Source of the DNA: Desulfuromonadales bacterium
Lineage (GTDB): Bacteria > Desulfobacterota > Desulfuromonadia > Desulfuromonadales > BM103
Assembly (NCBI GenBank): GCA_014860225.1
Contig: JACZKE010000052.1
Coordinates: 186,001 to 250,000, forward strand
DNA length: 64,000 bases
Reading direction: 5' to 3'
Shown here: in pieces, positions 1-64,000 of the stretch
Position numbering within the stretch: position 1 is the first letter of the stretch
Layout of the letters: each line of letters opens with the position of its first letter
The notes under the pieces: model-generated
Database searches by the model: none
Seen by the model: only the letters and a program-made list of their open reading frames with translations
What the model was told of the DNA's origin: nothing
Made by a program: the position numbers and the translations under genes

Positions 1-367
1 CAAGCAGGGCCGTCCGCAGTTTGTCGGTGAGGACCGCATCGATCACACTCCGGAGAACGAGAAAGTACGGCTCAAACTGGGTGACGCCTTCGATGTGACC
101 GCCGATCGCAAACAGACCGACTTCCGCAAGCTGAGTGGTGACAGTCGCTACAACTACCGTTTCGAGAGCGCCTACGAAATCAAGCTGAAGAACGCCAAGG
201 ATGAAGCAGTCACGGTGACGGTAGCAGAGCCGGTGCCGGGTGACTGGCGAGTGCTTGAGGAGAGTCATAAGCACACTAAAGCTTCTGCCGATACCGCGCT
301 GTGGAAGATCAGGGTGCCGTCCAAGGGGGAAGCGGTGCTGACTTATCGGGTTGAGGTGCAGTACTAG
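1..367 (+). CDS. DUF4139 domain protein, C-terminal part
   Basis: The reading frame is open from the left edge of the window (codons begin at base 2) and stops with TAG at 365-367, so only the last ~121 residues are visible. The visible part is a beta-rich domain that runs from a GEDRIDHTPENEKV stretch to the end YRVEVQY, which fits the C-terminal half of DUF4139 (mucoidy-inhibitor-like) proteins. Function of the family is not established. A strong hairpin terminator follows 40 bases downstream. The N-terminus and any signal peptide lie outside the window. Confidence 0.75.
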   Translation, partial: KQGRPQFVGEDRIDHTPENEKVRLKLGDAFDVTADRKQTDFRKLSGDSRYNYRFESAYEIKLKNAKDEAVTVTVAEPVPGDWRVLEESHKHTKASADTALWKIRVPSKGEAVLTYRVEVQY

Positions 368-409
368 CAGAGAAGTGCGGGGTGAGGGGCGGGAATTACC
401 GTAAAAGAA

Positions 410-435
410 GGGGCGGCAATGATGCCGCCCCTTTT
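410..435. terminator. intrinsic terminator between convergent genes
   Basis: Nine-base GC-rich perfect stem (410-418 with 423-431), four-base loop, then four Ts. It lies between the stop codons of the plus-strand DUF4139 gene and the minus-strand adhesin gene. The downstream T-run favours the plus-strand gene, but the hairpin could serve both. Confidence 0.85.
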
Positions 436-454
436 CGTTGATCGATTCTTTCGG

Positions 455-3340
<2,886 letters not shown>

Positions 3341-3436
3341 GGTCTTGTCTCCCTATGTCCTGCTGCAGGTTTATATTCAACTGTTTATAAAATCAGTAAT
3401 ATTCTTCTGTTTTGCGATCACGTCCTGTTTAAATCT

Positions 3437-3727
3437 TTAGTGAAGGTACTGAAAGTCATTTATCTTTGCAGCAATACCGAATTTTTCGCCATGCCGCTCT
3501 ATGCGAATGACTTCACCCTGGCAATAGAGCTTGACCGGCTTTCCCGGCAGGGCGTAGCTGAGATCCAGCGAAAAGTTCAGATCCCCCCCTTCAACAAAGG
3601 ACTGATCGGTCAGGAAATAAATGCCGGTCGAACTGACATCGCGCGTAACGGCTTTTTCATGTCCGATGTAAACTGGCATCTCTACCTGAATACGCTGCGA
3701 AGCTCTTTTTTCGTCAATACGGTTCAT
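3437..3727 (-). CDS. single-domain PilZ protein (c-di-GMP receptor)
   Basis: 96 residues when started at the ATG at 3727, which has a well-spaced GGAGAAT Shine-Dalgarno; a longer form from 3751 would place that site inside the coding region. It is a stand-alone PilZ domain with both c-di-GMP-binding motifs: RASQR (RxxxR) near the N-terminus and DVSSTG (D/NxSxxG) about 25 residues later. The gene lies directly upstream of the adhesin on the same strand, and a LuxR-type response regulator is divergently transcribed on the other side. A role in c-di-GMP control of adhesion is therefore an attractive inference, but no direct evidence is visible. The family usually acts by protein-protein contact. 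Confidence 0.85.
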   Translation of the reverse strand: MNRIDEKRASQRIQVEMPVYIGHEKAVTRDVSSTGIYFLTDQSFVEGGDLNFSLDLSYALPGKPVKLYCQGEVIRIERHGEKFGIAAKINDFQYLH

Positions 3728-3987
3728 GGTATTCTCCGATTGTAGTGCCATTCTATCTGTTTAACTCTCGAAGACAATTTATCTATAGGTTAAAGGGCGT
3801 ATACACTTCGTTATACCTTTGGGTGATAAAGGTTGTAAAAATGTTTTTTGTGGTTGGTACAGGGACTTGATACTTGATACTATTCCCCGGAACCGGAGGT
3901 ATCTTTCGACAGATTCCACTGTCAGGCTTTTAAAATCGCGAAATATCCTGCCACAAAATATGCAATTTTATTGAATCCGGAGATTAA
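3728..3987. promoter_or_regulatory. divergent intergenic region, pilZ-adhesin / response regulator
   Basis: 260 bases without a gene separate two divergent starts, so promoters for both directions must lie here. It is AT-rich. An eight-base direct repeat (CTTGATAC) occurs in tandem at 3866-3881, followed by a CCGGAACCGG inverted motif. These could be binding sites for the adjacent regulator. No convincing -35/-10 pair was picked. Confidence 0.4.
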
Positions 3988-4626
3988 ATGGCTGTCACGT
4001 TAGTTGCTGCAGATCCCCATCCGCTCTCTTTACTCGGGCTGGCTCAACTGCTTAAATCTGAGTCAGAACTGACTCTCCTTGACGTTTGCACTACCGCTGC
4101 TGAAACGGTGCAAGCGGTACGGAAACATCAGCCGGACCTGCTGGTTATTGATATTAATCTGCCTGATCGGAGTGGCTTGGAGCTGATCAATGAGCTGAAA
4201 AATAGCTCGCTGGAGGTTAAGATCATTATCTTGACAGTAGCCATGGATGAAGGACAGACGATTGATGCCCTGCGTTTTGGTGTCAAGGGCGTAGTACTGA
4301 AGAATATGCCCTCTCACTTACTGGTGCAGTGTCTGCAGAAGGTGGCGGCCGGTGGTCTGTGGATGGAGAAAGAATCGATCGGACATGCGTTTGAAAAGAT
4401 GCTGCAACGTGAAGCCGGGATGCGGAGACTTGTCACAATCCTCACAGCCCGGGAAATTGAGGTGATGCAGTGTGTGGCCAGCGGCTTGAGCAATCAGCAG
4501 ATTGCCGGTAAGCTGATCGTGAGTGAAGGAACGGTCAAGATACATGTCCATAATATTTATCGTAAGCTTGGAATCAATAATCGGGTTGATTTGACGTTAT
4601 ATGCGCAAAAGCGTGGAATAGCCTGA
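3988..4626 (+). CDS. NarL/LuxR-family response regulator
   Basis: 212 residues: receiver domain (1-120) followed by a LuxR-type helix-turn-helix (about 145-205). The phosphoacceptor is Asp55 in LLVIDINLPD, with the conserved Thr in IILTVA and Lys in GVVLKN. Only one Asp is present in the N-terminal acidic pocket (VAADPHP, where DD is usual), which may weaken Mg binding. The HTH carries the typical LTAREIEVMQCVASGLSNQQIAGKL run. No partner kinase is adjacent. Divergent placement suggests it could control the pilZ-adhesin genes (inference). Its TGA stop overlaps the start of a dispersed repeat copy. Confidence 0.88.
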   Translation: MAVTLVAADPHPLSLLGLAQLLKSESELTLLDVCTTAAETVQAVRKHQPDLLVIDINLPDRSGLELINELKNSSLEVKIIILTVAMDEGQTIDALRFGVKGVVLKNMPSHLLVQCLQKVAAGGLWMEKESIGHAFEKMLQREAGMRRLVTILTAREIEVMQCVASGLSNQQIAGKLIVSEGTVKIHVHNIYRKLGINNRVDLTLYAQKRGIA

Positions 4627-4797
4627 TTTTCGTCTGGAAACGGCCCTTTTCCGCGATCTCTGCGTCAATCCGCGGATTTGATTGTGCGGTGTAAGGACGA
4701 CACCTCCGCTCAAATCCTTAATTTCATTGACCTTGCGAAAAATTACACATTACAAGATCGAAAACTGCGTTCAAGCGATCCTGAGTTGGATGATAAC
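4625..4797 (+). repeat. 177 bp-family dispersed repeat, copy A (diverged)
   Basis: Shares the family blocks: TTTTCGTCTGGAAACGGCCC, GCGTCAATC.GCGGATTTGATTGTGCGG, CACCTCCGCTCAAATCCTTA, GACCTTGCGAAAAATT and GATCGAAAACTGCG. It is more diverged than copies B-E, especially at its right end. It begins at the stop codon of the response-regulator gene. Confidence 0.85.
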
Positions 4798-4816
4798 TGG
4801 CCATGATCAAAGATAA

Positions 4817-4845
4817 AAAGGCCGCCCCATTTCGAGGCGGCCTTT
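4817..4845 (-). terminator. intrinsic terminator of the ferritin-like gene
   Basis: Ten-base perfect stem (4817-4826 with 4836-4845). On the minus strand it is followed by a T-run, about 30 bases beyond the stop codon of the minus-strand ferritin-like gene. Confidence 0.85.
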
Positions 4846-4876
4846 AGCTTTTTAAAATATATCTCAGCGGGAAGAA

Positions 4877-5341
4877 TCAGCCACTCATGCCGAGCATGGC
4901 CCTGTAGTCATCTTCTACCAGTTCCAAGTGGTTATGAGTCGAGACCGCATTCGCCAGGTAGACCCTTGCGATATCGGGGTCCTCCATCTTTGCCGCCATC
5001 TCACGCAGGCTTTTTTCCAGCGCATCTTCCTGCTCAATTGCGAGCTCCAATGCTTTACGCTCGTCAAAATCCTGTACCATCAGGCTTTGAAGGTTCTTCC
5101 ACCAGGAAGAAGCCGTGTTCGGTGGTGCATTCATGAATTCCTCAAAAGATGTGATGTCATCTCCGGGATAGATTCTGTAAAAGGATTCGGCGTGTTGATA
5201 TTCTTCCCGTGCGAGAATCTCGAAAGTGTGGCGGGCTTTGTCTTCCGCCATCCGCTCTGCACCATATTTGTAGTAATCCATGGCGTCTTTTTCGGTCTGG
5301 ATGGAGTCCTTGATCGCTTTTTGCACGTCAATGAGTCCCAT
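4877..5341 (-). CDS. ferritin-like / rubrerythrin-type di-iron protein (no rubredoxin domain)
   Basis: 154 residues, one four-helix ferritin-like domain. Helix 1 carries TEKDAMDYY, helix 2 carries the AREEYQHAE motif (ExxH iron ligands), helix 3 carries FDERKALELAIEQE. In helix 4 the expected Glu of the rubrerythrin ExxxH ligand pair appears to be Ser (ANAVSTHNHLE), so the metal site may be altered. There is no rubredoxin tail. A clear paralogue lies at 35118. The family acts in peroxide detoxification or iron handling; the exact reaction here cannot be read from the sequence. Good GGGAGG Shine-Dalgarno before ATG at 5341. Confidence 0.8.
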   Translation of the reverse strand: MGLIDVQKAIKDSIQTEKDAMDYYKYGAERMAEDKARHTFEILAREEYQHAESFYRIYPGDDITSFEEFMNAPPNTASSWWKNLQSLMVQDFDERKALELAIEQEDALEKSLREMAAKMEDPDIARVYLANAVSTHNHLELVEDDYRAMLGMSG

Positions 5342-5606
5342 AATATAAAACCTCCCTTGTTCTCAATTTATACGAAAGATTTAGCCGGCACATTTATAAC
5401 ATTTTTTAAGGCTCAGGTCTTGTCTTTTTCTTCCATGTGGGCAGTGGTTTTAAGGCACATTGAAAACTTGAGACCCCTGATTCTATGGAGCTTCCAGGGC
5501 ATGCCGAAATAGAGATTTACGTTCTTAGCTTCTCTAATTGAATGGCGCAGAATGCATCTTTAGCCGGCAAGCAATCCAACGTCATGAACCCGCCGGCCTG
5601 GACTGA

Positions 5607-5963
5607 TCACTCGCAGAGCCAGGCGGATAATTCACTGCGGGTCGCTTCTGCATCACCTGTGTTGAGTTCGATCAGTTTACGCAAGTGGGTAAAGGTTTCC
5701 AGATTTTCGCTGATGAATCTGAAACCGTAATGGTGGCCTTCGCAATGGATCAGCACAGCCTGAAAGTCGAGAGAGATAGGCGTCCCCGGCAAGGAAATGC
5801 AGAGGCTGCAATTGGCCCCAAGGGGGAGAGGCAGTGGTCTGTCCGTGCCAACCATAGCCCCTTTCATTGCAACATCAAGGAGTTCGCCTGGCCAGATATC
5901 ATGACCTATGTTCAACGTCACTTCAGCCTCAAAAGGAATTCTACGGAAGCGGCGATTATGCAT
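5607..5963 (-). CDS. single-domain PilZ protein
   Basis: 118 residues that start almost directly with the PilZ arginine motif (RRFRRIPFEAEV) and carry DVAMKG, a variant of the D/NxSxxG motif with Ala for Ser. C-di-GMP binding is therefore likely but less certain than for the gene at 3437. No other domain is present; the last ~20 residues are polar. It stands alone between a ferritin-like gene and a NUDIX gene, with a dispersed repeat copy ending about 20 bases upstream of its start codon. Confidence 0.75.
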   Translation of the reverse strand: MHNRRFRRIPFEAEVTLNIGHDIWPGELLDVAMKGAMVGTDRPLPLPLGANCSLCISLPGTPISLDFQAVLIHCEGHHYGFRFISENLETFTHLRKLIELNTGDAEATRSELSAWLCE

Positions 5964-5984
5964 CGGCTCTCTCTTTCGTCAATT

Positions 5985-6162
5985 AGTTTTCGTCCGGAAA
6001 CGGCCCTTTTACTTAATATCTGCGTCAATCGGCGGATTTGATTGTGCGGCGTAAAGGATAACGCCTCCGCTCAAATCCTTGATTTCCTTGACCTTGCGAG
6101 AAATTGCTCGTTTCCAGATCGAAAACTGCATTTGTGCCCTCCCGAGTTTCCGGACGGACACC
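5985..6162 (+). repeat. 177 bp-family dispersed repeat, copy B (full length)
   Basis: Full-length 178-base copy with imperfect inverted ends: TCGTCCGGAAAC on the left and GTTTCCGGACGGA on the right. Contains the conserved core and the internal GGCGTA..ACGCC hairpin. It lies downstream of the NUDIX gene and upstream of the PilZ gene, both on the minus strand. Confidence 0.9.
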
Positions 6163-6213
6163 GAACAGTTGTTGGAATTCTAACGCAGAATCACGGTGAG
6201 GCAAGCGATTGCG

Positions 6214-6840
6214 TCAAGACAAACCTGACTCTGTCGGTTCCGGTGAGCCGAAATCAAGACCACACAATTCAAAAAAGCCATGCATCAATCGATAGGTTAT
6301 TCCCCACAGAAGCGGTTGCTGATTTTCCAGCAGTTGAACCACGGGATGAGTTTGTTCTTCTCCACGATAAAAGAAAGTCCTTTGCTGCTGACGCTCAGAT
6401 TCCAAAAGTCTCGCAAGTGGCGACCAGAAGGTCGCGGCAACCTCATGGTTGGGCTGCAAGGTTGCCGGTTCCAGAAGCCTATAGACAAAACATGAGACAA
6501 GTACCGGCATTGTCGCTCCGTAGAGATCATTGAGGCGGCCAAGATATCTGGCCTGGGTCAGATCAAGAGCCAACTCTTCGAAGGTCTCGCGTTCGGCAGC
6601 CTGCCGCGGTGTTTCACCCTCTTGATTCAGTCGCCCACCGGGAAAAGCTATGTTCCCGGACCAGGGATCTTGATCATGCTCTGAGCGAATGATAAAGAGG
6701 ACTTCCGGAGAGAGCGAACCTTCTTTGAAGATCATGCTGACGGCAGCGTGCCCTCGGCTGCCTGCTGCCAGTACCTCGGGTTGATGATTCGCCAGAATAT
6801 CGGCAATGCCTGCAAGATTTAAACTTTTAACGGTCGTCAT
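6214..6840 (-). CDS. NUDIX hydrolase, CoA pyrophosphatase-like
   Basis: 208 residues from the ATG at 6840; a TTG two codons upstream is the alternative start. A NUDIX box is clear at residues ~68-92: GGRLNQEGETPR followed by RETFEEL (the RExxEE metal-binding core). The AFPGG lead-in and overall length match CoA/ADP-ribose pyrophosphatases of the YeaB/NudL group, which cleave nucleotide diphosphate linkages with Mg or Mn. The substrate cannot be fixed from sequence alone. It is separated from the ClC gene (also minus strand) by 38 bases and may be cotranscribed with it. Confidence 0.8.
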   Translation of the reverse strand: MTTVKSLNLAGIADILANHQPEVLAAGSRGHAAVSMIFKEGSLSPEVLFIIRSEHDQDPWSGNIAFPGGRLNQEGETPRQAAERETFEELALDLTQARYLGRLNDLYGATMPVLVSCFVYRLLEPATLQPNHEVAATFWSPLARLLESERQQQRTFFYRGEEQTHPVVQLLENQQPLLWGITYRLMHGFFELCGLDFGSPEPTESGLS

Positions 6841-6878
6841 GGTCAATATGAGCTCTGAATATGCAGAGATTCTTTTGG

Positions 6879-8702
6879 TTAATATTCCGTCTTGTAATGC
6901 TCTTTCTTTTTTTCCAGCTCAGCAGTATAGCGGGCCAGAACTGCACGGCGGGTCAGCATAAAAAGAACTTGCTGGGGGGCGTCATCTGCAACGACCGGTA
7001 TTTCTTCCAGGCCGCGAATGGAAAGCTTGCGCATCACTTCCGTGAGGGACTCGTCGGGAGTAATCGTGATGACGCGGGATATGGCGATATCTCTGGCCAG
7101 AATCAGGCTGGGGGGAAGATCCTCGGCCAGGATTCGGCGGATGTCATTTACGGAGAAGATGGCGGTCATGCGCAACTGATCGTCAACCACAGGGTAGTAA
7201 GCTCCCTCGCTATTGGCAATCTTCTCGAGAATCTGCGGCAAGGGCATGCCCTCGGCAATCAGGGTCGGTTTGCGGCCATGCTCGTGCAGGTCCTTGACCC
7301 TTATGCCTTCCAGGACATCGACGATGAATTCACCGAGATGAACCGGTGAATCGATGCGGCTTTTTACCTGTTTCTGATAAATCGAATTGCGCGGGTAAAC
7401 GATCATGGCCACGGTGCAGACCAGCATCAATGGTGCCAGCAGACCGTAATTGCCAGTCAGTTCGCTGACCATGATCAGGGTAGCAATCGGTGTATTGGAG
7501 ACGCCGGCAAAAAAACCGGCCATGCCGATAAGGACATAGGCCCGCGGGTCAAGGACCATGGTTGGAAAGAGCAGTTCCGCAGATGCGCCGAAAGCTCCGC
7601 CGAGCATGGCGCCGATGACCAGGCTGGGAGCGAAGACACCCCCGGAGCCTCCGGAGGAAATGGTCAGGCTGGTGGCAACAATCTTGGCCAGGGCGACAAC
7701 CAGCATAACCCAGAGGGCGACCTTGCCGTAAAGGGCGGCCTGCACCATGCCGTAGCCTGAGCCGAGCACTTGAGGGACCACCATGGCCAGCAGGCCGAGC
7801 AGGAAGCCGCCGACAGCGGGCTTGAGCATAACCGGGAAATCCCACTGTCTGAAAAGGTTCTGTACTCCGTAGAAACACTTTACGTACAGTCTTCCGAGCA
7901 GTGCGCAGCTGATACCGAGCAGCAGGAAAAATATCAGCTCCTGAGGGCGCTCAAAGGTGAAATGTGGCGTTGCCAGTAACGGCTGCCATCCGGTGGTTGC
8001 GCCGAATAAGGAAAAAGCTGTAATCGACGAGATGATCGCAGGGATCAGACCCTCGTGTTCGAATTCTGGATTCTTGTAAAGCACCTCGACAGCAAACAGG
8101 GCGCCGCCCAGGGGAGAGCGGAAAGTTGCGCCGATGCCACCTGCCATACCGGCCAGCAACAGTATCCGTCGGTCGGTAGAGGTTAACTTAAGCTTGCTGG
8201 CGATGAATGAACCGAAACCGGCGCCGATCTGCGCAATCGGACCTTCGCGGCCGGCAGAGCCACCGGTGCCGATCGTCGCCATGGAAGCAAGACCTTTGAT
8301 GATCGGGACCCGCCCCCTGATGATGCCGCCCTTGTTATGAAAGGCGTCAATTGCAGCATCAGTGCCATGCCCTTCGGCCTCCGGAGCAAATTTGAAGACC
8401 AGAAATCCGGATATCAAGCCGCCAATGACCGGAACCAGAAAAAGAAACCAGCGGTGATCCATGGCCAGGGTGTTAATCATCTGATCACCCATGGCAAGCA
8501 TCGCCTCTGCGCCCTCTCTTGGCGGATGATAATCAGACAGGTCGCTGAGGAAAAGATGCTCGATACTATTGGTGGCGAAGTAGAAAAGGACTGCGGCGCT
8601 GCCAGTGACCAAGCCGACCACGATGCTGAGTATGACTGGGCGCGTCAACAGTCGCCAGTCGATTTTTTTTAGCTTGTTGAAGAGAAGATCAAGGTTAGCC
8701 AC
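6879..8702 (-). CDS. ClC-family chloride channel/transporter with C-terminal CBS pair
   Basis: 607 residues. About ten to twelve membrane segments (residues ~20-440) carry the ClC signature motifs: GTGGSAGREGP (gating Glu153), GIGATFRSPLGGALFAVE and SGGSGGVFAPSL, part of the anion pathway. A tandem CBS pair fills ~465-600 and probably senses nucleotides. The gating glutamate shows the pore is intact; whether it works as a channel or as a Cl/H exchanger cannot be decided here. The start is GTG at 8702 with a weak ribosome-binding site; the next gene upstream is 47 bases away. Confidence 0.9.
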   Translation of the reverse strand: MANLDLLFNKLKKIDWRLLTRPVILSIVVGLVTGSAAVLFYFATNSIEHLFLSDLSDYHPPREGAEAMLAMGDQMINTLAMDHRWFLFLVPVIGGLISGFLVFKFAPEAEGHGTDAAIDAFHNKGGIIRGRVPIIKGLASMATIGTGGSAGREGPIAQIGAGFGSFIASKLKLTSTDRRILLLAGMAGGIGATFRSPLGGALFAVEVLYKNPEFEHEGLIPAIISSITAFSLFGATTGWQPLLATPHFTFERPQELIFFLLLGISCALLGRLYVKCFYGVQNLFRQWDFPVMLKPAVGGFLLGLLAMVVPQVLGSGYGMVQAALYGKVALWVMLVVALAKIVATSLTISSGGSGGVFAPSLVIGAMLGGAFGASAELLFPTMVLDPRAYVLIGMAGFFAGVSNTPIATLIMVSELTGNYGLLAPLMLVCTVAMIVYPRNSIYQKQVKSRIDSPVHLGEFIVDVLEGIRVKDLHEHGRKPTLIAEGMPLPQILEKIANSEGAYYPVVDDQLRMTAIFSVNDIRRILAEDLPPSLILARDIAISRVITITPDESLTEVMRKLSIRGLEEIPVVADDAPQQVLFMLTRRAVLARYTAELEKKKEHYKTEY

Positions 8703-8749
8703 GATTACAGAACTTTATCTCTGATGGGTTTTTGCCTGTCAGCAGGCTT

Positions 8750-9073
8750 TCACCGGATCGATGAATAGCTTTCTGCTTGGTTTTGCAGGACTGCCCTGGT
8801 TTCATCGATCCACTTTGCGTTGACCAGATTGACTTTCTTCAGGTAGCCGGAAGAAATCATCTTGCTGTCTTCACGGGTCTTCATGAATGAACAGACCATG
8901 AAGTTTGAATAGTCGATATCTCTCCAGATTCGTTCTTGCATCTCATCGGAAATGGGATAGCCCTGCTGCAGTTGGGCAAGCAAAAAGGCCTTGTGGTCTT
9001 CAGCTTGCGGAGTTGTGTAATTAAGGTAAATCAGGCCGACAATCAGAGCAAAAAGAATGATACGGGTGAACAT
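8750..9073 (-). CDS. small secreted or membrane-anchored protein of unknown function
   Basis: 107 residues, not recognised. An N-terminal hydrophobic segment (residues 3-18) is either a signal peptide or an anchor. The rest is hydrophilic, with one Cys (MVCSFM) and several aromatic residues. A good AAGGAGT Shine-Dalgarno precedes the ATG, and codon use fits the neighbours, so it is probably a real gene. It lies upstream of the ClC gene on the same strand. Confidence 0.6.
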   Translation of the reverse strand: MFTRIILFALIVGLIYLNYTTPQAEDHKAFLLAQLQQGYPISDEMQERIWRDIDYSNFMVCSFMKTREDSKMISSGYLKKVNLVNAKWIDETRAVLQNQAESYSSIR

Positions 9074-9184
9074 GATGTTGACTCCTTGCGCGCTCAGGTA
9101 AGTTGCCGGCCAAGATAACGCAAAAAGCTATACATGAACAGGCTTCTATTATTTCTTTTGAATCTGATGATTTCGCCAGTGAAG

Positions 9185-12100
9185 TCAACGAACTGTTGCG
9201 TCGAGTTCGACCCGGGCGCGAGTGTCGGTCTCCTGGTCGGGGGCCGCCTTGATATCTGACATCTTTAAAAAAACCCTCTCCCTGGCCAGCTGTCCCTCTT
9301 CGATCAAGAAGTTCTGTACGGACACTGCACGGGCCTCGGCGAGGTCCGCCAGCTGGTCCTCGGTGGCCGTAGTGTTGGCATAGATCAGTTTTTCCATCTC
9401 AGCTTCAGAAAGTTTCTTTGTTGTTCCGATGAAGCTGCGAGGTTTTGGAAAATCTGCCTCGCGGTACACTTGCCAGAGATAGTCGGCATATTCCTCGGCA
9501 GTGACGGCCAAGTCCTCCTCCCTGGTACCTTCGGGCAGCTTCGCTTCCTTGACCAGGTCGAGGTACTTGAGACGCTTGATCTGCATGGCAAGTTGTTCCC
9601 TGCGGTAACCCTCGGCATCGTTGTCCGGGTCGATATAACCGCTGATTTCAACCTCGAGGCTCGGCCGGTCTGCCAGGGCCTGCGCCATGCGCTGCAGCTT
9701 GTCCTTTTCTGCACTGCTCAGGCGTGCAGAGCCGTACTCGAAACTCACGATGCTGAAGTCCTCATCACCTGCCCCGACCAGGGCGCCGAGCAGGGCGAAG
9801 GGCGAGGTGGCTGCCTTGACCAACAGGTTCTTGATGACCGTCCAGACCACCCCGGGGATGCTGAACTGTGGGTCATCAATGCTGCCGTACACCGGGATGT
9901 CGAGGTGAATCTCACCTCTTCTGTCCTTGAGCAGGGCAACGGCCAGTTTGACCGGCAGGCTGATCGCCTTGTCACTCTCAACGGCTTTGCCAAAATTGAA
10001 CTGGTCGAGGAATATCGCGTTGCGGGCCTTGAGCTGACCTTCTTCAATGTAATATTCCAGCTCCAGGTTAAGTTTGCCCTTCTCAATCAAATAACCGACA
10101 TAGGTGCCGGAGTAAGCGGATAGAGGGCTCAGCTCGATATCCTCAAATTTCAGCTTGAGATCGAGGAAAAGATCTTGCGCCAGGGGATTGATGACGCCGC
10201 TGATCTCCAGAGGTGATTGGTTGCGCAAGCTGCCGCGCAGGTCGACCGTGGCGCGGGTTTCCGGTGCTGAACTCAAACCCATTATACGGCCGCCCAGTTC
10301 CCGCATGTCGGCGTGAAACGGTCTCGGCAGGTTGCGGTCGGTGAAGTCAACGCGGCCGCCCTGCAGGGTGACAGTTCCGATGCCGATGTTTGCCGGTGCT
10401 GATGGCTCGACGAGGCTCTTTTCTGTCGCGGACTTTTGCGCGTCTGTTGCGATCGTGGTCTCCTGCAGGCCTGGCGTGTCAGTCATTTCCTGCTTGCGGA
10501 AGGCCTGTGTCAGGTTCAGGTTGGCGTCTTCATCAATAAGGACCTTGGCAAAATACTCGCTGAGGGTGATTGAATCGATTTCCAGGACCAAAGGCTGCAT
10601 TTTTGCTGATATGCCTGCAATCTGCAGGTTCTCCCATTTCAGCAGGTCCTCCCGGTGCAGGCTGTCGAGCAGGTAGAAACGGTTGATGCCGACGTCGCCG
10701 TCGAAAGCCACTTTCAACGGTCCGGGGCCGGCATCGACGGCGCTGTTCAAGCGTGCATCTATATAGCCGTCGGCGAGGACCAGGTTGAGTTGTTCGGCGA
10801 CATAGGGTGCGAAGGGAGCCAGCGGAATCTGCTTGAGCCGGGCTTTCATCCTGACCGATTCGTCGACGAGCGAGGCTGCCCCGGTGATCTCGATCTGCCC
10901 TTTGCGCTGGAACGTCGTCGAGAATGCAAATGGACTCTCGATTTTCTCCGGCGCCGCCAGGTTGCTGAAGGTCAGGTTCAAATCGTCGGCTTCCAGTCTG
11001 ACCGGAGTCGCCGGGAGCTTGTCGTTGACTTTGAACGCCCAGTTTTTGACCTCCAATTCTCTGATGTGGTAGCTGAATTCCGGGCCTTCTTTTGTGACTG
11101 TAGGTTCTGGTTTTTCGTCTGGAGCCTCTGTTAATTTGGCCAGTATCGGGAAGTTCCTGGAGAGGAAGGACCAGTGCCCTGCTGTACTCCGTGAAAAGTT
11201 GACCTGACCATCTTCGTAGCGTGCCGTCCCTACCTCCAGGCGATTTTTGCCAAGGTCAAAGGAGAGATCGGCGATATCGACCAGGGCAATCCCCAGCCCT
11301 TCGCTCTCGTTGAATGCCAGGTAGGCATCCTGCCACCTGAGCCTGCCGCCGCTGATCAGCAGCGGGTGTTCCGGACTGATTACAAGACTCGACTGAAGCC
11401 CGAGTTTTCCGCCAAGTGGTCCGGAGTAGGCGTCCTGGTAATAGGCTTCGTAGGCGTCCAGGGGGATATCGCGAACCTCGGTCTGCAGGTCCAGGCTGAA
11501 GGGATTGAGCAGAAAGTGGCCATCGATCTTGACGGTCTCATCCCGGTCGGTTGCCAGAGATAAAGCAAGGGGGATCGGGTCGTGCGCATCAAGAGCGAAA
11601 TGATTGACATCAATATTGATCTCCCGGGCGACGGTTCGGAAACCACCGACAGGGAAATTGTCCTTGAAGAACACCACTCCGTCACGGATGTTGAGCGTAT
11701 CGACCAGAAGTTTGAAGGGTGTCTTACTGTCCTCTTGATCCTCGGCAGGGGCCTTCTCGGCTTTTGCCGGCACCATGCGCGCATGATTCCATTCCCCCTG
11801 GTTGTCGCGATTCAGCTGAACTTCGAGATTGTAGACACGTACGGCAGCAAGATGGAGTTGCTGCTTCAATGGCTGTGACGGAGCGATGTCGACCTGCAGC
11901 AGCGGCAGGAAGAAAAGCTGCTCCTGCTGCAGATCCCGGATATCGAGTGTCGCCAGGTCTATCCGTCCGCTTAATTCGAGTTCAGCGCCTGTTTCGGCCG
12001 AGATCCGATAAAGGATGTCGAGGTCGAGGCTGAGCTTGCCGTTGTGGATTTCGACCGGCAGGGTGATCGGAACGTAGCCGAGATAGAAAGGCAGGTCGAT

Positions 12101-12778
12101 GCTGTCAAGGTTCAGGTCAAACTGCATCTCCTGAATGTCGCTGAATGGTTTGAGCTCCCCCTCGAGATTTATGAATGAATCGTTGATCGCGGCCCGGAAC
12201 AAGGGCTTTGCTGGATTTTCCACCATGTAGGGGAGGTTGCCGATGGTCGGCAGGACCAGCTGCAGGTCGCGAATCGAATGTTTCACCTGTTCATCGAGGC
12301 TGCTGTCGACAAGGTCGATCTGACCACTGTTGATCGAGAGATTGTTAACTGAGAAACGGGACGGTTGGTCTGCCGGTTTGTCAGGAGTTTCCTCCGCTTG
12401 TTCCGGGATCAAGTCACTGAAGTTGAAGCGGTTCGCCTTCAACCTTTCCAGGTAGAGATAAGGTTTGTCGAGGCGCAGCTCGTCGATTACCGGTGCCCGA
12501 TGATAGAGCGACGAGATACTCAGAGAGAAGCGCAGCAGCTCCCATGAGATGAATGGCCTGGCATGATCCGAATCACTCAACTGAAGGTTACGGACCTCAG
12601 CGCTGAGACTGAAAGGATTGATGCTGATCGATTCGATTTGAAGAGCCCGTCCGGTCTCTGCCTCGACCCATTGACTGGCGCGATCTGTGATCATGCCGGG
12701 CAAGACCAGCATAATGAAGAGCAGGGCAAGCAGGAGGGTGATTCCGCAGGCCAGAATCAAACGTTTCCAGGTGAACAT
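9185..12778 (-). CDS. DUF748 AsmA-like envelope protein
   Basis: 1197 residues. One N-terminal membrane segment (residues ~8-28) is followed by a long beta-rich periplasmic part typical of AsmA/TamB/YhdP-like bridge proteins; the early region (QIESISINPFSLSAEVRNLQL) and the late region (FGKAVESDKAISLPVKLAVALLKDRRGEIHLDIPVYGSIDDPQF) fit DUF748. The C-terminal ~200 residues are more charged and contain an OmpA-like stretch (KDKLQRMAQALADRPSLEVEISGYID). A role in lipid transport or outer-membrane homeostasis is inferred from the superfamily. GAAGGA Shine-Dalgarno before ATG 12778. Monocistronic as far as can be seen. Confidence 0.85.
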   Translation of the reverse strand: MFTWKRLILACGITLLLALLFIMLVLPGMITDRASQWVEAETGRALQIESISINPFSLSAEVRNLQLSDSDHARPFISWELLRFSLSISSLYHRAPVIDELRLDKPYLYLERLKANRFNFSDLIPEQAEETPDKPADQPSRFSVNNLSINSGQIDLVDSSLDEQVKHSIRDLQLVLPTIGNLPYMVENPAKPLFRAAINDSFINLEGELKPFSDIQEMQFDLNLDSIDLPFYLGYVPITLPVEIHNGKLSLDLDILYRISAETGAELELSGRIDLATLDIRDLQQEQLFFLPLLQVDIAPSQPLKQQLHLAAVRVYNLEVQLNRDNQGEWNHARMVPAKAEKAPAEDQEDSKTPFKLLVDTLNIRDGVVFFKDNFPVGGFRTVAREINIDVNHFALDAHDPIPLALSLATDRDETVKIDGHFLLNPFSLDLQTEVRDIPLDAYEAYYQDAYSGPLGGKLGLQSSLVISPEHPLLISGGRLRWQDAYLAFNESEGLGIALVDIADLSFDLGKNRLEVGTARYEDGQVNFSRSTAGHWSFLSRNFPILAKLTEAPDEKPEPTVTKEGPEFSYHIRELEVKNWAFKVNDKLPATPVRLEADDLNLTFSNLAAPEKIESPFAFSTTFQRKGQIEITGAASLVDESVRMKARLKQIPLAPFAPYVAEQLNLVLADGYIDARLNSAVDAGPGPLKVAFDGDVGINRFYLLDSLHREDLLKWENLQIAGISAKMQPLVLEIDSITLSEYFAKVLIDEDANLNLTQAFRKQEMTDTPGLQETTIATDAQKSATEKSLVEPSAPANIGIGTVTLQGGRVDFTDRNLPRPFHADMRELGGRIMGLSSAPETRATVDLRGSLRNQSPLEISGVINPLAQDLFLDLKLKFEDIELSPLSAYSGTYVGYLIEKGKLNLELEYYIEEGQLKARNAIFLDQFNFGKAVESDKAISLPVKLAVALLKDRRGEIHLDIPVYGSIDDPQFSIPGVVWTVIKNLLVKAATSPFALLGALVGAGDEDFSIVSFEYGSARLSSAEKDKLQRMAQALADRPSLEVEISGYIDPDNDAEGYRREQLAMQIKRLKYLDLVKEAKLPEGTREEDLAVTAEEYADYLWQVYREADFPKPRSFIGTTKKLSEAEMEKLIYANTTATEDQLADLAEARAVSVQNFLIEEGQLARERVFLKMSDIKAAPDQETDTRARVELDATVR

Positions 12779-13014
12779 GAGAACGTATCCTTCGCAAGAA
12801 ATGTCCAGGGTCTGTGAACAACTTACGGACTCAGCTTAAAGGCTAGCATGAATGCTGTCCGCCGCAACGAAGATAGCTGAATTTATTGACGGTTATGCTG
12901 GGCAATGATGGAACCGGTGAAACACGGACAGCTGTAGACAACGACATGAATGAGGATTGGCTCGAGCGGGTGAGAAGCAGTGAGCTGGGCTTTTGGCATG
13001 TTGTAATAATTGGC

Positions 13015-13043
13015 TTGACCTGATTAAAACAAACGTTTAAAAC
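13015..13043 (+). promoter_or_regulatory. putative promoter of the tetR-RND operon
   Basis: TTGACC at 13015-13020 and TAAAAC at 13038-13043 are separated by 17 bases. The -10 region lies within the tandem operator-like palindromes, which fits a repressed, autoregulated promoter. Position is by inspection only. Confidence 0.5.
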
Positions 13044-13051
13044 ATATGTTT
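13027..13051 (+). promoter_or_regulatory. tandem palindromic operator, probable TetR site
   Basis: Two 12-base motifs of the form AAACnnnnGTTT sit 13 bases apart (13027-13038 and 13040-13051). The second is a perfect palindrome, AAACATATGTTT. They overlap the likely -10 element and precede the TetR-type gene by about 65 bases, as expected for autoregulation. Confidence 0.65.
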
Positions 13052-13114
13052 AATTGTGACCTCTTTGCAAGTTCACATAGGCATGTATCTTCTCTTCGGA
13101 GTTTAAGTAACCCA

Positions 13115-13750
13115 ATGAGCCAACCGGATACCAAGCAGAGAATCCTCAATGCCGCGGAGCACCATTTTGCCAGGAACGGCTATCATGCGACCTCACTGCG
13201 CAGTATCACCGCTGCGGCCAAGGTCAACCTGGCTGCGGTTAATTATCACTTCGGCAGCAAGGAGGCGCTTCTTGAAGCAGTCATCGATCACCGCTTAACT
13301 CCACTGAATGAGGCTCGCCTCGGGCAGCTTGAAAGGTTGCTGAAGCAGGCGGAGCAGGTTGGTGAAGTACCTTGCTGCCGCGATATCCTGCGGACATTCA
13401 TCGAGCCAACCCTGCGTTTGCGTCAACAGGGCTCCGATGCCGAGGACTTCATCGCATTGATTGGCAGGATGCTCGCCGAACCGCGTGGAGTCGCCATGGC
13501 GATTTTCATGCGTCATATGGAGCCATTGTTGAATCGACTGTTTCAGGCGCTCGAGCTCTCGCTGTCCGGTGTGTCGCGGCAGGCTCTTTTCTGGCGGGTA
13601 CATTTCACGATCGGTTCCCTGAGTCATCTCATGCGCTGTCATGAACGTTACGCTATCGTGCCCGAGGGCGTCAGTATCGATATCCCTGTCGTTGACCTGG
13701 TTGAGCATTTCCTTGACTTCGCTGTGGCTGGCATGGAGGCGCGAAAATGA
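13115..13750 (+). CDS. TetR-family repressor (CerR/DUF1956-like C-terminus)
   Basis: 211 residues from the ATG at 13115. An upstream ATG at 13046 is rejected because it lies inside the operator palindrome. The N-terminal DNA-binding domain is typical: RILNAAEHHFARNGYHATSLRSITAAA then VNYHFGSKEALLEAV. The C-terminal ligand domain resembles the CerR/DUF1956 type. The gene overlaps the outer-membrane factor gene by four bases and heads an RND efflux operon, so it most likely represses its own operon until an inducer binds. The inducer is unknown. Confidence 0.88.
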   Translation: MSQPDTKQRILNAAEHHFARNGYHATSLRSITAAAKVNLAAVNYHFGSKEALLEAVIDHRLTPLNEARLGQLERLLKQAEQVGEVPCCRDILRTFIEPTLRLRQQGSDAEDFIALIGRMLAEPRGVAMAIFMRHMEPLLNRLFQALELSLSGVSRQALFWRVHFTIGSLSHLMRCHERYAIVPEGVSIDIPVVDLVEHFLDFAVAGMEARK

Positions 13751-15165
13751 CGCTGCGCATCGTTGCACTCTTCGCGATAATGCTTCTGGCGGGATGCTCA
13801 TTGCATAATCCGACCAGGCCGACATTGCCAATTGACCCTCCACCGGAGTACCTGGAGAATCAGGCCGTCGCAGAGCCCGGTTTGCCGCTCGATCAGTGGT
13901 GGCAGGTTTTCAATGATGAACATCTCAACCGGTTGATGACAGAGCTCTTCGCGCATAACCTGGAGCTGTCCCAGTCGCTTGCCCGCCTGGAGCAGGTCGA
14001 GTCTGCATTCAGGATTACCCGCAGCGTGCAATCTCCAACACTCTCTGCGGGAGGGATCCTGAGTCGCTCACGCCAGCCTGGCGTGGCAGATAATTTCACC
14101 GGCAACAGTCAGCAGTTGTCTCTGGCCGCCGGTTATGAGCTTGATCTGTGGGGGAAGCTTGCAGCGCAGAGCAGGGCGGCAAGTCTTGAGGTGACTGCCA
14201 GCAGGCAAGATGTGCAGACGCTTTACCTGGGCCTTTCAGCGCGTTTAGCCGATCTCTACTTTCTTGCTGTTGAGCAGCGAGCGCAACTGGCGCTGACTGA
14301 CCAGATAGTTGCCTCATTTTCCGATACGGCTGCACGGGTTGAAAGCCGCTATAGCAAAGGGTTGGTTCCGGCGGTTGATATGTATCAGGCCCGTCAGAGC
14401 CTGGCCGGGGCACAGGCGTCCCGCCATCTCTTCGAAGCACGACTGGCTGAAGCGGAACACGCTACAGGTGTTCTGCTCGGTCGTTATCCTGAGCGTAGCC
14501 CCGGCGGCAGTACCGCGCAACTTCCCGCCGCTCCCGCATTGTTCAGGGTCGGCATTCCTGCAGACCTGATCAGCCAGCGCCCCGATCTTCTCGCCGCCTT
14601 GCAGCGGGTTGCAGCCGCTGATGCCAGGGTTGCTGCGGCGATAGCCGATCGTTTTCCCGCAATCAGTCTGTCCGGCAATTACGGATCCCTGCGGCAGGAG
14701 GTCACCACCGCTCTGATCAAGGGTGAATTCTGGAGCCTGCTCGGAAACCTGGCTTTACCAGTGATTGATGGAGGTCGCCGTCGTGCCGAGGTTGACAGAA
14801 ACGAGGCGTTACTGCGGGAGGCGGTTGCCGCTTATCAACAAAGAGTTCTCTTGGCCTTTCAGGAAGTCGAGGATGCATTGGTAAACAATTTTACAACAGA
14901 GCAGCGTATCGAACGCCTGGCCGAAACCGCACAGGCGACCGGGGCAACCCTGCGTTTGTCGACCGAACGTTATCTCGTCGGTCTGGTTGACTATCTCCCC
15001 GTGCTGACTGCTCAGCGTGCCGACGCCGAGACCCGCAGCAGCCTTCTGGGTGCACAACGACAGCTGCTTGCCGACCGCATCAGTCTGGCACGGGCGCTCG
15101 GCGGGGATTGGATGCAGCACGAGATGAATTCACGTCTGCAGGTAGAAAAGGATAAGCAGCGATGA
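13747..15165 (+). CDS. RND efflux outer-membrane factor lipoprotein (NodT/OprM family)
   Basis: 472 residues. It has a lipoprotein signal with the lipobox LLAGC (acylated Cys17), then the two tandem OEP domains of TolC-like channels. Motifs include PLDQWWQVFNDEHLNRLM at the mature N-terminus and DLISQRPDLLAAL in the second half. It forms the outer-membrane exit duct of the tripartite pump encoded by the next two genes. Start ATG overlaps the TetR stop (ATGA), and its own end overlaps the adaptor gene by four bases, so translation is coupled. Confidence 0.92.
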   Translation: MTLRIVALFAIMLLAGCSLHNPTRPTLPIDPPPEYLENQAVAEPGLPLDQWWQVFNDEHLNRLMTELFAHNLELSQSLARLEQVESAFRITRSVQSPTLSAGGILSRSRQPGVADNFTGNSQQLSLAAGYELDLWGKLAAQSRAASLEVTASRQDVQTLYLGLSARLADLYFLAVEQRAQLALTDQIVASFSDTAARVESRYSKGLVPAVDMYQARQSLAGAQASRHLFEARLAEAEHATGVLLGRYPERSPGGSTAQLPAAPALFRVGIPADLISQRPDLLAALQRVAAADARVAAAIADRFPAISLSGNYGSLRQEVTTALIKGEFWSLLGNLALPVIDGGRRRAEVDRNEALLREAVAAYQQRVLLAFQEVEDALVNNFTTEQRIERLAETAQATGATLRLSTERYLVGLVDYLPVLTAQRADAETRSSLLGAQRQLLADRISLARALGGDWMQHEMNSRLQVEKDKQR

Positions 15166-16337
15166 AAATGAAAAGAGCTCTTCTGCCATTCCTGGTGATT
15201 GTAATCGCCCTTGGATTGACCTTTGTAATGATCAAGTCACGCAAGTCACCCAAACCTCACGAGACTCCTTATCTCGGGCCTTTAGTCGATGCGGCAGAAT
15301 TGATTAAATCCAGCCATCAGGTTGTCGTCAGGGCTACCGGAGCTGTGCAGGCGCGCTACGAGGTCAGTATTGTGCCGCAGGTCAAAGGCCGAATCAGTGA
15401 GATCTCTCCACAAATGGTTGCCGGTGGCATGCTTCGTAAAGGTGAGCTGCTTTTTGCCATCGAGGATGTCGACTATCAATTGGCAATAGAATCGGCCCGT
15501 TTCAATCTGGCCCAGTCTGAACTCGAGCTGTTGCGCAACGAGAAACTCGCTGAAGTGGCCAGCCAGGAATGGCGAGCCCTGAACCCGGAAGCCAGTGAAG
15601 AGCCCGATCCGCTGGTGGTGTATGAACCCCAGTTGAAAAGTGCCAGGGCACAGCGCGGTGCAGCGCAAGCCGGTGTCAAACAGGCCGAAATCAACCTGCA
15701 GCGGACCCGAGTGGTTGCACCGTTCAACGGCTATGTTCGCAGTGAGCAACTCGAGATTGATCAATTTGTCAATGCGGGGACAGCCGTGGCGACAGTTGCC
15801 GGGACAGACCAGGTAGAGGTTGTTGTACCGCTTCCCCTCGATGAACTGGCCTGGTTGCAGGTGCCGCGCAACGGTACGGCGCAGAACGGTTCATCGGCAC
15901 AGGTTGAATTGCAGTCAGGAGGACAAACCTATCGCTGGCAAGGAGTGATAACCCGCGCTCTGGGCGAGATCGACCCGCGCAACCGTATGGCACGTGTGGT
16001 GGTGACGGTTGATGATCCGGTTGCCAGGGACGACAAGGGCGTGAATCTACTGAATAACCTCCTGCCCGGCATGTTTGTTGATGTCTATCTGCAGGGAGAG
16101 GAAATTGCTGATGTCTTTGCGGTGCCATATGGTGCATTGCACGACAATGATACCGTGTGGATTGTCGATGATGAAAACCGGCTGCGTATTCGCGAAGTAG
16201 ACATTCTACGTCGCGAGCGTGAGGAAATCCTGGTTAGCTCCGGGCTGGATGCAGGGCAAAGGATTGTCCTGACGAATCTTTCCGGAGCCGCTGAAGGCAT
16301 GCTGCTGCGGCCGCAATTGAGAGAGGTCAGGCAATGA
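15162..16337 (+). CDS. RND efflux periplasmic adaptor (MFP/HlyD family)
   Basis: 391 residues. An N-terminal hydrophobic anchor (residues ~5-24) is followed by barrel-sandwich, helical hairpin and beta-barrel domains: the lipoyl halves are near QARYEVSIVPQVKGRISEI and VVAPFNGYVRSEQLEIDQFV. There is no lipobox, so it is probably anchored by an uncleaved helix. It links the inner-membrane pump to the outer-membrane factor. It overlaps both neighbours by four bases. Confidence 0.92.
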   Translation: MKMKRALLPFLVIVIALGLTFVMIKSRKSPKPHETPYLGPLVDAAELIKSSHQVVVRATGAVQARYEVSIVPQVKGRISEISPQMVAGGMLRKGELLFAIEDVDYQLAIESARFNLAQSELELLRNEKLAEVASQEWRALNPEASEEPDPLVVYEPQLKSARAQRGAAQAGVKQAEINLQRTRVVAPFNGYVRSEQLEIDQFVNAGTAVATVAGTDQVEVVVPLPLDELAWLQVPRNGTAQNGSSAQVELQSGGQTYRWQGVITRALGEIDPRNRMARVVVTVDDPVARDDKGVNLLNNLLPGMFVDVYLQGEEIADVFAVPYGALHDNDTVWIVDDENRLRIREVDILRREREEILVSSGLDAGQRIVLTNLSGAAEGMLLRPQLREVRQ

Positions 16338-19300
16338 ACGGCGCCATTCGCTGGATGGCGGAGAATCACGTCGCCGCCAACCTGCTGATGCTGGTCTTCA
16401 TCGTCGGGGGCCTGATTCTGGGCTTCAGCATCAAGCAGGAAGTCTTTCCGGATATAGCCCTTGACCGTGTTCAGGTCAGTGTGGCTTACCCCGGTGCCGG
16501 ACCGGAGGAGGTTGAAGAAGGCGTCATCCTTAAAATTGAGGAGAACCTGAGCGGAGTTGACGGCATCAAGCAGATCAAGTCAGTGGCTGCCGAAGGTTAC
16601 GCGGTCGTCACGGCAGAAGTCACAACCGATGCGGATATTGACCTGGTCCTGCAGGATATCAAGAGCGAGGTCGACCGGATCACGACCTTCCCGAAGGATG
16701 CCGAACAACCGGTGGTCAGCAAGATGCTCAATCGTCGTGAGGTGATTTCGGTGGTGGTTTTCGGCGACCTGCCGGAACGCAGTTTGCGAGAATTGACTGA
16801 ACAGGTTCGAGACGAGCTGTTGCTTGAGCCGGGAATCACCCAGGTCGATTTGAGTGGTGTCCGGCCCTATGAAATCTCCATTGAGATCGATGAGGCCAAT
16901 CTGCGCCGCTACGGGCTGAGTTTTGACCAGATCGCCCAGCGGGTACGTCTGGCATCTATCGATCTGCCCGGTGGATCCATTAGAACCGATTCCGGTGAGA
17001 TTCTTGTCAGAACCAAGGAACGGCGCTATGTCGGTCGCGAATACGCCAGTATCGTCATGCTGACGACGATGGACGGCACAGAAGTCACCCTGGGAGATAT
17101 CGCGACGATTAAAGATGGTTTCGAGGAAACCGACCAGTTCGGTCTCTTCGATGGGCTGCCGGCTGCCATGGCCAAGGTTTATCGCGTCGGAGACCAGAAG
17201 CCGACGGAAATTTCCGATACTGTCAAAAAATTTGTTGAGGCCAAACGTCGCCAACTCCCTGCTTCGGTCGACCTGGCCACCTGGAACGACAATTCGGAAC
17301 TCTTTAAAAGTCGCAAGGACCTGCTGGTAAAGAATGCCCTGATCGGCCTGGTGATGGTTTTTATCATTCTCGGACTTTTCCTTGAAATCCGCCTGGCTCT
17401 CTGGGTCATGCTTGGTATCCCCATTTCTTTCTGCGGCGCGTTGCTCCTCATGCCGGCGATCGATATTTCGATTAATATGATCTCGCTGTTTGCATTCATT
17501 ATGGCGCTGGGCATCGTGGTCGATGACGCCATTGTCGTGGGTGAGAATGTCTATGAGCATCGTCAGTCCGGCAAACCCTATCTGCAGGCCGCGATTGATG
17601 GCACGATCGAGGTTGCTCAACCGGTTGTTTTTGCAATCCTGACATCGGTCGCGGCATTCCTGCCCCTGCTATTTACCAGTGGCATCATGGGGAAGTTTAT
17701 CATGGTGATTCCGGCGATCGTCATAACGATCCTGCTGGTATCGCTGGTGGAATGCCTGTTTATCTTGCCAGCGCATCTGGCGCTCGGTCGGCCCCGCAAG
17801 GCGCCGGGGCGCTTTCTCGGCAGCCTCGATAAAGCCCGCCAGCGTTTCGGCATGACACTGCAGAAATTCATAGACGGGCCGTATCAGAAGACCCTTGCCT
17901 ATTGCCTGAAGCAACGCTACACGACCATTGCGATGGCCTGCGCAGTACTACTTCTGGTTGGAGTCGGCCTGGTCGGTGGTGGTGTTGTCAAGTTCCGCTT
18001 CATGCCGGACGTTGACAGCGATGTCATTCAGGCGGCCCTTGAGCTGGCTCCTGGCAGCCCGGTGGCATTGACAACGCAAATCCAGGAACAGATCGTCAAG
18101 GCCGGCCTGGAAGTCGTTGCCGAGTACAATCAGATGCTTCCGGAGGGCGATTCCGTGATGCGTCATATCTACGCGAATATCGGTTCGGCCGTTGCCGACC
18201 GTGGCCCGGCCGGAGCTTTTTCCAGCTCAGGTGCGAATCTTGCCAGTATCTCGATGTTCCTGACTCCAAGTGAACGCCGAGAGGTGTCGGCAACCGAGAT
18301 TGCCAACCGCTGGCGTGAGCGGGTGGGAGATATTGTTGGAGTGGAAACACTGACGTTTACTTCTAATCTGATTCAGCTCGGTGCCAATATCGACATTCAG
18401 CTCGCACACGAAGATTTTGCGATTCTGGATGAAGCCGCCGAACGTCTCAAAGAAATTATTGTCACATATCCGGGTACGGGTGACATCAGCGATAACTACA
18501 CCCTGGGCAAGCGGGAAGTTAAGGCTTATCTGAAGGCTGAAGCCCGTACCCTGGGCATTACAGAAGAGGACCTGGGCAGACAGTTGCGTGGCGCATTTTA
18601 CGGCTCGGAGGCACTGCGGTTGCAGCGCGGGCGCAACGAAGTCAAGGTCCTGGTCCGCTACCCGGAAAAGAGCCGTCAGCACTTCTGGGATCTCGAAACC
18701 ATGCGCATCAGGGTGCCGGGAGGAGGGGAAATCCCTCTGGACCGGGCTGCAAAACTGGTCGAGGGGCGCGGGTTCAGCATGATCAACCGGACCGACCGCA
18801 AGCGGGTGATCAACGTCACTGCGACCGTTGACAGTCATGTTGCCAACGCCGAAGAGATTGTTGCCGAAATCAAGACGACGGTTCTGCCGAAACTCATGGC
18901 TGATTATCCCGGGCTGAGTTATGACCTGGAAGGTGAAGACAAGAATCGGCGGGAATCGATGGAAAGCATGTTTACCGGCTTCAAATTGGTACTGATCGTT
19001 ATCTTTGCACTGCTGGCCGTTCCTTTTCGCAGCTATTCCCAGCCGTTATTGATCATGAGCGCGATCCCGTTCGGGATAGTCGGTGCGATCCTCGGTCATT
19101 TCATTATGGGATACGACCTGAGTATCCTGAGCATGTTCGGCATTGTTGCGTTAACCGGCGTGGTCGTCAATGATTCACTCTTGCTGATTGATTACACAAA
19201 CCGTATCCGACGGCAGGGAAGGCCCTTATTAGAGGCTCTCATGGAGGCAGGGCAAAGGCGCTTTCGGCCGATTCTGCTCACGTCCCTGACGACATTTTTC

Positions 19301-19513
19301 GGTCTCATGCCCATGATTCTGGAGACCAGTGTGCAAGCCCAGTTTCTTGTGCCCATGGCGATCAGCCTGGCCTTCGGCATCCTCTTTGCGACCGGCATCA
19401 CCCTCTTGCTGATCCCCGTCTTTTACCTGGTCCTCGAAGATGGTCGAAAGTTTATCGGATTGGCACCGACCCATGCCGATCACCGCGCTACTTCGGACTC
19501 TGTAGGGCCCTGA
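16334..19513 (+). CDS. RND efflux inner-membrane pump (AcrB-like)
   Basis: 1059 residues with the twelve-segment RND plan: TM1 at ~12-32, two large periplasmic loops, TM2-6 at ~335-490 and TM8-12 at ~880-1040. The proton-relay Asp pair in TM4 is present as GIVVDDAIVVGEN (Asp397/Asp398). The N-terminus (VFPDIALDRVQVSVAYPGAGPEEVEE) is typical of the hydrophobe/amphiphile exporters rather than heavy-metal CusA types, which carry Met-rich sites not seen here. Substrates cannot be predicted. It is the last gene of the tetR-led operon; a dispersed repeat follows instead of an obvious terminator. Confidence 0.92.
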   Translation: MNGAIRWMAENHVAANLLMLVFIVGGLILGFSIKQEVFPDIALDRVQVSVAYPGAGPEEVEEGVILKIEENLSGVDGIKQIKSVAAEGYAVVTAEVTTDADIDLVLQDIKSEVDRITTFPKDAEQPVVSKMLNRREVISVVVFGDLPERSLRELTEQVRDELLLEPGITQVDLSGVRPYEISIEIDEANLRRYGLSFDQIAQRVRLASIDLPGGSIRTDSGEILVRTKERRYVGREYASIVMLTTMDGTEVTLGDIATIKDGFEETDQFGLFDGLPAAMAKVYRVGDQKPTEISDTVKKFVEAKRRQLPASVDLATWNDNSELFKSRKDLLVKNALIGLVMVFIILGLFLEIRLALWVMLGIPISFCGALLLMPAIDISINMISLFAFIMALGIVVDDAIVVGENVYEHRQSGKPYLQAAIDGTIEVAQPVVFAILTSVAAFLPLLFTSGIMGKFIMVIPAIVITILLVSLVECLFILPAHLALGRPRKAPGRFLGSLDKARQRFGMTLQKFIDGPYQKTLAYCLKQRYTTIAMACAVLLLVGVGLVGGGVVKFRFMPDVDSDVIQAALELAPGSPVALTTQIQEQIVKAGLEVVAEYNQMLPEGDSVMRHIYANIGSAVADRGPAGAFSSSGANLASISMFLTPSERREVSATEIANRWRERVGDIVGVETLTFTSNLIQLGANIDIQLAHEDFAILDEAAERLKEIIVTYPGTGDISDNYTLGKREVKAYLKAEARTLGITEEDLGRQLRGAFYGSEALRLQRGRNEVKVLVRYPEKSRQHFWDLETMRIRVPGGGEIPLDRAAKLVEGRGFSMINRTDRKRVINVTATVDSHVANAEEIVAEIKTTVLPKLMADYPGLSYDLEGEDKNRRESMESMFTGFKLVLIVIFALLAVPFRSYSQPLLIMSAIPFGIVGAILGHFIMGYDLSILSMFGIVALTGVVVNDSLLLIDYTNRIRRQGRPLLEALMEAGQRRFRPILLTSLTTFFGLMPMILETSVQAQFLVPMAISLAFGILFATGITLLLIPVFYLVLEDGRKFIGLAPTHADHRATSDSVGP

Positions 19514-19526
19514 TTACCAGATTCAG

Positions 19527-19562
19527 GATCGAAAACGGTGCTTATGTTGTCTGGAGTTTCCA
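19527..19562 (+). repeat. 177 bp-family fragment (right end only)
   Basis: GATCGAAAAC followed by GTGCTTATGTTGTCTGGAGTTTCC matches the right end of copy D. The fragment lies 13 bases from full copy C and in the opposite orientation. Confidence 0.65.
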
Positions 19563-19575
19563 ATGATACTAACTT

Positions 19576-19752
19576 GTGTCCATCCGGAAACTCCGGTTGG
19601 CACGACCGCAGTTTTCGATCTGGAAACGAGCAATTTTTCGCAAGGTCAAGGAAAGCAAGGATTTGAGCGGAGGCGTAGTCCTTTACGCCGCACAATCAAA
19701 TCCGCCGATTGACGCAGAGATTGCGGAAAAGGGCCGTTTCCGGACGAAAACT
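19576..19752 (-). repeat. 177 bp-family dispersed repeat, copy C (full length)
   Basis: Full-length 177-base copy in reverse orientation, from GTGTCCATCCGGAAAC to GTTTCCGGACGAAAACT. The core is nearly identical to copies B, D and E. Located 62 bases after the RND pump stop codon. Confidence 0.9.
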
Positions 19753-19796
19753 AACTTGAAAGAGTCCTGGAAACCTGACCTGTAATTTAACGTCAG

Positions 19797-19822
19797 CTAC
19801 GCCAGCCTTGCGGCTGGCGTAG
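19797..19822. terminator. strong hairpin upstream of ttcA
   Basis: Perfect 11-base stem (19797-19807 with 19812-19822), four-base loop, followed by only a weak T-rich stretch. It may act as a terminator or as an RNA-stability element. Confidence 0.5.
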
Positions 19823-19915
19823 ATTCTCATCTTGAAATATTCCAAAGTGTATCGTTAAATGCCCGATGGATTAATCAACAGACTTCTCTTGCCAGAATAA
19901 AACAGGCTGCTGACA

Positions 19916-20698
19916 TTGCTGCTCAATAACGCCCAGTTTCGCAAAGTCAAAAAACTGACCGGTCAGGCTATCGGTGATTTCAAGCTGATCGAAAGCGGTG
20001 ACCGGATCGCCGTCGCCGTTTCCGGAGGCAAGGACTCCTACGCACTGCTGCACATTCTCAACCAGTTGCGCCGCCGCGCTCCAGTGCAGTTTGAGCTGAT
20101 TGCGGTCAATGTAGACGCCGGTTTCCCCGATTATCGCAAAGATGTTCTGGAAAATTATTTAAGAGGCTGCGGTTTTCAGGTTCACATGGAAACTACGAAC
20201 TGTTCCAGGATCATCGCTGAGAAACTGCGTCCTGGATCCTCCTATTGCGCCTTTTGCGCCCGATTGAGACGGGGTGTCCTCTATACCGTGGCGGATCGGC
20301 TCGGCTGCAACAAGATCGCTCTCGGTCATCATCTCGATGATTTCATTGAAACGCTGCTGCTGAACCAATTCTATGTCGGCACTCTGGCAGCTATGAGCCC
20401 CAAGTTGCTTGCGGACAACAAACGGCATATGCTGATTCGGCCGCTGGTCTATGTGGAAGAATCGGAAATAATCAAGTTGGCTTGCCAGAACGAATTTCCG
20501 ATCATCGATTGCGGCTGCCCCATGATGGGGCAGGAGGATCAGAAGCGCCAGAGGATGAAGCGGCTGATTAGTGATTTGCACAAGGAAAACCGGTATTTGA
20601 AGAGGAGTATGATCCGTTCCCTGAGCAATGTGCAGCCACGCCATCTGCTCGATCTTGAGATGATCAGGCTGATGGAAGTGCAAAATCAGGAGTCTTGA
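19916..20698 (+). CDS. ttcA: TtcA-like tRNA 2-thiolation enzyme
   Basis: 260 residues. It has a PP-loop SGGKDS (36-41) for ATP activation of the tRNA base and the Cys pair CAFC (111, 114), plus a third Cys in IIDCGCP (~200), as needed for the [4Fe-4S] cluster of TtcA. TtcA makes 2-thiocytidine at position 32 of some tRNAs; a related substrate cannot be excluded because TtcA-like paralogues exist. No ATG is available in the conserved frame, so a TTG start at 19916 with a weak ribosome-binding site is proposed. Confidence 0.85.
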   Translation: MLLNNAQFRKVKKLTGQAIGDFKLIESGDRIAVAVSGGKDSYALLHILNQLRRRAPVQFELIAVNVDAGFPDYRKDVLENYLRGCGFQVHMETTNCSRIIAEKLRPGSSYCAFCARLRRGVLYTVADRLGCNKIALGHHLDDFIETLLLNQFYVGTLAAMSPKLLADNKRHMLIRPLVYVEESEIIKLACQNEFPIIDCGCPMMGQEDQKRQRMKRLISDLHKENRYLKRSMIRSLSNVQPRHLLDLEMIRLMEVQNQES

Positions 20699-20780
20699 TG
20701 GCTGGATATCACCTTTAGACGACGGTAAGGCGATTGTCATTGATTCCGATGGCAATACTATAAGCAGGGATAGACAGACG

Positions 20781-21482
20781 ATGTTATTGGGAGGCAGACA
20801 GCCTGATATCAAACAGGTCGCCGTTGTGACGCGCAACCTGCAATTCAATAAGCTTTTAAGTCGTATCCTTGCCGACTGGAAGTTCTTTACAGTTGCGGAT
20901 CTGTCAGCGGCAAATGTTATCATCGCCGAGCACGGACTTGGCTTGCCCGCGCACGACGCCCATGTAATCTGGTTGACTTCCATGCCGCTTCCGGTAGGAA
21001 GTTTCCTGATGGTCCCCATCTGCTTGACTCAGCTGTATCATTCGCTGGAAATCCACTTGTTCCCGATTCCCCGTCGCCATATCCGGGTTGCTATGGAAAC
21101 TGCCGTTGACCTGCAGCTTGATAACAACCGGTTTGCAGGTCAGCTGGTTTCTCTCTCTGGTCGTGGCGGGCGCATTGCATGCGCGCACGAAATACCGTGC
21201 GGCAAGATGCTGCATATTGAAGTAAAGCTGGCGGGAAGGTTTCTCAAAATTCAGTCAGAGGTCTTGTATTGCATACCTGCAGGAGATTCTTCGAGCAGAC
21301 TGCAACCTCACGTCGGGGTGCTCTTCAAGCCGTCCAATGACTATGACTTCGACATGTTCCGACGATTTATCGAAAAGATCTGTATCGAAAGAGCCTGTGC
21401 CAGAGAGGGCATTCTGTCAACCGACCTTTGCCTCACGTGGCTCGACGTGACGACCAATCCTTGGGTTGCAAAAGACGCATAG
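20781..21482 (+). CDS. two-domain protein with C-terminal PilZ domain
   Basis: 233 residues. The C-terminal half is PilZ-like, with RRHIRVAMETAVDL (RxxxR) and VSLSGRGG in the place of D/NxSxxG. The N-terminal ~95 residues have alternating beta/alpha structure resembling a degenerate receiver, without a recognisable phosphoacceptor Asp. The architecture mirrors the receiver-PilZ protein at 61989. Function in c-di-GMP signalling is inferred; the altered second motif leaves binding uncertain. Transcribed in the same direction as ttcA, 82 bases downstream. Confidence 0.65.
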   Translation: MLLGGRQPDIKQVAVVTRNLQFNKLLSRILADWKFFTVADLSAANVIIAEHGLGLPAHDAHVIWLTSMPLPVGSFLMVPICLTQLYHSLEIHLFPIPRRHIRVAMETAVDLQLDNNRFAGQLVSLSGRGGRIACAHEIPCGKMLHIEVKLAGRFLKIQSEVLYCIPAGDSSSRLQPHVGVLFKPSNDYDFDMFRRFIEKICIERACAREGILSTDLCLTWLDVTTNPWVAKDA

Positions 21483-21617
21483 TCCTTAACGCCGTTGATG
21501 CAGAGATGTTCTGCTTTGGTGTGCTTGACGATGGTTTTTTCTGTAAGAAAACGGCTAATGCTCCCGGCATCATCGTCAAATCAGGACGTGCTTGCTGCTC
21601 CCTCCATATAATTTTTT

Positions 21618-24600
21618 TCAAGCATTCTCAGTGTGTGTCAGGATGCGGTCAAAGATCTCTCGAATGGTCTGCGTTGTTCTAGCGTAATCTTCCAGGAATA
21701 AAGCTTCCGGGTGTCCGGAAATGTCCGGGTAGTCAAGGTGTCGGGCCAGTTTGGCGAGCGCTGCCGGATCGGCTGTCAATTCGTTAACAGACTGGTCATG
21801 CACCAGGCGCAACTTGTTTTCCAGACGTCGCAGGAATTTGTAACCGGCAGCCAAATCCTCATAGTCCTGGGCCGAAATCAGATTTTCGTTCTCCAGGATC
21901 AACAGGGCATCCATCGAGTTGCGGCAGCGTAGCGCGCGGTTTTCTTTGCCGTGAAGCAGCTGCAGATACTGGGCTATAAATTCAACGTCAACCATACCGC
22001 CGCGCCCGGTTTTGATGTTACGATGCCGGTTATCTTCCTTGCCGAGTTCCTTCTCCATACGCTGCCGCAAACGGTAGATTTCTTCCGCAAGATTGTCCGG
22101 CAGGGGACGCTCGTAGACGATCTCGGCAGTCAGGGCGTCAAAGTTAGCTGCCAGCTTTGCCGAGCCCGCCGCCACCCTGGCCTTTATCAATGCCTGACGT
22201 TCCCACGGCGCGGCAGAGCTTTTGTGATATTCACGATAGGCAGGCAGAGAAGACACCAGCGGGCCCTGATTGCCTGAAGGCCTCAGACGGGTGTCGATCT
22301 CGTAAACATGTCCTTCCTGGGTGCTCAAACTTAAAATCGAGATGATTCTCTGGGCCAGACGTACAAAATACTGTTGGTTGGTCTGGGGTCTGAACCGTTT
22401 CGGGTCGGTCCCTTCAACCGGCCTGGTTTCCCCCGCGCCCTCGTAAATAAAAATGATATCGAGATCGGAATGATAGTTCAATTCCATGCCGCCGAGTTTG
22501 CCCATGCCGACGATCGCGAATTCAGCTTCGTGGGATGCATTATTGTCATCCTGGCAAAACGGCAGACCGTAGCGTTCCAGCAACTCTTCTCGTGCCATGG
22601 CCAATGCCTGTTGCAGGCAGACATCGGCCAGCAATGAGAGTTGTCGGGTGGTTTGGCCCTGAGGTGTGTGGCCATGAATATCGTTGAGGGCAATCCGCAG
22701 AAACTCCTCATTTCGGAAGCGGCGCAGGGTATTGAGTTTGTCTTCGTAATGCGATGCGTTGCCAAGATGCCCTGACAGTTCTGCGGTAAGCTCCTCCGGT
22801 TCCTTGACATCCTGGGCATAGCTCCTCGAAACCAGCGAGTCGAGAACCTCCGGGTGTTGGATAAAGTTGCGTGCAAGGTACTGGCTGGTAGCAAAAAGGG
22901 ATGCCAGAATTTTGATGATTTCCGGGTTCTCCGCAAGCAGGGCGTAATAGGTACCGCGCGCCCGTTGACAAGTCTCCAGAAACTTTTCCATATTTGCCAG
23001 CGCCATCCGTGGATCGGGGCTGTGCAGCACTTCCTGGAAAAGCAATGGTGCGATTCGGTCAAGTTGCCGGCGAGCCCGTTCGGTCAGGTAACATTTGCTG
23101 CCGCCCTGACGCAGGACTTTCAGGCTCTCGTAGGCACTCTCCGGAGGACGAAAGCCTTTTTCTTCAAGAATGTCCATGCAGAGATCAGGGTCGGCGTTGG
23201 TGTCGAAAAGGAAGGCAACCTCGGGACTGATTTGTGACGGCAATTCTTCTTCACTCGTATAAAACAGGTCGCGGAAAACGGCTGTGACTTTTTCCCTGTG
23301 CTTCTGCAGATCGGCCATGAACTCGTCGGCTCGAGTGAAACCACAACGCCTGGCCAGGGCAGTGAGCTCTTGCGGTCGGGTCGGCAGGTTGTGCGTCTGT
23401 TGTTCGTGGACCATCTGGATACGATGTTCTGCAGTGCGCAGGAAGCGGTAGGCGGCAGTCAGGTTGTCTCTCTCTGCGGCGGTAATCAGCGCCTCAGCAC
23501 AGAGCAGTTGAAGGGCTCGTAGAGAATTGCGTTCCCGCAGGTGCGGATTCTTGCCGGCATTGATAAGCTGCAGGGCCTGAATGAAGAATTCGATTTCCCG
23601 GATACCTCCATACCCCAGCTTGAGATTCAGCTCGCCTTCTTTTTCGCGTGTCAGGCTGCGATCAATCTTTTGCTTCATCAGCTTGATGTCGTCGATCATG
23701 GCGTAATCAAGATGACGACGATAGATGAATGGCTCCAACCGTTTTAATAGCTGCTCGCCGAGTGCTTTTGATCCTGCCACTGGCCGGGCTTTGAGCATAG
23801 CTGAACGTTCCCAGCTTTGCCCCCAGCTCTCGTAATAAATCTCTGCGGCAGCAAGAGAGTTGGCCATTTCGCCTCGATTGCCTTCTGGGCGCAGACGCAG
23901 ATCAACGCGGAAGACGAAACCATCTTCGGTCGCCTGACCGATCGCTTTGGTAATCATTTCCGATAATTTGACGAAGTACTGGTGGAGCGAAATGCAATTG
24001 CGTTGGCCGCGAACAGGATCAGTGACCCCGGTTGTCTGGCCATGATCCGAGCTGTAAAAATAGATCAGGTCGATGTCCGAAGAAAAGTTCAGTTCACAAC
24101 CGCCGAACTTGCCCATGCCGAAAATGGTGAACTCAGCTTCCTCTGCCGGAGTTCCCTTCTCGGAATCAAGCAAGGGGACACCATAGTCAGACTGCAGCTG
24201 GATGCTGCAGACTTCGAACGCTCTTTGCAGGGTCGCAGCGGCTAAAGACGAGAGCTCATCCGTAACTTCTTCCAGTTCTGCCAGGCCGCATAGATCGCGA
24301 CCGCCGATGCGCAGCATCTCCTGGGCCTTATACGTGCGCAGGCCTTGCTTCAATGCAGCCATATCCGCATCGTCCGCGATCAGCCCGCGCAGTTCTGTAC
24401 ACATCTGCTCTTCGTTTTTTGTGATTTTGATCTGGTTTTTGCGGAACAGGCCAGCAAAAAAACTGGCTCGCCGGCAGAGAATGCCGGAGAGGAAGGGAGA
24501 GGCACCGAGTATCGTCAATAATTGGCCGGCAGAAGTCTGGTCGCAGAGAATAATCGGCAGATCCGTTTTGTCGACGGTTCCGCTCAGGCGTTCGAGGTTG

Positions 24601-24815
24601 TTGAGCGCCTGGTCCGGATCAGCAGTCGTCAACGCTTTTAGTGCAAGACCAGTGACAAGCTCTGGGTTTGCCAGAACTTTCTGTAGCAGAACCAGGTTGG
24701 TTGCGGTCTTTGCCGGTTCCGCAAAGCCTGCTTCGGCTGCAGTGACAGCAAGGGCCACTTCATTGCCGGCAGCAAGCTGCTCGTGCCAGGACGGGCTCTC
24801 TGCAAAAGTGGTCAA
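21618..24815 (-). CDS. glnE: bifunctional glutamine synthetase adenylyltransferase/deadenylase
   Basis: 1065 residues with two nucleotidyltransferase domains: the deadenylylase half has GGCELNFSSDIDL (~238-250) and the adenylylase half has GGMELNYHSDLDI (~775-788), both with the catalytic SDxDL acidic pair. Each is followed by a helical GlnD-PII-uridylyltransferase-like region. GlnE adjusts glutamine synthetase activity in response to PII and glutamine. The length is somewhat above the ~950 usual in E. coli. Start is TTG at 24815, six bases after the mtnA stop, so it is the last gene of the gatCAB-mtnA-glnE run. Confidence 0.95.
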   Translation of the reverse strand: MTTFAESPSWHEQLAAGNEVALAVTAAEAGFAEPAKTATNLVLLQKVLANPELVTGLALKALTTADPDQALNNLERLSGTVDKTDLPIILCDQTSAGQLLTILGASPFLSGILCRRASFFAGLFRKNQIKITKNEEQMCTELRGLIADDADMAALKQGLRTYKAQEMLRIGGRDLCGLAELEEVTDELSSLAAATLQRAFEVCSIQLQSDYGVPLLDSEKGTPAEEAEFTIFGMGKFGGCELNFSSDIDLIYFYSSDHGQTTGVTDPVRGQRNCISLHQYFVKLSEMITKAIGQATEDGFVFRVDLRLRPEGNRGEMANSLAAAEIYYESWGQSWERSAMLKARPVAGSKALGEQLLKRLEPFIYRRHLDYAMIDDIKLMKQKIDRSLTREKEGELNLKLGYGGIREIEFFIQALQLINAGKNPHLRERNSLRALQLLCAEALITAAERDNLTAAYRFLRTAEHRIQMVHEQQTHNLPTRPQELTALARRCGFTRADEFMADLQKHREKVTAVFRDLFYTSEEELPSQISPEVAFLFDTNADPDLCMDILEEKGFRPPESAYESLKVLRQGGSKCYLTERARRQLDRIAPLLFQEVLHSPDPRMALANMEKFLETCQRARGTYYALLAENPEIIKILASLFATSQYLARNFIQHPEVLDSLVSRSYAQDVKEPEELTAELSGHLGNASHYEDKLNTLRRFRNEEFLRIALNDIHGHTPQGQTTRQLSLLADVCLQQALAMAREELLERYGLPFCQDDNNASHEAEFAIVGMGKLGGMELNYHSDLDIIFIYEGAGETRPVEGTDPKRFRPQTNQQYFVRLAQRIISILSLSTQEGHVYEIDTRLRPSGNQGPLVSSLPAYREYHKSSAAPWERQALIKARVAAGSAKLAANFDALTAEIVYERPLPDNLAEEIYRLRQRMEKELGKEDNRHRNIKTGRGGMVDVEFIAQYLQLLHGKENRALRCRNSMDALLILENENLISAQDYEDLAAGYKFLRRLENKLRLVHDQSVNELTADPAALAKLARHLDYPDISGHPEALFLEDYARTTQTIREIFDRILTHTENA

Positions 24816-24820
24816 GTCGA

Positions 24821-25897
24821 TTACCCACCCTGGCGGACAAAGTCTGCCAGTTGTTCCGCGTAGTTGCCCCGGGCGACACCATGCTCCGTGATGATGGCGC
24901 TGACAAGCCGAGCCGGGGTAACGTCAAAGGCGGGGTTGAGTACGCCAATGCCGGTGGGGGCCAGTTGTTGCTCGCCGATATGAGTAACTTCGCGGATGTC
25001 GCGTTCTTCAATCGGGATCAGTGAGCCATCAGCGATCTGCAGGTCGATGGTTGAAATCGGTGCTGCAACATAGAAAGGTATATTATGCTCTTTGGCGAGG
25101 ACCGCGACGGTATATGTGCCGATCTTATTGGCAACATCGCCGTTGGCGGCGATACGGTCGGCGCCGACAATCACTGCATCGATCGCGCCTTTGGACATCA
25201 GATAGCCGGCCATGTTGTCGCAGATCAGCACTGTCTGGATACTGTCCTGCTGAAGCTCCCAGGCGGTCAATCGCGATCCCTGCAGGAAGGGACGGGTTTC
25301 ATCGGCAAACACGGAAACCTGCTTGCCAGCGGCCACCGCAGCCCGGATAACACCGAGGGCCGTTCCGTAGCCGCCTGTGGCCAGGGCACCGGCATTACAA
25401 TGGGTCAGGATGCGTACCTGGTCCGGCAGAAGTGCAGCGCCATGTCGTCCCATTTTCATGTTGATGCGGATGTCTTCTTCGTTGATGGCCATCGCCTCAT
25501 ACTCGAGTCCGATTTTCAGGTTGCCGACCGGCTGATCGGCGTTGGCATGCACCAGGCTTTTCATTCGTTGCAGGGCCCAGAAAAGGTTGACAGCCGTTGG
25601 CCGCGTCGCGGCGAGGACCTCGCAAACCTGATCAAATTCACTGATAAAATCGCTGTAGCTCTCCGCCTTGATGTCACGGGCACCGAAATAGGCTCCATAG
25701 GCGGCGGTAATGCCGATTGCCGGTGCGCCGCGGACCACCATGCTGCGAATCGCTTCAGCGACCTGCTGGTAATCGGTGTATTCGAGCCAAAGCTCTTCAG
25801 TGGGCAGACGACGCTGATCGATCAGGCGCATGACGCCGTCGCTATATTTGATCGGGCGGATGCCGCCGGCGTTGGGGAAAAAATCACAATTACTCAT
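24821..25897 (-). CDS. mtnA: S-methyl-5-thioribose-1-phosphate isomerase
   Basis: 358 residues, full length for MtnA. Signature blocks are present: [31 protein letters not shown] (catalytic Cys167) and [19 protein letters not shown] (catalytic Asp247). It converts methylthioribose-1-phosphate to the ribulose form in the methionine salvage pathway. In some anaerobes it works in the anaerobic MTA/5'-deoxyadenosine salvage shunt instead; no other salvage gene is in the window. Starts four bases after the gatB stop. Confidence 0.95.
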
Positions 25898-25901
25898 TTT
25901 C

Positions 25902-27353
25902 TCAGTTTCCTGTAAGTTTCTTTTTCAAAAGTTGATTGACCATGCCGGGATTGGCTTTGCCCTGGCTGGCCTGCATGACCTTGCCGACAAAAAAACCGAT
26001 CAGTTTGTCCTTGCCGCCCAGATATTCAGCTACCTGGTCCGGGTTGGCGGCAATCACTTCATCGACAAGAACTTCAATCTCACCCGTATCAGTGACTTGT
26101 TTGAGGCCTTCCGCATTGATGATCTGGTCGGCAGTCTGACCGCTTTGCCACATCTTCTCGAAGACGGTTTTGGCAATTTTCCCGGAAATGGTGTTGTCGG
26201 CTATCCGTGCCATAAGGCCGTTGAGGAGCTGCGGTGAAACCGGTACATCGGCAATGCTTTCTCCGGTTTCCTTGAGCTTGCGCAGCACGTCACCCATGAT
26301 CCAGTTGGCGCAGGTCTTGGCGTCCTTGGCGAGCATGACGCAGGCATCGAAATAATCAGCCAGAGCACGGTCGGCGGCGAGAACTTCGGCATCATAGGCA
26401 GACAAACCCAGCTCTTCGACAAAGCGGGCGCGTTTTGCATCAGGCAGTTCGGGCAGCGTGGCTCGCACCTGTTCGATCCACTCTTGACTGATCACCAGCG
26501 GTACCAGGTCGGGGTCGGGAAAATAGCGGTAGTCGTGGGCTTCTTCTTTGCCTCGCATGGACTGGGTCATGCCGGTGTTGCTGTCAAAAAGCCGGGTTTC
26601 CTGGATGACCTTGCCGCCACCTTCGATCAGGTCGATCTGGCGCTCCACTTCGTATTCAATCGCCTGCTTGATAAAACGGAAAGAGTTGATGTTCTTCAAC
26701 TCCGCGCGAGTGCCAAACGCTTCCTGGCCGTAAGGCCGGACCGAGACGTTGGCATCACAGCGGAAACTGCCTTCTTCCAGGTTGCCATCGCAAACACCGA
26801 GATACACCACGATCTGGTGCAGTTTCTTAAGGTAGGCGATCGCTTCTTCAGATGAACGCATGTCGGGTTCCGAGACGATCTCCAGTAACGGCGTGCAGGC
26901 CCGGTTGAGGTCGACAAGCGAGCTGCCGGCGGCTTCAGGCTTGTCGCCATGTATCAACTTTCCGGCGTCCTCTTCCATGTGGGCGCGGGTGATGCCGATA
27001 CGCTTGCTGTCACCGCCTTCCAGTTCGATGTCGAGCCAGCCATGTTCACAGACCGGCAACTCAAATTGGGAGATCTGGTAGCCCTTTGGCAGGTCCGGGT
27101 AAAAGTAGTTCTTGCGCGCGAAGATAGAACGTGGAGCAATCCGGCAGTTGGTCGCCAGCCCGGTCTTGATAGCGAATTCCACCGCCTTCCGGTTAAGGAC
27201 CGGTAGTGCACCCGGCAGACCCAGGCAGACCGGACAGGTCTGTGAGTTAGGCGTCTGGCCGAATTCTGTTGAGCAGCTGCAAAAGATTTTAGTGTTGGTG
27301 GTCAGTTGAACATGAACTTCCAGACCGATAACAGTTTCGTAACGTTGAATCAT
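25902..27353 (-). CDS. gatB: Asp/Glu-tRNA amidotransferase subunit B
   Basis: 483 residues, full length. The N-terminal cradle domain begins [13 protein letters not shown] and contains [15 protein letters not shown]; the C-terminal YqeY-like tail domain ends in [11 protein letters not shown]. GatB phosphorylates and binds mischarged Glu-tRNA(Gln) or Asp-tRNA(Asn) for transamidation. It lies 80 bases after gatA and four bases ahead of mtnA. Confidence 0.96.
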
Positions 27354-27433
27354 TGATTAATCCTCTTGCCAGGATTCCAAGGTACAAAGAAACATAATTT
27401 CACCTTACTTCTGACCTGGAGCCTTTGCGGCGA

Positions 27434-28891
27434 TTAAAAGTCAGGTTTCCGTTTGTGCCATTCCGTTGCCTGCTCAAAGGCATGGGCCGTACGCAGGAGG
27501 GTCATCTCATCGAAAGGTTTGCCAATCAGCTGCAGGCCGATAGGCAGGTTGTTCGCAGAGAAGCCGCACGGCAGGCTTATTGCACAGGTGCCCGCCAGAT
27601 TGGCCGGTATCGTATAAATGTCGGACAGGTACATCTGCAGGGGGTCATTCAGCTTCTCTCCCAACGCAAAAGCCGGGGTCGGTGCCACCGGTGTCAGCAG
27701 GGTGTCGACCTTTTCGAATGCATCCAGAAAATCCTGGCGAATCAGGGTCCTGACTTTCTGTGCCTTTAGATAATAGGCATCGTAGTATCCCGAAGACAGA
27801 GCGTAGGTGCCGAGCATGATGCGACGCTTGACTTCTGCACCGAAGCCGGCTGCCCGGCTCTGCATGTACATATCGATCAGATTTTCAGCGTTGTCGGCGC
27901 GCAGGCCGTAACGGACGCCGTCGTAACGGGCCAGATTGCTCGAGGCCTCGGCGGTGGCGATCAGGTAGTAGCAGGCTACGGCATAGGCGGTGTGCGGCAG
28001 GCTGACTTCGACAACCTCGGCACCGAGGTCGCGGTATGTCGCTGTTGCCTGCTCAACGGCCTTGCGCACATCGTTATCCAACCCTTCAATGAAATATTCC
28101 TGTGGCAAGCCGATTCTCAGTCCTTTTAGATCGCCGGTCAGGCCAGCCTGGTAATCGGGGACCGGCGTATTCACCGATGTCGAATCTGCCGGGTCATGGC
28201 CGGCAATCGCCTGCAGCAGGAGTGCACAGTCGCGGACATTCCGGGTGATCGGGCCGACCTGGTCCAGGGATGAGGCATAGGCGACTACTCCGTAACGGGA
28301 GACGCGGCCATAGGTCGGCTTCATCCCAACCACGCTGCAATGTGAGGCTGGCTGCCGGATTGAGCCGCCAGTGTCAGTACCCAGTGCTGCAACCGCCTGG
28401 CGGGCCGCGACGCAAGCAGCGCTGCCGCCTGAAGAGCCACCTGGGACATGTTTGAGGTTCCATGGATTGTGGACAGCGCCAAAAGCGCTGTTCTCGTTGG
28501 AACTGCCCATGGCAAACTCGTCCATATTCAGCTTGCCGATGATGACGGCTTTTTGCTCCTTGATGCGGGAGATTACCGTGGCGTCATAAGGCGATATGTA
28601 GTTTCCCAAGATGCGTGAAGCACAAGTGGTTCGCAGGCCGGCGGTGTTGAAAATGTCTTTAACCGCAATCGGCAGACCTGTCAATGGCGTAACTTCACCA
28701 ATTGCGAGCGCCTGGTCGGCGGCCTGTGCTTCGGCAATGGCTGTGTCGCTGCAGACCGTAATGAAGGCGTTGACTGCCGGGTTGGTGGCCGCGATGCGAC
28801 TCAGGTAGGCATTGGTCACCTCAACTGCCGAGAGTTCCCGATTGTCGAGCCTGGCGCGTAATTCTGCCAGGGTCAGGTCATAAATCGTCAT
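27434..28891 (-). CDS. gatA: Asp/Glu-tRNA amidotransferase subunit A
   Basis: 485 residues. The amidase-signature Ser-cisSer-Lys triad is complete: Lys78 in IAVKDIF, Ser153 in GGSSGGSAA and Ser177 in TDTGGSIRQ. It releases ammonia from glutamine for the GatCAB transamidation reaction. Starts about 30 bases after gatC. Confidence 0.97.
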
Positions 28892-28921
28892 AATTAGAGT
28901 TGTCCGTGCAAAAGTAAAAGT

Positions 28922-29209
28922 TTATTCGATGATCCGTGGGACCCGGAACGCGCTGTCTGCCCTATCTGGGGCGTTGCTCAAAGCTTGCTCAGGTGTAAAT
29001 CCGGGTCTGATTTCGTCCGGCCGAAAGGCATTCTCCATGGGGACGGCATGCGCGGTTGGAACGATACCCTCAGTATCGAGAGTTTTTAGCTGTTCCACAT
29101 AGTCGAGGATCGCGTCCATCTCGTCGGTAAGAGAGTCGAGCTCTGCTTCGCTCAAAGCCAGGCGAGCGAGACGACTGACATGCTCGACTTCAGCACGAGT
29201 AATTTTCAT
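28922..29209 (-). CDS. gatC: Asp/Glu-tRNA amidotransferase subunit C
   Basis: 95 residues from the ATG at 29209, which has a GGAGG Shine-Dalgarno nine bases upstream. A TTG at 29227 would put that site inside the gene and is rejected. The sequence is typical GatC: VEHVSRLARLALSE at the start, LDTEGIVPTAHAVP in the middle and FRVPRIIE at the end. GatC stabilises the GatA-GatB interface. It is the first gene of the run. Confidence 0.95.
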   Translation of the reverse strand: MKITRAEVEHVSRLARLALSEAELDSLTDEMDAILDYVEQLKTLDTEGIVPTAHAVPMENAFRPDEIRPGFTPEQALSNAPDRADSAFRVPRIIE

Positions 29210-29486
29210 TTCCAGGTAAACCTCCAAGGCTTGATCTCGTCTAAATTATTAATAAGATAATTAGCACGGGCTCCCATTGCATGGCAAGCAGGAGAAGTTG
29301 CCATGCTGCCGACTTACTAGAAAGATTGTGCTGCTGGATGGAAATTGGTGATATACTGCAAAATCGTGATAAAATTTTTGTCAAAGACAAAGAGTTCTGG
29401 AAAGTAAAGAAAAGTAACTTGATATGATGCCACTAAGTCGAAGGTGTCTCTATCTCACAACGGATTAAGGAAAGGGAGAAAGTGTT

Positions 29487-30158
29487 ATGCTCAAAATTGC
29501 AACGAAAATTTCGGTACTGTTGATCGTTTCCATGATGCTTTGGGGGTGTGCTCAACCGCAAACTAAAACTACGAAAGGGGCCATGTATGGCACGGGCATC
29601 GGCGCGGCTCTCGGTGCCGGTCTGGGCCAGGTGATCGGCGGCGACACCGAGTCAACCCTGATCGGAGCCGGAATCGGTGGCGTGCTCGGTGGCGTGGCCG
29701 GGGGCAGTATCGGTCGTTATATGGACAACCAGGAGAATGCTTTGCAGCAACAGTTTGCATCGTCTGATGCGGTCAATGTCCAGCGTAATGCTGATGTGCT
29801 GGCGGTCACCTTCAAGTCGGACGTACTGTTCGACGTAGACTCGGCAACGATCAAGCCGGGAGGCTATACGGAAATCAACCGCGTCGCCCAGGTGCTGACG
29901 CAATATCCGCAAACTGATATCCTGATTTCCGGACACACCGACAGCACTGGGGCGGAGGCTTACAATCAGGATCTATCGGAACGACGGGCCATGAGTGTAA
30001 AGAATGCTCTGGCCAATCAGGGTGTCGCTGAGATGCGCTTGCGGACGCTCGGCTTTGGCGAGACTCAACCGATAGCGGATAATTCCACGCCAGCAGGACG
30101 TCAATTGAATCGACGGGTAGTGGTTACCATTGTGCCGCAACAGGGGGGCAACTACTGA
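29487..30158 (+). CDS. OmpA-family lipoprotein with glycine-zipper
   Basis: 223 residues. A lipoprotein signal ends in LWGC (Cys21). A glycine-rich zipper follows (residues ~32-75: GTGIGAALGAGLG and related units), then an OmpA-like peptidoglycan-binding domain (~105-215) with ISGHTDSTG and NQDLSERRA motifs. It is probably attached to the outer membrane and bound to peptidoglycan, in the YiaD style. A strong AAAGGGAG ribosome-binding site precedes it and a strong terminator follows. It stands alone. Confidence 0.9.
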   Translation: MLKIATKISVLLIVSMMLWGCAQPQTKTTKGAMYGTGIGAALGAGLGQVIGGDTESTLIGAGIGGVLGGVAGGSIGRYMDNQENALQQQFASSDAVNVQRNADVLAVTFKSDVLFDVDSATIKPGGYTEINRVAQVLTQYPQTDILISGHTDSTGAEAYNQDLSERRAMSVKNALANQGVAEMRLRTLGFGETQPIADNSTPAGRQLNRRVVVTIVPQQGGNY

Positions 30159-30191
30159 TTTCCCCTTAACCTCGTTCATCTAGTATTCAAT

Positions 30192-30224
30192 AAAAAGGCG
30201 CCTCCTGTGTGGAGGCGCCTTTTT
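30192..30224. terminator. bidirectional terminator
   Basis: Perfect 14-base stem (30192-30205 with 30211-30224), flanked by A-run and T-run on opposite sides. It serves the plus-strand OmpA lipoprotein gene and the minus-strand tatA gene, which converge here. Confidence 0.95.
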
Positions 30225-30257
30225 ATCATTCTATTGCAGACAAGCCACAGGTCAAGT

Positions 30258-30455
30258 CTACTTGTCTTGACTGTTGTTGTCGATCTTATCCGTGTCCTTC
30301 TCGGTTTTCTCCTCGTCGCCTTCCTTGACACCGTCCTTGAAATTACGCAGACCCTTGCCCAAGGCGCCACCTACCTGCGGCAACTTGCCGGCTCCGAAAA
30401 TAATCATGACCAGTACCAGAATAATGATCAGCTCTGTTGTGCCCAGTCCGAACAT
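30258..30455 (-). CDS. tatA: twin-arginine translocase subunit TatA/TatE
   Basis: 65 residues: one N-terminal membrane helix (ELIIILVLVMIIF), the FGAGKLP hinge, an amphipathic helix and a charged, Lys/Asp-rich tail. This is the canonical TatA/E plan, which forms the pore for folded proteins with twin-arginine signals. TatB and TatC genes are not in the window. AAGGAG Shine-Dalgarno nine bases before the ATG. Confidence 0.93.
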   Translation of the reverse strand: MFGLGTTELIIILVLVMIIFGAGKLPQVGGALGKGLRNFKDGVKEGDEEKTEKDTDKIDNNSQDK

Positions 30456-30568
30456 GGCGGCGACTCCTTTAAAAGTTTGTGTGAGTACTCATCATAGTCA
30501 TATCGTGGGAAAAATCAACTGATTTGCACTTTAGCCCGGGCAACAGGTGCCCGCAAGAAAAGAAAAAA

Positions 30569-30596
30569 ACGGGAACCGGCAGCAGCCGGTCCCCGT
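30569..30596 (-). terminator. terminator of the octahaem cytochrome gene
   Basis: GC-rich imperfect stem of about 12 bases with an AGCA loop. On the minus strand a run of seven Ts follows. Lies 24 bases after the stop codon at 30621. Confidence 0.9.
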
Positions 30597-30620
30597 AATG
30601 TCTAGACAAACTCAGGAAAC

Positions 30621-32009
30621 TTATTTGGAGCGGGCAAATTTCGGGTTGTCCATCGGATCGCCTTTATAGCCGAGATCTTGCCACTTCATACGGCCGTTAT
30701 CGCCGTGGCAGTCAAGACATCCCAGAGCTTGTTCCTTGGGAGACACCATGTGGTTGATGCTCCAGTACATCTCCGTGGCAGCAAAACCATACTCTCCGCT
30801 ATAGGGGAGACCGCTGGCTTGCATACCGAGTCGGGCCGCTTTGTCCCAGTCGTAGTCGACCCAGTAGCCACCATCGCCGAAGACCTTGGCAGTGATGAAA
30901 TACTTGTTCTTTTTGTCGTAAATCTGCTTGCCCGAATGCAGCTTGAAGGGATGAATTTTGGCATTCTCTTCCTTGATGTCGCCATTCGGGTAAGTCAGGT
31001 AGGTGACTTTGTCCGGGTCTATCTTGTCGCCTGCATTGTAGGCATGGGCGCTGCCGCTATACCAGAGGTATTCCGGCGTCACCATCTTGCCCCAGGTGAA
31101 GTGTCCTTTTTTCTTGTTGTAGGCGTGTTTGCCGTTTTCATCAACAGGCGGCTCAATATCCTGACCGGCTGTCGACCAGTCCCATGACAGCTTGGTAGGG
31201 ACTTCTTTGGCGTAGAACGGAATGTGACAAGTCTGGCAGGAGATGTCTTCTGCGTGCTTGTTCAGGCGGCTCTGGGCATGGGGAGCCTCTTCATGGCACT
31301 TGGTGCAGGAGAAGTGGCTGGTGCCGCCGGGTGAAACACCGAGCGAGTTGCCGGGGATAGCGTGACCTTCCGTTACATGACATTCCTGGCAGGTGAAATC
31401 GTTGCCGTCGGCATCCATATGGACGTCTGTTGAGCGAGTAGGGTATTCCATCGATGAATCGAGGTCGCCGTGCTTGACCGCGTCGCCGCCGCCGCCATAG
31501 AAGTGACAGGTGCCGCAGTTGAAACGGCTCGGTTTGCCGACGCTCTGGGCGACATAGACCAGGTCAACGCGTTTGGAAGGGTTGCCTGCGCCGGTGGCTT
31601 CTTTTACATAGGTGCCAGTGGTGTCATGGCAGACTAGGCAATCGACGTTGCCGGGATTGGAAAAGTCGAAGCTGGAATCGGTCCAGCCGTAGCCGGCATG
31701 ACAACTGGTGCAGCGCGGCTCGTTGCCGGCGATCGAGGTGCAGAAGTTGTTGATGGCGTTTTTCTTGCCGCGGACCACTGTCTTGCCGTCGACAACCTGC
31801 TCTTGAGCCCAGGTCCAGTGGGTGGTCTTCATGAAGTCCTCGGCGTGCTTTTCATGACATTTGAGGCACTTTGCGGTAACTTCCGGGCCAGTCTCCAGGG
31901 GTCCCTGGAGATAGTAGGAATGGTCGTTTTCGACAGCCAGCACGGCACCCGGGAGCATTGCTGCCAGAGCGAGGAACAGGGTGGCTGCCAACCAGATAGA
32001 CTTTTGCAT
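30621..32009 (-). CDS. octahaem c-type cytochrome, tetrathionate-reductase (OTR) family
   Basis: 462 residues with a cleavable signal peptide (1-25). Eight CxxCH haem-c motifs start at Cys48, 100, 124, 165, 207, 235, 258 and 431. The long gap before the last haem and the overall length match the OTR family. In OTR of Shewanella the active-site haem has a Lys axial ligand; which Lys does so here cannot be told from sequence. The family reduces tetrathionate, nitrite or hydroxylamine in vitro, and the physiological substrate is unclear. It lies 130 bases downstream of a DUF3373 porin gene and a monohaem cytochrome gene in the same direction, which suggests a role in periplasmic or cross-membrane electron transfer. 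AAGGAG ribosome-binding site. Confidence 0.9.
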   Translation of the reverse strand: MQKSIWLAATLFLALAAMLPGAVLAVENDHSYYLQGPLETGPEVTAKCLKCHEKHAEDFMKTTHWTWAQEQVVDGKTVVRGKKNAINNFCTSIAGNEPRCTSCHAGYGWTDSSFDFSNPGNVDCLVCHDTTGTYVKEATGAGNPSKRVDLVYVAQSVGKPSRFNCGTCHFYGGGGDAVKHGDLDSSMEYPTRSTDVHMDADGNDFTCQECHVTEGHAIPGNSLGVSPGGTSHFSCTKCHEEAPHAQSRLNKHAEDISCQTCHIPFYAKEVPTKLSWDWSTAGQDIEPPVDENGKHAYNKKKGHFTWGKMVTPEYLWYSGSAHAYNAGDKIDPDKVTYLTYPNGDIKEENAKIHPFKLHSGKQIYDKKNKYFITAKVFGDGGYWVDYDWDKAARLGMQASGLPYSGEYGFAATEMYWSINHMVSPKEQALGCLDCHGDNGRMKWQDLGYKGDPMDNPKFARSK

Positions 32010-32098
32010 GACGTTTCTCCTTGAGCGGTGTAAAAGATTCTATTGAGCCTATTGCCATTGTCGGCATATATATAGATAAATTGATTAATAGGTCCAAA

Positions 32099-32128
32099 TA
32101 AAGGGGAGAGGCTAGCCTCTCCCCTTTA
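32099..32128. terminator. hairpin between porin and octahaem cytochrome genes
   Basis: Perfect 14-base inverted repeat with a two-base centre, 11 bases after the porin stop codon. T-richness after it is weak on the minus strand, so it may be a partial terminator or a processing site that lets the two genes be expressed at different levels. Confidence 0.65.
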
Positions 32129-32139
32129 GATTATGGTAC

Positions 32140-33954
32140 TTAGAACTGGACTGTCAGCGAAGCATTCAGGTCATATGCTGTGTCGATGACGGGCATCAGT
32201 GAATAAGCCTTGCCATCCTTGATGTCGTCAACTTTTTGCGGCTTGCCGACCGGTGAACCGCTACCGGTGTACTCGAAGTCGTAGTAGAGACCAGCGAGTT
32301 TGATGAACATGCGCGGGTTAATGTCGAAGATATAGTAGGCTTCGCCGACATGACCGCGGGTGGCAATTTTGCTGCCAAGAGCGTCATCCTGGGCCTGGGT
32401 AAAGGGCGTCCAGTGCTCGGAGCCGTAGTTGTATTCGAGGCCTAATTTACCCAGTGGGGCTGGAATCTGAACGCCGGCATAGAAACCGTAGCCTTCTTCG
32501 TCATCAGCTTCCGTTGCGACTTTAGGGACCATGATGACTTCTGTCCCGGTGCTGTTCAGCTCGGCTTCGAAGATCGCATCGCTGCCCATGCCGCCGAACA
32601 TGCCGGCGTTGTTGTTCGGTCTTGTGATGGTCATGCCACCGGAAACGAACCAGTTGATACCGTTTAATTCTTCACGGGCGAAAACAACACCACCGAGGTC
32701 GATGTCACCGATCGTGGTGCTGGGCTGTACGCGCGTAACAAAGTTGAAGTTGGGGAACTTCTGCAGATCATTGTACAGGGTCGGTGCAAACATGGCTCCG
32801 TACTGGGTCGGGAATGCAATGACGCCTTTGAAACCATCGTTGAGATCCATTGCCCTGAAAGCGGTGACTTGCAGGAAGTTGGTGCCATCATTAAGGATGT
32901 CAACGTTGAAGCCGGCAAAATGGGTGTCCTTGGTGACGATTTCGTTAAACATTTCGCCGTTGCCCCACTCGGATTCAAAACCCTGGCCGTAGCAGAAACG
33001 TGCGACCATGCCTTCGATGCCGGTCCAGTCCTCAAGATTGCGGCCGATGGTGATGCCGTCAAAGTTGAGGCTCATGACGTTGCCGGTCGGGGTGCCACCA
33101 CGCATTTCGTTCTCTCGGAAATGAAGTGGGGGGCCACCAGTGGACGGACGACGACCGATTGAGACGTAGAAACCGCTGTCAGCGATGTTGCTCCAGTCAA
33201 AGTAGGCGCGGTCAACTCGCAACGTATCACCGGTGGTATTGCCGCCGTTAGTCGCGTCCATGGTGAATCTGTTCCAGGAATCAAACACCTGGGAACCGGT
33301 AGAGTCACCCCAGTTTTTGAACATCAGCAGGCGGCCGGAGAACTTGACGTTATCCCAGACTTTGGCATTCATGTTCAGGCGCAGGCGGGAGGTATACAAA
33401 ATGTCGTTGTTGATGTTGTAGGTATTTTTCTGTCCCATGGGGAAAACCATGACGCCGGGGTGGGTGGCCGGATTGTTCGGATCAAAACCGCCGATTGCTT
33501 GCAGCAACCCATTGTAAAGCTCCGGGTTGGTCGCTGCCAGACCGTAAAACATGCTGTCCAGCGCAGTGGGATTCAACGATCCGTCAATAAGTGTTGGCGG
33601 TGTTACGGTTGGATCACCATACGCTGGATTGAACGCATTGAAACCACCTAACTCACCCATGCCGATTTTCATGAAGAAGTCGGTCATGTTGACATTGATG
33701 CCCGGGTTGAACGTCACATCCTCATAGTGCAGGCTGTGAGCCCTGGCGCGCAGGTCGCCACTGAGCTCAATACGGTCGAGCGTAGAATGACGCTCAGTAT
33801 CGTCGAGACGGTCGGAAAGCTCCTCGAGCTCGCCGCTCAGCGCCTCGATCTGCTTTTGCAGCTCCGAAATCATGGCGTCTTCGCTGCTCGCCGCGAAGGT
33901 GGGCATGGGCAGGGCCAGCAGCGCCGCCATGGCCAGGTAAAGAAATTTGTGCAT
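32140..33954 (-). CDS. DUF3373 outer-membrane beta-barrel porin
   Basis: 604 residues from the ATG at 33954 with a GAGGAGG ribosome-binding site; an apparent TTG start at 33969 overlaps that site and is rejected. A signal peptide ends near PTFA. A short coiled coil follows (SELQKQIEALSGELEELSDRLDDTE), then a long beta-barrel with alternating aromatic strands, ending SLTVQF with the C-terminal Phe typical of outer-membrane proteins. DUF3373 proteins occur in metal-reducing Desulfuromonadales, some near multihaem cytochromes. A role as the porin of a trans-outer-membrane conduit is inferred from the flanking cytochrome genes, not shown by the sequence. Confidence 0.85.
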   Translation of the reverse strand: MHKFLYLAMAALLALPMPTFAASSEDAMISELQKQIEALSGELEELSDRLDDTERHSTLDRIELSGDLRARAHSLHYEDVTFNPGINVNMTDFFMKIGMGELGGFNAFNPAYGDPTVTPPTLIDGSLNPTALDSMFYGLAATNPELYNGLLQAIGGFDPNNPATHPGVMVFPMGQKNTYNINNDILYTSRLRLNMNAKVWDNVKFSGRLLMFKNWGDSTGSQVFDSWNRFTMDATNGGNTTGDTLRVDRAYFDWSNIADSGFYVSIGRRPSTGGPPLHFRENEMRGGTPTGNVMSLNFDGITIGRNLEDWTGIEGMVARFCYGQGFESEWGNGEMFNEIVTKDTHFAGFNVDILNDGTNFLQVTAFRAMDLNDGFKGVIAFPTQYGAMFAPTLYNDLQKFPNFNFVTRVQPSTTIGDIDLGGVVFAREELNGINWFVSGGMTITRPNNNAGMFGGMGSDAIFEAELNSTGTEVIMVPKVATEADDEEGYGFYAGVQIPAPLGKLGLEYNYGSEHWTPFTQAQDDALGSKIATRGHVGEAYYIFDINPRMFIKLAGLYYDFEYTGSGSPVGKPQKVDDIKDGKAYSLMPVIDTAYDLNASLTVQF

Positions 33955-34125
33955 CTGATGCCTCCTCAAAAAAAAATGTTACAGAATTAATTGGCCGCAG
34001 GTCTCCGGTCTGGCAGATCCCGCGGTGTGATCATAAATGAGCTGCTTGAATATCTAGAAGCTCTGACATTGATCTAGCCCCGACTTCCGGAGCCATCTGT
34101 TTGTGCCTGTTTTTGGCTCAGTGAC

Positions 34126-34446
34126 TCAACCGCAAGTCTGCGGCTGCGGAGAATCCGCTGCGTGATCGAAGAGGAACTGCTGGATGTCCTTCAGGTCCTG
34201 ATCGGATAAATCCTTCCAGCCTGCTTCGTTATGCTTCTTCTTGTCAAAAACACGATCCCACTGTGCCTGGGTTTTGGTCATTGGTGTGACTTCTCCCCCC
34301 TCGGCGCCACTTGAATGGCAGGTTTTACAGGTCTTTTTGAACAGGTGTTTACCCTTGCGTGGATTGCCGCCTTCGGCAGCCACGGCTGATGTGGCAATAA
34401 CTGCTGCCAGGGCAAGGAAGAGCGCTGGTTTGACAAGTTTTTTCAT
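34126..34446 (-). CDS. small monohaem cytochrome c
   Basis: 106 residues with a signal peptide (1-24) and one haem motif CKTCH (Cys40-His44). The likely distal ligand is the Met in TPMTKTQ. The fold is that of a class I cytochrome c of about 80 residues. It is the first gene of a minus-strand set with the DUF3373 porin and the octahaem cytochrome, though 171 bases separate it from the porin. Probably a periplasmic electron shuttle. GGAGG ribosome-binding site. Confidence 0.88.
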   Translation of the reverse strand: MKKLVKPALFLALAAVIATSAVAAEGGNPRKGKHLFKKTCKTCHSSGAEGGEVTPMTKTQAQWDRVFDKKKHNEAGWKDLSDQDLKDIQQFLFDHAADSPQPQTCG

Positions 34447-35061
34447 CTCGAAAATCCTCCATATGCTTGTTGTTGCCGGATGTCGCGACTGTCACTTCGG
34501 TAGAATCCTTACCGAGGTCGTCCGACATTGATGGCTAATTTTGAATATCTACATTTCACTATCTATGCCAATTCTAATAGTTATATATGGAAGTTGCTGA
34601 ATTATGTGAAAAATTCCCTAATCTGGTGGACTGGTAGTTTAACAGCCACCTAATTTTTTGCGTCAAAAGACTGAATCCACTCTGTGATATAGCCGAAGAA
34701 GTCAGCATTGGATGGATGACTAAACCCTGCGGGTGAACAATAACATCAAGGAGGTTTGGTTCCCTGCTACCTTCGTAATTCAGTAATCTTCGGATCGCAG
34801 GTCTGTTTGATTTAACAGGGGGACAGGATATGTAGATGGTAGAAAAGAGAACGCGTAATTTCTCTGCGTCAGCGTGGCTTGATGGACAACTCTTTGGTTC
34901 GTAAATATGAAAAAATATGGTTTGGAATCACCAGGTTTTCACATCAATCTTGAGATCAGAACCAAGCGGTCGAATCTTTGGAAGTCTTCTCCGCATAAAG
35001 GCGGGGCGGAACACGCCAGGGCTGTGATTTCCTTTTTCTCCGGACTTGCTCTAAAAAGACA
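34447..35061. other. 615-base intergenic region with no gene seen
   Basis: Lies upstream of the monohaem cytochrome gene (minus) and downstream of the ferritin-like gene (minus). The part next to the cytochrome (34540-34620) is AT-rich and probably holds its promoter. A small hairpin (TCGGTA..TACCGA) lies near 34497-34516. No c-di-GMP riboswitch signature, repeat copy or convincing reading frame was seen; an apparent 94-codon frame at 34907-35191 runs through the terminator and over the next gene and is not credible. Confidence 0.5.
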
Positions 35062-35099
35062 AAAAAAACCGGAAGCCCCAAAAGGCCCCCGGTTTTTTT
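35062..35099 (-). terminator. terminator of the ferritin-like gene
   Basis: Eleven-base outer stem (35062-35072 with 35089-35099) with an inner GC stem, bordered by A- and T-runs. Lies 18 bases after the stop at 35118. Confidence 0.92.
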
Positions 35100-35117
35100 G
35101 TAATGAGTTTGACCTGT

Positions 35118-35615
35118 TTACTCGCGAACGTAAGTGTCCATATCCGTTTCATGCACCATGCCCATCAGGCGGGCATATTCTGATTCGATGATCTGATAGT
35201 GATGATCAGTCGACGTGGCGTTCTGCTCGAAAACCTTGCGGACTTCCGGGTTATCAATTTTTCCGGCCATGGCGCGCAGATGCTCGGCCAGCTTCTTTTC
35301 TTTTTCCATGGCAAGTTCCATCGCTTTGCGCTCGTCGAAACCTGCTGCATCCACCTGTTTCAACTCCTTCAGCCACTCAGAATTCTGATCGGCACCGGTG
35401 TTCAGAAACTCCTGCAGGTCAGCGATATCATCACCCGGATAGACATTGTAAAACCATTCTGCGTGCTCACCCTCTTCACGGGCCAGTAATGTGAAAACCT
35501 TCTTGGCTTCTGCGTTTTTCATCATCTCGGCGCCGCGCAGATAGAAGTCCATGGCATTCTTCTCAGTCTGCATGGCACGACGGACAGCTTCCTTCAAATC
35601 AATGTTGTCAAACAT
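35118..35615 (-). CDS. ferritin-like / rubrerythrin-type di-iron protein, paralogue of the 4877 gene
   Basis: 165 residues from the ATG at 35615; a TTG 15 bases upstream is part of the TTGAGGAGA ribosome-binding region and is rejected. It aligns along its length with the protein at 4877: TEKNAMDFY, AREEGEHAE (ExxH), YPGDDI, FDERKAMELAMEKEK. In helix 4 the Glu of the usual ExxxH pair is again not Glu (NATSTDHHYQ), so both paralogues share the changed site. The C-terminus is about 12 residues longer than in the paralogue. Likely cytosolic, with an oxidative-stress or iron role. It is adjacent to a true ferritin gene. Confidence 0.8.
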   Translation of the reverse strand: MFDNIDLKEAVRRAMQTEKNAMDFYLRGAEMMKNAEAKKVFTLLAREEGEHAEWFYNVYPGDDIADLQEFLNTGADQNSEWLKELKQVDAAGFDERKAMELAMEKEKKLAEHLRAMAGKIDNPEVRKVFEQNATSTDHHYQIIESEYARLMGMVHETDMDTYVRE

Positions 35616-35726
35616 GTAAATTCTCCTCAATCTAGTGAAATATGTAATGCAAAGACGGGGAATCTTACCAGAAAAGAGTTGCCTGCCAAACGAAAATATT
35701 CACTGTTCGAGTGACGGCAAAAGAAA

Positions 35727-35750
35727 AAGGCGGATTAAAGTGTCCGCCTT
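35727..35750 (-). terminator. probable terminator of the ferritin gene
   Basis: Eight-base perfect stem (35727-35734 with 35743-35750), followed on the minus strand by a T-rich run. It lies ~200 bases after the ferritin stop codon, with a 169 bp repeat element in between. Confidence 0.7.
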
Positions 35751-35770
35751 GTCCTCGGTTCGCGGTGCTG

Positions 35771-35939
35771 CTAGCAGTCTGTCGGACTATACGGGCCGAA
35801 GCGAAAGTTTGGGTGTTTGAGATCAGATTTTAGCTCGTTTGCAGGATCATAGCCGTAGCTATGGTCCAAAAAGGAGCTGAAATATGGGCCAAACAACCAG
35901 ATTTGCAGCCGGCTTATGGATAGTCCAACAGGCTGCTAG
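35771..35939 (+). repeat. 169 bp element with 20 bp inverted ends (second repeat family)
   Basis: Terminal 20-mers CTAGCAGTCTGTCGGACTAT and ATAGTCCAACAGGCTGCTAG are inverted repeats with 18 of 20 matches. No reading frame is contained. Its left-arm motif (GACTATACGG..CGAAGCGAAA.TTTGG) recurs near 37407 and, reversed, near 41092. It lies nine bases after the ferritin stop codon. Confidence 0.8.
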
Positions 35940-35948
35940 TGGCGTTGA

Positions 35949-36461
35949 TCAAGCCCCTGCCGCAGGTGGAACGAACGTGCGCTGACCAAGATCTTCATCA
36001 AGGCGCAACAGGCCGTTGCCATCATCACCGATGCGCTGCAGCTTTTTTACAATCAGTGCAAAGCTGGCTTCTTCTTCAACCTGCTCAGTGACAAACCACT
36101 GCAGGAAAATCTGGGCAGCGTGGTTATTGTCCTTACGCGCCAGATCCATAAGTTTATTGATGCTGTCGGTGACAAAGTTTTCGTGTTTCAGCGAGTATTC
36201 GAAGCATTTGAGTGGAGAGTCGTAATCGTTTTGCGGTGCATCGATTGCACGCAGGTCGGTGCGGCCGTTAGCATCACAGATGAAATGAAAGAACTTTTCA
36301 CCGTGGGTGAGTTCTTCCAATGCCTGAACACGCATCCAGCTGGCAATCCCCGGAAGGTCTTCAGCTTGAAAATAACCGGCCATGGCAAGATAGAGATAGG
36401 CTGAAAGAAACTCGTTTTTCATTTGCTCATTCATGGCGTCGAGCAACTCTTTGCTGAACAT
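35949..36461 (-). CDS. ftnA: non-haem bacterial ferritin
   Basis: 170 residues with the ferritin ferroxidase ligands: Glu17 in MKNEFLSAYLYL, the Glu and His of LEELTHGEKF, Glu in KHENFVTDSI and the EQVEEE run of the last ligand helix. It assembles into an iron-storage shell in the cytoplasm. AAGGAGG ribosome-binding site. The neighbouring ferritin-like gene is in the same direction and may share conditions of expression. Confidence 0.93.
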   Translation of the reverse strand: MFSKELLDAMNEQMKNEFLSAYLYLAMAGYFQAEDLPGIASWMRVQALEELTHGEKFFHFICDANGRTDLRAIDAPQNDYDSPLKCFEYSLKHENFVTDSINKLMDLARKDNNHAAQIFLQWFVTEQVEEEASFALIVKKLQRIGDDGNGLLRLDEDLGQRTFVPPAAGA

Positions 36462-36507
36462 TTAGGTGCCTCCTTGAAGATGATTGATTTTTGAGGAACG
36501 ACTTTCC

Positions 36508-36550
36508 GGTTTTCGCTCCGTAAACAGTGTATGTGTTATCCGGAGTTTCC
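36508..36550 (+). repeat. 177 bp-family fragment (right end)
   Basis: TTTTCGCTCCGTAAACAGTG followed by TATGTGTTATCCGGAGTTTCC resembles the right end of copies C and D. Only about 40 bases remain, upstream of the ferritin gene. Confidence 0.5.
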
Positions 36551-36719
36551 AGATGGTCACTATCTATTGTATATACTGTAGAGGGTGGGCTTTGCAACGC
36601 AGAACGCAGTATACAATAAAGTTTCAGAAAGCTGGGTGCTTTTATGCCTCTGTGATAGGATAACCGCCATTGAAAGTGACAATTGTTTCAGGAGTAAGAC
36701 TGACAGTGAGTGTTTTCTT

Positions 36720-37310
36720 ATGCTAGTAAAGAGTGTCGATTTTATAACCAGTGCTCCGTCCCTGGCCAGTTGTCCCGTTTCCGAGTGGCCGGAAATTGCT
36801 TTTGCCGGGCGCAGCAATGTAGGCAAGAGCAGTCTGATCAATTGTCTGCTCAACCGCAAAGGGCTGGTCCGCACATCATCAACTCCGGGGCGTACGCAAT
36901 TATTGAACTATTTTGCCATCAACGAGTCGCTCTATTTTGTTGACCTTCCAGGCTACGGGTTCGCCAGGGCGCCGCGGTCGGTGCGCGAAAAATGGCAACC
37001 GATGGTGCATGGATACCTGAAAGGACGTCAAAGCTTGCGGGCCGTGGTCTGGCTGCTTGATGTTCGCCGGGATCCGAGTCCTGAAGACCTGGAGTTTCTC
37101 GATTGGCTGGAGGAAAACGAAATCCCGACCATCCCGGTCGTCACCAAGATTGATAAAGTAAGTAAAAACCAACTGGCCAGAAGCCTGGCGAAAATTTCCA
37201 GCGCTACAGGCCTTTCTAAAGACCTGCTTACCCCCTTTTCAGTCCAGACCAGGCAGGGCTATAAAGAAGTATGGGAGTTGATTTCCATGGCATTGGAGCC
37301 AGAGGCTTGA
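36720..37310 (+). CDS. engB: ribosome biogenesis GTPase EngB/YsxC
   Basis: 196 residues from the ATG at 36720; the longer open frame from 36585 adds 45 non-conserved residues. All GTPase motifs are present: G1 GRSNVGKSS, G2 TSSTPGRTQ, G3 DLPGYGFA and G4 TKID. EngB helps assemble the large ribosomal subunit. The length is normal for the family. The ribosome-binding site is weak. Confidence 0.95.
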   Translation: MLVKSVDFITSAPSLASCPVSEWPEIAFAGRSNVGKSSLINCLLNRKGLVRTSSTPGRTQLLNYFAINESLYFVDLPGYGFARAPRSVREKWQPMVHGYLKGRQSLRAVVWLLDVRRDPSPEDLEFLDWLEENEIPTIPVVTKIDKVSKNQLARSLAKISSATGLSKDLLTPFSVQTRQGYKEVWELISMALEPEA

Positions 37311-37399
37311 TCCTGGTGATACCCTTGAGGGGGAATGCCCGGTAATCAAACCGATCCGCAAACCAGGATTCCGGCCAAACCAGAGACTCAAAGCGGAGT

Positions 37400-37467
37400 C
37401 CGTCTGACTATACGGAGCGAAGCGAAAATTTGGCAATTTGGCCCATCTTTCAGCTCCTCTTGGCCTG
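37400..37467 (+). repeat. short remnant of the 169 bp repeat family
   Basis: GTCCGTCTGACTATACGGAG then CGAAGCGAAAATTTGG matches the left arm of the 35771 element. The following TTTGGCCCATCTTTCAGCTCCT matches its right arm in reverse, as if the middle had been lost. Lies between engB and cobS. Confidence 0.55.
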
Positions 37468-37509
37468 TGTGCCTTTTGCTGAAGCCAGCGTTTCTGAAGG
37501 GACAGATCA

Positions 37510-38259
37510 ATGAAATACGGTTGGCAACAATTCCGCATCGCTCTGGATTTTCTGACCATCCTGCCGATTGATCGTTCGTTGCAGGCGACACCTGAACGGC
37601 TCGGCCGCAGTATGGCGCTCTTCCCTGCAGCCGGAGTGCTGCTGGGGCTTATCCTCGTCGTTCTCAACGGCATGTTGGGTGCGTTCATCCCGAGAGCGGT
37701 TCTCGACTGTCTGCTGCTTCTGATCCTGATCGTTATAACCGGCGCATTGCATCTGGACGGCATCGCGGACTTGCTCGACGGGCTTGCTGGCGGCAAGGAC
37801 CGCAAAGGTGTGCTGCGGACCATGAAAGGCAGCCGGATCGGCGCCATGGGTGTGGTCGGTCTGGTGATGCTGCTGCTCCTCAAGTACCTCTGCCTCTTTA
37901 ACCTGCCGCTGGAGCTCAAGTCCGCCGGCTTGATCTTCATGCCCGCTGCCGGTCGATGGGTGCAGGTGGTGCTGGCGGCTTCCTGTCGATGTCTGTATGG
38001 CCCCGGCGAAACCGGGAAGGTTTTTCTGGACTACGCTGGAGAGCGTGAACTGCTGATCGCCAGTGGCAGCCTGATCGCAGTGGCACTGGTTCTGTTCGGC
38101 CTGCAGGGTGTTTTTCTGATTTTTCTGCTGGGGATAGCGGCTATGCTGCTGATCAAGTATTTCGAAATGCGCCTCGGTGGAGTGACCAGTGATGTGCTCG
38201 GTGCCTCTTCAGAGTTGATTGAAGTTTTGTCGTTGTTACTGGTGCTGGCGGTTATATAA
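37510..38259 (+). CDS. cobS: cobalamin synthase (adenosylcobinamide-GDP ribazoletransferase)
   Basis: 249 residues, a multi-spanning membrane protein. Family motifs are HLDGIADLLDGLAGGKDR (acidic active site), RIGAMGVVGL and GGVTSDVLGASSEL. It joins alpha-ribazole (phosphate) to adenosylcobinamide-GDP in the last steps of B12 synthesis. It is first of four cobalamin genes in the same direction; a 177 bp-family repeat separates it from cobC. Confidence 0.94.
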   Translation: MKYGWQQFRIALDFLTILPIDRSLQATPERLGRSMALFPAAGVLLGLILVVLNGMLGAFIPRAVLDCLLLLILIVITGALHLDGIADLLDGLAGGKDRKGVLRTMKGSRIGAMGVVGLVMLLLLKYLCLFNLPLELKSAGLIFMPAAGRWVQVVLAASCRCLYGPGETGKVFLDYAGERELLIASGSLIAVALVLFGLQGVFLIFLLGIAAMLLIKYFEMRLGGVTSDVLGASSELIEVLSLLLVLAVI

Positions 38260-38261
38260 CT

Positions 38262-38429
38262 TGTTTTCGTCTGGAAACGGCCCTTTTCCGCAATCTCTGC
38301 GTCAATCGGCGGATTTGATTGTGCGGCGTAAAGAACTACGCCTCCGCTCAAATCCTTGATTTCCTTGACCTTGCGAAAAATTGCTCGTTTCCAGATCGAA
38401 AACTGTGCTTGTGTTGTCCGCAGTTTCAA
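38262..38429 (+). repeat. 177 bp-family dispersed repeat, copy D
   Basis: About 168 bases, starting three bases after the cobS stop codon. It has the whole conserved core (TCGGCGGATTTGATTGTGCG, CGCCTCCGCTCAAATCCTTG, ACCTTGCGAAAAATTGCTCG). The right end is slightly shorter (GTTGTCCGCAGTTTC). Confidence 0.9.
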
Positions 38430-38478
38430 CTATAAGTCTGAATCAGCGAACAGCGGGCTCAGAGATTAAGGATCGATA

Positions 38479-39108
38479 ATGCAGCGAACACGAATCTACC
38501 TGATTCGCCATGGCCAGGTTGAAGGGCACGAAGAGAAGCGTTACAACGGCCAGGTTAATGTCCCTCTCACTCAACTCGGGCAAACACAGTCTGATCGTAT
38601 CTGCAATTCACTGGGCAATGTTTCCCTGGAAGCTGTCTACAGCAGTGATCTGGATCGCTGTCGCTATTGCGCCGAACTGATTGCTGGGTCACATGATCTG
38701 AAAGTCAGTACCCTCGAATCTTTACGTGAGCTGCATATCGGCGAATGGGAAGGCCGCACCTGGGCCGAACTGCAAGAGGCGTATCCCGACGGCTGGCAGG
38801 CGCGGCTGCAGGATCTGGCCAATTTTCAGGTACCGGGTGGAGAAAGCCTGCAGGATGCTGCCGACCGCATTCGCCCGGCCATTCAGAACATACTTGCATT
38901 GCACCCCGTCGGCGACGTTGCCCTGGTTGCCCATGGCGGGGTAAACCGGATTATCCTCCTCGACGCCATAGGTGCTCCAATGCAACAGGCATTTTCTATC
39001 GAGCAGGATTTTGGCTGTCTGAATATCATCGACTACTACGCTGACGGTAAGTCAGTCGTCAAGCTGCTTAACGGCACTGCCCATCAGAAGTCAAATTGTA
39101 CCTGCTGA
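38479..39108 (+). CDS. cobC: alpha-ribazole phosphatase (histidine phosphatase family)
   Basis: 209 residues. The phosphohistidine motif LIRHGQ (His11) is at the N-terminus, followed by RYNGQVNVPLT and the ELHIGEWEG motif, with the second His in ALVAHGGVNR. The family includes phosphoglycerate mutases, but the position between cobS and cbiX supports the alpha-ribazole-5'-phosphate phosphatase role. AAGGAT ribosome-binding site. Confidence 0.85.
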   Translation: MQRTRIYLIRHGQVEGHEEKRYNGQVNVPLTQLGQTQSDRICNSLGNVSLEAVYSSDLDRCRYCAELIAGSHDLKVSTLESLRELHIGEWEGRTWAELQEAYPDGWQARLQDLANFQVPGGESLQDAADRIRPAIQNILALHPVGDVALVAHGGVNRIILLDAIGAPMQQAFSIEQDFGCLNIIDYYADGKSVVKLLNGTAHQKSNCTC

Positions 39109-39214
39109 TCAAGGTTCCAAGGGCCAGAGACAACGGCAAAGCCTCGATGACCACAGGTCTGATTGCCTGAACCTGCGATTCATGCAAATATTCAAGTTGA
39201 ATGGAGCAGCAGCG

Positions 39215-39598
39215 ATGAAAGCCGCCGTACTTCTGATAGGCCACGGCTCCCGCATTGCCGGAGCGAATGAGGCCCTGCGAGTCATCGCCGGACTGATCAG
39301 GCAGCATGGCACCTGCGAGATTGTCGAAGTCGCATTTCTCGAAAGACATGAGACGAATATCCAGCAAGGCATCGATGCCTGTGTTGCCCAAGGGGCAGAG
39401 CGCATATTGCTCTACCCATATTTCCTTTTCGCCGGAGCTCATGTGGTCGAAGATCTGCCTGCAGAAATTAAGACCGCGACAGCACGTTATCCCAGATTGA
39501 AAATGGTCCTCAGTGAACCTCTCGGGGCACACCCGAAACTGGTGGAGATTGTCGAGGGGCAGGTCGCTGAGACATTGCAGAGTGCTGGTTGGTCTTGA
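39215..39598 (+). CDS. cbiX: small sirohydrochlorin cobaltochelatase CbiX(S)
   Basis: 127 residues from the ATG at 39215, which has GGAG eight bases upstream; an in-frame start at 39182 is less likely. The chelatase motif LIGHGSR (His10) and the second metal-site region LLYPYFLFAGAHVVEDL are present. At half the length of class II chelatases it is the short CbiX form, which acts as a homodimer. It inserts cobalt into sirohydrochlorin at the start of the anaerobic B12 pathway. Confidence 0.88.
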   Translation: MKAAVLLIGHGSRIAGANEALRVIAGLIRQHGTCEIVEVAFLERHETNIQQGIDACVAQGAERILLYPYFLFAGAHVVEDLPAEIKTATARYPRLKMVLSEPLGAHPKLVEIVEGQVAETLQSAGWS

Positions 39599-39632
39599 GG
39601 TAGAGATCGTAGTCGCTGTCAGCAAAGTAGAG

Positions 39633-39771
39633 AGTCAACGGGCTTGACGAGTGCCTCGGCAAACAGATAGAGTTGGCGAAGCTGCCAGGGGAGTATTTCT
39701 GTCTGCTGACAGACTACAGCGACTGGCCAGTGGCTTTGCGGGAGACAATCAGGGCTTTACTGGTTGATTGA
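39633..39771 (+). pseudogene. short open frame or gene remnant between cbiX and cbiET
   Basis: An open frame of about 45 codons ends at TGA 39769-39771. It has no ATG; a TTG is available internally. Its translation (ending PGEYFCLLTDYSDWPVALRE) reads like a real protein tail in composition, but I do not recognise it. It could be the remnant of a lost gene. Two hairpins follow (39784-39801 and 39818-39834). Confidence 0.3.
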
Positions 39772-39851
39772 GCAGGTCTGGTTTGCACCGGATTCGGTGC
39801 AGTCACCACCTCGAAAGTTTCCAATTTGGAAACGGGGAAGGATGTCATCAA

Positions 39852-41063
39852 ATGAAGACAATTCATGTCATTGGTGCTGGAATAGAGGGCCAGGAGGGCT
39901 TCAGCCGCAAGGCTCTGGAGCTGGTGGATCAGGCGGAAATGCTGATCGGTGGCGCCCGTCAACTTGCGCTCTTTCCAAACTTTTCCGGCAAGACTCTGAC
40001 CATAGGAACCAATCTTGCCCCTGTGGTTGAATGCCTCAGAAAGGCAACGGGTCCAGTGGTGGTGCTGACATCAGGTGACCCGCTATTCTTTAGTATCGGT
40101 CGTTACCTGCTGCGCAACCTGCCAGAGAGTGATCTTGAGTTTGTACCGAACGTCAGCTCGGTCCAGTATGCTTTTGCCAAGATTCGTCAGCCCTGGGACG
40201 ATGCAATCTTCGTTTCAGCCCACGGAAGGGGGATGACGGGCGCTGTCGACCAGGTTGTGGCCCATGACAAGATTGCGATTCTCACTGACGAAGTGAATAC
40301 GCCGCGCGGGATCGCCAGCGAGCTGATTGAACGGGGGCGGGACGGCTACACCGCTTACCTCTGCGAAAATTTGGGGACAGCTGACGAGAAGATTACCCAT
40401 ACCGATCTTAAGGGTTTGCTGAATATTCATGCAGCATCTTTGAATGTTCTGATCCTGATCAAGGAGTATGAATCGGGCGGTGAAGGCGCCGGACCCTTTC
40501 TGGGGATTCCGGATGAAGATTTCGCTTCGGTCAAGAAACTGATCACCAAGGAGGAAGTGCGGGCAGTAAGTCTGGCAAAGCTGCGCTTGCGCCAGGACAT
40601 GACCCTCTGGGACATCGGTGCGGGCTCCGGATCAATCAGTATCGAGGCCGACCACCTCATGCCGAATGGCCGGGTCATTGCGGTGGAACGCAATCCCCAG
40701 TGTCTGGCGTTTCTCAAGGAGAATCTGAGAAAATTCAATTCCCGCAACATAACTCTGATCGAAGAAGAAGCGCCTGCCTGCCTGGATGACCTGCCAGATC
40801 CGGATCGGGTCTTTATCGGTGGCTCCGGAGGTCATCTCTGGAAGATTCTTGCAGCGGCTGACGCTCGTCTGTCAATCGGTGGGCGGGTGGTTCTCAATGC
40901 TGTCACCCTCGACACCCTGACATCCGCAACCGAGTTTTTCGAGAACGCCAGTTACGATCTGGAAGTAACCACAGTTAACATATCCCGTACCCGGCCACTG
41001 ACCGATTACAAAATGTTTGAAGCTTTTAACCCGGTCTTTATCCTGGCAGCGGTCAAAGTATAA
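39852..41063 (+). CDS. cbiET: fused precorrin/cobalt-precorrin methyltransferase CbiE-CbiT (CobL-type)
   Basis: 403 residues from the ATG at 39852, preceded by a GGAAGG site. Residues 1-~200 are CbiE (tetrapyrrole methylase fold: HVIGAGIEG, VVVLTSGDPLFFSIGR). Residues ~210-403 are CbiT (SAM-binding LWDIGAGSGSISIEA and FIGGSGG). Together they methylate C5 and C15 and decarboxylate the C12 acetate. The fusion is common in bacteria. Earlier genes of the pathway (cbiC, D, F, G, H) are not in the window and may follow elsewhere. Confidence 0.93.
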   Translation: MKTIHVIGAGIEGQEGFSRKALELVDQAEMLIGGARQLALFPNFSGKTLTIGTNLAPVVECLRKATGPVVVLTSGDPLFFSIGRYLLRNLPESDLEFVPNVSSVQYAFAKIRQPWDDAIFVSAHGRGMTGAVDQVVAHDKIAILTDEVNTPRGIASELIERGRDGYTAYLCENLGTADEKITHTDLKGLLNIHAASLNVLILIKEYESGGEGAGPFLGIPDEDFASVKKLITKEEVRAVSLAKLRLRQDMTLWDIGAGSGSISIEADHLMPNGRVIAVERNPQCLAFLKENLRKFNSRNITLIEEEAPACLDDLPDPDRVFIGGSGGHLWKILAAADARLSIGGRVVLNAVTLDTLTSATEFFENASYDLEVTTVNISRTRPLTDYKMFEAFNPVFILAAVKV

Positions 41064-41067
41064 GCTG

Positions 41068-41135
41068 ATGGACCATGATAAATGGCCCTTAGCTAACCAA
41101 ATTTTCGCTTGGATTTCCCAAGTCCGACAGGCTCC
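41068..41135 (-). repeat. remnant of the 169 bp repeat family
   Basis: Read on the minus strand: GAGCCTGTCGGACTTGGGAA, then AAGCGAAAATTTGG and a GGGCCATTTATCATGGTCC tail. It resembles the left arm of the 35771 element. It directly abuts copy E of the 177 bp family. Confidence 0.5.
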
Positions 41136-41137
41136 TC

Positions 41138-41314
41138 GTGTCCATCCGGAAGCTCGGGATGACACAGCCACAGTTTTCGATGTGGAAACGAGCAATTTTT
41201 CGCAAGGTCAAGGAAATCAAGGGTTTGAGCGGAGGCGTAGTCCTTTACGCCGCACAATCAAATCCGCTGATTGACGCAGAGATTGCGGAAAAGGGCCGTT
41301 TCCGGACGAAAACT
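41138..41314 (-). repeat. 177 bp-family dispersed repeat, copy E (full length)
   Basis: 177 bases in reverse orientation, from GTGTCCATCCGGAAGC to GTTTCCGGACGAAAACT. Nearly identical to copy C over the core. It fills the space between the ends of cbiET and nikR, which converge here. Confidence 0.9.
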
Positions 41315-41316
41315 AG

Positions 41317-41730
41317 CTACACCCCCACCGACGTTAATACCAGCTTCCCGTGCTTGACACCTTTAGTGCCGATCAATTCATCGGCCAGGCGCTTGATCTG
41401 CGCGGCAGTGCCGCGCACTACCACAACCTCAAGGCAATGGTGGGCATCAAGATGAACGTGCAATGCTGAAACAATGGCATCGTGGTGGGAGTGCTGATGT
41501 TCGGTGAGTTTGTCGGAGAGGTCACGGGTGTGGTGGTCGTAGACAAGCGTGACCGTGCCGACAGTCGCTGTGGTGTCGGCCCGCTCGATCTGATCCTCCA
41601 CCAGGGCATTGCGAATCATGTCGCGGATTGCCTCGGATCGGTTGACGTAGCCTTTAGTGGTAATCAATTGGTCGAAACTCTCCAGGAGGCGTGGGTCAAT
41701 AGAGATGCCAAAGCGAGCAAGAGCAGTCAT
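41317..41730 (-). CDS. nikR: nickel-responsive transcriptional regulator NikR
   Basis: 137 residues from the ATG at 41730 (GAGGAAT site); a longer frame from 41829 lacks support. An N-terminal ribbon-helix-helix domain ([18 protein letters not shown]) is followed by an ACT-like domain with the nickel ligands His80, His91, His93 (LHVHLD) and Cys99. NikR represses nickel uptake genes when nickel binds. No nickel transporter or hydrogenase gene is in the window, so its targets are elsewhere. It is divergent from nrdD. Confidence 0.94.
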
Positions 41731-41850
41731 GGTATTCCTCACGGTTAAATATTGTGGATATTTACATGGTGTCTTTATAAGGGTCAAGAATCTTACTTGC
41801 TTAGCATACATTATGACAAGCTCATCCACAGGCTGTCCACGGGGTTGTGC

Positions 41851-41866
41851 ACAACATGTAGTGCAA
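41851..41866 (+). promoter_or_regulatory. weaker NrdR-box-like motif
   Basis: ACAACATGTAGTGCAA matches the NrdR box pattern only in part. It lies 30 bases (start to start) upstream of the better box, close to the three-turn spacing usual for NrdR box pairs. A DnaA-box-like TCATCCACA lies just upstream at about 41822. Confidence 0.4.
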
Positions 41867-41880
41867 AAAGCAAGATTTTT

Positions 41881-41896
41881 TGTCTATATATTGTGT
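41881..41896 (+). promoter_or_regulatory. NrdR box upstream of nrdD
   Basis: TGTCTATATATTGTGT fits the NrdR consensus acaCwAtATaTwGtgt well. It lies 68 bases before the nrdD start. NrdR is the nucleotide-sensing repressor of ribonucleotide reductase genes; its own gene is not in the window. Confidence 0.65.
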
Positions 41897-41964
41897 TTTT
41901 CCCTTTGCTGTTTAAGAGCCGTATGGTAGCTTTCTATAAGTTTATTTGATCGGGGGAGGGTGAC

Positions 41965-43953
41965 GTGCTGGAATTTATTCGTAAACGGGATGGGCGGCTT
42001 GTAGCATTTGAAGAAGAAAACATCGTCTCTGCTATCCGGAAGACGGTCAAGGCCGTGGGTGGCACCGACATGGCGCAGGCTGCCGGAATTGGCCGCCAGG
42101 TCGTCGGCATTCTCGAGGTCATCTACAAAGATGGACGTATCCCCACAGTTGAGAATGTCCAGGATCTGGTTGAAAAGATCCTCATCGAAAACGGCCATGC
42201 CAAGACTGCCAAGGCCTACATCCTGTACCGTCAACAGCATGCGTCACTACGTGAAACCAAGGCGTTTATCAAGGAATCGATCGAGTCGATGGATTCCTAT
42301 CTCACCCAGGAGGATTGGCGGGTCAACGAGAACGCCAACATGGGATACTCCCTGCAAGGGCTTAATAATCATATTGCGTCCAATGTCACCAGCAACTACT
42401 GGCTGAACAAAATTTATCCGCACTATGTGGCCGATGCCCATCGTGATGGCGACTTCCACATCCACGATCTCGGCATGCTCTCGGTTTATTGCTGTGGCTG
42501 GGATCTTAAGGACCTGCTCCTCAAGGGCTTCAGCGGCGCCTATGGCAAGGTTCAGAGTGCGCCGCCCAAACATTTCCGTACAGCCCTCGGCCAGGTCGTC
42601 AACTTTTTCTATACCTTACAGGGCGAAGCTGCTGGTGCTCAGGCCTTCGCCAATTTTGACACCCTGCTTGCCCCCTTCATCCGCTACGATGGCCTCTCTT
42701 ATCACGAAATCCGTCAGTCGATGCAGGAATTCATCTTCAATATGAATGTGCCGACGCGGGTCGGCTTTCAGACGCCATTTACCAATATCACTCTTGATCT
42801 CTTGCCACCGCGCGACATAGGTAAGGATGCGGTCATAATAGGTGGCAAACTGGTGGATGCTACTTATAGTGATTTCCAGGATGAGATGGATCTCTTTAAC
42901 CGGGCTTTCTGTGAAGTGATGATGGACGGCGACGCTTCCGGGCGGATTTTCTCTTTTCCGATCCCGACGGTCAACATCACCAAGGAACTCGATTGGGACA
43001 GCCCGCGTTTTCAACCGGTTTGGGAGATGACTGCCAAGTACGGCATTCCCTATTTCAGCAACTTCATCAATTCCGATATGGACCCGGAGGATGCACGGTC
43101 CATGTGTTGCCGGCTGCGGCTCGACAACCGCGAACTGCGTCGACGTGGCGGTGGTCTGTTTGGCTCCAATCCCTTGACCGGCTCGATCGGAGTGGTCACA
43201 CTCAACCTGCCCAGGGCGGCTTATCTGGCTGAAGATGCAGACGACTTTTTCGGCAGAATCTCCGAACTGATGCGTATGGCCTATGAATCCTTCGAAATCA
43301 AGCGCAAACAACTGGAGCGTCTGACCGAGGAAGGTCTTTATCCCTACAGTCGTTTTTATCTGCAGGGGATCCGTGAGCGCAGCGGTCGTTACTGGGACAA
43401 CCATTTTTCCACCATCGGCTTGCTCGGCATGAACGAGGCAATGCTCAACCTGAAGGGCAAAGGAATCGATACCACGGAAGGCAAGAGCCTTGCCGTGCGA
43501 ACCCTGCAGTTCATGCGCAGCCAACTGGAGGCGTTCCAGGAAGAATCCGGCCACCTCTATAATCTTGAAGCTACCCCGGCAGAAGGAACCAGCTTCCGTC
43601 TGGCGCGAGCGGACCGGGCCCGCTACGTTGACATTATAACCGCTGGAGATTCCGAACCCTACTACACCAACTCGACCCAGCTTCCGGTTGGAACTACTGA
43701 TGATATTTTCGAGGCGCTGGCCCATCAGGATTCCCTGCAAACCCTTTATACCGGTGGCACCGTCTTTCACGGTTTTCTCGGTGAGCGGCTTGACGACTGG
43801 CAGAGTGCCCGCCTGATAGTGCGGCGGATTGCCGAAAATTTCCACCTGCCATATTTCACCATCAGTCCGACATTTACCATCTGTCCTGAGCACGGCTACA
43901 TCTCGGGTGAACACTTTGCCTGTCCGCATACTCATGAAGGACAGGCCGCTTGA
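41965..43953 (+). CDS. nrdD: anaerobic ribonucleoside-triphosphate reductase, catalytic part lacking the glycyl-radical domain
   Basis: 662 residues. An ATP-cone (3-95) is followed by the catalytic barrel with conserved Cys176/177 (SVYCCGWD) and Cys381/382 (RSMCCRLRL), where the thiyl-radical Cys is expected. The C-terminus has the first zinc-site elements (ICPEHGYISGEHF, Cys640 and His643), then FACPHTHEGQAA and a stop. A normal NrdD continues as CPxCG, then the SRxxGY radical loop. Here that part is missing and is found in the separate 46-codon gene 65 bases downstream. The large subunit alone should not be active. GTG start with a GGGGGAGGG site. Confidence 0.93.
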   Translation: MLEFIRKRDGRLVAFEEENIVSAIRKTVKAVGGTDMAQAAGIGRQVVGILEVIYKDGRIPTVENVQDLVEKILIENGHAKTAKAYILYRQQHASLRETKAFIKESIESMDSYLTQEDWRVNENANMGYSLQGLNNHIASNVTSNYWLNKIYPHYVADAHRDGDFHIHDLGMLSVYCCGWDLKDLLLKGFSGAYGKVQSAPPKHFRTALGQVVNFFYTLQGEAAGAQAFANFDTLLAPFIRYDGLSYHEIRQSMQEFIFNMNVPTRVGFQTPFTNITLDLLPPRDIGKDAVIIGGKLVDATYSDFQDEMDLFNRAFCEVMMDGDASGRIFSFPIPTVNITKELDWDSPRFQPVWEMTAKYGIPYFSNFINSDMDPEDARSMCCRLRLDNRELRRRGGGLFGSNPLTGSIGVVTLNLPRAAYLAEDADDFFGRISELMRMAYESFEIKRKQLERLTEEGLYPYSRFYLQGIRERSGRYWDNHFSTIGLLGMNEAMLNLKGKGIDTTEGKSLAVRTLQFMRSQLEAFQEESGHLYNLEATPAEGTSFRLARADRARYVDIITAGDSEPYYTNSTQLPVGTTDDIFEALAHQDSLQTLYTGGTVFHGFLGERLDDWQSARLIVRRIAENFHLPYFTISPTFTICPEHGYISGEHFACPHTHEGQAA

Positions 43954-44018
43954 TAAATCGTGAGGCCTCAGGTGTAAGAAGGTTGCTCCTCGCGTCTCAC
44001 GAAAAGGAGATTCAGATC

Positions 44019-44159
44019 ATGTCAACCAAATGCTCCGCTAAAACCGAAGTCTACTCACGCGTTTGTGGTTTCTTTCGCCCGGTTCAACAATGGAACAAAG
44101 GGAAAAAGGAAGAGTTCAGGGATCGTCAGGAGTATGTTGTTGAAGAGGACAAAGGCTAG
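44019..44159 (+). CDS. stand-alone glycyl-radical domain of anaerobic ribonucleotide reductase
   Basis: 46 residues. The sequence CSAKTEVYSRVCGFFRPVQQ and the following WNKGKKEEFRDR match the C-terminal end of class III NrdD, with the radical glycine as Gly17 in RVCGFF and one Cys (Cys5) in the position of the last zinc ligand. It has its own AAGGAGA Shine-Dalgarno eight bases before the ATG. It lies in a different frame from nrdD, and a simple frameshift would add ~24 unrelated residues between the parts, so a sequencing error is an unlikely cause. It probably docks onto the large subunit to rebuild the zinc site and radical loop. nrdG follows. Confidence 0.85.
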   Translation: MSTKCSAKTEVYSRVCGFFRPVQQWNKGKKEEFRDRQEYVVEEDKG

Positions 44160-44161
44160 GT

Positions 44162-44192
44162 AGTTTTCGTCCGGAGTTCCCGGACGAAAACT
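44162..44192. repeat. 13 bp perfect hairpin made of repeat-family ends
   Basis: AGTTTTCGTCCGG and its exact inverse CCGGACGAAAACT with a five-base loop. The sequence equals the left terminus of the 177 bp repeat family, facing itself, as if a copy had lost its whole interior. It begins three bases after the stop codon of the 46-codon gene and may attenuate transcription into nrdG. Confidence 0.75.
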
Positions 44193-44282
44193 GGTGGTCC
44201 CACCCTGGCGGGGCTCTCGCCTATCATGGGCAGGCACAACGCCTGACTCTATAGATTCCATGATGTATTGAAGACATGATGT

Positions 44283-44981
44283 ATGGGTATTAAAGGTTTT
44301 CAAGGGACAAGTCTGCTTGATTATCCAGGGCGGATAGCATCTCTGGTGTTCTGGGGCGGGTGTAATTTGACCTGCCCTTTTTGTCATAACCCTGTCCTGG
44401 TTCTCGAGCCGGACACCTGCCCCGATCTGGATCCCGCCGAGTTGCTGGCTGACCTTGCCGAGCGCAGATCCTTTATTGACGGCGTCGTTGTTTCGGGTGG
44501 CGAACCGACCATGAACAGTGGTTTGCTCCCCTTCCTCAAGCAGGTCAAAGCGTTGGGGCTGGCGGTTAAGCTCGACACGAATGGTCTGGCTCCGCAAATC
44601 ATCGCAGAGCTGCTTGCCGGCCAGTTGATCGACTATCTGGCCATTGATCTGAAGACCATACCAGCGCGCTACCCCGAGTTGCATACTGGGGCCGTCTTTG
44701 TCGACAAGCTGGTTGAGACAGTGCGTCTCTGTGCCGGTGCAGCTGTTGAACTCGAGTATCGCACGACTTGTGTTCCCGGATGGGTCGATGAAAATGTGAT
44801 CGCCGAGTTGGGAGAGTTGATCCAGGGTTCCCCGCTCTGGGCACTACAGCAGTACCACTCCGAGCATGCTCTTTGCGAACGCGCAAGGGCGCAGGCTCCT
44901 TATTCTGACGAGCAGGTCCGGGCTTTTGCCGAGATTGCCGGGAACCATGTAAAGCGGGTTATTGTACGAGGGTGTCGCTGA
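44283..44981 (+). CDS. nrdG: anaerobic ribonucleotide reductase activating enzyme (radical SAM)
   Basis: 232 residues. The radical-SAM cluster motif is CNLTCPFC (Cys27, 31, 34), with the GGEPT motif near residue 80. The N-terminus (GFQGTSLLDYPGRIASLVFWGGCN) is typical of the NrdG group found in many anaerobes, larger than the ~154-residue E. coli NrdG. It uses SAM to place the radical on the glycine of NrdD, here Gly17 of the separate 46-residue protein. Ribosome-binding site is weak. Confidence 0.9.
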   Translation: MGIKGFQGTSLLDYPGRIASLVFWGGCNLTCPFCHNPVLVLEPDTCPDLDPAELLADLAERRSFIDGVVVSGGEPTMNSGLLPFLKQVKALGLAVKLDTNGLAPQIIAELLAGQLIDYLAIDLKTIPARYPELHTGAVFVDKLVETVRLCAGAAVELEYRTTCVPGWVDENVIAELGELIQGSPLWALQQYHSEHALCERARAQAPYSDEQVRAFAEIAGNHVKRVIVRGCR

Positions 44982-45041
44982 TAGAGTGCAAAAAAACACA
45001 CTGGAAAATGACTGTGGCCTGCGTTTGCGGGACACAATATA

Positions 45042-45067
45042 AAAACCCGGGCTTTCAGCCGGGTTTT
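45042..45067. terminator. terminator after nrdG
   Basis: Nine-base stem (AAAACCCGG with CCGGGTTTT), eight-base loop. A- and T-runs flank both sides, so it can serve nrdG (plus) and the small minus-strand gene that ends at 45095. Confidence 0.9.
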
Positions 45068-45094
45068 ATTGGTTTGAAATGGTGTGTTGCTGCC

Positions 45095-45223
45095 TCAGAA
45101 ACGCAACCAGAGCAGGAAAGAGACACTGATGATGGCCATGGCACTGCCGGCCATGATATAGAGGAGGGCATCCATGATATTGATCGGCATTTTGGTTTTA
45201 CGGTTGTCCAGTGTATTCGACAT
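45095..45223 (-). CDS. small single-span membrane protein, unknown function
   Basis: 42 residues from the ATG at 45223 (GGAG six bases upstream); a start at 45244 would add seven residues. A polar N-terminus (NTLDNRKTK) is followed by one hydrophobic helix (ALLYIMAGSAMAIISVSFLLW). Not recognised. The clear ribosome-binding site and shared terminator support it as a real gene. Confidence 0.55.
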   Translation of the reverse strand: MSNTLDNRKTKMPINIMDALLYIMAGSAMAIISVSFLLWLRF

Positions 45224-45443
45224 AACCAACTCCGTTTTAGACATCTCTTGAAACTTCATGACGATTGCCAGAGAGGAAATGCAGAGCAATGCACGTGCCA
45301 AAAAGTCAAGATTTCGCGAGAAATCCTCAAGTTGTTGAAAATACAACAGCATGGCAAGAATGCTCAGGTTGAGTCATGTGATGATGCCTGGCCAAAAATA
45401 GATATATCGCGAAATCGCGGCATTTTATAGCGGTAGATTTCCT

Positions 45444-45708
45444 AGTGTCCTGTCATGGGTCAAATGTTGTATTCAGAGCCACGCAAAGAACCCAAGACAA
45501 GGCGCAGGCCGCAGAGAATGTCGTGCCCTTGTCAAGGGCTGCAACGCCGTATTGGGTTCTTTGCGTGGCTCCCGCAGGGCAAGGCGATAAGCAACCATCT
45601 GCGGCGTTGCACTCACTTGAACTAGATAGCTAGTCCTGCGTTCGCGCGTCTTGCATATGGCCGCTTCTCGCCTTGCTGAAAGCGACATTTGACCCATGAC
45701 AGGACACT
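45444..45708. mobile_element. 265 bp MITE-like element with 24 bp perfect terminal inverted repeats
   Basis: The ends AGTGTCCTGTCATGGGTCAA.. and ..TTGACCCATGACAGGACACT are perfectly complementary over 24 bases (45444-45467 and 45685-45708). A second inner inverted repeat (GAGCCACGCAAAGAACCCAA at 45475 and its near-exact inverse near 45553-45574) makes a strong hairpin. There is no credible coding sequence inside, and no obvious target-site duplication. It lies six bases from the stop codon of the dihaem cytochrome gene. Probably a non-autonomous element mobilised by a transposase elsewhere. Confidence 0.85.
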
Positions 45709-45714
45709 TGCCCC

Positions 45715-45984
45715 TTAAGGGCTTGCAAGTTTATGGCAGAAGAGGCAACGGTATTTTGCCGGATGTCCTTCCGGGAAGGGGATGTTGTCTTGGTTGTGGC
45801 ACTCTTCGCAGAACTTCTCAGCAGCTTTTTTCCCTTCGGACTTGACGATGTCATGGTACTGGCGATGATCGTCATCGAAAGGCACGCGACTGGTTGACTC
45901 GGGTGGTGCTTGCCAGAGGAAAGCCAGGATGATGATGGCAACTCCGACCAGAAGAAGATCACGTTTTTTAAGGGAAAAAGCCAT
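45715..45984 (-). CDS. small membrane-anchored dihaem cytochrome c
   Basis: 89 residues. One N-terminal membrane segment (residues ~10-25), probably an uncleaved anchor, is followed by a short periplasmic domain with two haem-c motifs, CEECH (Cys59-His63) and CLFCH (Cys80-His84), and several spare His residues for distal ligation. It resembles the minimal NapC/NrfH- or cytochrome c3-like modules of Desulfuromonadales, but I cannot place it in a named family. No redox partner gene is adjacent. Confidence 0.8.
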   Translation of the reverse strand: MAFSLKKRDLLLVGVAIIILAFLWQAPPESTSRVPFDDDHRQYHDIVKSEGKKAAEKFCEECHNQDNIPFPEGHPAKYRCLFCHKLASP

Positions 45985-46182
45985 GAGGACCTCAATGCGT
46001 GGTTATGTTAATCGGTGTCAGTATTGTTTGTTGGCAAGGCTGGTTAATCTACCAAACCAGTGAAAAGATAGCATCACTTGGCAAACACTGCAACAGGCGT
46101 CAAGCGGTTTGTCCGGCACGTTCGAGTATGCAGTTCGCAATCATGTAAAGTGTTGCAACGGTATTGCTGTAGAGCCTTGCCA

Positions 46183-46518
46183 TCAGTCGCTGCGGATAAA
46201 AAGCAGGTAGATAGCCAGAAAGACGATGAATGAGCCGCCGCCTACCAAAACCATGAGCGCGTCAGTCGGCATGCCGCCCTCCAGTGACGTTCCCTGGGAG
46301 AGTGTGTAGCTGAGAAGATAAATGAAACCGGTAATCGTCATGACCGTGACCAGCAGCAGGCGCCAGTGCATCAGATAGGCAATCACTGCAGTAACACCGA
46401 CGCCGGCCAGGAAGTAAGGGTGCTCCATAACCTGCTTGAGGTCCATGGCCTGAATATAGGCCATGACTCTGGCGGTTTCAAACTGCTTGATGAATTCGAT
46501 GGCTGAGGAAAAATCCAT
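46183..46518 (-). CDS. conserved small membrane protein, unknown function
   Basis: 111 residues from the ATG at 46518 (GGAGAAGG site); a longer frame to 46614 is not supported. Three hydrophobic segments at about 35-52, 54-74 and 88-108 are preceded by a charged amphipathic N-terminus with FETARVMAYI. Not recognised. Codon use fits the neighbours. Confidence 0.6.
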   Translation of the reverse strand: MDFSSAIEFIKQFETARVMAYIQAMDLKQVMEHPYFLAGVGVTAVIAYLMHWRLLLVTVMTITGFIYLLSYTLSQGTSLEGGMPTDALMVLVGGGSFIVFLAIYLLFIRSD

Positions 46519-46687
46519 GAGCCCTTCTCCGGTTTGCTTACTTGCTGATGGGTAAACTTCAGTTTGGTATATTATCACCTTTTCTGAATGCGACAAAGGC
46601 CAAAAAACCTCCATAATTCTTGACTTTTGCTGACTTGCTATCTAGAGTAACCCCCTGCTGAAAACTACGAAAAAGAGGGCTGAGACG

Positions 46688-47488
46688 GTGCCAGAAAGAG
46701 CCATTGGTGTCTTTGATTCAGGAGTAGGCGGATTGACCGTCCTGCGGGAACTGCGTCACCAGATTCCTGACGAACCACTTGTTTACCTGGGTGATACAGC
46801 ACGCGTACCTTACGGTACAAAGAGCTCGCCGACCGTGCTGCGTTACGCACACGAGGCCGCACGTTTTCTGCTTGCCCAGCGGGTCAAGCTGCTGGTTATC
46901 GCATGCAATACCGCTTCAGCTGTTGCTCTTGACGATCTCGCGAAGCACTACCAGGTGCCGGTGGTCGGTGTAATTGAACCAGGCGCCCGACGAGCACTGG
47001 AAATCACTTGCAACGGCCGAATAGGAGTGATCGGTACTGAAGGGACGATACGCAGTGGCGCTTACGAGCGTGCTCTGCGGGCGGGCAGGCCGGATATCGT
47101 AGTGCATGTTGCAGCATGTCCGCTCTTTGTGCCGCTTGCTGAAGAAGGCTGGGCCTGCCATGAGGTTGCTCGTCTGGCTGCCAGGGAATACCTTGCGCCT
47201 CTTCTCGAGGCGGGCATCGATACCCTGGTGCTCGGCTGTACCCATTATCCGTTGCTTAAACTAATGCTGCAGGAGGTTGTCGGCCCGGCTGTTCAACTTG
47301 TCGACTCCGCACAGGAAACGGCCAAGGTCGTTGCCGCACGGCTCAATGAGCATCAGTTGCTGCGTCAGACAGCAGCTGTTCTGTATCCACGTTATTTTGT
47401 AACCGACATCCCCGATCGCTTCGAGCGGGTCGGCGGCGCCTTTCTTGGTGAAGAGCTGCAAGGGGTTACCACGGTCAGTCTGGATTGA
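46688..47488 (+). CDS. murI: glutamate racemase
   Basis: 266 residues, full length. Signature motifs: GVFDSGVGGLTVLREL, ACNTASA with catalytic Cys73 and GCTHYPLL with catalytic Cys184. It makes D-glutamate for peptidoglycan. GTG start at 46688. It is followed directly by the GerMN-domain gene and metH, forming a three-gene run. Confidence 0.95.
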   Translation: MPERAIGVFDSGVGGLTVLRELRHQIPDEPLVYLGDTARVPYGTKSSPTVLRYAHEAARFLLAQRVKLLVIACNTASAVALDDLAKHYQVPVVGVIEPGARRALEITCNGRIGVIGTEGTIRSGAYERALRAGRPDIVVHVAACPLFVPLAEEGWACHEVARLAAREYLAPLLEAGIDTLVLGCTHYPLLKLMLQEVVGPAVQLVDSAQETAKVVAARLNEHQLLRQTAAVLYPRYFVTDIPDRFERVGGAFLGEELQGVTTVSLD

Positions 47489-47490
47489 AT

Positions 47491-48138
47491 ATGCCCAAGT
47501 CTTATCACGAACCAAATAAATTAAAACAGCAGTCATGGCGAAAACCCCTGATTCTCTGGGGCAGCCTTGTTGTACTGCTGTTCTGCGTCGGTCTGGTTGT
47601 CGGCTATTTGAAAACCAGAGAAATTCCCGGGATATCGACGGTTGTCGAGGAGATGGCGTCGCAGCAGAACCGGGAGATGATTCTCTACTTTGCATCAACT
47701 GATGGCCAGGCTCTGGTCGCAGAAACGCGCATGGTCAAGGAATGCCAACGCGACGAAGATTGTCTCCGTGATATTGTCGAGGCTCTGATCGCCGGACCGC
47801 AAAGCGGTCTTGTACCGATTCTGCCTGCAGAGGTCGCGCTGCATGAGATCACTGTTGCCGACAGTCTGGTCAGCGTAGATTTCAGCCGGGAGCTGATCAC
47901 CGCGCATCCGGGCGGCACTCAGAGTGAGCTGCTTACCATCTACGCTCTGGCCGATACTTTGACGGTTAATTTCCCGCATCTCCGCCAGGTGCGGATTCTG
48001 GTGAACGGAGCATCGGTAACCACCCTTAAAGGGCATGTCGACCTGCGCCAGCCGATCAACCCGGATTTCAGTCTGGTAGAAGAAGGGTTGGCTCCAACCG
48101 GCAAAATGATCAGCCTGCCTGAAGGAAGGGACGAGTGA
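47491..48138 (+). CDS. GerMN-domain membrane-anchored protein
   Basis: 215 residues from the ATG at 47491. One N-terminal membrane helix (~20-41) is followed by an extracytoplasmic GerMN domain (~60-185: ILYFASTDGQALVAETR, DIVEALIAGP, VSVDFSRELI, and RILVNG). GerMN domains occur in sporulation proteins and in non-sporulating bacteria near cell-wall genes. The adjacency to murI suggests a role in envelope or peptidoglycan maintenance, which is an inference. It overlaps metH by four bases. Confidence 0.8.
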   Translation: MPKSYHEPNKLKQQSWRKPLILWGSLVVLLFCVGLVVGYLKTREIPGISTVVEEMASQQNREMILYFASTDGQALVAETRMVKECQRDEDCLRDIVEALIAGPQSGLVPILPAEVALHEITVADSLVSVDFSRELITAHPGGTQSELLTIYALADTLTVNFPHLRQVRILVNGASVTTLKGHVDLRQPINPDFSLVEEGLAPTGKMISLPEGRDE

Positions 48139-50537
48139 CCGATTTCCGAACAGCGATCGGTGCACGGGTACTTATTCTCGACGGCGCCATGGGTACCCTG
48201 CTTCAGGAGCGGGGGATGTCTGCGGGTGGCTGTCCAGAAGAGATGAACCGGGTAGCACCTGATGTCGTCACCGGTATCCATGCCGAATATGCTGAGGCCG
48301 GGGCTGATATCCTGGTCGCCAACAGCTTTGGTGGGAATCGTGCCAAGCTGGCCCATTACGGACTGGCAGACGCGGTGGATGAACTAAATAGCTGTGCTGT
48401 AGAACTGGCTCGTCAAGCTGGTGGTGATCACGTCTTTGTCGGTGGTTCCGTAGGCCCCACCGGCCGCTTTGTTGAACCGATTGGCGACGCCGGCTTTGAT
48501 GAGATGGTCGTAATCTTCGCCGAGCAGATTTCAGCCCTGGCGGGTGCAGGAGCTGATCTGATTTCTTTTGAGACCTTCCTCGATATCCGTGAGCTGCGTG
48601 CCGGAATTATTGCCTGCCGCGATGTCTGTGATTTGCCGATCATCGCCCAGATGACCTTTGATGACGCTGGCCGTACGGTACTCGGTACCCCCCCGGCCGC
48701 TGCCGCGGTCACCCTGGATGCCTTGCAGGTTGATGTGATCGGCAGCAACTGCGGACTCGGCATCGATGGTATCCATGATGTGCTTGTGCAGATGCGCAAA
48801 GTCACGCCGCGGCCATTGATCGCCCAGGCCAATGCCGGCTTGCCGATACTTAAAGACGGTCAGACCCTCTTTCCCGGGACCCCTGCAGAGATGGCTGCTT
48901 ACCATGAACGCCTGCTTGCTCTCGGCGTGCGGGTTATCGGCGGCTGCTGTGGAACGACTCCGAACCATATCCGCGCTATGCGCATGGCGCTGGGCAGCTT
49001 TTCCCAACATTGGGCGCCACCCGCCCGGCGAGGGTTTCTCTCCAGTCGGACGGGTGTGGCCGAGTTTGGTGGTGAAGCACCCTGTGCTCTGATCGGTGAA
49101 CGCATCAACCCCACCGGCAAGAAGGGCTACACGCAAGAGCTGCGTTCCGGCAAGACGGCATATGTACGTCGTGAAGCGGCAGCCCAGATCGCCGCTGGCG
49201 CCCATTTGCTTGATATCAATTGCGGGGCACCCGGGGTTGATGAAGCAGCAGCCCTGGAACGGGCCATCTATGCTGTCAGCGCTACCAGTATGGCTCCTCT
49301 GGTGATCGATACCACTGATCCGCTTGCCCTCGAGAGGGCTTTGAAGGCTGTAGACGGCAAGGTCTTGATCAACTCGGTCAATGGCGAAGCCCGGAGTCTT
49401 GAGCGCATCCTGCCACTCGCCCGCCGCTACGGCGCAGCGGTGATCGGCCTGACTCTCGATGAAGCCGGCATCCCTGAGACTGCCGAGGGGCGGGTCGTGA
49501 TTGCCCGGCGAATCCTCGACGCCGCTCTGGCCATGGGCTTGCCGGCGCAGGATCTGGTGGTAGACTGTCTGACCCTGACGGTTTCCGCAGAGCAGAAACG
49601 TGCGCTTGAAACCTTGCGTGCCTTGCGTCTGGTTCGCGATGAGCTCGGATTGGCCACCGCACTTGGCGTGAGCAACATATCCTTTGGTCTGCCGTCGCGG
49701 CCGGTGCTGTCCTCGGTGTTTTTTGCCATGGCTCTGGAAGCCGGTCTCAAAGCGGCCATTATCAACCCCGGCGATGAGCGGATGATGGATGCTTACCGCT
49801 CGGCACAGGTGCTGCTCTGCCAGGATGTTCGGGCCGAGAATTATATCGGCCATTATGCCGGACAGTCAGCCTCAGTCGCCGTGGTGGCAGGGCAGGATGG
49901 AACTCCACCGGAAATTCGCCAGCGTCTCGCGGCGGCAATTGTCGCCGGTGACAACGAAGGAATTGTGCCGTTGGTCAAGGCTGCCATGCAGGAGGGGTTA
50001 AACGCCATGGCCGTCAGCAACGAGGGGCTGCTGCCGGGGCTCGAAGAAGTTGGCCGCCGCTTTGCGGACAATCGCATCTTCTTGCCGCAAGTCATGCAGT
50101 CCGCTGCGACGATGCAGGCCGCTTTCGGTTACCTCAAGGAGAATTTCGCCGGGGAGAGTGGCCCTTCTCTGGGGCGCATTCTCATGGCCACGGTCGAGGG
50201 GGATATCCATGATATCGGCAAGAATATCGTATGCACCCTGCTGGAGAACCACGGCTTTGAGGTGATTGACCTCGGTAAAAACGTTCCGGCCGCCAGGATT
50301 CTCGAGGTGGCGCTGGAAAAAGATGTTGATGCCGTTGGCCTTTCAGCTCTGATGACCACTACTCTGCAGCAGATGGATGTGACTATAAGCAAACTCAGGG
50401 AGGCCGGGATCAAGGTCATTACCATGGTTGGCGGTGCCGTAGTCAGCCAGGACTACGCCGACAGCATCGGCGCCGACATCTATGCCAGGGATGCCCTTGA
50501 AGCTGTGGCCAAGGTCAAGGCAATTCTGGGGCATTGA
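48135..50537 (+). CDS. metH: cobalamin-dependent methionine synthase lacking the activation domain
   Basis: 800 residues with three of the four MetH modules. The homocysteine domain (~1-290) has DGAMGTLLQ, the zinc motif GCCGTTPNHIRAM and one upstream Cys. The methyltetrahydrofolate domain (~315-575) has GERINPTGKKGY and DINCGAPGVDE. The cobalamin cap and Rossmann domains (~590-800) have the DIHDIGKNI base-off His motif. The C-terminal SAM-binding reactivation domain (~350 residues in E. coli MetH) is absent; the gene stops cleanly with GAT-TGA context and no remnant follows. Many anaerobes use this short form with a separate reactivase. GTG start overlaps the GerMN gene. Confidence 0.93.
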   Translation: MTDFRTAIGARVLILDGAMGTLLQERGMSAGGCPEEMNRVAPDVVTGIHAEYAEAGADILVANSFGGNRAKLAHYGLADAVDELNSCAVELARQAGGDHVFVGGSVGPTGRFVEPIGDAGFDEMVVIFAEQISALAGAGADLISFETFLDIRELRAGIIACRDVCDLPIIAQMTFDDAGRTVLGTPPAAAAVTLDALQVDVIGSNCGLGIDGIHDVLVQMRKVTPRPLIAQANAGLPILKDGQTLFPGTPAEMAAYHERLLALGVRVIGGCCGTTPNHIRAMRMALGSFSQHWAPPARRGFLSSRTGVAEFGGEAPCALIGERINPTGKKGYTQELRSGKTAYVRREAAAQIAAGAHLLDINCGAPGVDEAAALERAIYAVSATSMAPLVIDTTDPLALERALKAVDGKVLINSVNGEARSLERILPLARRYGAAVIGLTLDEAGIPETAEGRVVIARRILDAALAMGLPAQDLVVDCLTLTVSAEQKRALETLRALRLVRDELGLATALGVSNISFGLPSRPVLSSVFFAMALEAGLKAAIINPGDERMMDAYRSAQVLLCQDVRAENYIGHYAGQSASVAVVAGQDGTPPEIRQRLAAAIVAGDNEGIVPLVKAAMQEGLNAMAVSNEGLLPGLEEVGRRFADNRIFLPQVMQSAATMQAAFGYLKENFAGESGPSLGRILMATVEGDIHDIGKNIVCTLLENHGFEVIDLGKNVPAARILEVALEKDVDAVGLSALMTTTLQQMDVTISKLREAGIKVITMVGGAVVSQDYADSIGADIYARDALEAVAKVKAILGH

Positions 50538-50597
50538 CGCGCTGACTTGCGCTGGGTTTGTGCCTGTGACAGAATAACGGGATTAATGGCTGGAAGG

Positions 50598-50756
50598 CAA
50601 AAAGCGTAACGCAAAGAGAATCAAAAGTTTTTTAAGGTATTAACACCAGTCTTTTTTGCCGTTTTTCTTTGCGTCTTGCTTAACCTCTTTGTGCCTTGAG
50701 TGAGCGTAGCGAACGGGCGTTAAAAGTCTGGCTTGTCCTTTGCCTTACGCTTTTTG
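50598..50756. repeat. 159 bp inverted-repeat element
   Basis: CAAAAAGCGTAACGCAAAG (50598-50616) and CTTTGCCTTACGCTTTTTG (50738-50756) are inverted repeats with 18 of 19 matches. The interior holds further CTTTGCG motifs and no reading frame. A related sequence (CGCAAAGCCGCAAGGAG) lies near 63746. Between metH and the next gene. Confidence 0.6.
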
Positions 50757-50806
50757 TTTTTGTCGCAGCTTTGATTATTTCTTGAAGAGTACGGAGAACG
50801 AAGCAG

Positions 50807-51355
50807 ATGGTCGTCGGCTTCAACCATAACTTCCGCTATAAGGGCGAAGTCTATCACATTCAGACCGAGGACAGCGGGGTCAAAAACCCCAATATTGTCA
50901 CTCTGCTCTATCAGGGCGGGACGATCCTTGCCTCAAAGAAAACTTCTTATGCCGACATCACCAGAGTTGACAATCTGGACCAGGTTGTCGAGGAATTGAT
51001 GAAGGAACAGCACAAGGGGATGCTGCGCAATCTCAAGACCGGCGAATTCGATGCAGTGATTGAACGCTTCCAGTCGGCAAGGAACCAGAAGTCACAGATT
51101 CCGAAGTTTGAGAAGATCAGTGCCCCCTTGAAAGAAGTGACGCCGGCTGCCGTGAAATCTGTTGTGCTGGAGACTCCGCCTGCACCACCTGCCGATGCCC
51201 AGGTTGCCCAGGTTGCCCCGGTTGCCGCACCGAAGCCTGAGCTGCAAGCCGAGCCCAGAACACTGCCGCCCGCAGCGGTAAAGCCGTCTTCTTCAACCAT
51301 CGAATTCAGCCTGGACGAAGTCATTCTCTCTTACCTGATGGGGGATGACAAGTGA
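50807..51355 (+). CDS. conserved protein of unknown function with Pro/Ala-rich linker
   Basis: 182 residues. The N-terminal ~75 residues form a compact domain (FNHNFRYKGEVYHIQTEDSG, TLLYQGGTILASKKTSYADI). The middle is basic and the second half a Pro/Ala/Val-rich linker (~118-165) that ends in an acidic helix (EFSLDEVILSYLMGDD). I recognise the N-terminal domain only as one of the conserved unknowns of Deltaproteobacteria-like genomes. No signal peptide. It leads a same-direction set with a pseudopilin-like gene and a two-component pair. Confidence 0.65.
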   Translation: MVVGFNHNFRYKGEVYHIQTEDSGVKNPNIVTLLYQGGTILASKKTSYADITRVDNLDQVVEELMKEQHKGMLRNLKTGEFDAVIERFQSARNQKSQIPKFEKISAPLKEVTPAAVKSVVLETPPAPPADAQVAQVAPVAAPKPELQAEPRTLPPAAVKPSSSTIEFSLDEVILSYLMGDDK

Positions 51356-51420
51356 GGCTGTGATGATGAAACCGTGATGATGACCGGCCTTTTTGTAAGG
51401 ATTTTTAAAACGGTTGTCTT

Positions 51421-52068
51421 ATGAAAGCCTCTACAAAAGATAAGCAGCGTGGTGCTATTCTAATGCTGCTCCTGGTGATGGTCGTGGTTTTGGGGTTGGC
51501 GGCCAGTATGGCCGGACAATCCTGGCGTACTACTATGCAGAGGGCTCGGGAGGTTGAACTTCTCTGGCGTGGCCAGCAGTATCAGCAGGCGGTCGCCAGT
51601 TACTATGCAATCAAGCGTGGCCCGCAAATGTTTCCGGCCAAGCTCGAGGATCTGCTGCGCGATCCGCGTTTTCCGAATGTGGTCAGGCATCTGCGCAAGC
51701 CCTACAATGATCCGATGACCGGTGAAGAACTGGAACTGATTACCGATCCAGGCCAACGGATCATTGGTGTACGCAGCAGCAGTGATCTGGAACCTTTCCA
51801 GCAGGACGGTTTCCCCGAGGAACTGGACATACTGCGAGGCAAGAGTTCCTATCATGAGTGGGAGTTTGTCTATAAACCACCGACAGCGTCCAGGCGTACT
51901 GGCCAAGCGGTATCGCAACCGCCTGTCTCAGGAGGATCGTCACTTGGAACTCCAGGCCAGCCATTTGAGGGTGGTCAAGACACTATACAGATGCCTGCCG
52001 CGCGCAAGCCGTTTGAAGGGGGCCAAACCCCTCTACAGATGCCTGGCGCACGCAGGTCATCACCCTGA
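51421..52068 (+). CDS. type II secretion pseudopilin-like protein with C-terminal tandem repeat
   Basis: 215 residues. The N-terminus DKQRGAILMLLLVMVVVLGLAA looks like a prepilin leader and hydrophobic helix, cleaved after Gly11, but Glu5 of the mature protein is replaced by a hydrophobic residue, as in some minor pseudopilins. A globular domain to ~145 contains DPMTGEELELITD, as in GspG-like proteins. The last 35 residues are two copies of a 16-residue unit, PFEGGQxxxQMPxARx, also visible as a ~48 base DNA repeat. No other secretion gene is in the window. Confidence 0.7.
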   Translation: MKASTKDKQRGAILMLLLVMVVVLGLAASMAGQSWRTTMQRAREVELLWRGQQYQQAVASYYAIKRGPQMFPAKLEDLLRDPRFPNVVRHLRKPYNDPMTGEELELITDPGQRIIGVRSSSDLEPFQQDGFPEELDILRGKSSYHEWEFVYKPPTASRRTGQAVSQPPVSGGSSLGTPGQPFEGGQDTIQMPAARKPFEGGQTPLQMPGARRSSP

Positions 52069-52080
52069 GTAAGGACAATC

Positions 52081-53572
<1,492 letters not shown>

Positions 53573-53580
<8 letters not shown>

Positions 53581-54946
53581 TACGAGAATATTGGTCGTCG
53601 ACGATGAACATTTAATTCGCTGGTCGCTCGAGCAGTCCCTGAAAAAACAGGGCTACGAGGTCACGACAGCCGCCAGTGGCGAGGATGCCCTGCGGCTGGT
53701 TCAGGAAGACGCCCCGGAGTTGATGCTGCTTGATATCCAACTGCCTGGCATGAACGGGTTGGAGGTGCTGGAAAAGGTCAAGGAGATCGACAGCGAAATC
53801 CTCGTGATCATGGTCACGGCTCTCGGTGTGCTTGAGACTGCTGTTAAAGCAATGCGCCTCGGCGCGTATGATTATATCAACAAGCCGTTCAATCTCGACG
53901 AGTTGTCGATTATTGTCAGAAAGGCCCTGGAGACCCGGCAACTCCGCAAGGAAGTTGCCCACCTGCGCTCTGCCCAGGAAAGCAAGTTCGGTATTAAAAA
54001 CATAATCGGTGACAGCCGCCATATGAAGCAGGTCCTCGATATGGTGCGCAAGGTTGCCAAGAGCGACGCCAGCACTGTTCTGATCCAGGGTGAGAGTGGC
54101 ACCGGCAAAGAGCTGATCGCCCGGGCCATTCATATGGAGAGTGCCCGCAGCGACAAGCCTTTCATGGCCATCAACTGTGCTGCTGTGCCGGAAACCCTGC
54201 TAGAAAGTGAATTGATGGGGCATGAAAAAGGCGCCTTCACCGATGCCAAGGTTCAGAAACGAGGACTTTTTGAAATAGCTGATGGCGGCACCCTCTTCCT
54301 CGATGAGATCGGTGATATGGAGCTGGGAATGCAGGCCAAGCTGCTGCGTGTCCTTGAAGAGCGCACCTTCCGCCGGGTTGGTGGTACCAAGGAGATCCCC
54401 GTCGATGTCCGCATCGTATCCGCGACCAACCAGGAGCTGCTCAAAAAGATTGCGGATAAGACCTTTCGCAACGATCTTTACTATCGCCTGCAGGTGATAC
54501 CGATCTACCTGCCGTCTCTACGAGAACGTCGCGAAGACATCATGCCGCTGGTTGAGTTCTTCATCCGGCATTACAACAAGGAATTCGGCAAGACCGTTTC
54601 CGGCGTTTCCAAGATGGCCTGTAAATTTCTCGAAGAATACGAATGGCCTGGCAACGTGCGTGAACTGCGTAATATTATCGAACGGGCGATTATCCTTGAA
54701 AACGAAGATACGCTTATGCTCGAACATCTCCCCCGTGAATTGATCTCGAAGACCGGCGACATCGCGTCCGGGCCGATGAACCTGCGGATTCCACCTGAAG
54801 GGATCGATATCGAGGATGTCGAGCGGGAGTTGATCCGCCAGTCTCTGGAGATCGCCGAGGGCAACCAGTCGAAGGCGGCCAAGAAACTCAACCTCGGCAT
54901 TGACGCCTTTCGCTATCGGATGAAGAAATTCGGATTCCTGAGTTAG
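53573..54946 (+). CDS. NtrC-family sigma-54 response regulator
   Basis: 457 residues: receiver domain (1-120) with Asp54 in LMLLDIQLPG, AAA+ domain (~140-380) with Walker A GESGTGKE and Walker B GGTLFLDEIGD, and a C-terminal Fis-type HTH (GNQSKAAKKLNLGIDAFRYRMKKFG). The sigma-54 loop reads GAFTDA instead of GAFTGA, a variant also found in active family members. It is the partner of the overlapping haem-motif kinase and should activate sigma-54 promoters in response to it. Targets unknown. GTG start inside the end of the kinase gene. Confidence 0.92.
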
Positions 54947-55112
54947 TTTTCGTCGGGAAACGGCCATTTCCGGCAATCTTTGCGTCAATCCGTGGATTTG
55001 ATTTTAAGACGTAAAGGACTACGCCTCCGCTCAAATCAAGAATATTCAAGCAGATCCGTTGCGTTCAGGCAACGTGTCTGGGCTACTCACACCGCTCACC
55101 CGAAAACTATCC
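54945..55112 (+). repeat. 177 bp-family dispersed repeat, copy F (diverged)
   Basis: Begins in the TAG stop codon of the sigma-54 regulator gene. The left ~85 bases match the family (AGTTTTCGTCGGGAAACGGC, TGCGTCAATC, CTACGCCTCCGCTCAAATC). The right half is decayed apart from a CCGAAAACTATCC end. Confidence 0.75.
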
Positions 55113-55172
55113 ATCTGACCACCATCTCTGAGTTGATGCTAAGGTTGCAATAAACAGTGCCCGGGCATCGCT

Positions 55173-56555
55173 TTAGTCGACCCTGATCCCCAGTTTTTCC
55201 AACTCTAGGCGAAGGGCTTGCTGAGCTTCCGGTTCGCCGTGTACCAGACGGACATGGCGGGGGCGTTTGCGCATGCGTTTGATGAAGTTGACCAGGTTTT
55301 TCTGGTCGGCGTGGGCAGAGTAGCCGGAGATGGTGTGGATGCGGGCACGGATGTCGTAGCGTTGACCATCGAGTGTGACATAGCCGCCTTTCGGGCCGTA
55401 CTGCTGGATGTCGCGACCGGGTGTGCCGGCTGCCTGGTAGCCACTGAACAGAATGTCGGTCCGGGAATCGTTGATCATGGCTTTCAGGTAATTGACGATG
55501 CGACCGCCGCTGCACATGCCGGAGGCAGCGATAACGATACAGGGCCGTGCCTTGCGGCGCAGGTAGTCGACAGCGTGCAGATGGTCTTGATGATTGTCGA
55601 TAGTGGTCAGCTGCTCGAAGGCAAGTGGTTTGCGACCGCGTTTCAGTTTGCTGCGTGCTTCGGCATCCCAGGAGGGTTGCAACTGTCGATAGAGAGCCGT
55701 AAATCGACTAGCGAGTGGTGAGTCAAGGATAACCTCCAAGTCTTCCCATGGCAGTTTGAGTGCAGCAAAACGATGCTGGTTGCGGTGAATCAGCTCTTCG
55801 ATTTCGTAAAGCAGTTCCTGAGTGCGGCCGATGCTGAAGGCAGGAATGAGGATGACGCCTCGGTCCTGCAGAGCCAGTTCAATGAGCTGTTGCAGCTTTT
55901 CCTTGCGTGCACTGCGGCCTTCGTGCAACCGGTCGCCGTAAGTGCTTTCCAATATCACCAGGTCGGCTCCATACGGCGATCCGGGTGCTGGCAACAGCGG
56001 CGCGTGGGGTGCACCGAGATCGCCTGAAAAAAGAATGCTTTGGGACGGGCCAACACGGTCTTTGCTCCGACATTCCAGGTAGGCGGAGCCAAGGATATGC
56101 CCCGCTGGCTGAAGGCGGATTTTCAGTTCATCGCTGCTGTTCGTCCGAATGGGGTGCCATTTTCCGTAAGCAAGCGGATACAGTTGCCTGGACAAGAACT
56201 TGAGGAACTGCTCTATCTGGCGCCGATCTCGTGTGAAGTTGATGTGCAGGGCGTCTTCCAACACGGTGGGCAGAAGCAGGGCCGAGGCCTGACTGCAAAA
56301 GATCGGTCCTTTGTAGCCGGCGGCCAGCAAGTAAGGAAGCCGGCCGACATGATCGATGTGGACATGGGTGAGAACCAGGCCGCAGAGATGATCGATGGCA
56401 AAGTTGATCTCTAGCGACGTGCCGGCTTCGTTGCCTTGAAAGAGCCCGCAATCAACCAGCAGGCCGCTGCCGTCTGGAAGGCGAAGTTCATGACATGAGC
56501 CTGTGACGCTGTGGCGGGCGCCGTGGTGGATAAGATTGACTTCTGTGATTGACAT
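55173..56555 (-). CDS. metallo-beta-lactamase / beta-CASP RNase-like protein
   Basis: 460 residues. The MBL metal motif is HVHIDH (64-69), with downstream acidic and His ligands. A beta-CASP insert (AFSIGRTQELLYEI, ASGMCSGGRIVNYL) and the C-terminal motif SGYSAHADQ define the CPSF73-like group, called MBL-fold RNA specificity factors. It likely processes RNA in the cytoplasm; the substrate is unknown. The gene is monocistronic. Confidence 0.9.
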   Translation of the reverse strand: MSITEVNLIHHGARHSVTGSCHELRLPDGSGLLVDCGLFQGNEAGTSLEINFAIDHLCGLVLTHVHIDHVGRLPYLLAAGYKGPIFCSQASALLLPTVLEDALHINFTRDRRQIEQFLKFLSRQLYPLAYGKWHPIRTNSSDELKIRLQPAGHILGSAYLECRSKDRVGPSQSILFSGDLGAPHAPLLPAPGSPYGADLVILESTYGDRLHEGRSARKEKLQQLIELALQDRGVILIPAFSIGRTQELLYEIEELIHRNQHRFAALKLPWEDLEVILDSPLASRFTALYRQLQPSWDAEARSKLKRGRKPLAFEQLTTIDNHQDHLHAVDYLRRKARPCIVIAASGMCSGGRIVNYLKAMINDSRTDILFSGYQAAGTPGRDIQQYGPKGGYVTLDGQRYDIRARIHTISGYSAHADQKNLVNFIKRMRKRPRHVRLVHGEPEAQQALRLELEKLGIRVD

Positions 56556-57073
56556 GAGATCGTCCTGAAAGAGGCCTGGTAACCGATGGCGGAGGTTCAG
56601 CCGTGCGGGTTTTCTGTTCTTTGTGGTTTTATGATTGAGAGAGATGTTAGATGAAGTACAGTAAATTTACTATAAATGAATGATTCTGATGTATTGCCAG
56701 CGTTCTGACGTCTGCATCGGCAAAGCCTGCGATAAATCTTATCGAGGCTGCCTGTAAGATACATTAAGCCCGGGCGCATCATCTGGAAAAACCAAAAAGC
56801 ACATGCAACAGAGCGAATAGAATCGTGTACGCCAGCAGATTCCCGAACCATATTCCAGATTCTTTAAGTTTCCGCAGTCGCACACAAACATGCTGGAAAG
56901 ATTTTTTATTGAGGGAATTAACGGGGGAATTATAATTGCCGTTGTGCTGTAAAAGTAGTTGACCTTTGTTACTCTTTATTGCTTTTCTGTCAGGGACAGT
57001 TCTTTTGCTTTTCTGCCCCTTCTTTTCAACTCGCCGCCGGTTCCGGGATAGTCCGGCAGTCTCCTGAAAGCAG
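56556..57073. other. 518-base intergenic region with no gene seen
   Basis: Lies between the divergent MBL-fold (minus) and hydrolase (plus) genes, so it should contain both promoters. A perfect 12-base palindrome AGTAAATTTACT is at 56661-56672, about 105 bases upstream of the MBL gene start, and may be an operator. A minus-strand frame at 56779-57174 has a hydrophobic end but overlaps the hydrolase start and has no ribosome-binding site; it is not supported. Confidence 0.45.
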
Positions 57074-57877
57074 GTGAATCTTTTGTCGACGAATAGATCT
57101 GTGCTGAGATACAGTGAACAGGGCTCCGGTCCCACTTCCGTTCTGCTTATCCATGGTTTCCCCCTGTGCCGCAAAATGTGGCGGCTGCAGGCAACCGCTC
57201 TAGCCGACGCCGGCTACCGGGTGATCTGCCCTGACCTGCCCGGGTTCGGCGAGAGTTTGCCTGTAGAGGGGCCGGTCACCATGTCTCTTTATGCTGATGC
57301 ACTGATAGGCCTGCTTGATAGGCTTGGTGTCGAAAAAGCCGTGGTTGGCGGCATGTCCATGGGCGGCTACGTGCTGCTAAACCTGGTTGAACGCTATCCC
57401 GCGCGATTGCTGGGGGCTATGTTTCTGGTGACCCGTGCTTCCGCAGATGATGCCGCGGGCAGGGAGAAGCGCAGCTTACTGGCTGACGAAGTCAGCGCCG
57501 GCAACCGCCTGGTAGTTCCTGATACCTTTGCCGGGGTGCTGTTTGCCCCGGATACCCCGCAGGAGAAGCCACAGCTGGTTGCCGAGGTACGGCAATGGAT
57601 GGAAGCGGCACACGTCAAGGGGCTTGTCGGCGGCCTGCTGGCCATGCGTGACCGCCACGATTACATAGCCAGACTGTCCGGATTCTCCCTGCCGTCCCTG
57701 GTGGTCGGAGCCGAAAAGGATATGGCCGTGCCGCTTGAGCACTCACGGGTCCTTGCCGAGCGGCTACCGGATGCCAGGCTGGAGATCATTTCCGCAGCGG
57801 GGCATATGGCCAATCTTGAACAGCCGGAAGCATTCAATGCTGCCCTTGCAGGGTTCCTGAAACGCATCAGGGTTTAA
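57074..57877 (+). CDS. alpha/beta hydrolase
   Basis: 267 residues in the GTG-start form; a TTG at 57083 preceded by AGGTGA is an equally good start. Features: oxyanion HGFP motif (27-30), nucleophile elbow GMSMGG with Ser95, Asp216 in GAEKDMAVP and His244 in AAGHMANLEQPEAF, a complete catalytic triad. It resembles the BioH/3-oxoadipate enol-lactonase group, but substrate cannot be assigned. It stands alone. Confidence 0.85.
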   Translation: MNLLSTNRSVLRYSEQGSGPTSVLLIHGFPLCRKMWRLQATALADAGYRVICPDLPGFGESLPVEGPVTMSLYADALIGLLDRLGVEKAVVGGMSMGGYVLLNLVERYPARLLGAMFLVTRASADDAAGREKRSLLADEVSAGNRLVVPDTFAGVLFAPDTPQEKPQLVAEVRQWMEAAHVKGLVGGLLAMRDRHDYIARLSGFSLPSLVVGAEKDMAVPLEHSRVLAERLPDARLEIISAAGHMANLEQPEAFNAALAGFLKRIRV

Positions 57878-57935
57878 GAACTTTCGGTAGACGCGGCGAG
57901 AGAACTCAATCGGGCAGCCGGAGATATGGACTCTT

Positions 57936-58022
57936 ATGAGTGATAAAATACGTCTTGGCATCAGCAGTTGCCTGTTGGGTGAGATGGTGCGTTTTGAACT
58001 GAAGTTGCGCAATCATGCTTAA
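57936..58022 (+). pseudogene. remnant of a DUF523-family gene (5' end only)
   Basis: A 28-codon frame reads MSDKIRLGISSCLLGEMVRF, then diverges and stops. The first ~20 residues are the hallmark N-terminus of DUF523 (YbbK/TudS-type) proteins, which normally continue RYDGGHK for another ~130 residues. It therefore looks like the start of a deleted gene joined to unrelated sequence. It could still be translated as a small peptide. No matching remainder is present downstream. Confidence 0.6.
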
Positions 58023-58052
58023 ACATGCCGCGCACTATTTTGTTCAGATACA

Positions 58053-59306
58053 ATGCACGTCATGAAATGGCTGCTGCTTGTCCTCTATCTTTTGACCTTT
58101 GCCTGTCGACTCTGGCTGCGGCATTTGAACCTGAAGCATCTGCAGCAGCATGGCCACGAGGTGCCTGCAGATTTTGCCGAGGTTGTTGACCAGAAGCTGC
58201 TCGCCAAAACTACGGACTATACCCTGGCCAACAGTCGTGTCGGATTGATTGAATCTCTGTTCGGCGGTTTATTGCTGCTGGTTTTTCTGTTTGGTGGCCT
58301 GCTCGATTGGTATGATAATCTGATCAAGGACATGACTGCGTCCTTCATCGGCCAGGGTGTGCTCTTCGTGCTTGGCCTGATGCTGGTTCAGACTGTCCTT
58401 GATGTGCCGTTCAGCCTCTATCGTACCTTTGTTCTTGAAGAACGTTTTCAGTTCAATACTTCGACGCCGCGTATCTGGCTTGCCGATCTGCTCAAGTCTC
58501 TCGGCATCGGTGGTCTCCTCTTGTCACTGATCACGGCCGGAGCCCTCGCTCTGGTGCAGGTCAGTCCCGATGGCTGGTGGCTCTGGGTGTGGGGTTTTTT
58601 CGCCCTGGTCACACTGCTGCTGATGTATCTGTCGCCGGTGCTGATTGAACCGCTGTTTTTCAAGTTTCAGCCGCTGCAAAAGGATGAGCTGGCAGAGCGG
58701 GTCAAGGCTGTTATGGGCGAGGCCGGATTGCGGGTCGATCGTGTCCAGCAGGTTGACGCTTCACGGCGCAGCAAGCATTCGAATGCCTACTTCACCGGAA
58801 TCGGCCGCGTCAAACGCATCGTGCTTTTCGATACTCTGCTTGAGCAGATGAGTGATGACGAGATCATCGGCGTTCTCGCCCATGAGGCTGGCCACTGGAA
58901 GCTGGGACACATCTGGAAACGTCTGCTGACCATGGAACTGGTCTCCCTGGGCGTTTTCTGGCTGGCCTGGCAGTTGCTCGACTGGGGTGGTCTGGCAGGA
59001 TGGTTCGGCCTTGACACACTCAGTTTTGTTGCTCAGCTGGTATTGCTTGGATTCCTTGCCAGTCTCGTCAGCTTTCCCCTGACACCTCTCTCAACCGGGC
59101 TTTCCAGGCGTCACGAATGGCAGGCGGACCGGTTTGCCGTAGAGTTGACCGGTGATCCCTTGCCTCTGGCACGGGCACTACTCAAACTTTGCAAGGAAAA
59201 CCTGAGCAATCTCCATCCGCATCCCCTGTATGCCTGGTTCTACTACTCCCATCCTCCGGTGGTCGCCAGGATTGCACGTCTTTGCGGCGTGCAACACCTG
59301 CGCTGA
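58053..59306 (+). CDS. M48-family membrane zinc protease (Ste24/CAAX protease 1-like)
   Basis: 417 residues with about seven membrane segments. The zinc site is HEAGH (His277, His281) with the third ligand in the downstream RRHEWQADRFA motif (Glu ~354). The layout matches Ste24-like proteases. In bacteria these act in envelope quality control; no lipid-modified partner is suggested. An alternative start lies three codons downstream (58062). The MFS gene follows after six bases. Confidence 0.9.
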   Translation: MHVMKWLLLVLYLLTFACRLWLRHLNLKHLQQHGHEVPADFAEVVDQKLLAKTTDYTLANSRVGLIESLFGGLLLLVFLFGGLLDWYDNLIKDMTASFIGQGVLFVLGLMLVQTVLDVPFSLYRTFVLEERFQFNTSTPRIWLADLLKSLGIGGLLLSLITAGALALVQVSPDGWWLWVWGFFALVTLLLMYLSPVLIEPLFFKFQPLQKDELAERVKAVMGEAGLRVDRVQQVDASRRSKHSNAYFTGIGRVKRIVLFDTLLEQMSDDEIIGVLAHEAGHWKLGHIWKRLLTMELVSLGVFWLAWQLLDWGGLAGWFGLDTLSFVAQLVLLGFLASLVSFPLTPLSTGLSRRHEWQADRFAVELTGDPLPLARALLKLCKENLSNLHPHPLYAWFYYSHPPVVARIARLCGVQHLR

Positions 59307-59311
59307 AGTCC

Positions 59312-60475
59312 ATGACCGCAATTCTTTTTACCACGATTCTGGCGCTTTCTGCTCTGTATATTCCCCAGCCGTTGCTGCCGGTTTTGACCGCAGAGTTCGG
59401 TGTGACACGGGAGACGGCGGCCCTGCTGACAACCATCGCTTTTATCCCTTTGTGCCTGGCACCCCTCTTTTACGGAGCTTTGCTTGAAACGGTTTCAGCC
59501 CGTCGCATGCTGCGTCTGGCGGTGCTACTGCTGGCTTTAACCGAGGTCTTGATGTTTGTTGTCGAACCCTTTGCTGGCTTGATGGCCCTCCGCCTGGTTC
59601 AGGGCCTGTTGATTCCGGCAATGCTGACGTCATTGATGACCTATGTCTCGCAGGTTACAGAGAAGAGCAATATGGCCCGGGCCATGGCCTGGTACATTGC
59701 CGCGACCATACTCGGCGGTTTTGCCGGCCGCGCTTTCTCGGGATTAATCGCCAGCCTGCTGCACTGGCGCTTCAGCTTCCTTTTCCTCGGTTTCGGTTTG
59801 TTCATTGCCTGGTTCTGGCTGGGCCGCATTGCTGAGGCCGGATCGGTGAAAATCTCCCGTCCAAACTTGAAAGCCGCCGGCATCGTGCTGGCTGATCCTC
59901 TGGTGCGTACAGCCTATGCCATGGTTTTCTGCTTCTTTCTGGTTTTTGCCGCCGTAATGAACTTCCTGCCGTTCCGATTAACGGAGTTGAGTACCCAGGC
60001 TGACGAATTTCGTATCGGCCTGGCCTATTCCGGCTACCTGATGGGCATTATCGTCTCTCTGAATGCCGTGCGTATCCACCAACGCTTTGGTGGTGCGGAG
60101 CGGGTTATGGTTGGCAGTCTGGTGCTTTTTATCCTGGCTATGATGGTTATGATCATGCCACAGGTAGCAGCTTTGGTCGCCGGCATGTTTCTGCTCTGCG
60201 GTGCTTCATTTTTAACCCATGCTACGGCCACCGGGTACCTGAATCAGTACGTGTCTCAGAACAAGGGAGCAGTCAACGGTCTGTATGTCGCATTTTACTA
60301 TGGCGGTGGGGCTGTCGGTTCCTATCTTCCCGGTTACGCATATCGAGGCTTCGGATGGGGCGGCTTCATGATAGTGTTGATTGTTGTTCTGGTGATTGCG
60401 CTGTTGCTGGCGGTACGTTTGGCGCGCATGGCAGCTTTGTTACGCACAGGCCTGAACGTTACCGAACGGGCCTGA
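59312..60475 (+). CDS. MFS transporter
   Basis: 387 residues from the ATG at 59312; a longer frame from 59189 overlaps the protease gene and adds non-conserved residues. Twelve predicted helices. The region around residues 60-70 (ALLETVSARRMLRLA) takes the place of the conserved loop 2-3 motif, in weakened form. It resembles YnfM/AraJ-type drug or sugar efflux proteins, but the substrate is unknown. Start has no clear ribosome-binding site and probably relies on coupling to the protease stop. A 20 bp tandem duplication at the 3' end has changed its last codons. Confidence 0.85.
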   Translation: MTAILFTTILALSALYIPQPLLPVLTAEFGVTRETAALLTTIAFIPLCLAPLFYGALLETVSARRMLRLAVLLLALTEVLMFVVEPFAGLMALRLVQGLLIPAMLTSLMTYVSQVTEKSNMARAMAWYIAATILGGFAGRAFSGLIASLLHWRFSFLFLGFGLFIAWFWLGRIAEAGSVKISRPNLKAAGIVLADPLVRTAYAMVFCFFLVFAAVMNFLPFRLTELSTQADEFRIGLAYSGYLMGIIVSLNAVRIHQRFGGAERVMVGSLVLFILAMMVMIMPQVAALVAGMFLLCGASFLTHATATGYLNQYVSQNKGAVNGLYVAFYYGGGAVGSYLPGYAYRGFGWGGFMIVLIVVLVIALLLAVRLARMAALLRTGLNVTERA

Positions 60476-60488
60476 ACGTTACCGAACA
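60449..60488 (+). repeat. 20 bp tandem duplication across the MFS stop codon
   Basis: GGCCTGAACGTTACCGAACG is followed directly by the same 20 bases with the last one changed. The duplication moved the stop codon: one copy alone would read GLNVTEQ-stop, now it reads GLNVTERA-stop. The change is harmless in length. Confidence 0.85.
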
Positions 60489-60590
60489 GTAAATTGGTCA
60501 TGTTTTCTGAAGGTTTATATTGACAGTGAACATGTCCGTGGTTATGTTTACTGTTTGCTCCCATAAACTCTATCTAAGAAAGGAATACCT

Positions 60591-61307
60591 ATGTATCTCA
60601 GATTGTTTTCCGTTATGTTTCTTTTGGTGTCTCTAGCTGGTTGTGCGGCCGAGGAGGCCAAGATCGCTCCGGAACTGACGTTGGATACACCGAAGAACCG
60701 CATCAGTTATACGATCGGTGTGAATATCGGTAAGGACTTTAAAACTCAGAAGATGGATATCGATGCTGACGCTCTGGTGATGGGGCTTAAAGACAGCATG
60801 ACCGGTAAGGAACTGCGCCTCACAGACGAAGAGATGGCCGGTGAAATCCAGGCCTTCCAGCAGGAGATGCAGGCCAAGATGGCTGCCGAGATGGAAGCGA
60901 TGGTGACAAAGAACAAGGCTGAGGGAGAAGCCTTCCTTGCCGAAAACGCCGAAAAGGAAGGTGTCGTAGTTACCGAAAGTGGTCTCCAATACAAGATCCT
61001 CGAACCGGGTGAGGGTGACTCTCCGCAAGCCACCGATATCGTAACCGTACACTACCGTGGCACTCTCATTGACGGCACCCAGTTTGACAGCTCGTATGAT
61101 CGTGGCGAACCGGCAACCTTTCCTGTAGGGGGAGTCATCGCCGGCTGGACAGAAGCCCTGCAGTTGATGAAGCCCGGAGCGAAATGGCAGCTTGTCATTC
61201 CCCCCGCCCTTGCTTACGGGGAGCGTGGTGCCGGTCAGGATATCGGTCCCAATTCGACCCTGCTCTTTGATGTGGAGCTGATCAGCGTGGAAAAAGGATC
61301 AAACTGA
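60591..61307 (+). CDS. FKBP-type peptidyl-prolyl isomerase lipoprotein (FkpA/Mip-like)
   Basis: 238 residues. The lipobox is LAGC (Cys18). An N-terminal dimerisation region (~30-125: ISYTIGVNIGKDFK, EIQAFQQEMQAKM) is followed by one FKBP domain (~130-235) with VTVHYRGTLIDGTQFDSS, VIAGWTEALQLMKPG and IPPALAYGERG, the active-site residues of the family. It helps fold periplasmic or outer-membrane proteins. It overlaps the next FKBP gene by one base. Confidence 0.93.
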   Translation: MYLRLFSVMFLLVSLAGCAAEEAKIAPELTLDTPKNRISYTIGVNIGKDFKTQKMDIDADALVMGLKDSMTGKELRLTDEEMAGEIQAFQQEMQAKMAAEMEAMVTKNKAEGEAFLAENAEKEGVVVTESGLQYKILEPGEGDSPQATDIVTVHYRGTLIDGTQFDSSYDRGEPATFPVGGVIAGWTEALQLMKPGAKWQLVIPPALAYGERGAGQDIGPNSTLLFDVELISVEKGSN

Positions 61308-61750
61308 TGAGTGGCCAGAAGGAGCGCGTTGTTGCTGCTGGCGATCAGATCCGAGTGAATTATGTTGGTCGCTTTGAGAATGGCTCCATGTTCGATTCTT
61401 CAGAAGGACGAGAGCCTCTGGAGTTTACTGTGGGTGCCGAGCAGGTGATCCCCGGCTTTGATCAGGCTGTTGTTGGGCTGAAGCCGGGTGAAAGCTGCAA
61501 GGTTGTGGTCGCTCCGGAAGAAGGCTATGGTGTCCATGTCCCGGAGATGGTTGCCAAGGTGGAGCGACATCTGATTCCTGAAAGCGAAAAACTGGTTCTC
61601 GGCAGCATGCTGGAAGTCAGCGTGGGAGATGACCAGACCCTGGAGGTTCAGGTCGTGGAACTCACTGATGACGTGGTGGTGCTTGACGGCAATCATCCGT
61701 TGGCAGGCAAGGAACTGCACTTTGAGATTGAGATGCTCGAATTTGCTTGA
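61307..61750 (+). CDS. SlyD-like FKBP peptidyl-prolyl isomerase
   Basis: 147 residues, no signal peptide. The FKBP part (VNYVGRFENGSMFDSS, VIPGFDQAVVGLKPGE, EEGYG) is interrupted by the insert-in-flap domain (~75-130), with the typical DGNHPLAGKEL ending. The His-rich metal-binding tail of E. coli SlyD is missing. It acts as a cytosolic chaperone/isomerase. Start ATG overlaps the previous gene's TGA, so the two are cotranscribed. Confidence 0.92.
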   Translation: MSGQKERVVAAGDQIRVNYVGRFENGSMFDSSEGREPLEFTVGAEQVIPGFDQAVVGLKPGESCKVVVAPEEGYGVHVPEMVAKVERHLIPESEKLVLGSMLEVSVGDDQTLEVQVVELTDDVVVLDGNHPLAGKELHFEIEMLEFA

Positions 61751-61769
61751 ATGATTGGTGAAATGACCG

Positions 61770-61791
61770 GGGCCGCCTTTTAAGGCGGCCC
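61770..61791 (+). terminator. terminator after the FKBP genes
   Basis: Ten-base perfect GC-rich stem (61770-61779 with 61782-61791), two-base centre (larger loop in practice), followed by five Ts. Lies 20 bases after the stop codon. Confidence 0.95.
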
Positions 61792-61988
61792 TTTTTCGTC
61801 GTGCCGTCGAAATTAACCTTAAAATGACTTTCAGACTAGAAACACAGTGAAAATCTAAGTGAATTTCTGACGTATAACCAACTCCTGCAGGGGACTCGCG
61901 GGTTTGTGCGTGGAGGAAAAAGTTCGATCGGCATGATCTCTGCATGGGGAATTAGCAAACCTGCTTTTTCTTTTGGGAACAAAGATTT

Positions 61989-62702
61989 ATGCCCACTAAA
62001 AAGATTGTTCTCTCCAACGACGCGAATTTGCTGGAAGTTCTGAAAAACTCTTTTTTCCAGAGAGAGGGCTTTGGGATGGTTCTGGTGCAGGACAGTCAAA
62101 CCGGTTTTCAGGCTGTGGAGGCTGAAGCACCGACACTGGCAGTATTCGATCTTGAACATCTGGGTGATCAGGCACTGGAATGTTGCCGGGCAATCAAAAA
62201 TGATGCGTTGCTGGCTGCAACACCTGTGCTGCTTCTGCTTCCGGAAGCTACGGCAGAAGAGCTGACTGATACCTGTTGGAATGCTGGCTGCGATGCTGTT
62301 GTCCGGCGGCCTTTGACTGCTGAAAGTATCCTTGATGCGGCCTGCAGTCTGCTTGGCATCTCCCGCCGCCTGGAAAGGCGTTTCCCGGTTAACTTTCAAC
62401 TGGCGCTGCTTGACAGTACACAGAAGAAGCACATTGGCCGTTGTGTGAATCTAAATGCTGGCGGCATGTTTCTGGCAACCGAAAAACTTTTCCCGGTTGA
62501 CACGCGTCTGGCCGTCGAATTTACCTTGCCAGGATCCCAAAGCTCACTGCACTGTACGGTGCGGGTTGCGTGGGTCAATCATCCGGAATGGCGCAAGAAA
62601 AGCTCCACGCCATGTGGTCTTGGCCTGCAGTTCGAAAACCCCGGCCAGGTAGTCAACTTTGCCCTCCAGAAATTTCTGGGCAGCCTGAAGATCGAAGACT
62701 GA
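61989..62702 (+). CDS. receiver-like plus PilZ two-domain protein
   Basis: 237 residues. Residues 1-~120 form a receiver-like domain with the phosphoacceptor region TLAVFDLEHLG (Asp near 53), but the N-terminal acidic pair is replaced (LSNDANL) and the conserved Lys region reads VVRRPL, so phosphorylation is doubtful. The C-terminal PilZ domain has RRLERRFPVN (RxxxR) and VNLNAGGMFL (N/DxSxxG with Asn for Ser). It resembles the Myxococcus-type REC-PilZ proteins and the 20781 protein. Role in c-di-GMP signalling is inferred. Confidence 0.75.
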   Translation: MPTKKIVLSNDANLLEVLKNSFFQREGFGMVLVQDSQTGFQAVEAEAPTLAVFDLEHLGDQALECCRAIKNDALLAATPVLLLLPEATAEELTDTCWNAGCDAVVRRPLTAESILDAACSLLGISRRLERRFPVNFQLALLDSTQKKHIGRCVNLNAGGMFLATEKLFPVDTRLAVEFTLPGSQSSLHCTVRVAWVNHPEWRKKSSTPCGLGLQFENPGQVVNFALQKFLGSLKIED

Positions 62703-62721
62703 GCCATCGGCAGCCTGTCAA

Positions 62722-63591
62722 TCAGTCAGGATTCAGCTCGGATCCGCAAGACTTGCAGTAGCGAGCATCGTAGCTGTGCTTCTCTGCACCACAAACGGGA
62801 CAGGCTTGAGTCGAAACCTTCCCGGTGATCGGTGCTACCAACTCTGCCGTAACAATCCCTGTAGGTACAGCAATCACTCCATAACCCATGACCATAATAA
62901 TACTGGCAACTGCGCGACCGAGTGGCGATTGTGGTGAGATGTCACCGTAGCCAACAGTCGTCAAGGTGGTGATGGCCCAGTAACATGAGATGCCGATTGA
63001 GGTGAAGCCACTTTCACCTCCCTCAATCAGATACAGGAGTGAGCCGAAAATCAGCACCATGGTCATAACTGCAAAAAGGAAGATCGCAATTTTACGAAAG
63101 CTGGCGCGTAGCGCTTTGATCAGGATTTCGGTTTCGTTAAGATACTGTGCCAGCTTGAGGATTCTGAAAATCCTCAGCAGACGCAGTACCCTGATGGTCA
63201 TCAGGTACTGCGATCCGGGAACCAGCAGGCTGAGGTAAGTTGGCAGGACAGAGATGAAATCAACGAGACCGTAGAAGCTCCGCGCGTATCTCGCCGGATT
63301 CCCTAGAGACACGATCCTCAGCAGGTACTCAACACTGAAGAGGATAGTGAAAAACCATTCAATGATGTAAAGGGCCCCACCATACTGCGCACGGATCCCG
63401 GCAACACTGTCCAACATAACAGTGATAACACTCATGAAGATGGCAAAGATCAGCAGGATGTCGAAGAGTTTACCGGCTGGGGTATCTGCTTCAAAAATGA
63501 TTTCGTGAAGACGCAACTGCCAGGGCGCAAGTTTGCGGTCGACTGGTGGTCGAGGGTTGGAACGCTGGTCGGGATTGGGGGCTGTGCTCAC
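62722..63591 (-). CDS. voltage-gated-type potassium channel with C-terminal zinc ribbon
   Basis: 289 residues, six membrane segments. S4 has regularly spaced Args (Arg134, 137, 140, 143 in MTIRVLRLLRIFRILK), and the pore has the K-selectivity filter TVGYGD (212-217). After S6 (ending ~255) comes a short tail with CPVCG (264-268) and CKSCG (279-283), a complete four-Cys zinc ribbon. The tail is not a usual part of bacterial Kv channels such as KvAP. It may sense redox state or metal, or help assemble the tetramer. Confidence 0.9.
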   Translation of the reverse strand: MSTAPNPDQRSNPRPPVDRKLAPWQLRLHEIIFEADTPAGKLFDILLIFAIFMSVITVMLDSVAGIRAQYGGALYIIEWFFTILFSVEYLLRIVSLGNPARYARSFYGLVDFISVLPTYLSLLVPGSQYLMTIRVLRLLRIFRILKLAQYLNETEILIKALRASFRKIAIFLFAVMTMVLIFGSLLYLIEGGESGFTSIGISCYWAITTLTTVGYGDISPQSPLGRAVASIIMVMGYGVIAVPTGIVTAELVAPITGKVSTQACPVCGAEKHSYDARYCKSCGSELNPD

Positions 63592-63799
63592 GCTGACCTG
63601 TCTTTCCGGAGATTAATGGAATATCAGGACAATCTGCCATTTGCCGGTTAAATGGTCAACCACCAAACGATCTTGTTAAGCTTGTTGCCAGTGCGTGACG
63701 GTCCCTGGGAATATCGCATGGCAGACACAAAGGCTAAGATTGAACGCAAAGCCGCAAGGAGATAAAAAGAGATAGAGCTTGTACGATTAAGATACGCAA

Positions 63800-63830
63800 A
63801 AAGAAGGCCCTTGATTCAAGGGCCTTCTTT
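63800..63830. terminator. terminator of the desulfoferrodoxin gene
   Basis: Perfect 15-base stem (63800-63814 with 63816-63830), really with a five-base loop GATTC, flanked by A- and T-runs. Lies ten bases after the desulfoferrodoxin stop codon. Confidence 0.93.
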
Positions 63831-63840
63831 CTGTAACGGA

Positions 63841-64000
63841 TTAACTTTTAGCAGACCAGAGTCCATGCAGATTGCAGTACTCGCGCGCAGTCACCTGCTG
63901 GGCGATCACCGGGAAGGACGCTTCCGGGGCTGCACCTGGCTGCAGGTTCTGACGATAGACCTTGCCATCGGCAAGCAGCTCGATCCACTCGATGTAGTGC
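63841..64000 (-). CDS. desulfoferrodoxin / superoxide reductase, C-terminal part
   Basis: The last 52 residues are visible before the right edge of the window. The segment [20 protein letters not shown] and the ending [12 protein letters not shown] are diagnostic of the superoxide reductase iron centre, with Cys and His of YCNLHG as iron ligands. It reduces superoxide to peroxide without making oxygen, in anaerobes. Whether an N-terminal desulforedoxin domain is present cannot be seen. TAA stop at 63841-63843; a strong terminator follows. Confidence 0.93.

Follow-up and report, generated by a model that had tools for sequence, protein, structure and literature searches.

The locus described here poses a simple question: is an nrdD gene that stops short of its glycyl-radical domain, followed by a short open reading frame (ORF) encoding that domain, a damaged gene or a class III ribonucleotide reductase built from two separately translated chains? 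In the latter case, a second question is whether the small chain can be exchanged. The locus lies within a 64,000-nucleotide stretch of DNA from a Desulfuromonadales bacterium, the whole of which is referred to as the window. Its features are as follows, in window coordinates.

41965–43953, plus strand: nrdD large (catalytic) chain, 662 aa, GTG start; ATP-cone and NRDD barrel, without a glycyl-radical domain
43882–43923, plus strand: codons of the three zinc-ligand-type residues of the large chain, C640 (43882–43884), H643 (43891–43893), and C653 (43921–43923)
43954–44018, plus strand: spacer between the two ORFs, 65 nt (19–290 nt in relatives)
44004–44010, plus strand: ribosome-binding site AAGGAGA of the small ORF; motif present in 50/50 readable pairs
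44019–44159, plus strand: small ORF, the predicted glycyl-radical subunit of NrdD, 46 aa; ATG at 44019, TAG at 44157–44159
44031–44033, plus strand: C5 of the small chain, the fourth zinc-ligand-type residue, invariant in 25 small chains
44067–44069, plus strand: G17, the radical glycine, invariant in 25 small chains and in 36 aligned chains
44162–44192, plus strand: perfect inverted repeat, 13 bp around a 5-nt loop, in the gap separating the small ORF from nrdG; found by eye
44283–44981, plus strand: nrdG2, radical-SAM activase (TIGR02495, 168.9 bits, cut-off 131.15), downstream of the small ORF

The large ORF ends in ...FTICPEHGYISGEHFACPHTHEGQAA followed by TGA (the chain end is also given as ...CPEHGYISGEHFACPHTHEGQAA plus stop), the small ORF begins with MSTKCSAKTEVYSRVCGFFRPVQQWNKGKKEEFRDR..., and the break falls within the fourth zinc-ligand motif. 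In Pfam searches, the large chain matched the ATP-cone at residues 4–93 and positions 1–527 of the 562-position NRDD profile (599.3 bits); it also scored 1023.1 bits against PRK08270 (cut-off 548). The small chain matched NRDD positions 526–562 (E 9.4e-11) and no other family. Because one match covers positions 1–527 and the other 526–562, the two chains are complementary halves of a single NRDD profile. The NRDD catalytic domain, the radical-glycine domain, and the activase NrdG of an NrdD system are thus all present, with the radical domain on a separate chain; in place of a single polypeptide there are two ORFs in different reading frames. An earlier note on this DNA had described an nrdD truncated in its fourth zinc motif, with the missing part encoded 65 nt further on behind an AAGGAGA site and containing radical Gly17. 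Coordinates and Pfam halves agree with that description, the codons for Cys640, His643, and Cys653 of the large chain and Cys5 of the small chain read as claimed, and the gene that follows is an nrdG. As to the His of the large chain, the C-x2-H arrangement in the motif's first half also occurs in a fused viral chain (L186) and in fused cellular chains and is not specific to the split.

Besides these two halves, no NRDD match was found in the genome of the window, and hence no unlinked copy of the small ORF. A second intact nrdD in this genome combined with decay of the locus in relatives, which would have undermined the note's interpretation, was found neither in the genome nor in the 58-genome sample described below. 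The genome also encodes two reductases, 746 and 757 aa long, that look like class II on visual inspection of their sequences, so the class III enzyme may be non-essential in this organism. A cobalamin riboswitch before nrdDG is stated for Desulfuromonas in an excerpt of PMC545781; between window positions 38000 and 48000, neither this riboswitch nor any other RNA family was detected at the gathering threshold.

Conservation of the pair was assessed in two samples. The first comprised 58 genomes (that of the window and its relatives), 52 of them with an NRDD match. Both parts were found as separate ORFs in 51 of the 52, including six single-contig assemblies, and in the remaining genome (G030) the locus is cut by a contig end. 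In this sample the large gene of G018 contains a run of N, and that of G031 is spread over two frames. The second sample covered the class (117 genomes, 64 with NRDD), with parts judged by profile coordinates and separate frames. Both parts were present in 55 of the 56 same-order genomes with NRDD, and a different kind of split was found in all 8 NRDD genomes of another order (L227 and L229 were read as sequence). In G120 the large gene is in two pieces.

Fifty pairs were suitable for detailed reading, leaving aside L002 (a repeat of the window), L022 (a run of N in the large gene), L048 (a second kind of split that misses the search pattern), and L059 (the cut locus of G030). In all 50, a Shine-Dalgarno motif lies no more than 16 nt from the small-ORF start, compared with 7.7% of random 16-mers from the same loci, and 48 have a strict AGGAG or GGAGG (2.4% of random 16-mers). 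The small ORF starts with ATG in 48 pairs and GTG in 2, the frame offsets 0/1/2 between the ORFs occur 21, 11, and 18 times, and the spacer ranges from 19 to 290 nt (median 65). Palindromes were seen in 13 of the 50 spacers, a count made without a control. Two Ala residues close the large chain in 48 of the 50 pairs. Over its first 39 codons the small ORF has a median dN/dS of 0.05 and a maximum of 0.21. These values come from 331 of 1225 pairwise comparisons; in the others, saturation or near identity made dS unusable.

These data bear directly on two of the alternatives. Sequencing or assembly error, or decay of the gene, is suggested by the broken frame itself and by the further breaks in the large genes of G031 and G120, but can be dismissed as a negligible possibility given the 51/52 and 55/56 conservation, the single-contig assemblies, and the strong purifying selection on the small ORF. 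Production of a single chain from the two ORFs, through recoding, splicing, or an intein, is very improbable. Although 21 of the 50 pairs are in the same frame with only stop codons between the ORFs, all three frame offsets occur, spacers shrink to 19 nt, every small ORF has its own start signal, no RNA family was found in the interval searched, and copies of the small ORF exist in records without any large-chain match. At the level of sequence, conservation of both parts, own start signals, the range of frame offsets, and purifying selection together exclude error, decay, and recoding as general explanations. The earlier note's judgement that a sequencing error was unlikely is upheld by the relatives, and its proposal of a two-chain enzyme draws strong support from order-wide conservation, separate starts, variable frame and spacer, and purifying selection. 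We consider it almost certain that the large and small chains are translated separately and, judging from these sequence features, very probable that they form an active two-chain enzyme. That the whole operates as a class III ribonucleotide reductase of two separately translated chains, working overall in the way outlined below, is a reading we hold with good confidence.

Which residues each chain would contribute can be seen from alignments. Among 25 small chains (20 linked and 5 unlinked), the invariant positions are C5, E10, V11, R14, V15, G17, F18, F19, R20, P21, V22, Q24, N26, G28, K29, E32, and R36. C641, H644, and C654 of the large chain and C673 of the small chain (L117 numbering) are invariant in an alignment of 17 rows, 16 of them read-through pairs and the last a fused viral chain. 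In a more diverse alignment of 36 chains (11 read-through pairs and 25 fused viral chains), the two large-chain Cys, the small-chain Cys, and the radical Gly remain invariant and the His varies. With both Cys of the large chain and the one of the small chain unchanged throughout the 36 chains, and the His throughout the 17 closer ones, the alignments are consistent with a putative zinc site common to both chains, with three ligand-type residues on the large chain and one on the small. An AlphaFold2 model of a read-through pair was obtained with the 36-row alignment; it is a single joined chain with the spacer as linker rather than a two-chain co-fold, made by a method that has seen NrdD structures. 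Mean pLDDT was 85.6, with 78–89 in the blocks of the small chain or radical domain, and an earlier prediction from 17 rows had given a poor radical domain. Model residues 95–708 align with residues 85–735 of the P. copri NrdD 8p2s (ranges given as end points only; Z 35.9, rmsd 2.6, 562 residues), and the model also aligns with other NrdD and glycyl-radical enzymes. On this basis the small chain is predicted to occupy the position that the covalent domain has in one-chain NrdD. Approach of the glycine to the active-site Cys is unsupported by the model, since pLDDT falls below 50 in the active-site loop (386–402) and in the read-through linker (659–669).

The arrangement suggests a division of tasks. 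ATP-cone and catalytic barrel are on the large chain, together with three residues of zinc-ligand type; the 46-residue small chain has the radical glycine and the fourth ligand-type Cys and would dock at the usual place of the covalent domain. As in the rest of the family, NrdG would generate the glycyl radical of the small chain, which the large chain would then use in catalysis. Excerpts of PMC12662201 describe the radical domain flipping out of the core for activation, which makes a separate chain plausible. Oxygen damage is described in parts of PMC8683613 and PMC3019208 as cleaving glycyl-radical enzymes at the glycyl radical; because oxygen attacks at this glycine, damage may be limited to a tiny exchangeable chain rather than the whole enzyme. 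That the small chain is in fact exchanged in the cell is an idea we favor with some reserve.

The split extends well beyond the order. A scan of named genomes, covering the best 80 of more than 542, found the large and small ORFs apart in 73 of 80 loci and the small ORF only in the stretch examined in the other 7. Names with the split include Desulfuromonas, Desulfuromusa (D. kysingii, L100), Geopsychrobacter, Geothermobacter, and Malonomonas (M. rubra, L124). Outside the order, the same split was found in Lentisphaerota (including Victivallis vadensis), FCPU426, and Goldiibacteriota, and a metagenome-assembled genome of Thermoguttaceae also has the pair (L280). In the second kind of split (L227–L229, L232, L234, and L281–L283), the large chain keeps CPxC and with it a whole zinc motif, and the small chain begins just ahead of the radical loop. 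Two further genes with in-frame stops (G454 and G481) had been candidates for splits, and proved to be fused genes with the stops elsewhere. For a tree, 146 chains were taken, 9 partial ones dropped, and 137 kept (129 distinct rows), with the radical domain excluded. The three states (fused; split within the zinc motif; split that leaves the zinc motif whole) require at least 11 changes on this tree, against a mean of 54.7 after shuffling, in a tree made by a quick method that is unrooted (the direction of change is indeterminable), has long branches meeting in two places, and takes states from the large chain alone; small chains such as those of L230, L231, and L235 differ in their Cys. The zinc-broken state by itself requires 5 changes, 3 of them forced by well-supported branches, and the zinc-whole state requires 7, all 7 so forced.

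Copies of the radical domain were also found away from any large chain. Five relatives in the 58-genome sample (G032, G033, G035, G036, and G049) have a second, unlinked small ORF. Neighbors were inspected for the unlinked copies other than L058 and L262. Those of L055 match Mu Gam, GemA, AAA, amidase, and DUF1804, a neighbor of L056 matches a D5-type primase, and one of L054 an AAA/TniB-type protein. L224 adjoins a transposition protein, L139 a terminase, L271 a head maturation protease, and L259 a phage primase; L260, L261, and L263 adjoin phage-type helicases, and L268 and L256 tail-fibre-like proteins. No clear phage hallmark was seen in the one or two neighboring proteins of L057, L126, L226, L257, L258, L265, L266, L269, and L270.

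The relationship of these copies to the split was examined in a Lentisphaerota-phylum sample of 69 genomes, 49 with an NRDD match. The zinc-broken split is present in 9 of the 49, as established from sequence for eight and from coordinates for G442. Eight of the 9 also have unlinked copies, compared with 1 of the 40 others with NRDD (Fisher p 1.8e-7, which overstates the evidence because the genomes are related and because G403, G404, G416, and G439 were already in the named-genome scan). The lone exception, G463, has two copies that encode the same protein as a copy in G425; their contigs are 3.9 and 5.6 kb long. The copies of G439 and G478 and one of those in G416 also lie on contigs shorter than 8 kb.

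Viral sequences gave a similar picture. An IMG/VR search with the small-chain alignment returned 80 loci. In 77 of them the domain has an ORF to itself (33–263 aa between stops, median 62) and the flanks contain no large chain; in the other 3 it is fused. Whole-record searches found only the NRDD end in 50/50 and 24/28 records, so that 74 of 78 viral records, which may be fragments, carry the domain alone. The remaining records are three fused genes and G400, a 188-kb record in which a C-truncated large chain and the small ORF lie 69 kb apart. Among the domain-alone records, the match in G397 is below the family cut-off, and two of the 74 have a stop inside the small ORF. Viral loci retrieved with whole NrdD as the query (n=80) comprised 51 fused genes, 23 split pairs, and 6 with the large chain only. 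A tblastn search of INPHARED with the small protein returned three records. One, MT835493, proved to be a fused chain of 810 aa; the others are an Oceanotoga phage and the archaeal virus ANMV-1, whose stand-alone protein of 144 aa is labelled nrdD in a figure legend (PMC4372165, seen as an excerpt). Seven PHROGs queries matched the ends of NrdD families (one also, weakly, three families of 158–192 aa), with no dedicated family for the small protein among the matches.

Phages and prophages with the small chain alone would most likely supply fresh radical subunits to the host large chain and thereby keep host dNTP synthesis running for phage replication. Such a phage would need the large chain and NrdG of its host, in agreement with the stand-alone records and with the association of unlinked copies with the split, and from this distribution we think it likely that the phage copies act with host NrdD. 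They might instead be inhibitors or decoys, in which an unproductive radical domain occupies host NrdD and stops host dNTP synthesis. Some features would fit this. Viral copies vary more than those of hosts: the residue before the glycine is Cys in 35, Val in 33, Thr in 8, and Ser in 2 of 78 viral domains, against 114 of 115 linked cellular domains with Cys at this position. The zinc-type Cys, present in 69 of the 78, is missing from the other 9, and an nrdG-type gene was matched in only 2 of the 50 domain-alone records (of 74) that were searched. We regard it as improbable, for 78 of 80 viral ORF pieces retain the radical Gly motif (the exceptions are two downstream halves of interrupted ORFs), and many phages carry a whole NrdD, fused or split, which points to a need for dNTPs.

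Radical domains of a third form were found beside intact NrdD. When 197 genomes of the phylum were searched with the small-chain profile, five short unlinked matches appeared in four genomes of one family (f55), all of which have an intact NrdD of another subtype (two of the four, L382 and L383, were read). These proteins are 102–123 aa long and consist of a conserved N-terminal region of about 68 aa, matched by neither Pfam nor NCBIfam, and a radical domain that lacks the zinc Cys. The latter, ITRITGYFTKVASWNPGKRGELKDR, is very like the NrdD end in the same family, ITRITGYFTKVSGWNKGKLAELKER. In the order, eight such proteins occur in 7 of 11 genomes, and an NrdD-type end in 11 of 11 (in G486 only in a 152-aa frame). 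Of 17 IMG/VR loci, 13 are stand-alone proteins of this form, some of which diverge N-terminally, and the other 4 belong to long NrdD ORFs.

How these arrangements compare with known systems can be stated briefly. The NrdD structures of T4 (1h78), T. maritima (4u3e/4coi), P. copri (8p23/8p2s), and S. thermophilus (9d3x) have in common with the window locus the core, ATP-cone, zinc-motif residues, radical glycine motif, and neighboring nrdG; they are single chains, whereas the radical domain of the window has its own gene. The closest functional parallel is with GrcA/YfiD of E. coli and Y06I of phage T4, described in portions of PMC8683613 as spare parts that duplicate the glycyl-radical C-terminus of pyruvate formate-lyase and act in trans; a bacterium and a phage each carry one, as with the NrdD radical domains. 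According to the same portions, these two are the only validated spare parts, others having been speculated, and YfiD has a separate N-terminal half. The 102–123-aa proteins have such a region too, and their sequences resemble the GrcA/YfiD architecture, for a reductase; the small chain of the window, with 4 residues ahead of Cys5, lacks it. GrcA/YfiD serves a different enzyme, and both the window small protein and the 102–123-aa proteins match NRDD as their only Pfam family, not the pyruvate formate-lyase-type domain. The large chain of the window has no radical domain of its own, so that its partner, unlike GrcA/YfiD, would be a subunit rather than a spare. The split class II reductase NrdJa/NrdJb likewise pairs a catalytic chain with a second chain bearing a C-terminal zinc finger; it differs in being cobalamin-dependent and in having IscU-like and zinc finger domains, instead of a glycyl-radical domain, on its second chain (excerpts of PMC9669993). 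Split nrdD genes of phages are ascribed in parts of PMC3653736 mostly to interruption by introns, inteins, or endonucleases, with one case unexplained, whereas here there are two genes with their own starts, conserved across bacterial orders, and stand-alone radical domains. Class III reductases and trans-acting pyruvate formate-lyase radical domains are thus established. In the open PMC literature (in excerpts, subscription journals being outside the scope), we found no description of a two-gene class III enzyme with a separate bacterial gene for the NrdD radical domain, or of stand-alone reductase domains in phages.

The strongest competing explanation is an obligate two-chain enzyme, a tolerated gene fission that became fixed, with the small chain permanently bound and neither exchanged nor used in repair. 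The pair is nearly always adjacent in the order, and most genomes have a single linked copy, which speaks in its favor. We nevertheless consider it rather unlikely. The breaks lie at two places and arose more than once on the tree (11 changes among three states), stand-alone copies are common in viral records, and the phage contig G400 has its chains 69 kb apart. A neutral accident is disfavored because it predicts none of these observations. The earlier note's suggestion of a replaceable radical subunit comparable to GrcA/YfiD receives indirect support, by analogy, from the stand-alone copies and from the GrcA-like two-part proteins beside intact NrdD. On balance, the sequences incline us slightly towards a role of class III reductase radical domains as exchangeable, trans-acting parts. 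These would come in three forms: small subunits obligatory to split enzymes, phage-borne subunits for a host split enzyme, and GrcA-like spares, equipped with an N-terminal region of their own, in bacteria and viruses, the bacterial NrdD being intact.

If radical domains do act in this way, they would be the first spare-part system of a glycyl-radical enzyme beyond pyruvate formate-lyase, and would reveal a phage strategy of hijacking the host reductase by bringing the radical cartridge alone. At about 140 bp, the phage copies would be auxiliary genes of very low cost that act on host dNTP synthesis. Such copies are easily missed because they are short, and annotated ones, such as that of ANMV-1, may carry the name of the whole reductase. 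The 46-residue radical protein makes the question of further spare parts testable by mixing two purified chains, and radical transfer, activation by NrdG, and oxygen damage would become amenable to study on a synthesizable or isotope-labelled peptide. A two-chain enzyme would also give class III reductases the division of labor of class I, with one catalytic and one radical subunit.

Among 80 viral loci for NrdD, the class III ribonucleotide reductase (L296-L375), the enzyme was encoded as a single fused chain in 51, as a split pair of large and small radical ORFs in 23, and as a large chain alone in the remaining 6. The gene order was reversed in the viral locus L308, with the small ORF ahead of a large one that was itself in two pieces. 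On a phage contig of 187654 bases from an IMG/VR record (G400; loci L236 and L237), a C-truncated NrdD large chain and a small radical ORF were found with 69 kb between them. Two small ORFs on viral contigs carried an in-frame TAA at a site occupied by Gln in the others:

L141 5965-6168, small ORF with in-frame TAA, viral contig
L142 5450-5653, small ORF with in-frame TAA, viral contig

A look at ORF lengths, made without a proper control, did not clearly point to an altered genetic code in these two contigs. Single stop codons were also observed within the catalytic part of two fused NrdD genes (L276 and L278, from G454 and G481).

Additional copies of the radical ORF were identified as well, along with copies that had no large chain in the nearby upstream sequence. 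One large chain was accompanied by two nearby radical ORFs in L127, L129, and L227, and in the first two of these loci one copy reads RVCGYF and the other RVVGYF. Genome G070 encodes a fused NrdD, a split pair, and an unlinked small copy adjoining a transposition gene.

L103 5655-5819, small ORF, upstream 5.6-6 kb devoid of a large chain, Desulfuromusa MAG contig
L121 5983-6144, small ORF, upstream 5.6-6 kb devoid of a large chain, Desulfuromusa MAG contig
L225 2411-4627, intact fused NrdD of 739 aa, second contig of G070 (G070:C2, 242 kb)

Palindromes were present in 13 of 50 spacers between large and small genes (L023, L027, L029, L037, L043, L045, and others), a count made without a control. 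By eye they appear REP-like, and their presence would fit a spacer that tolerates insertions.

The genome containing the window encodes two class-II-like reductases along with its split class III enzyme, and the ORF adjoining nrdD looks, by eye, like a putative NikR-type regulator.

L222 391-2631, class-II-like reductase gene
L223 1303-3576, class-II-like reductase gene
Window 41317-41829, minus strand, ORF adjoining nrdD

Finally, a radical domain of the NrdD type was found in longer proteins encoded by genomes in which NrdD is intact:

L376 4096-4404, 102-123-aa protein
L377 4185-4493, 102-123-aa protein
L378 4607-4915, 102-123-aa protein
L379 2652-2957, 102-123-aa protein
L380 4342-4710, 102-123-aa protein

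In these proteins the radical domain follows a conserved N-terminal region of ∼68 aa, for which a family search returned no match. Proteins of the same two-part construction are also encoded on viral contigs (L390-L401 and L404). The architecture of the 102-123-aa proteins resembles that of GrcA, the E. coli spare part for pyruvate formate-lyase.
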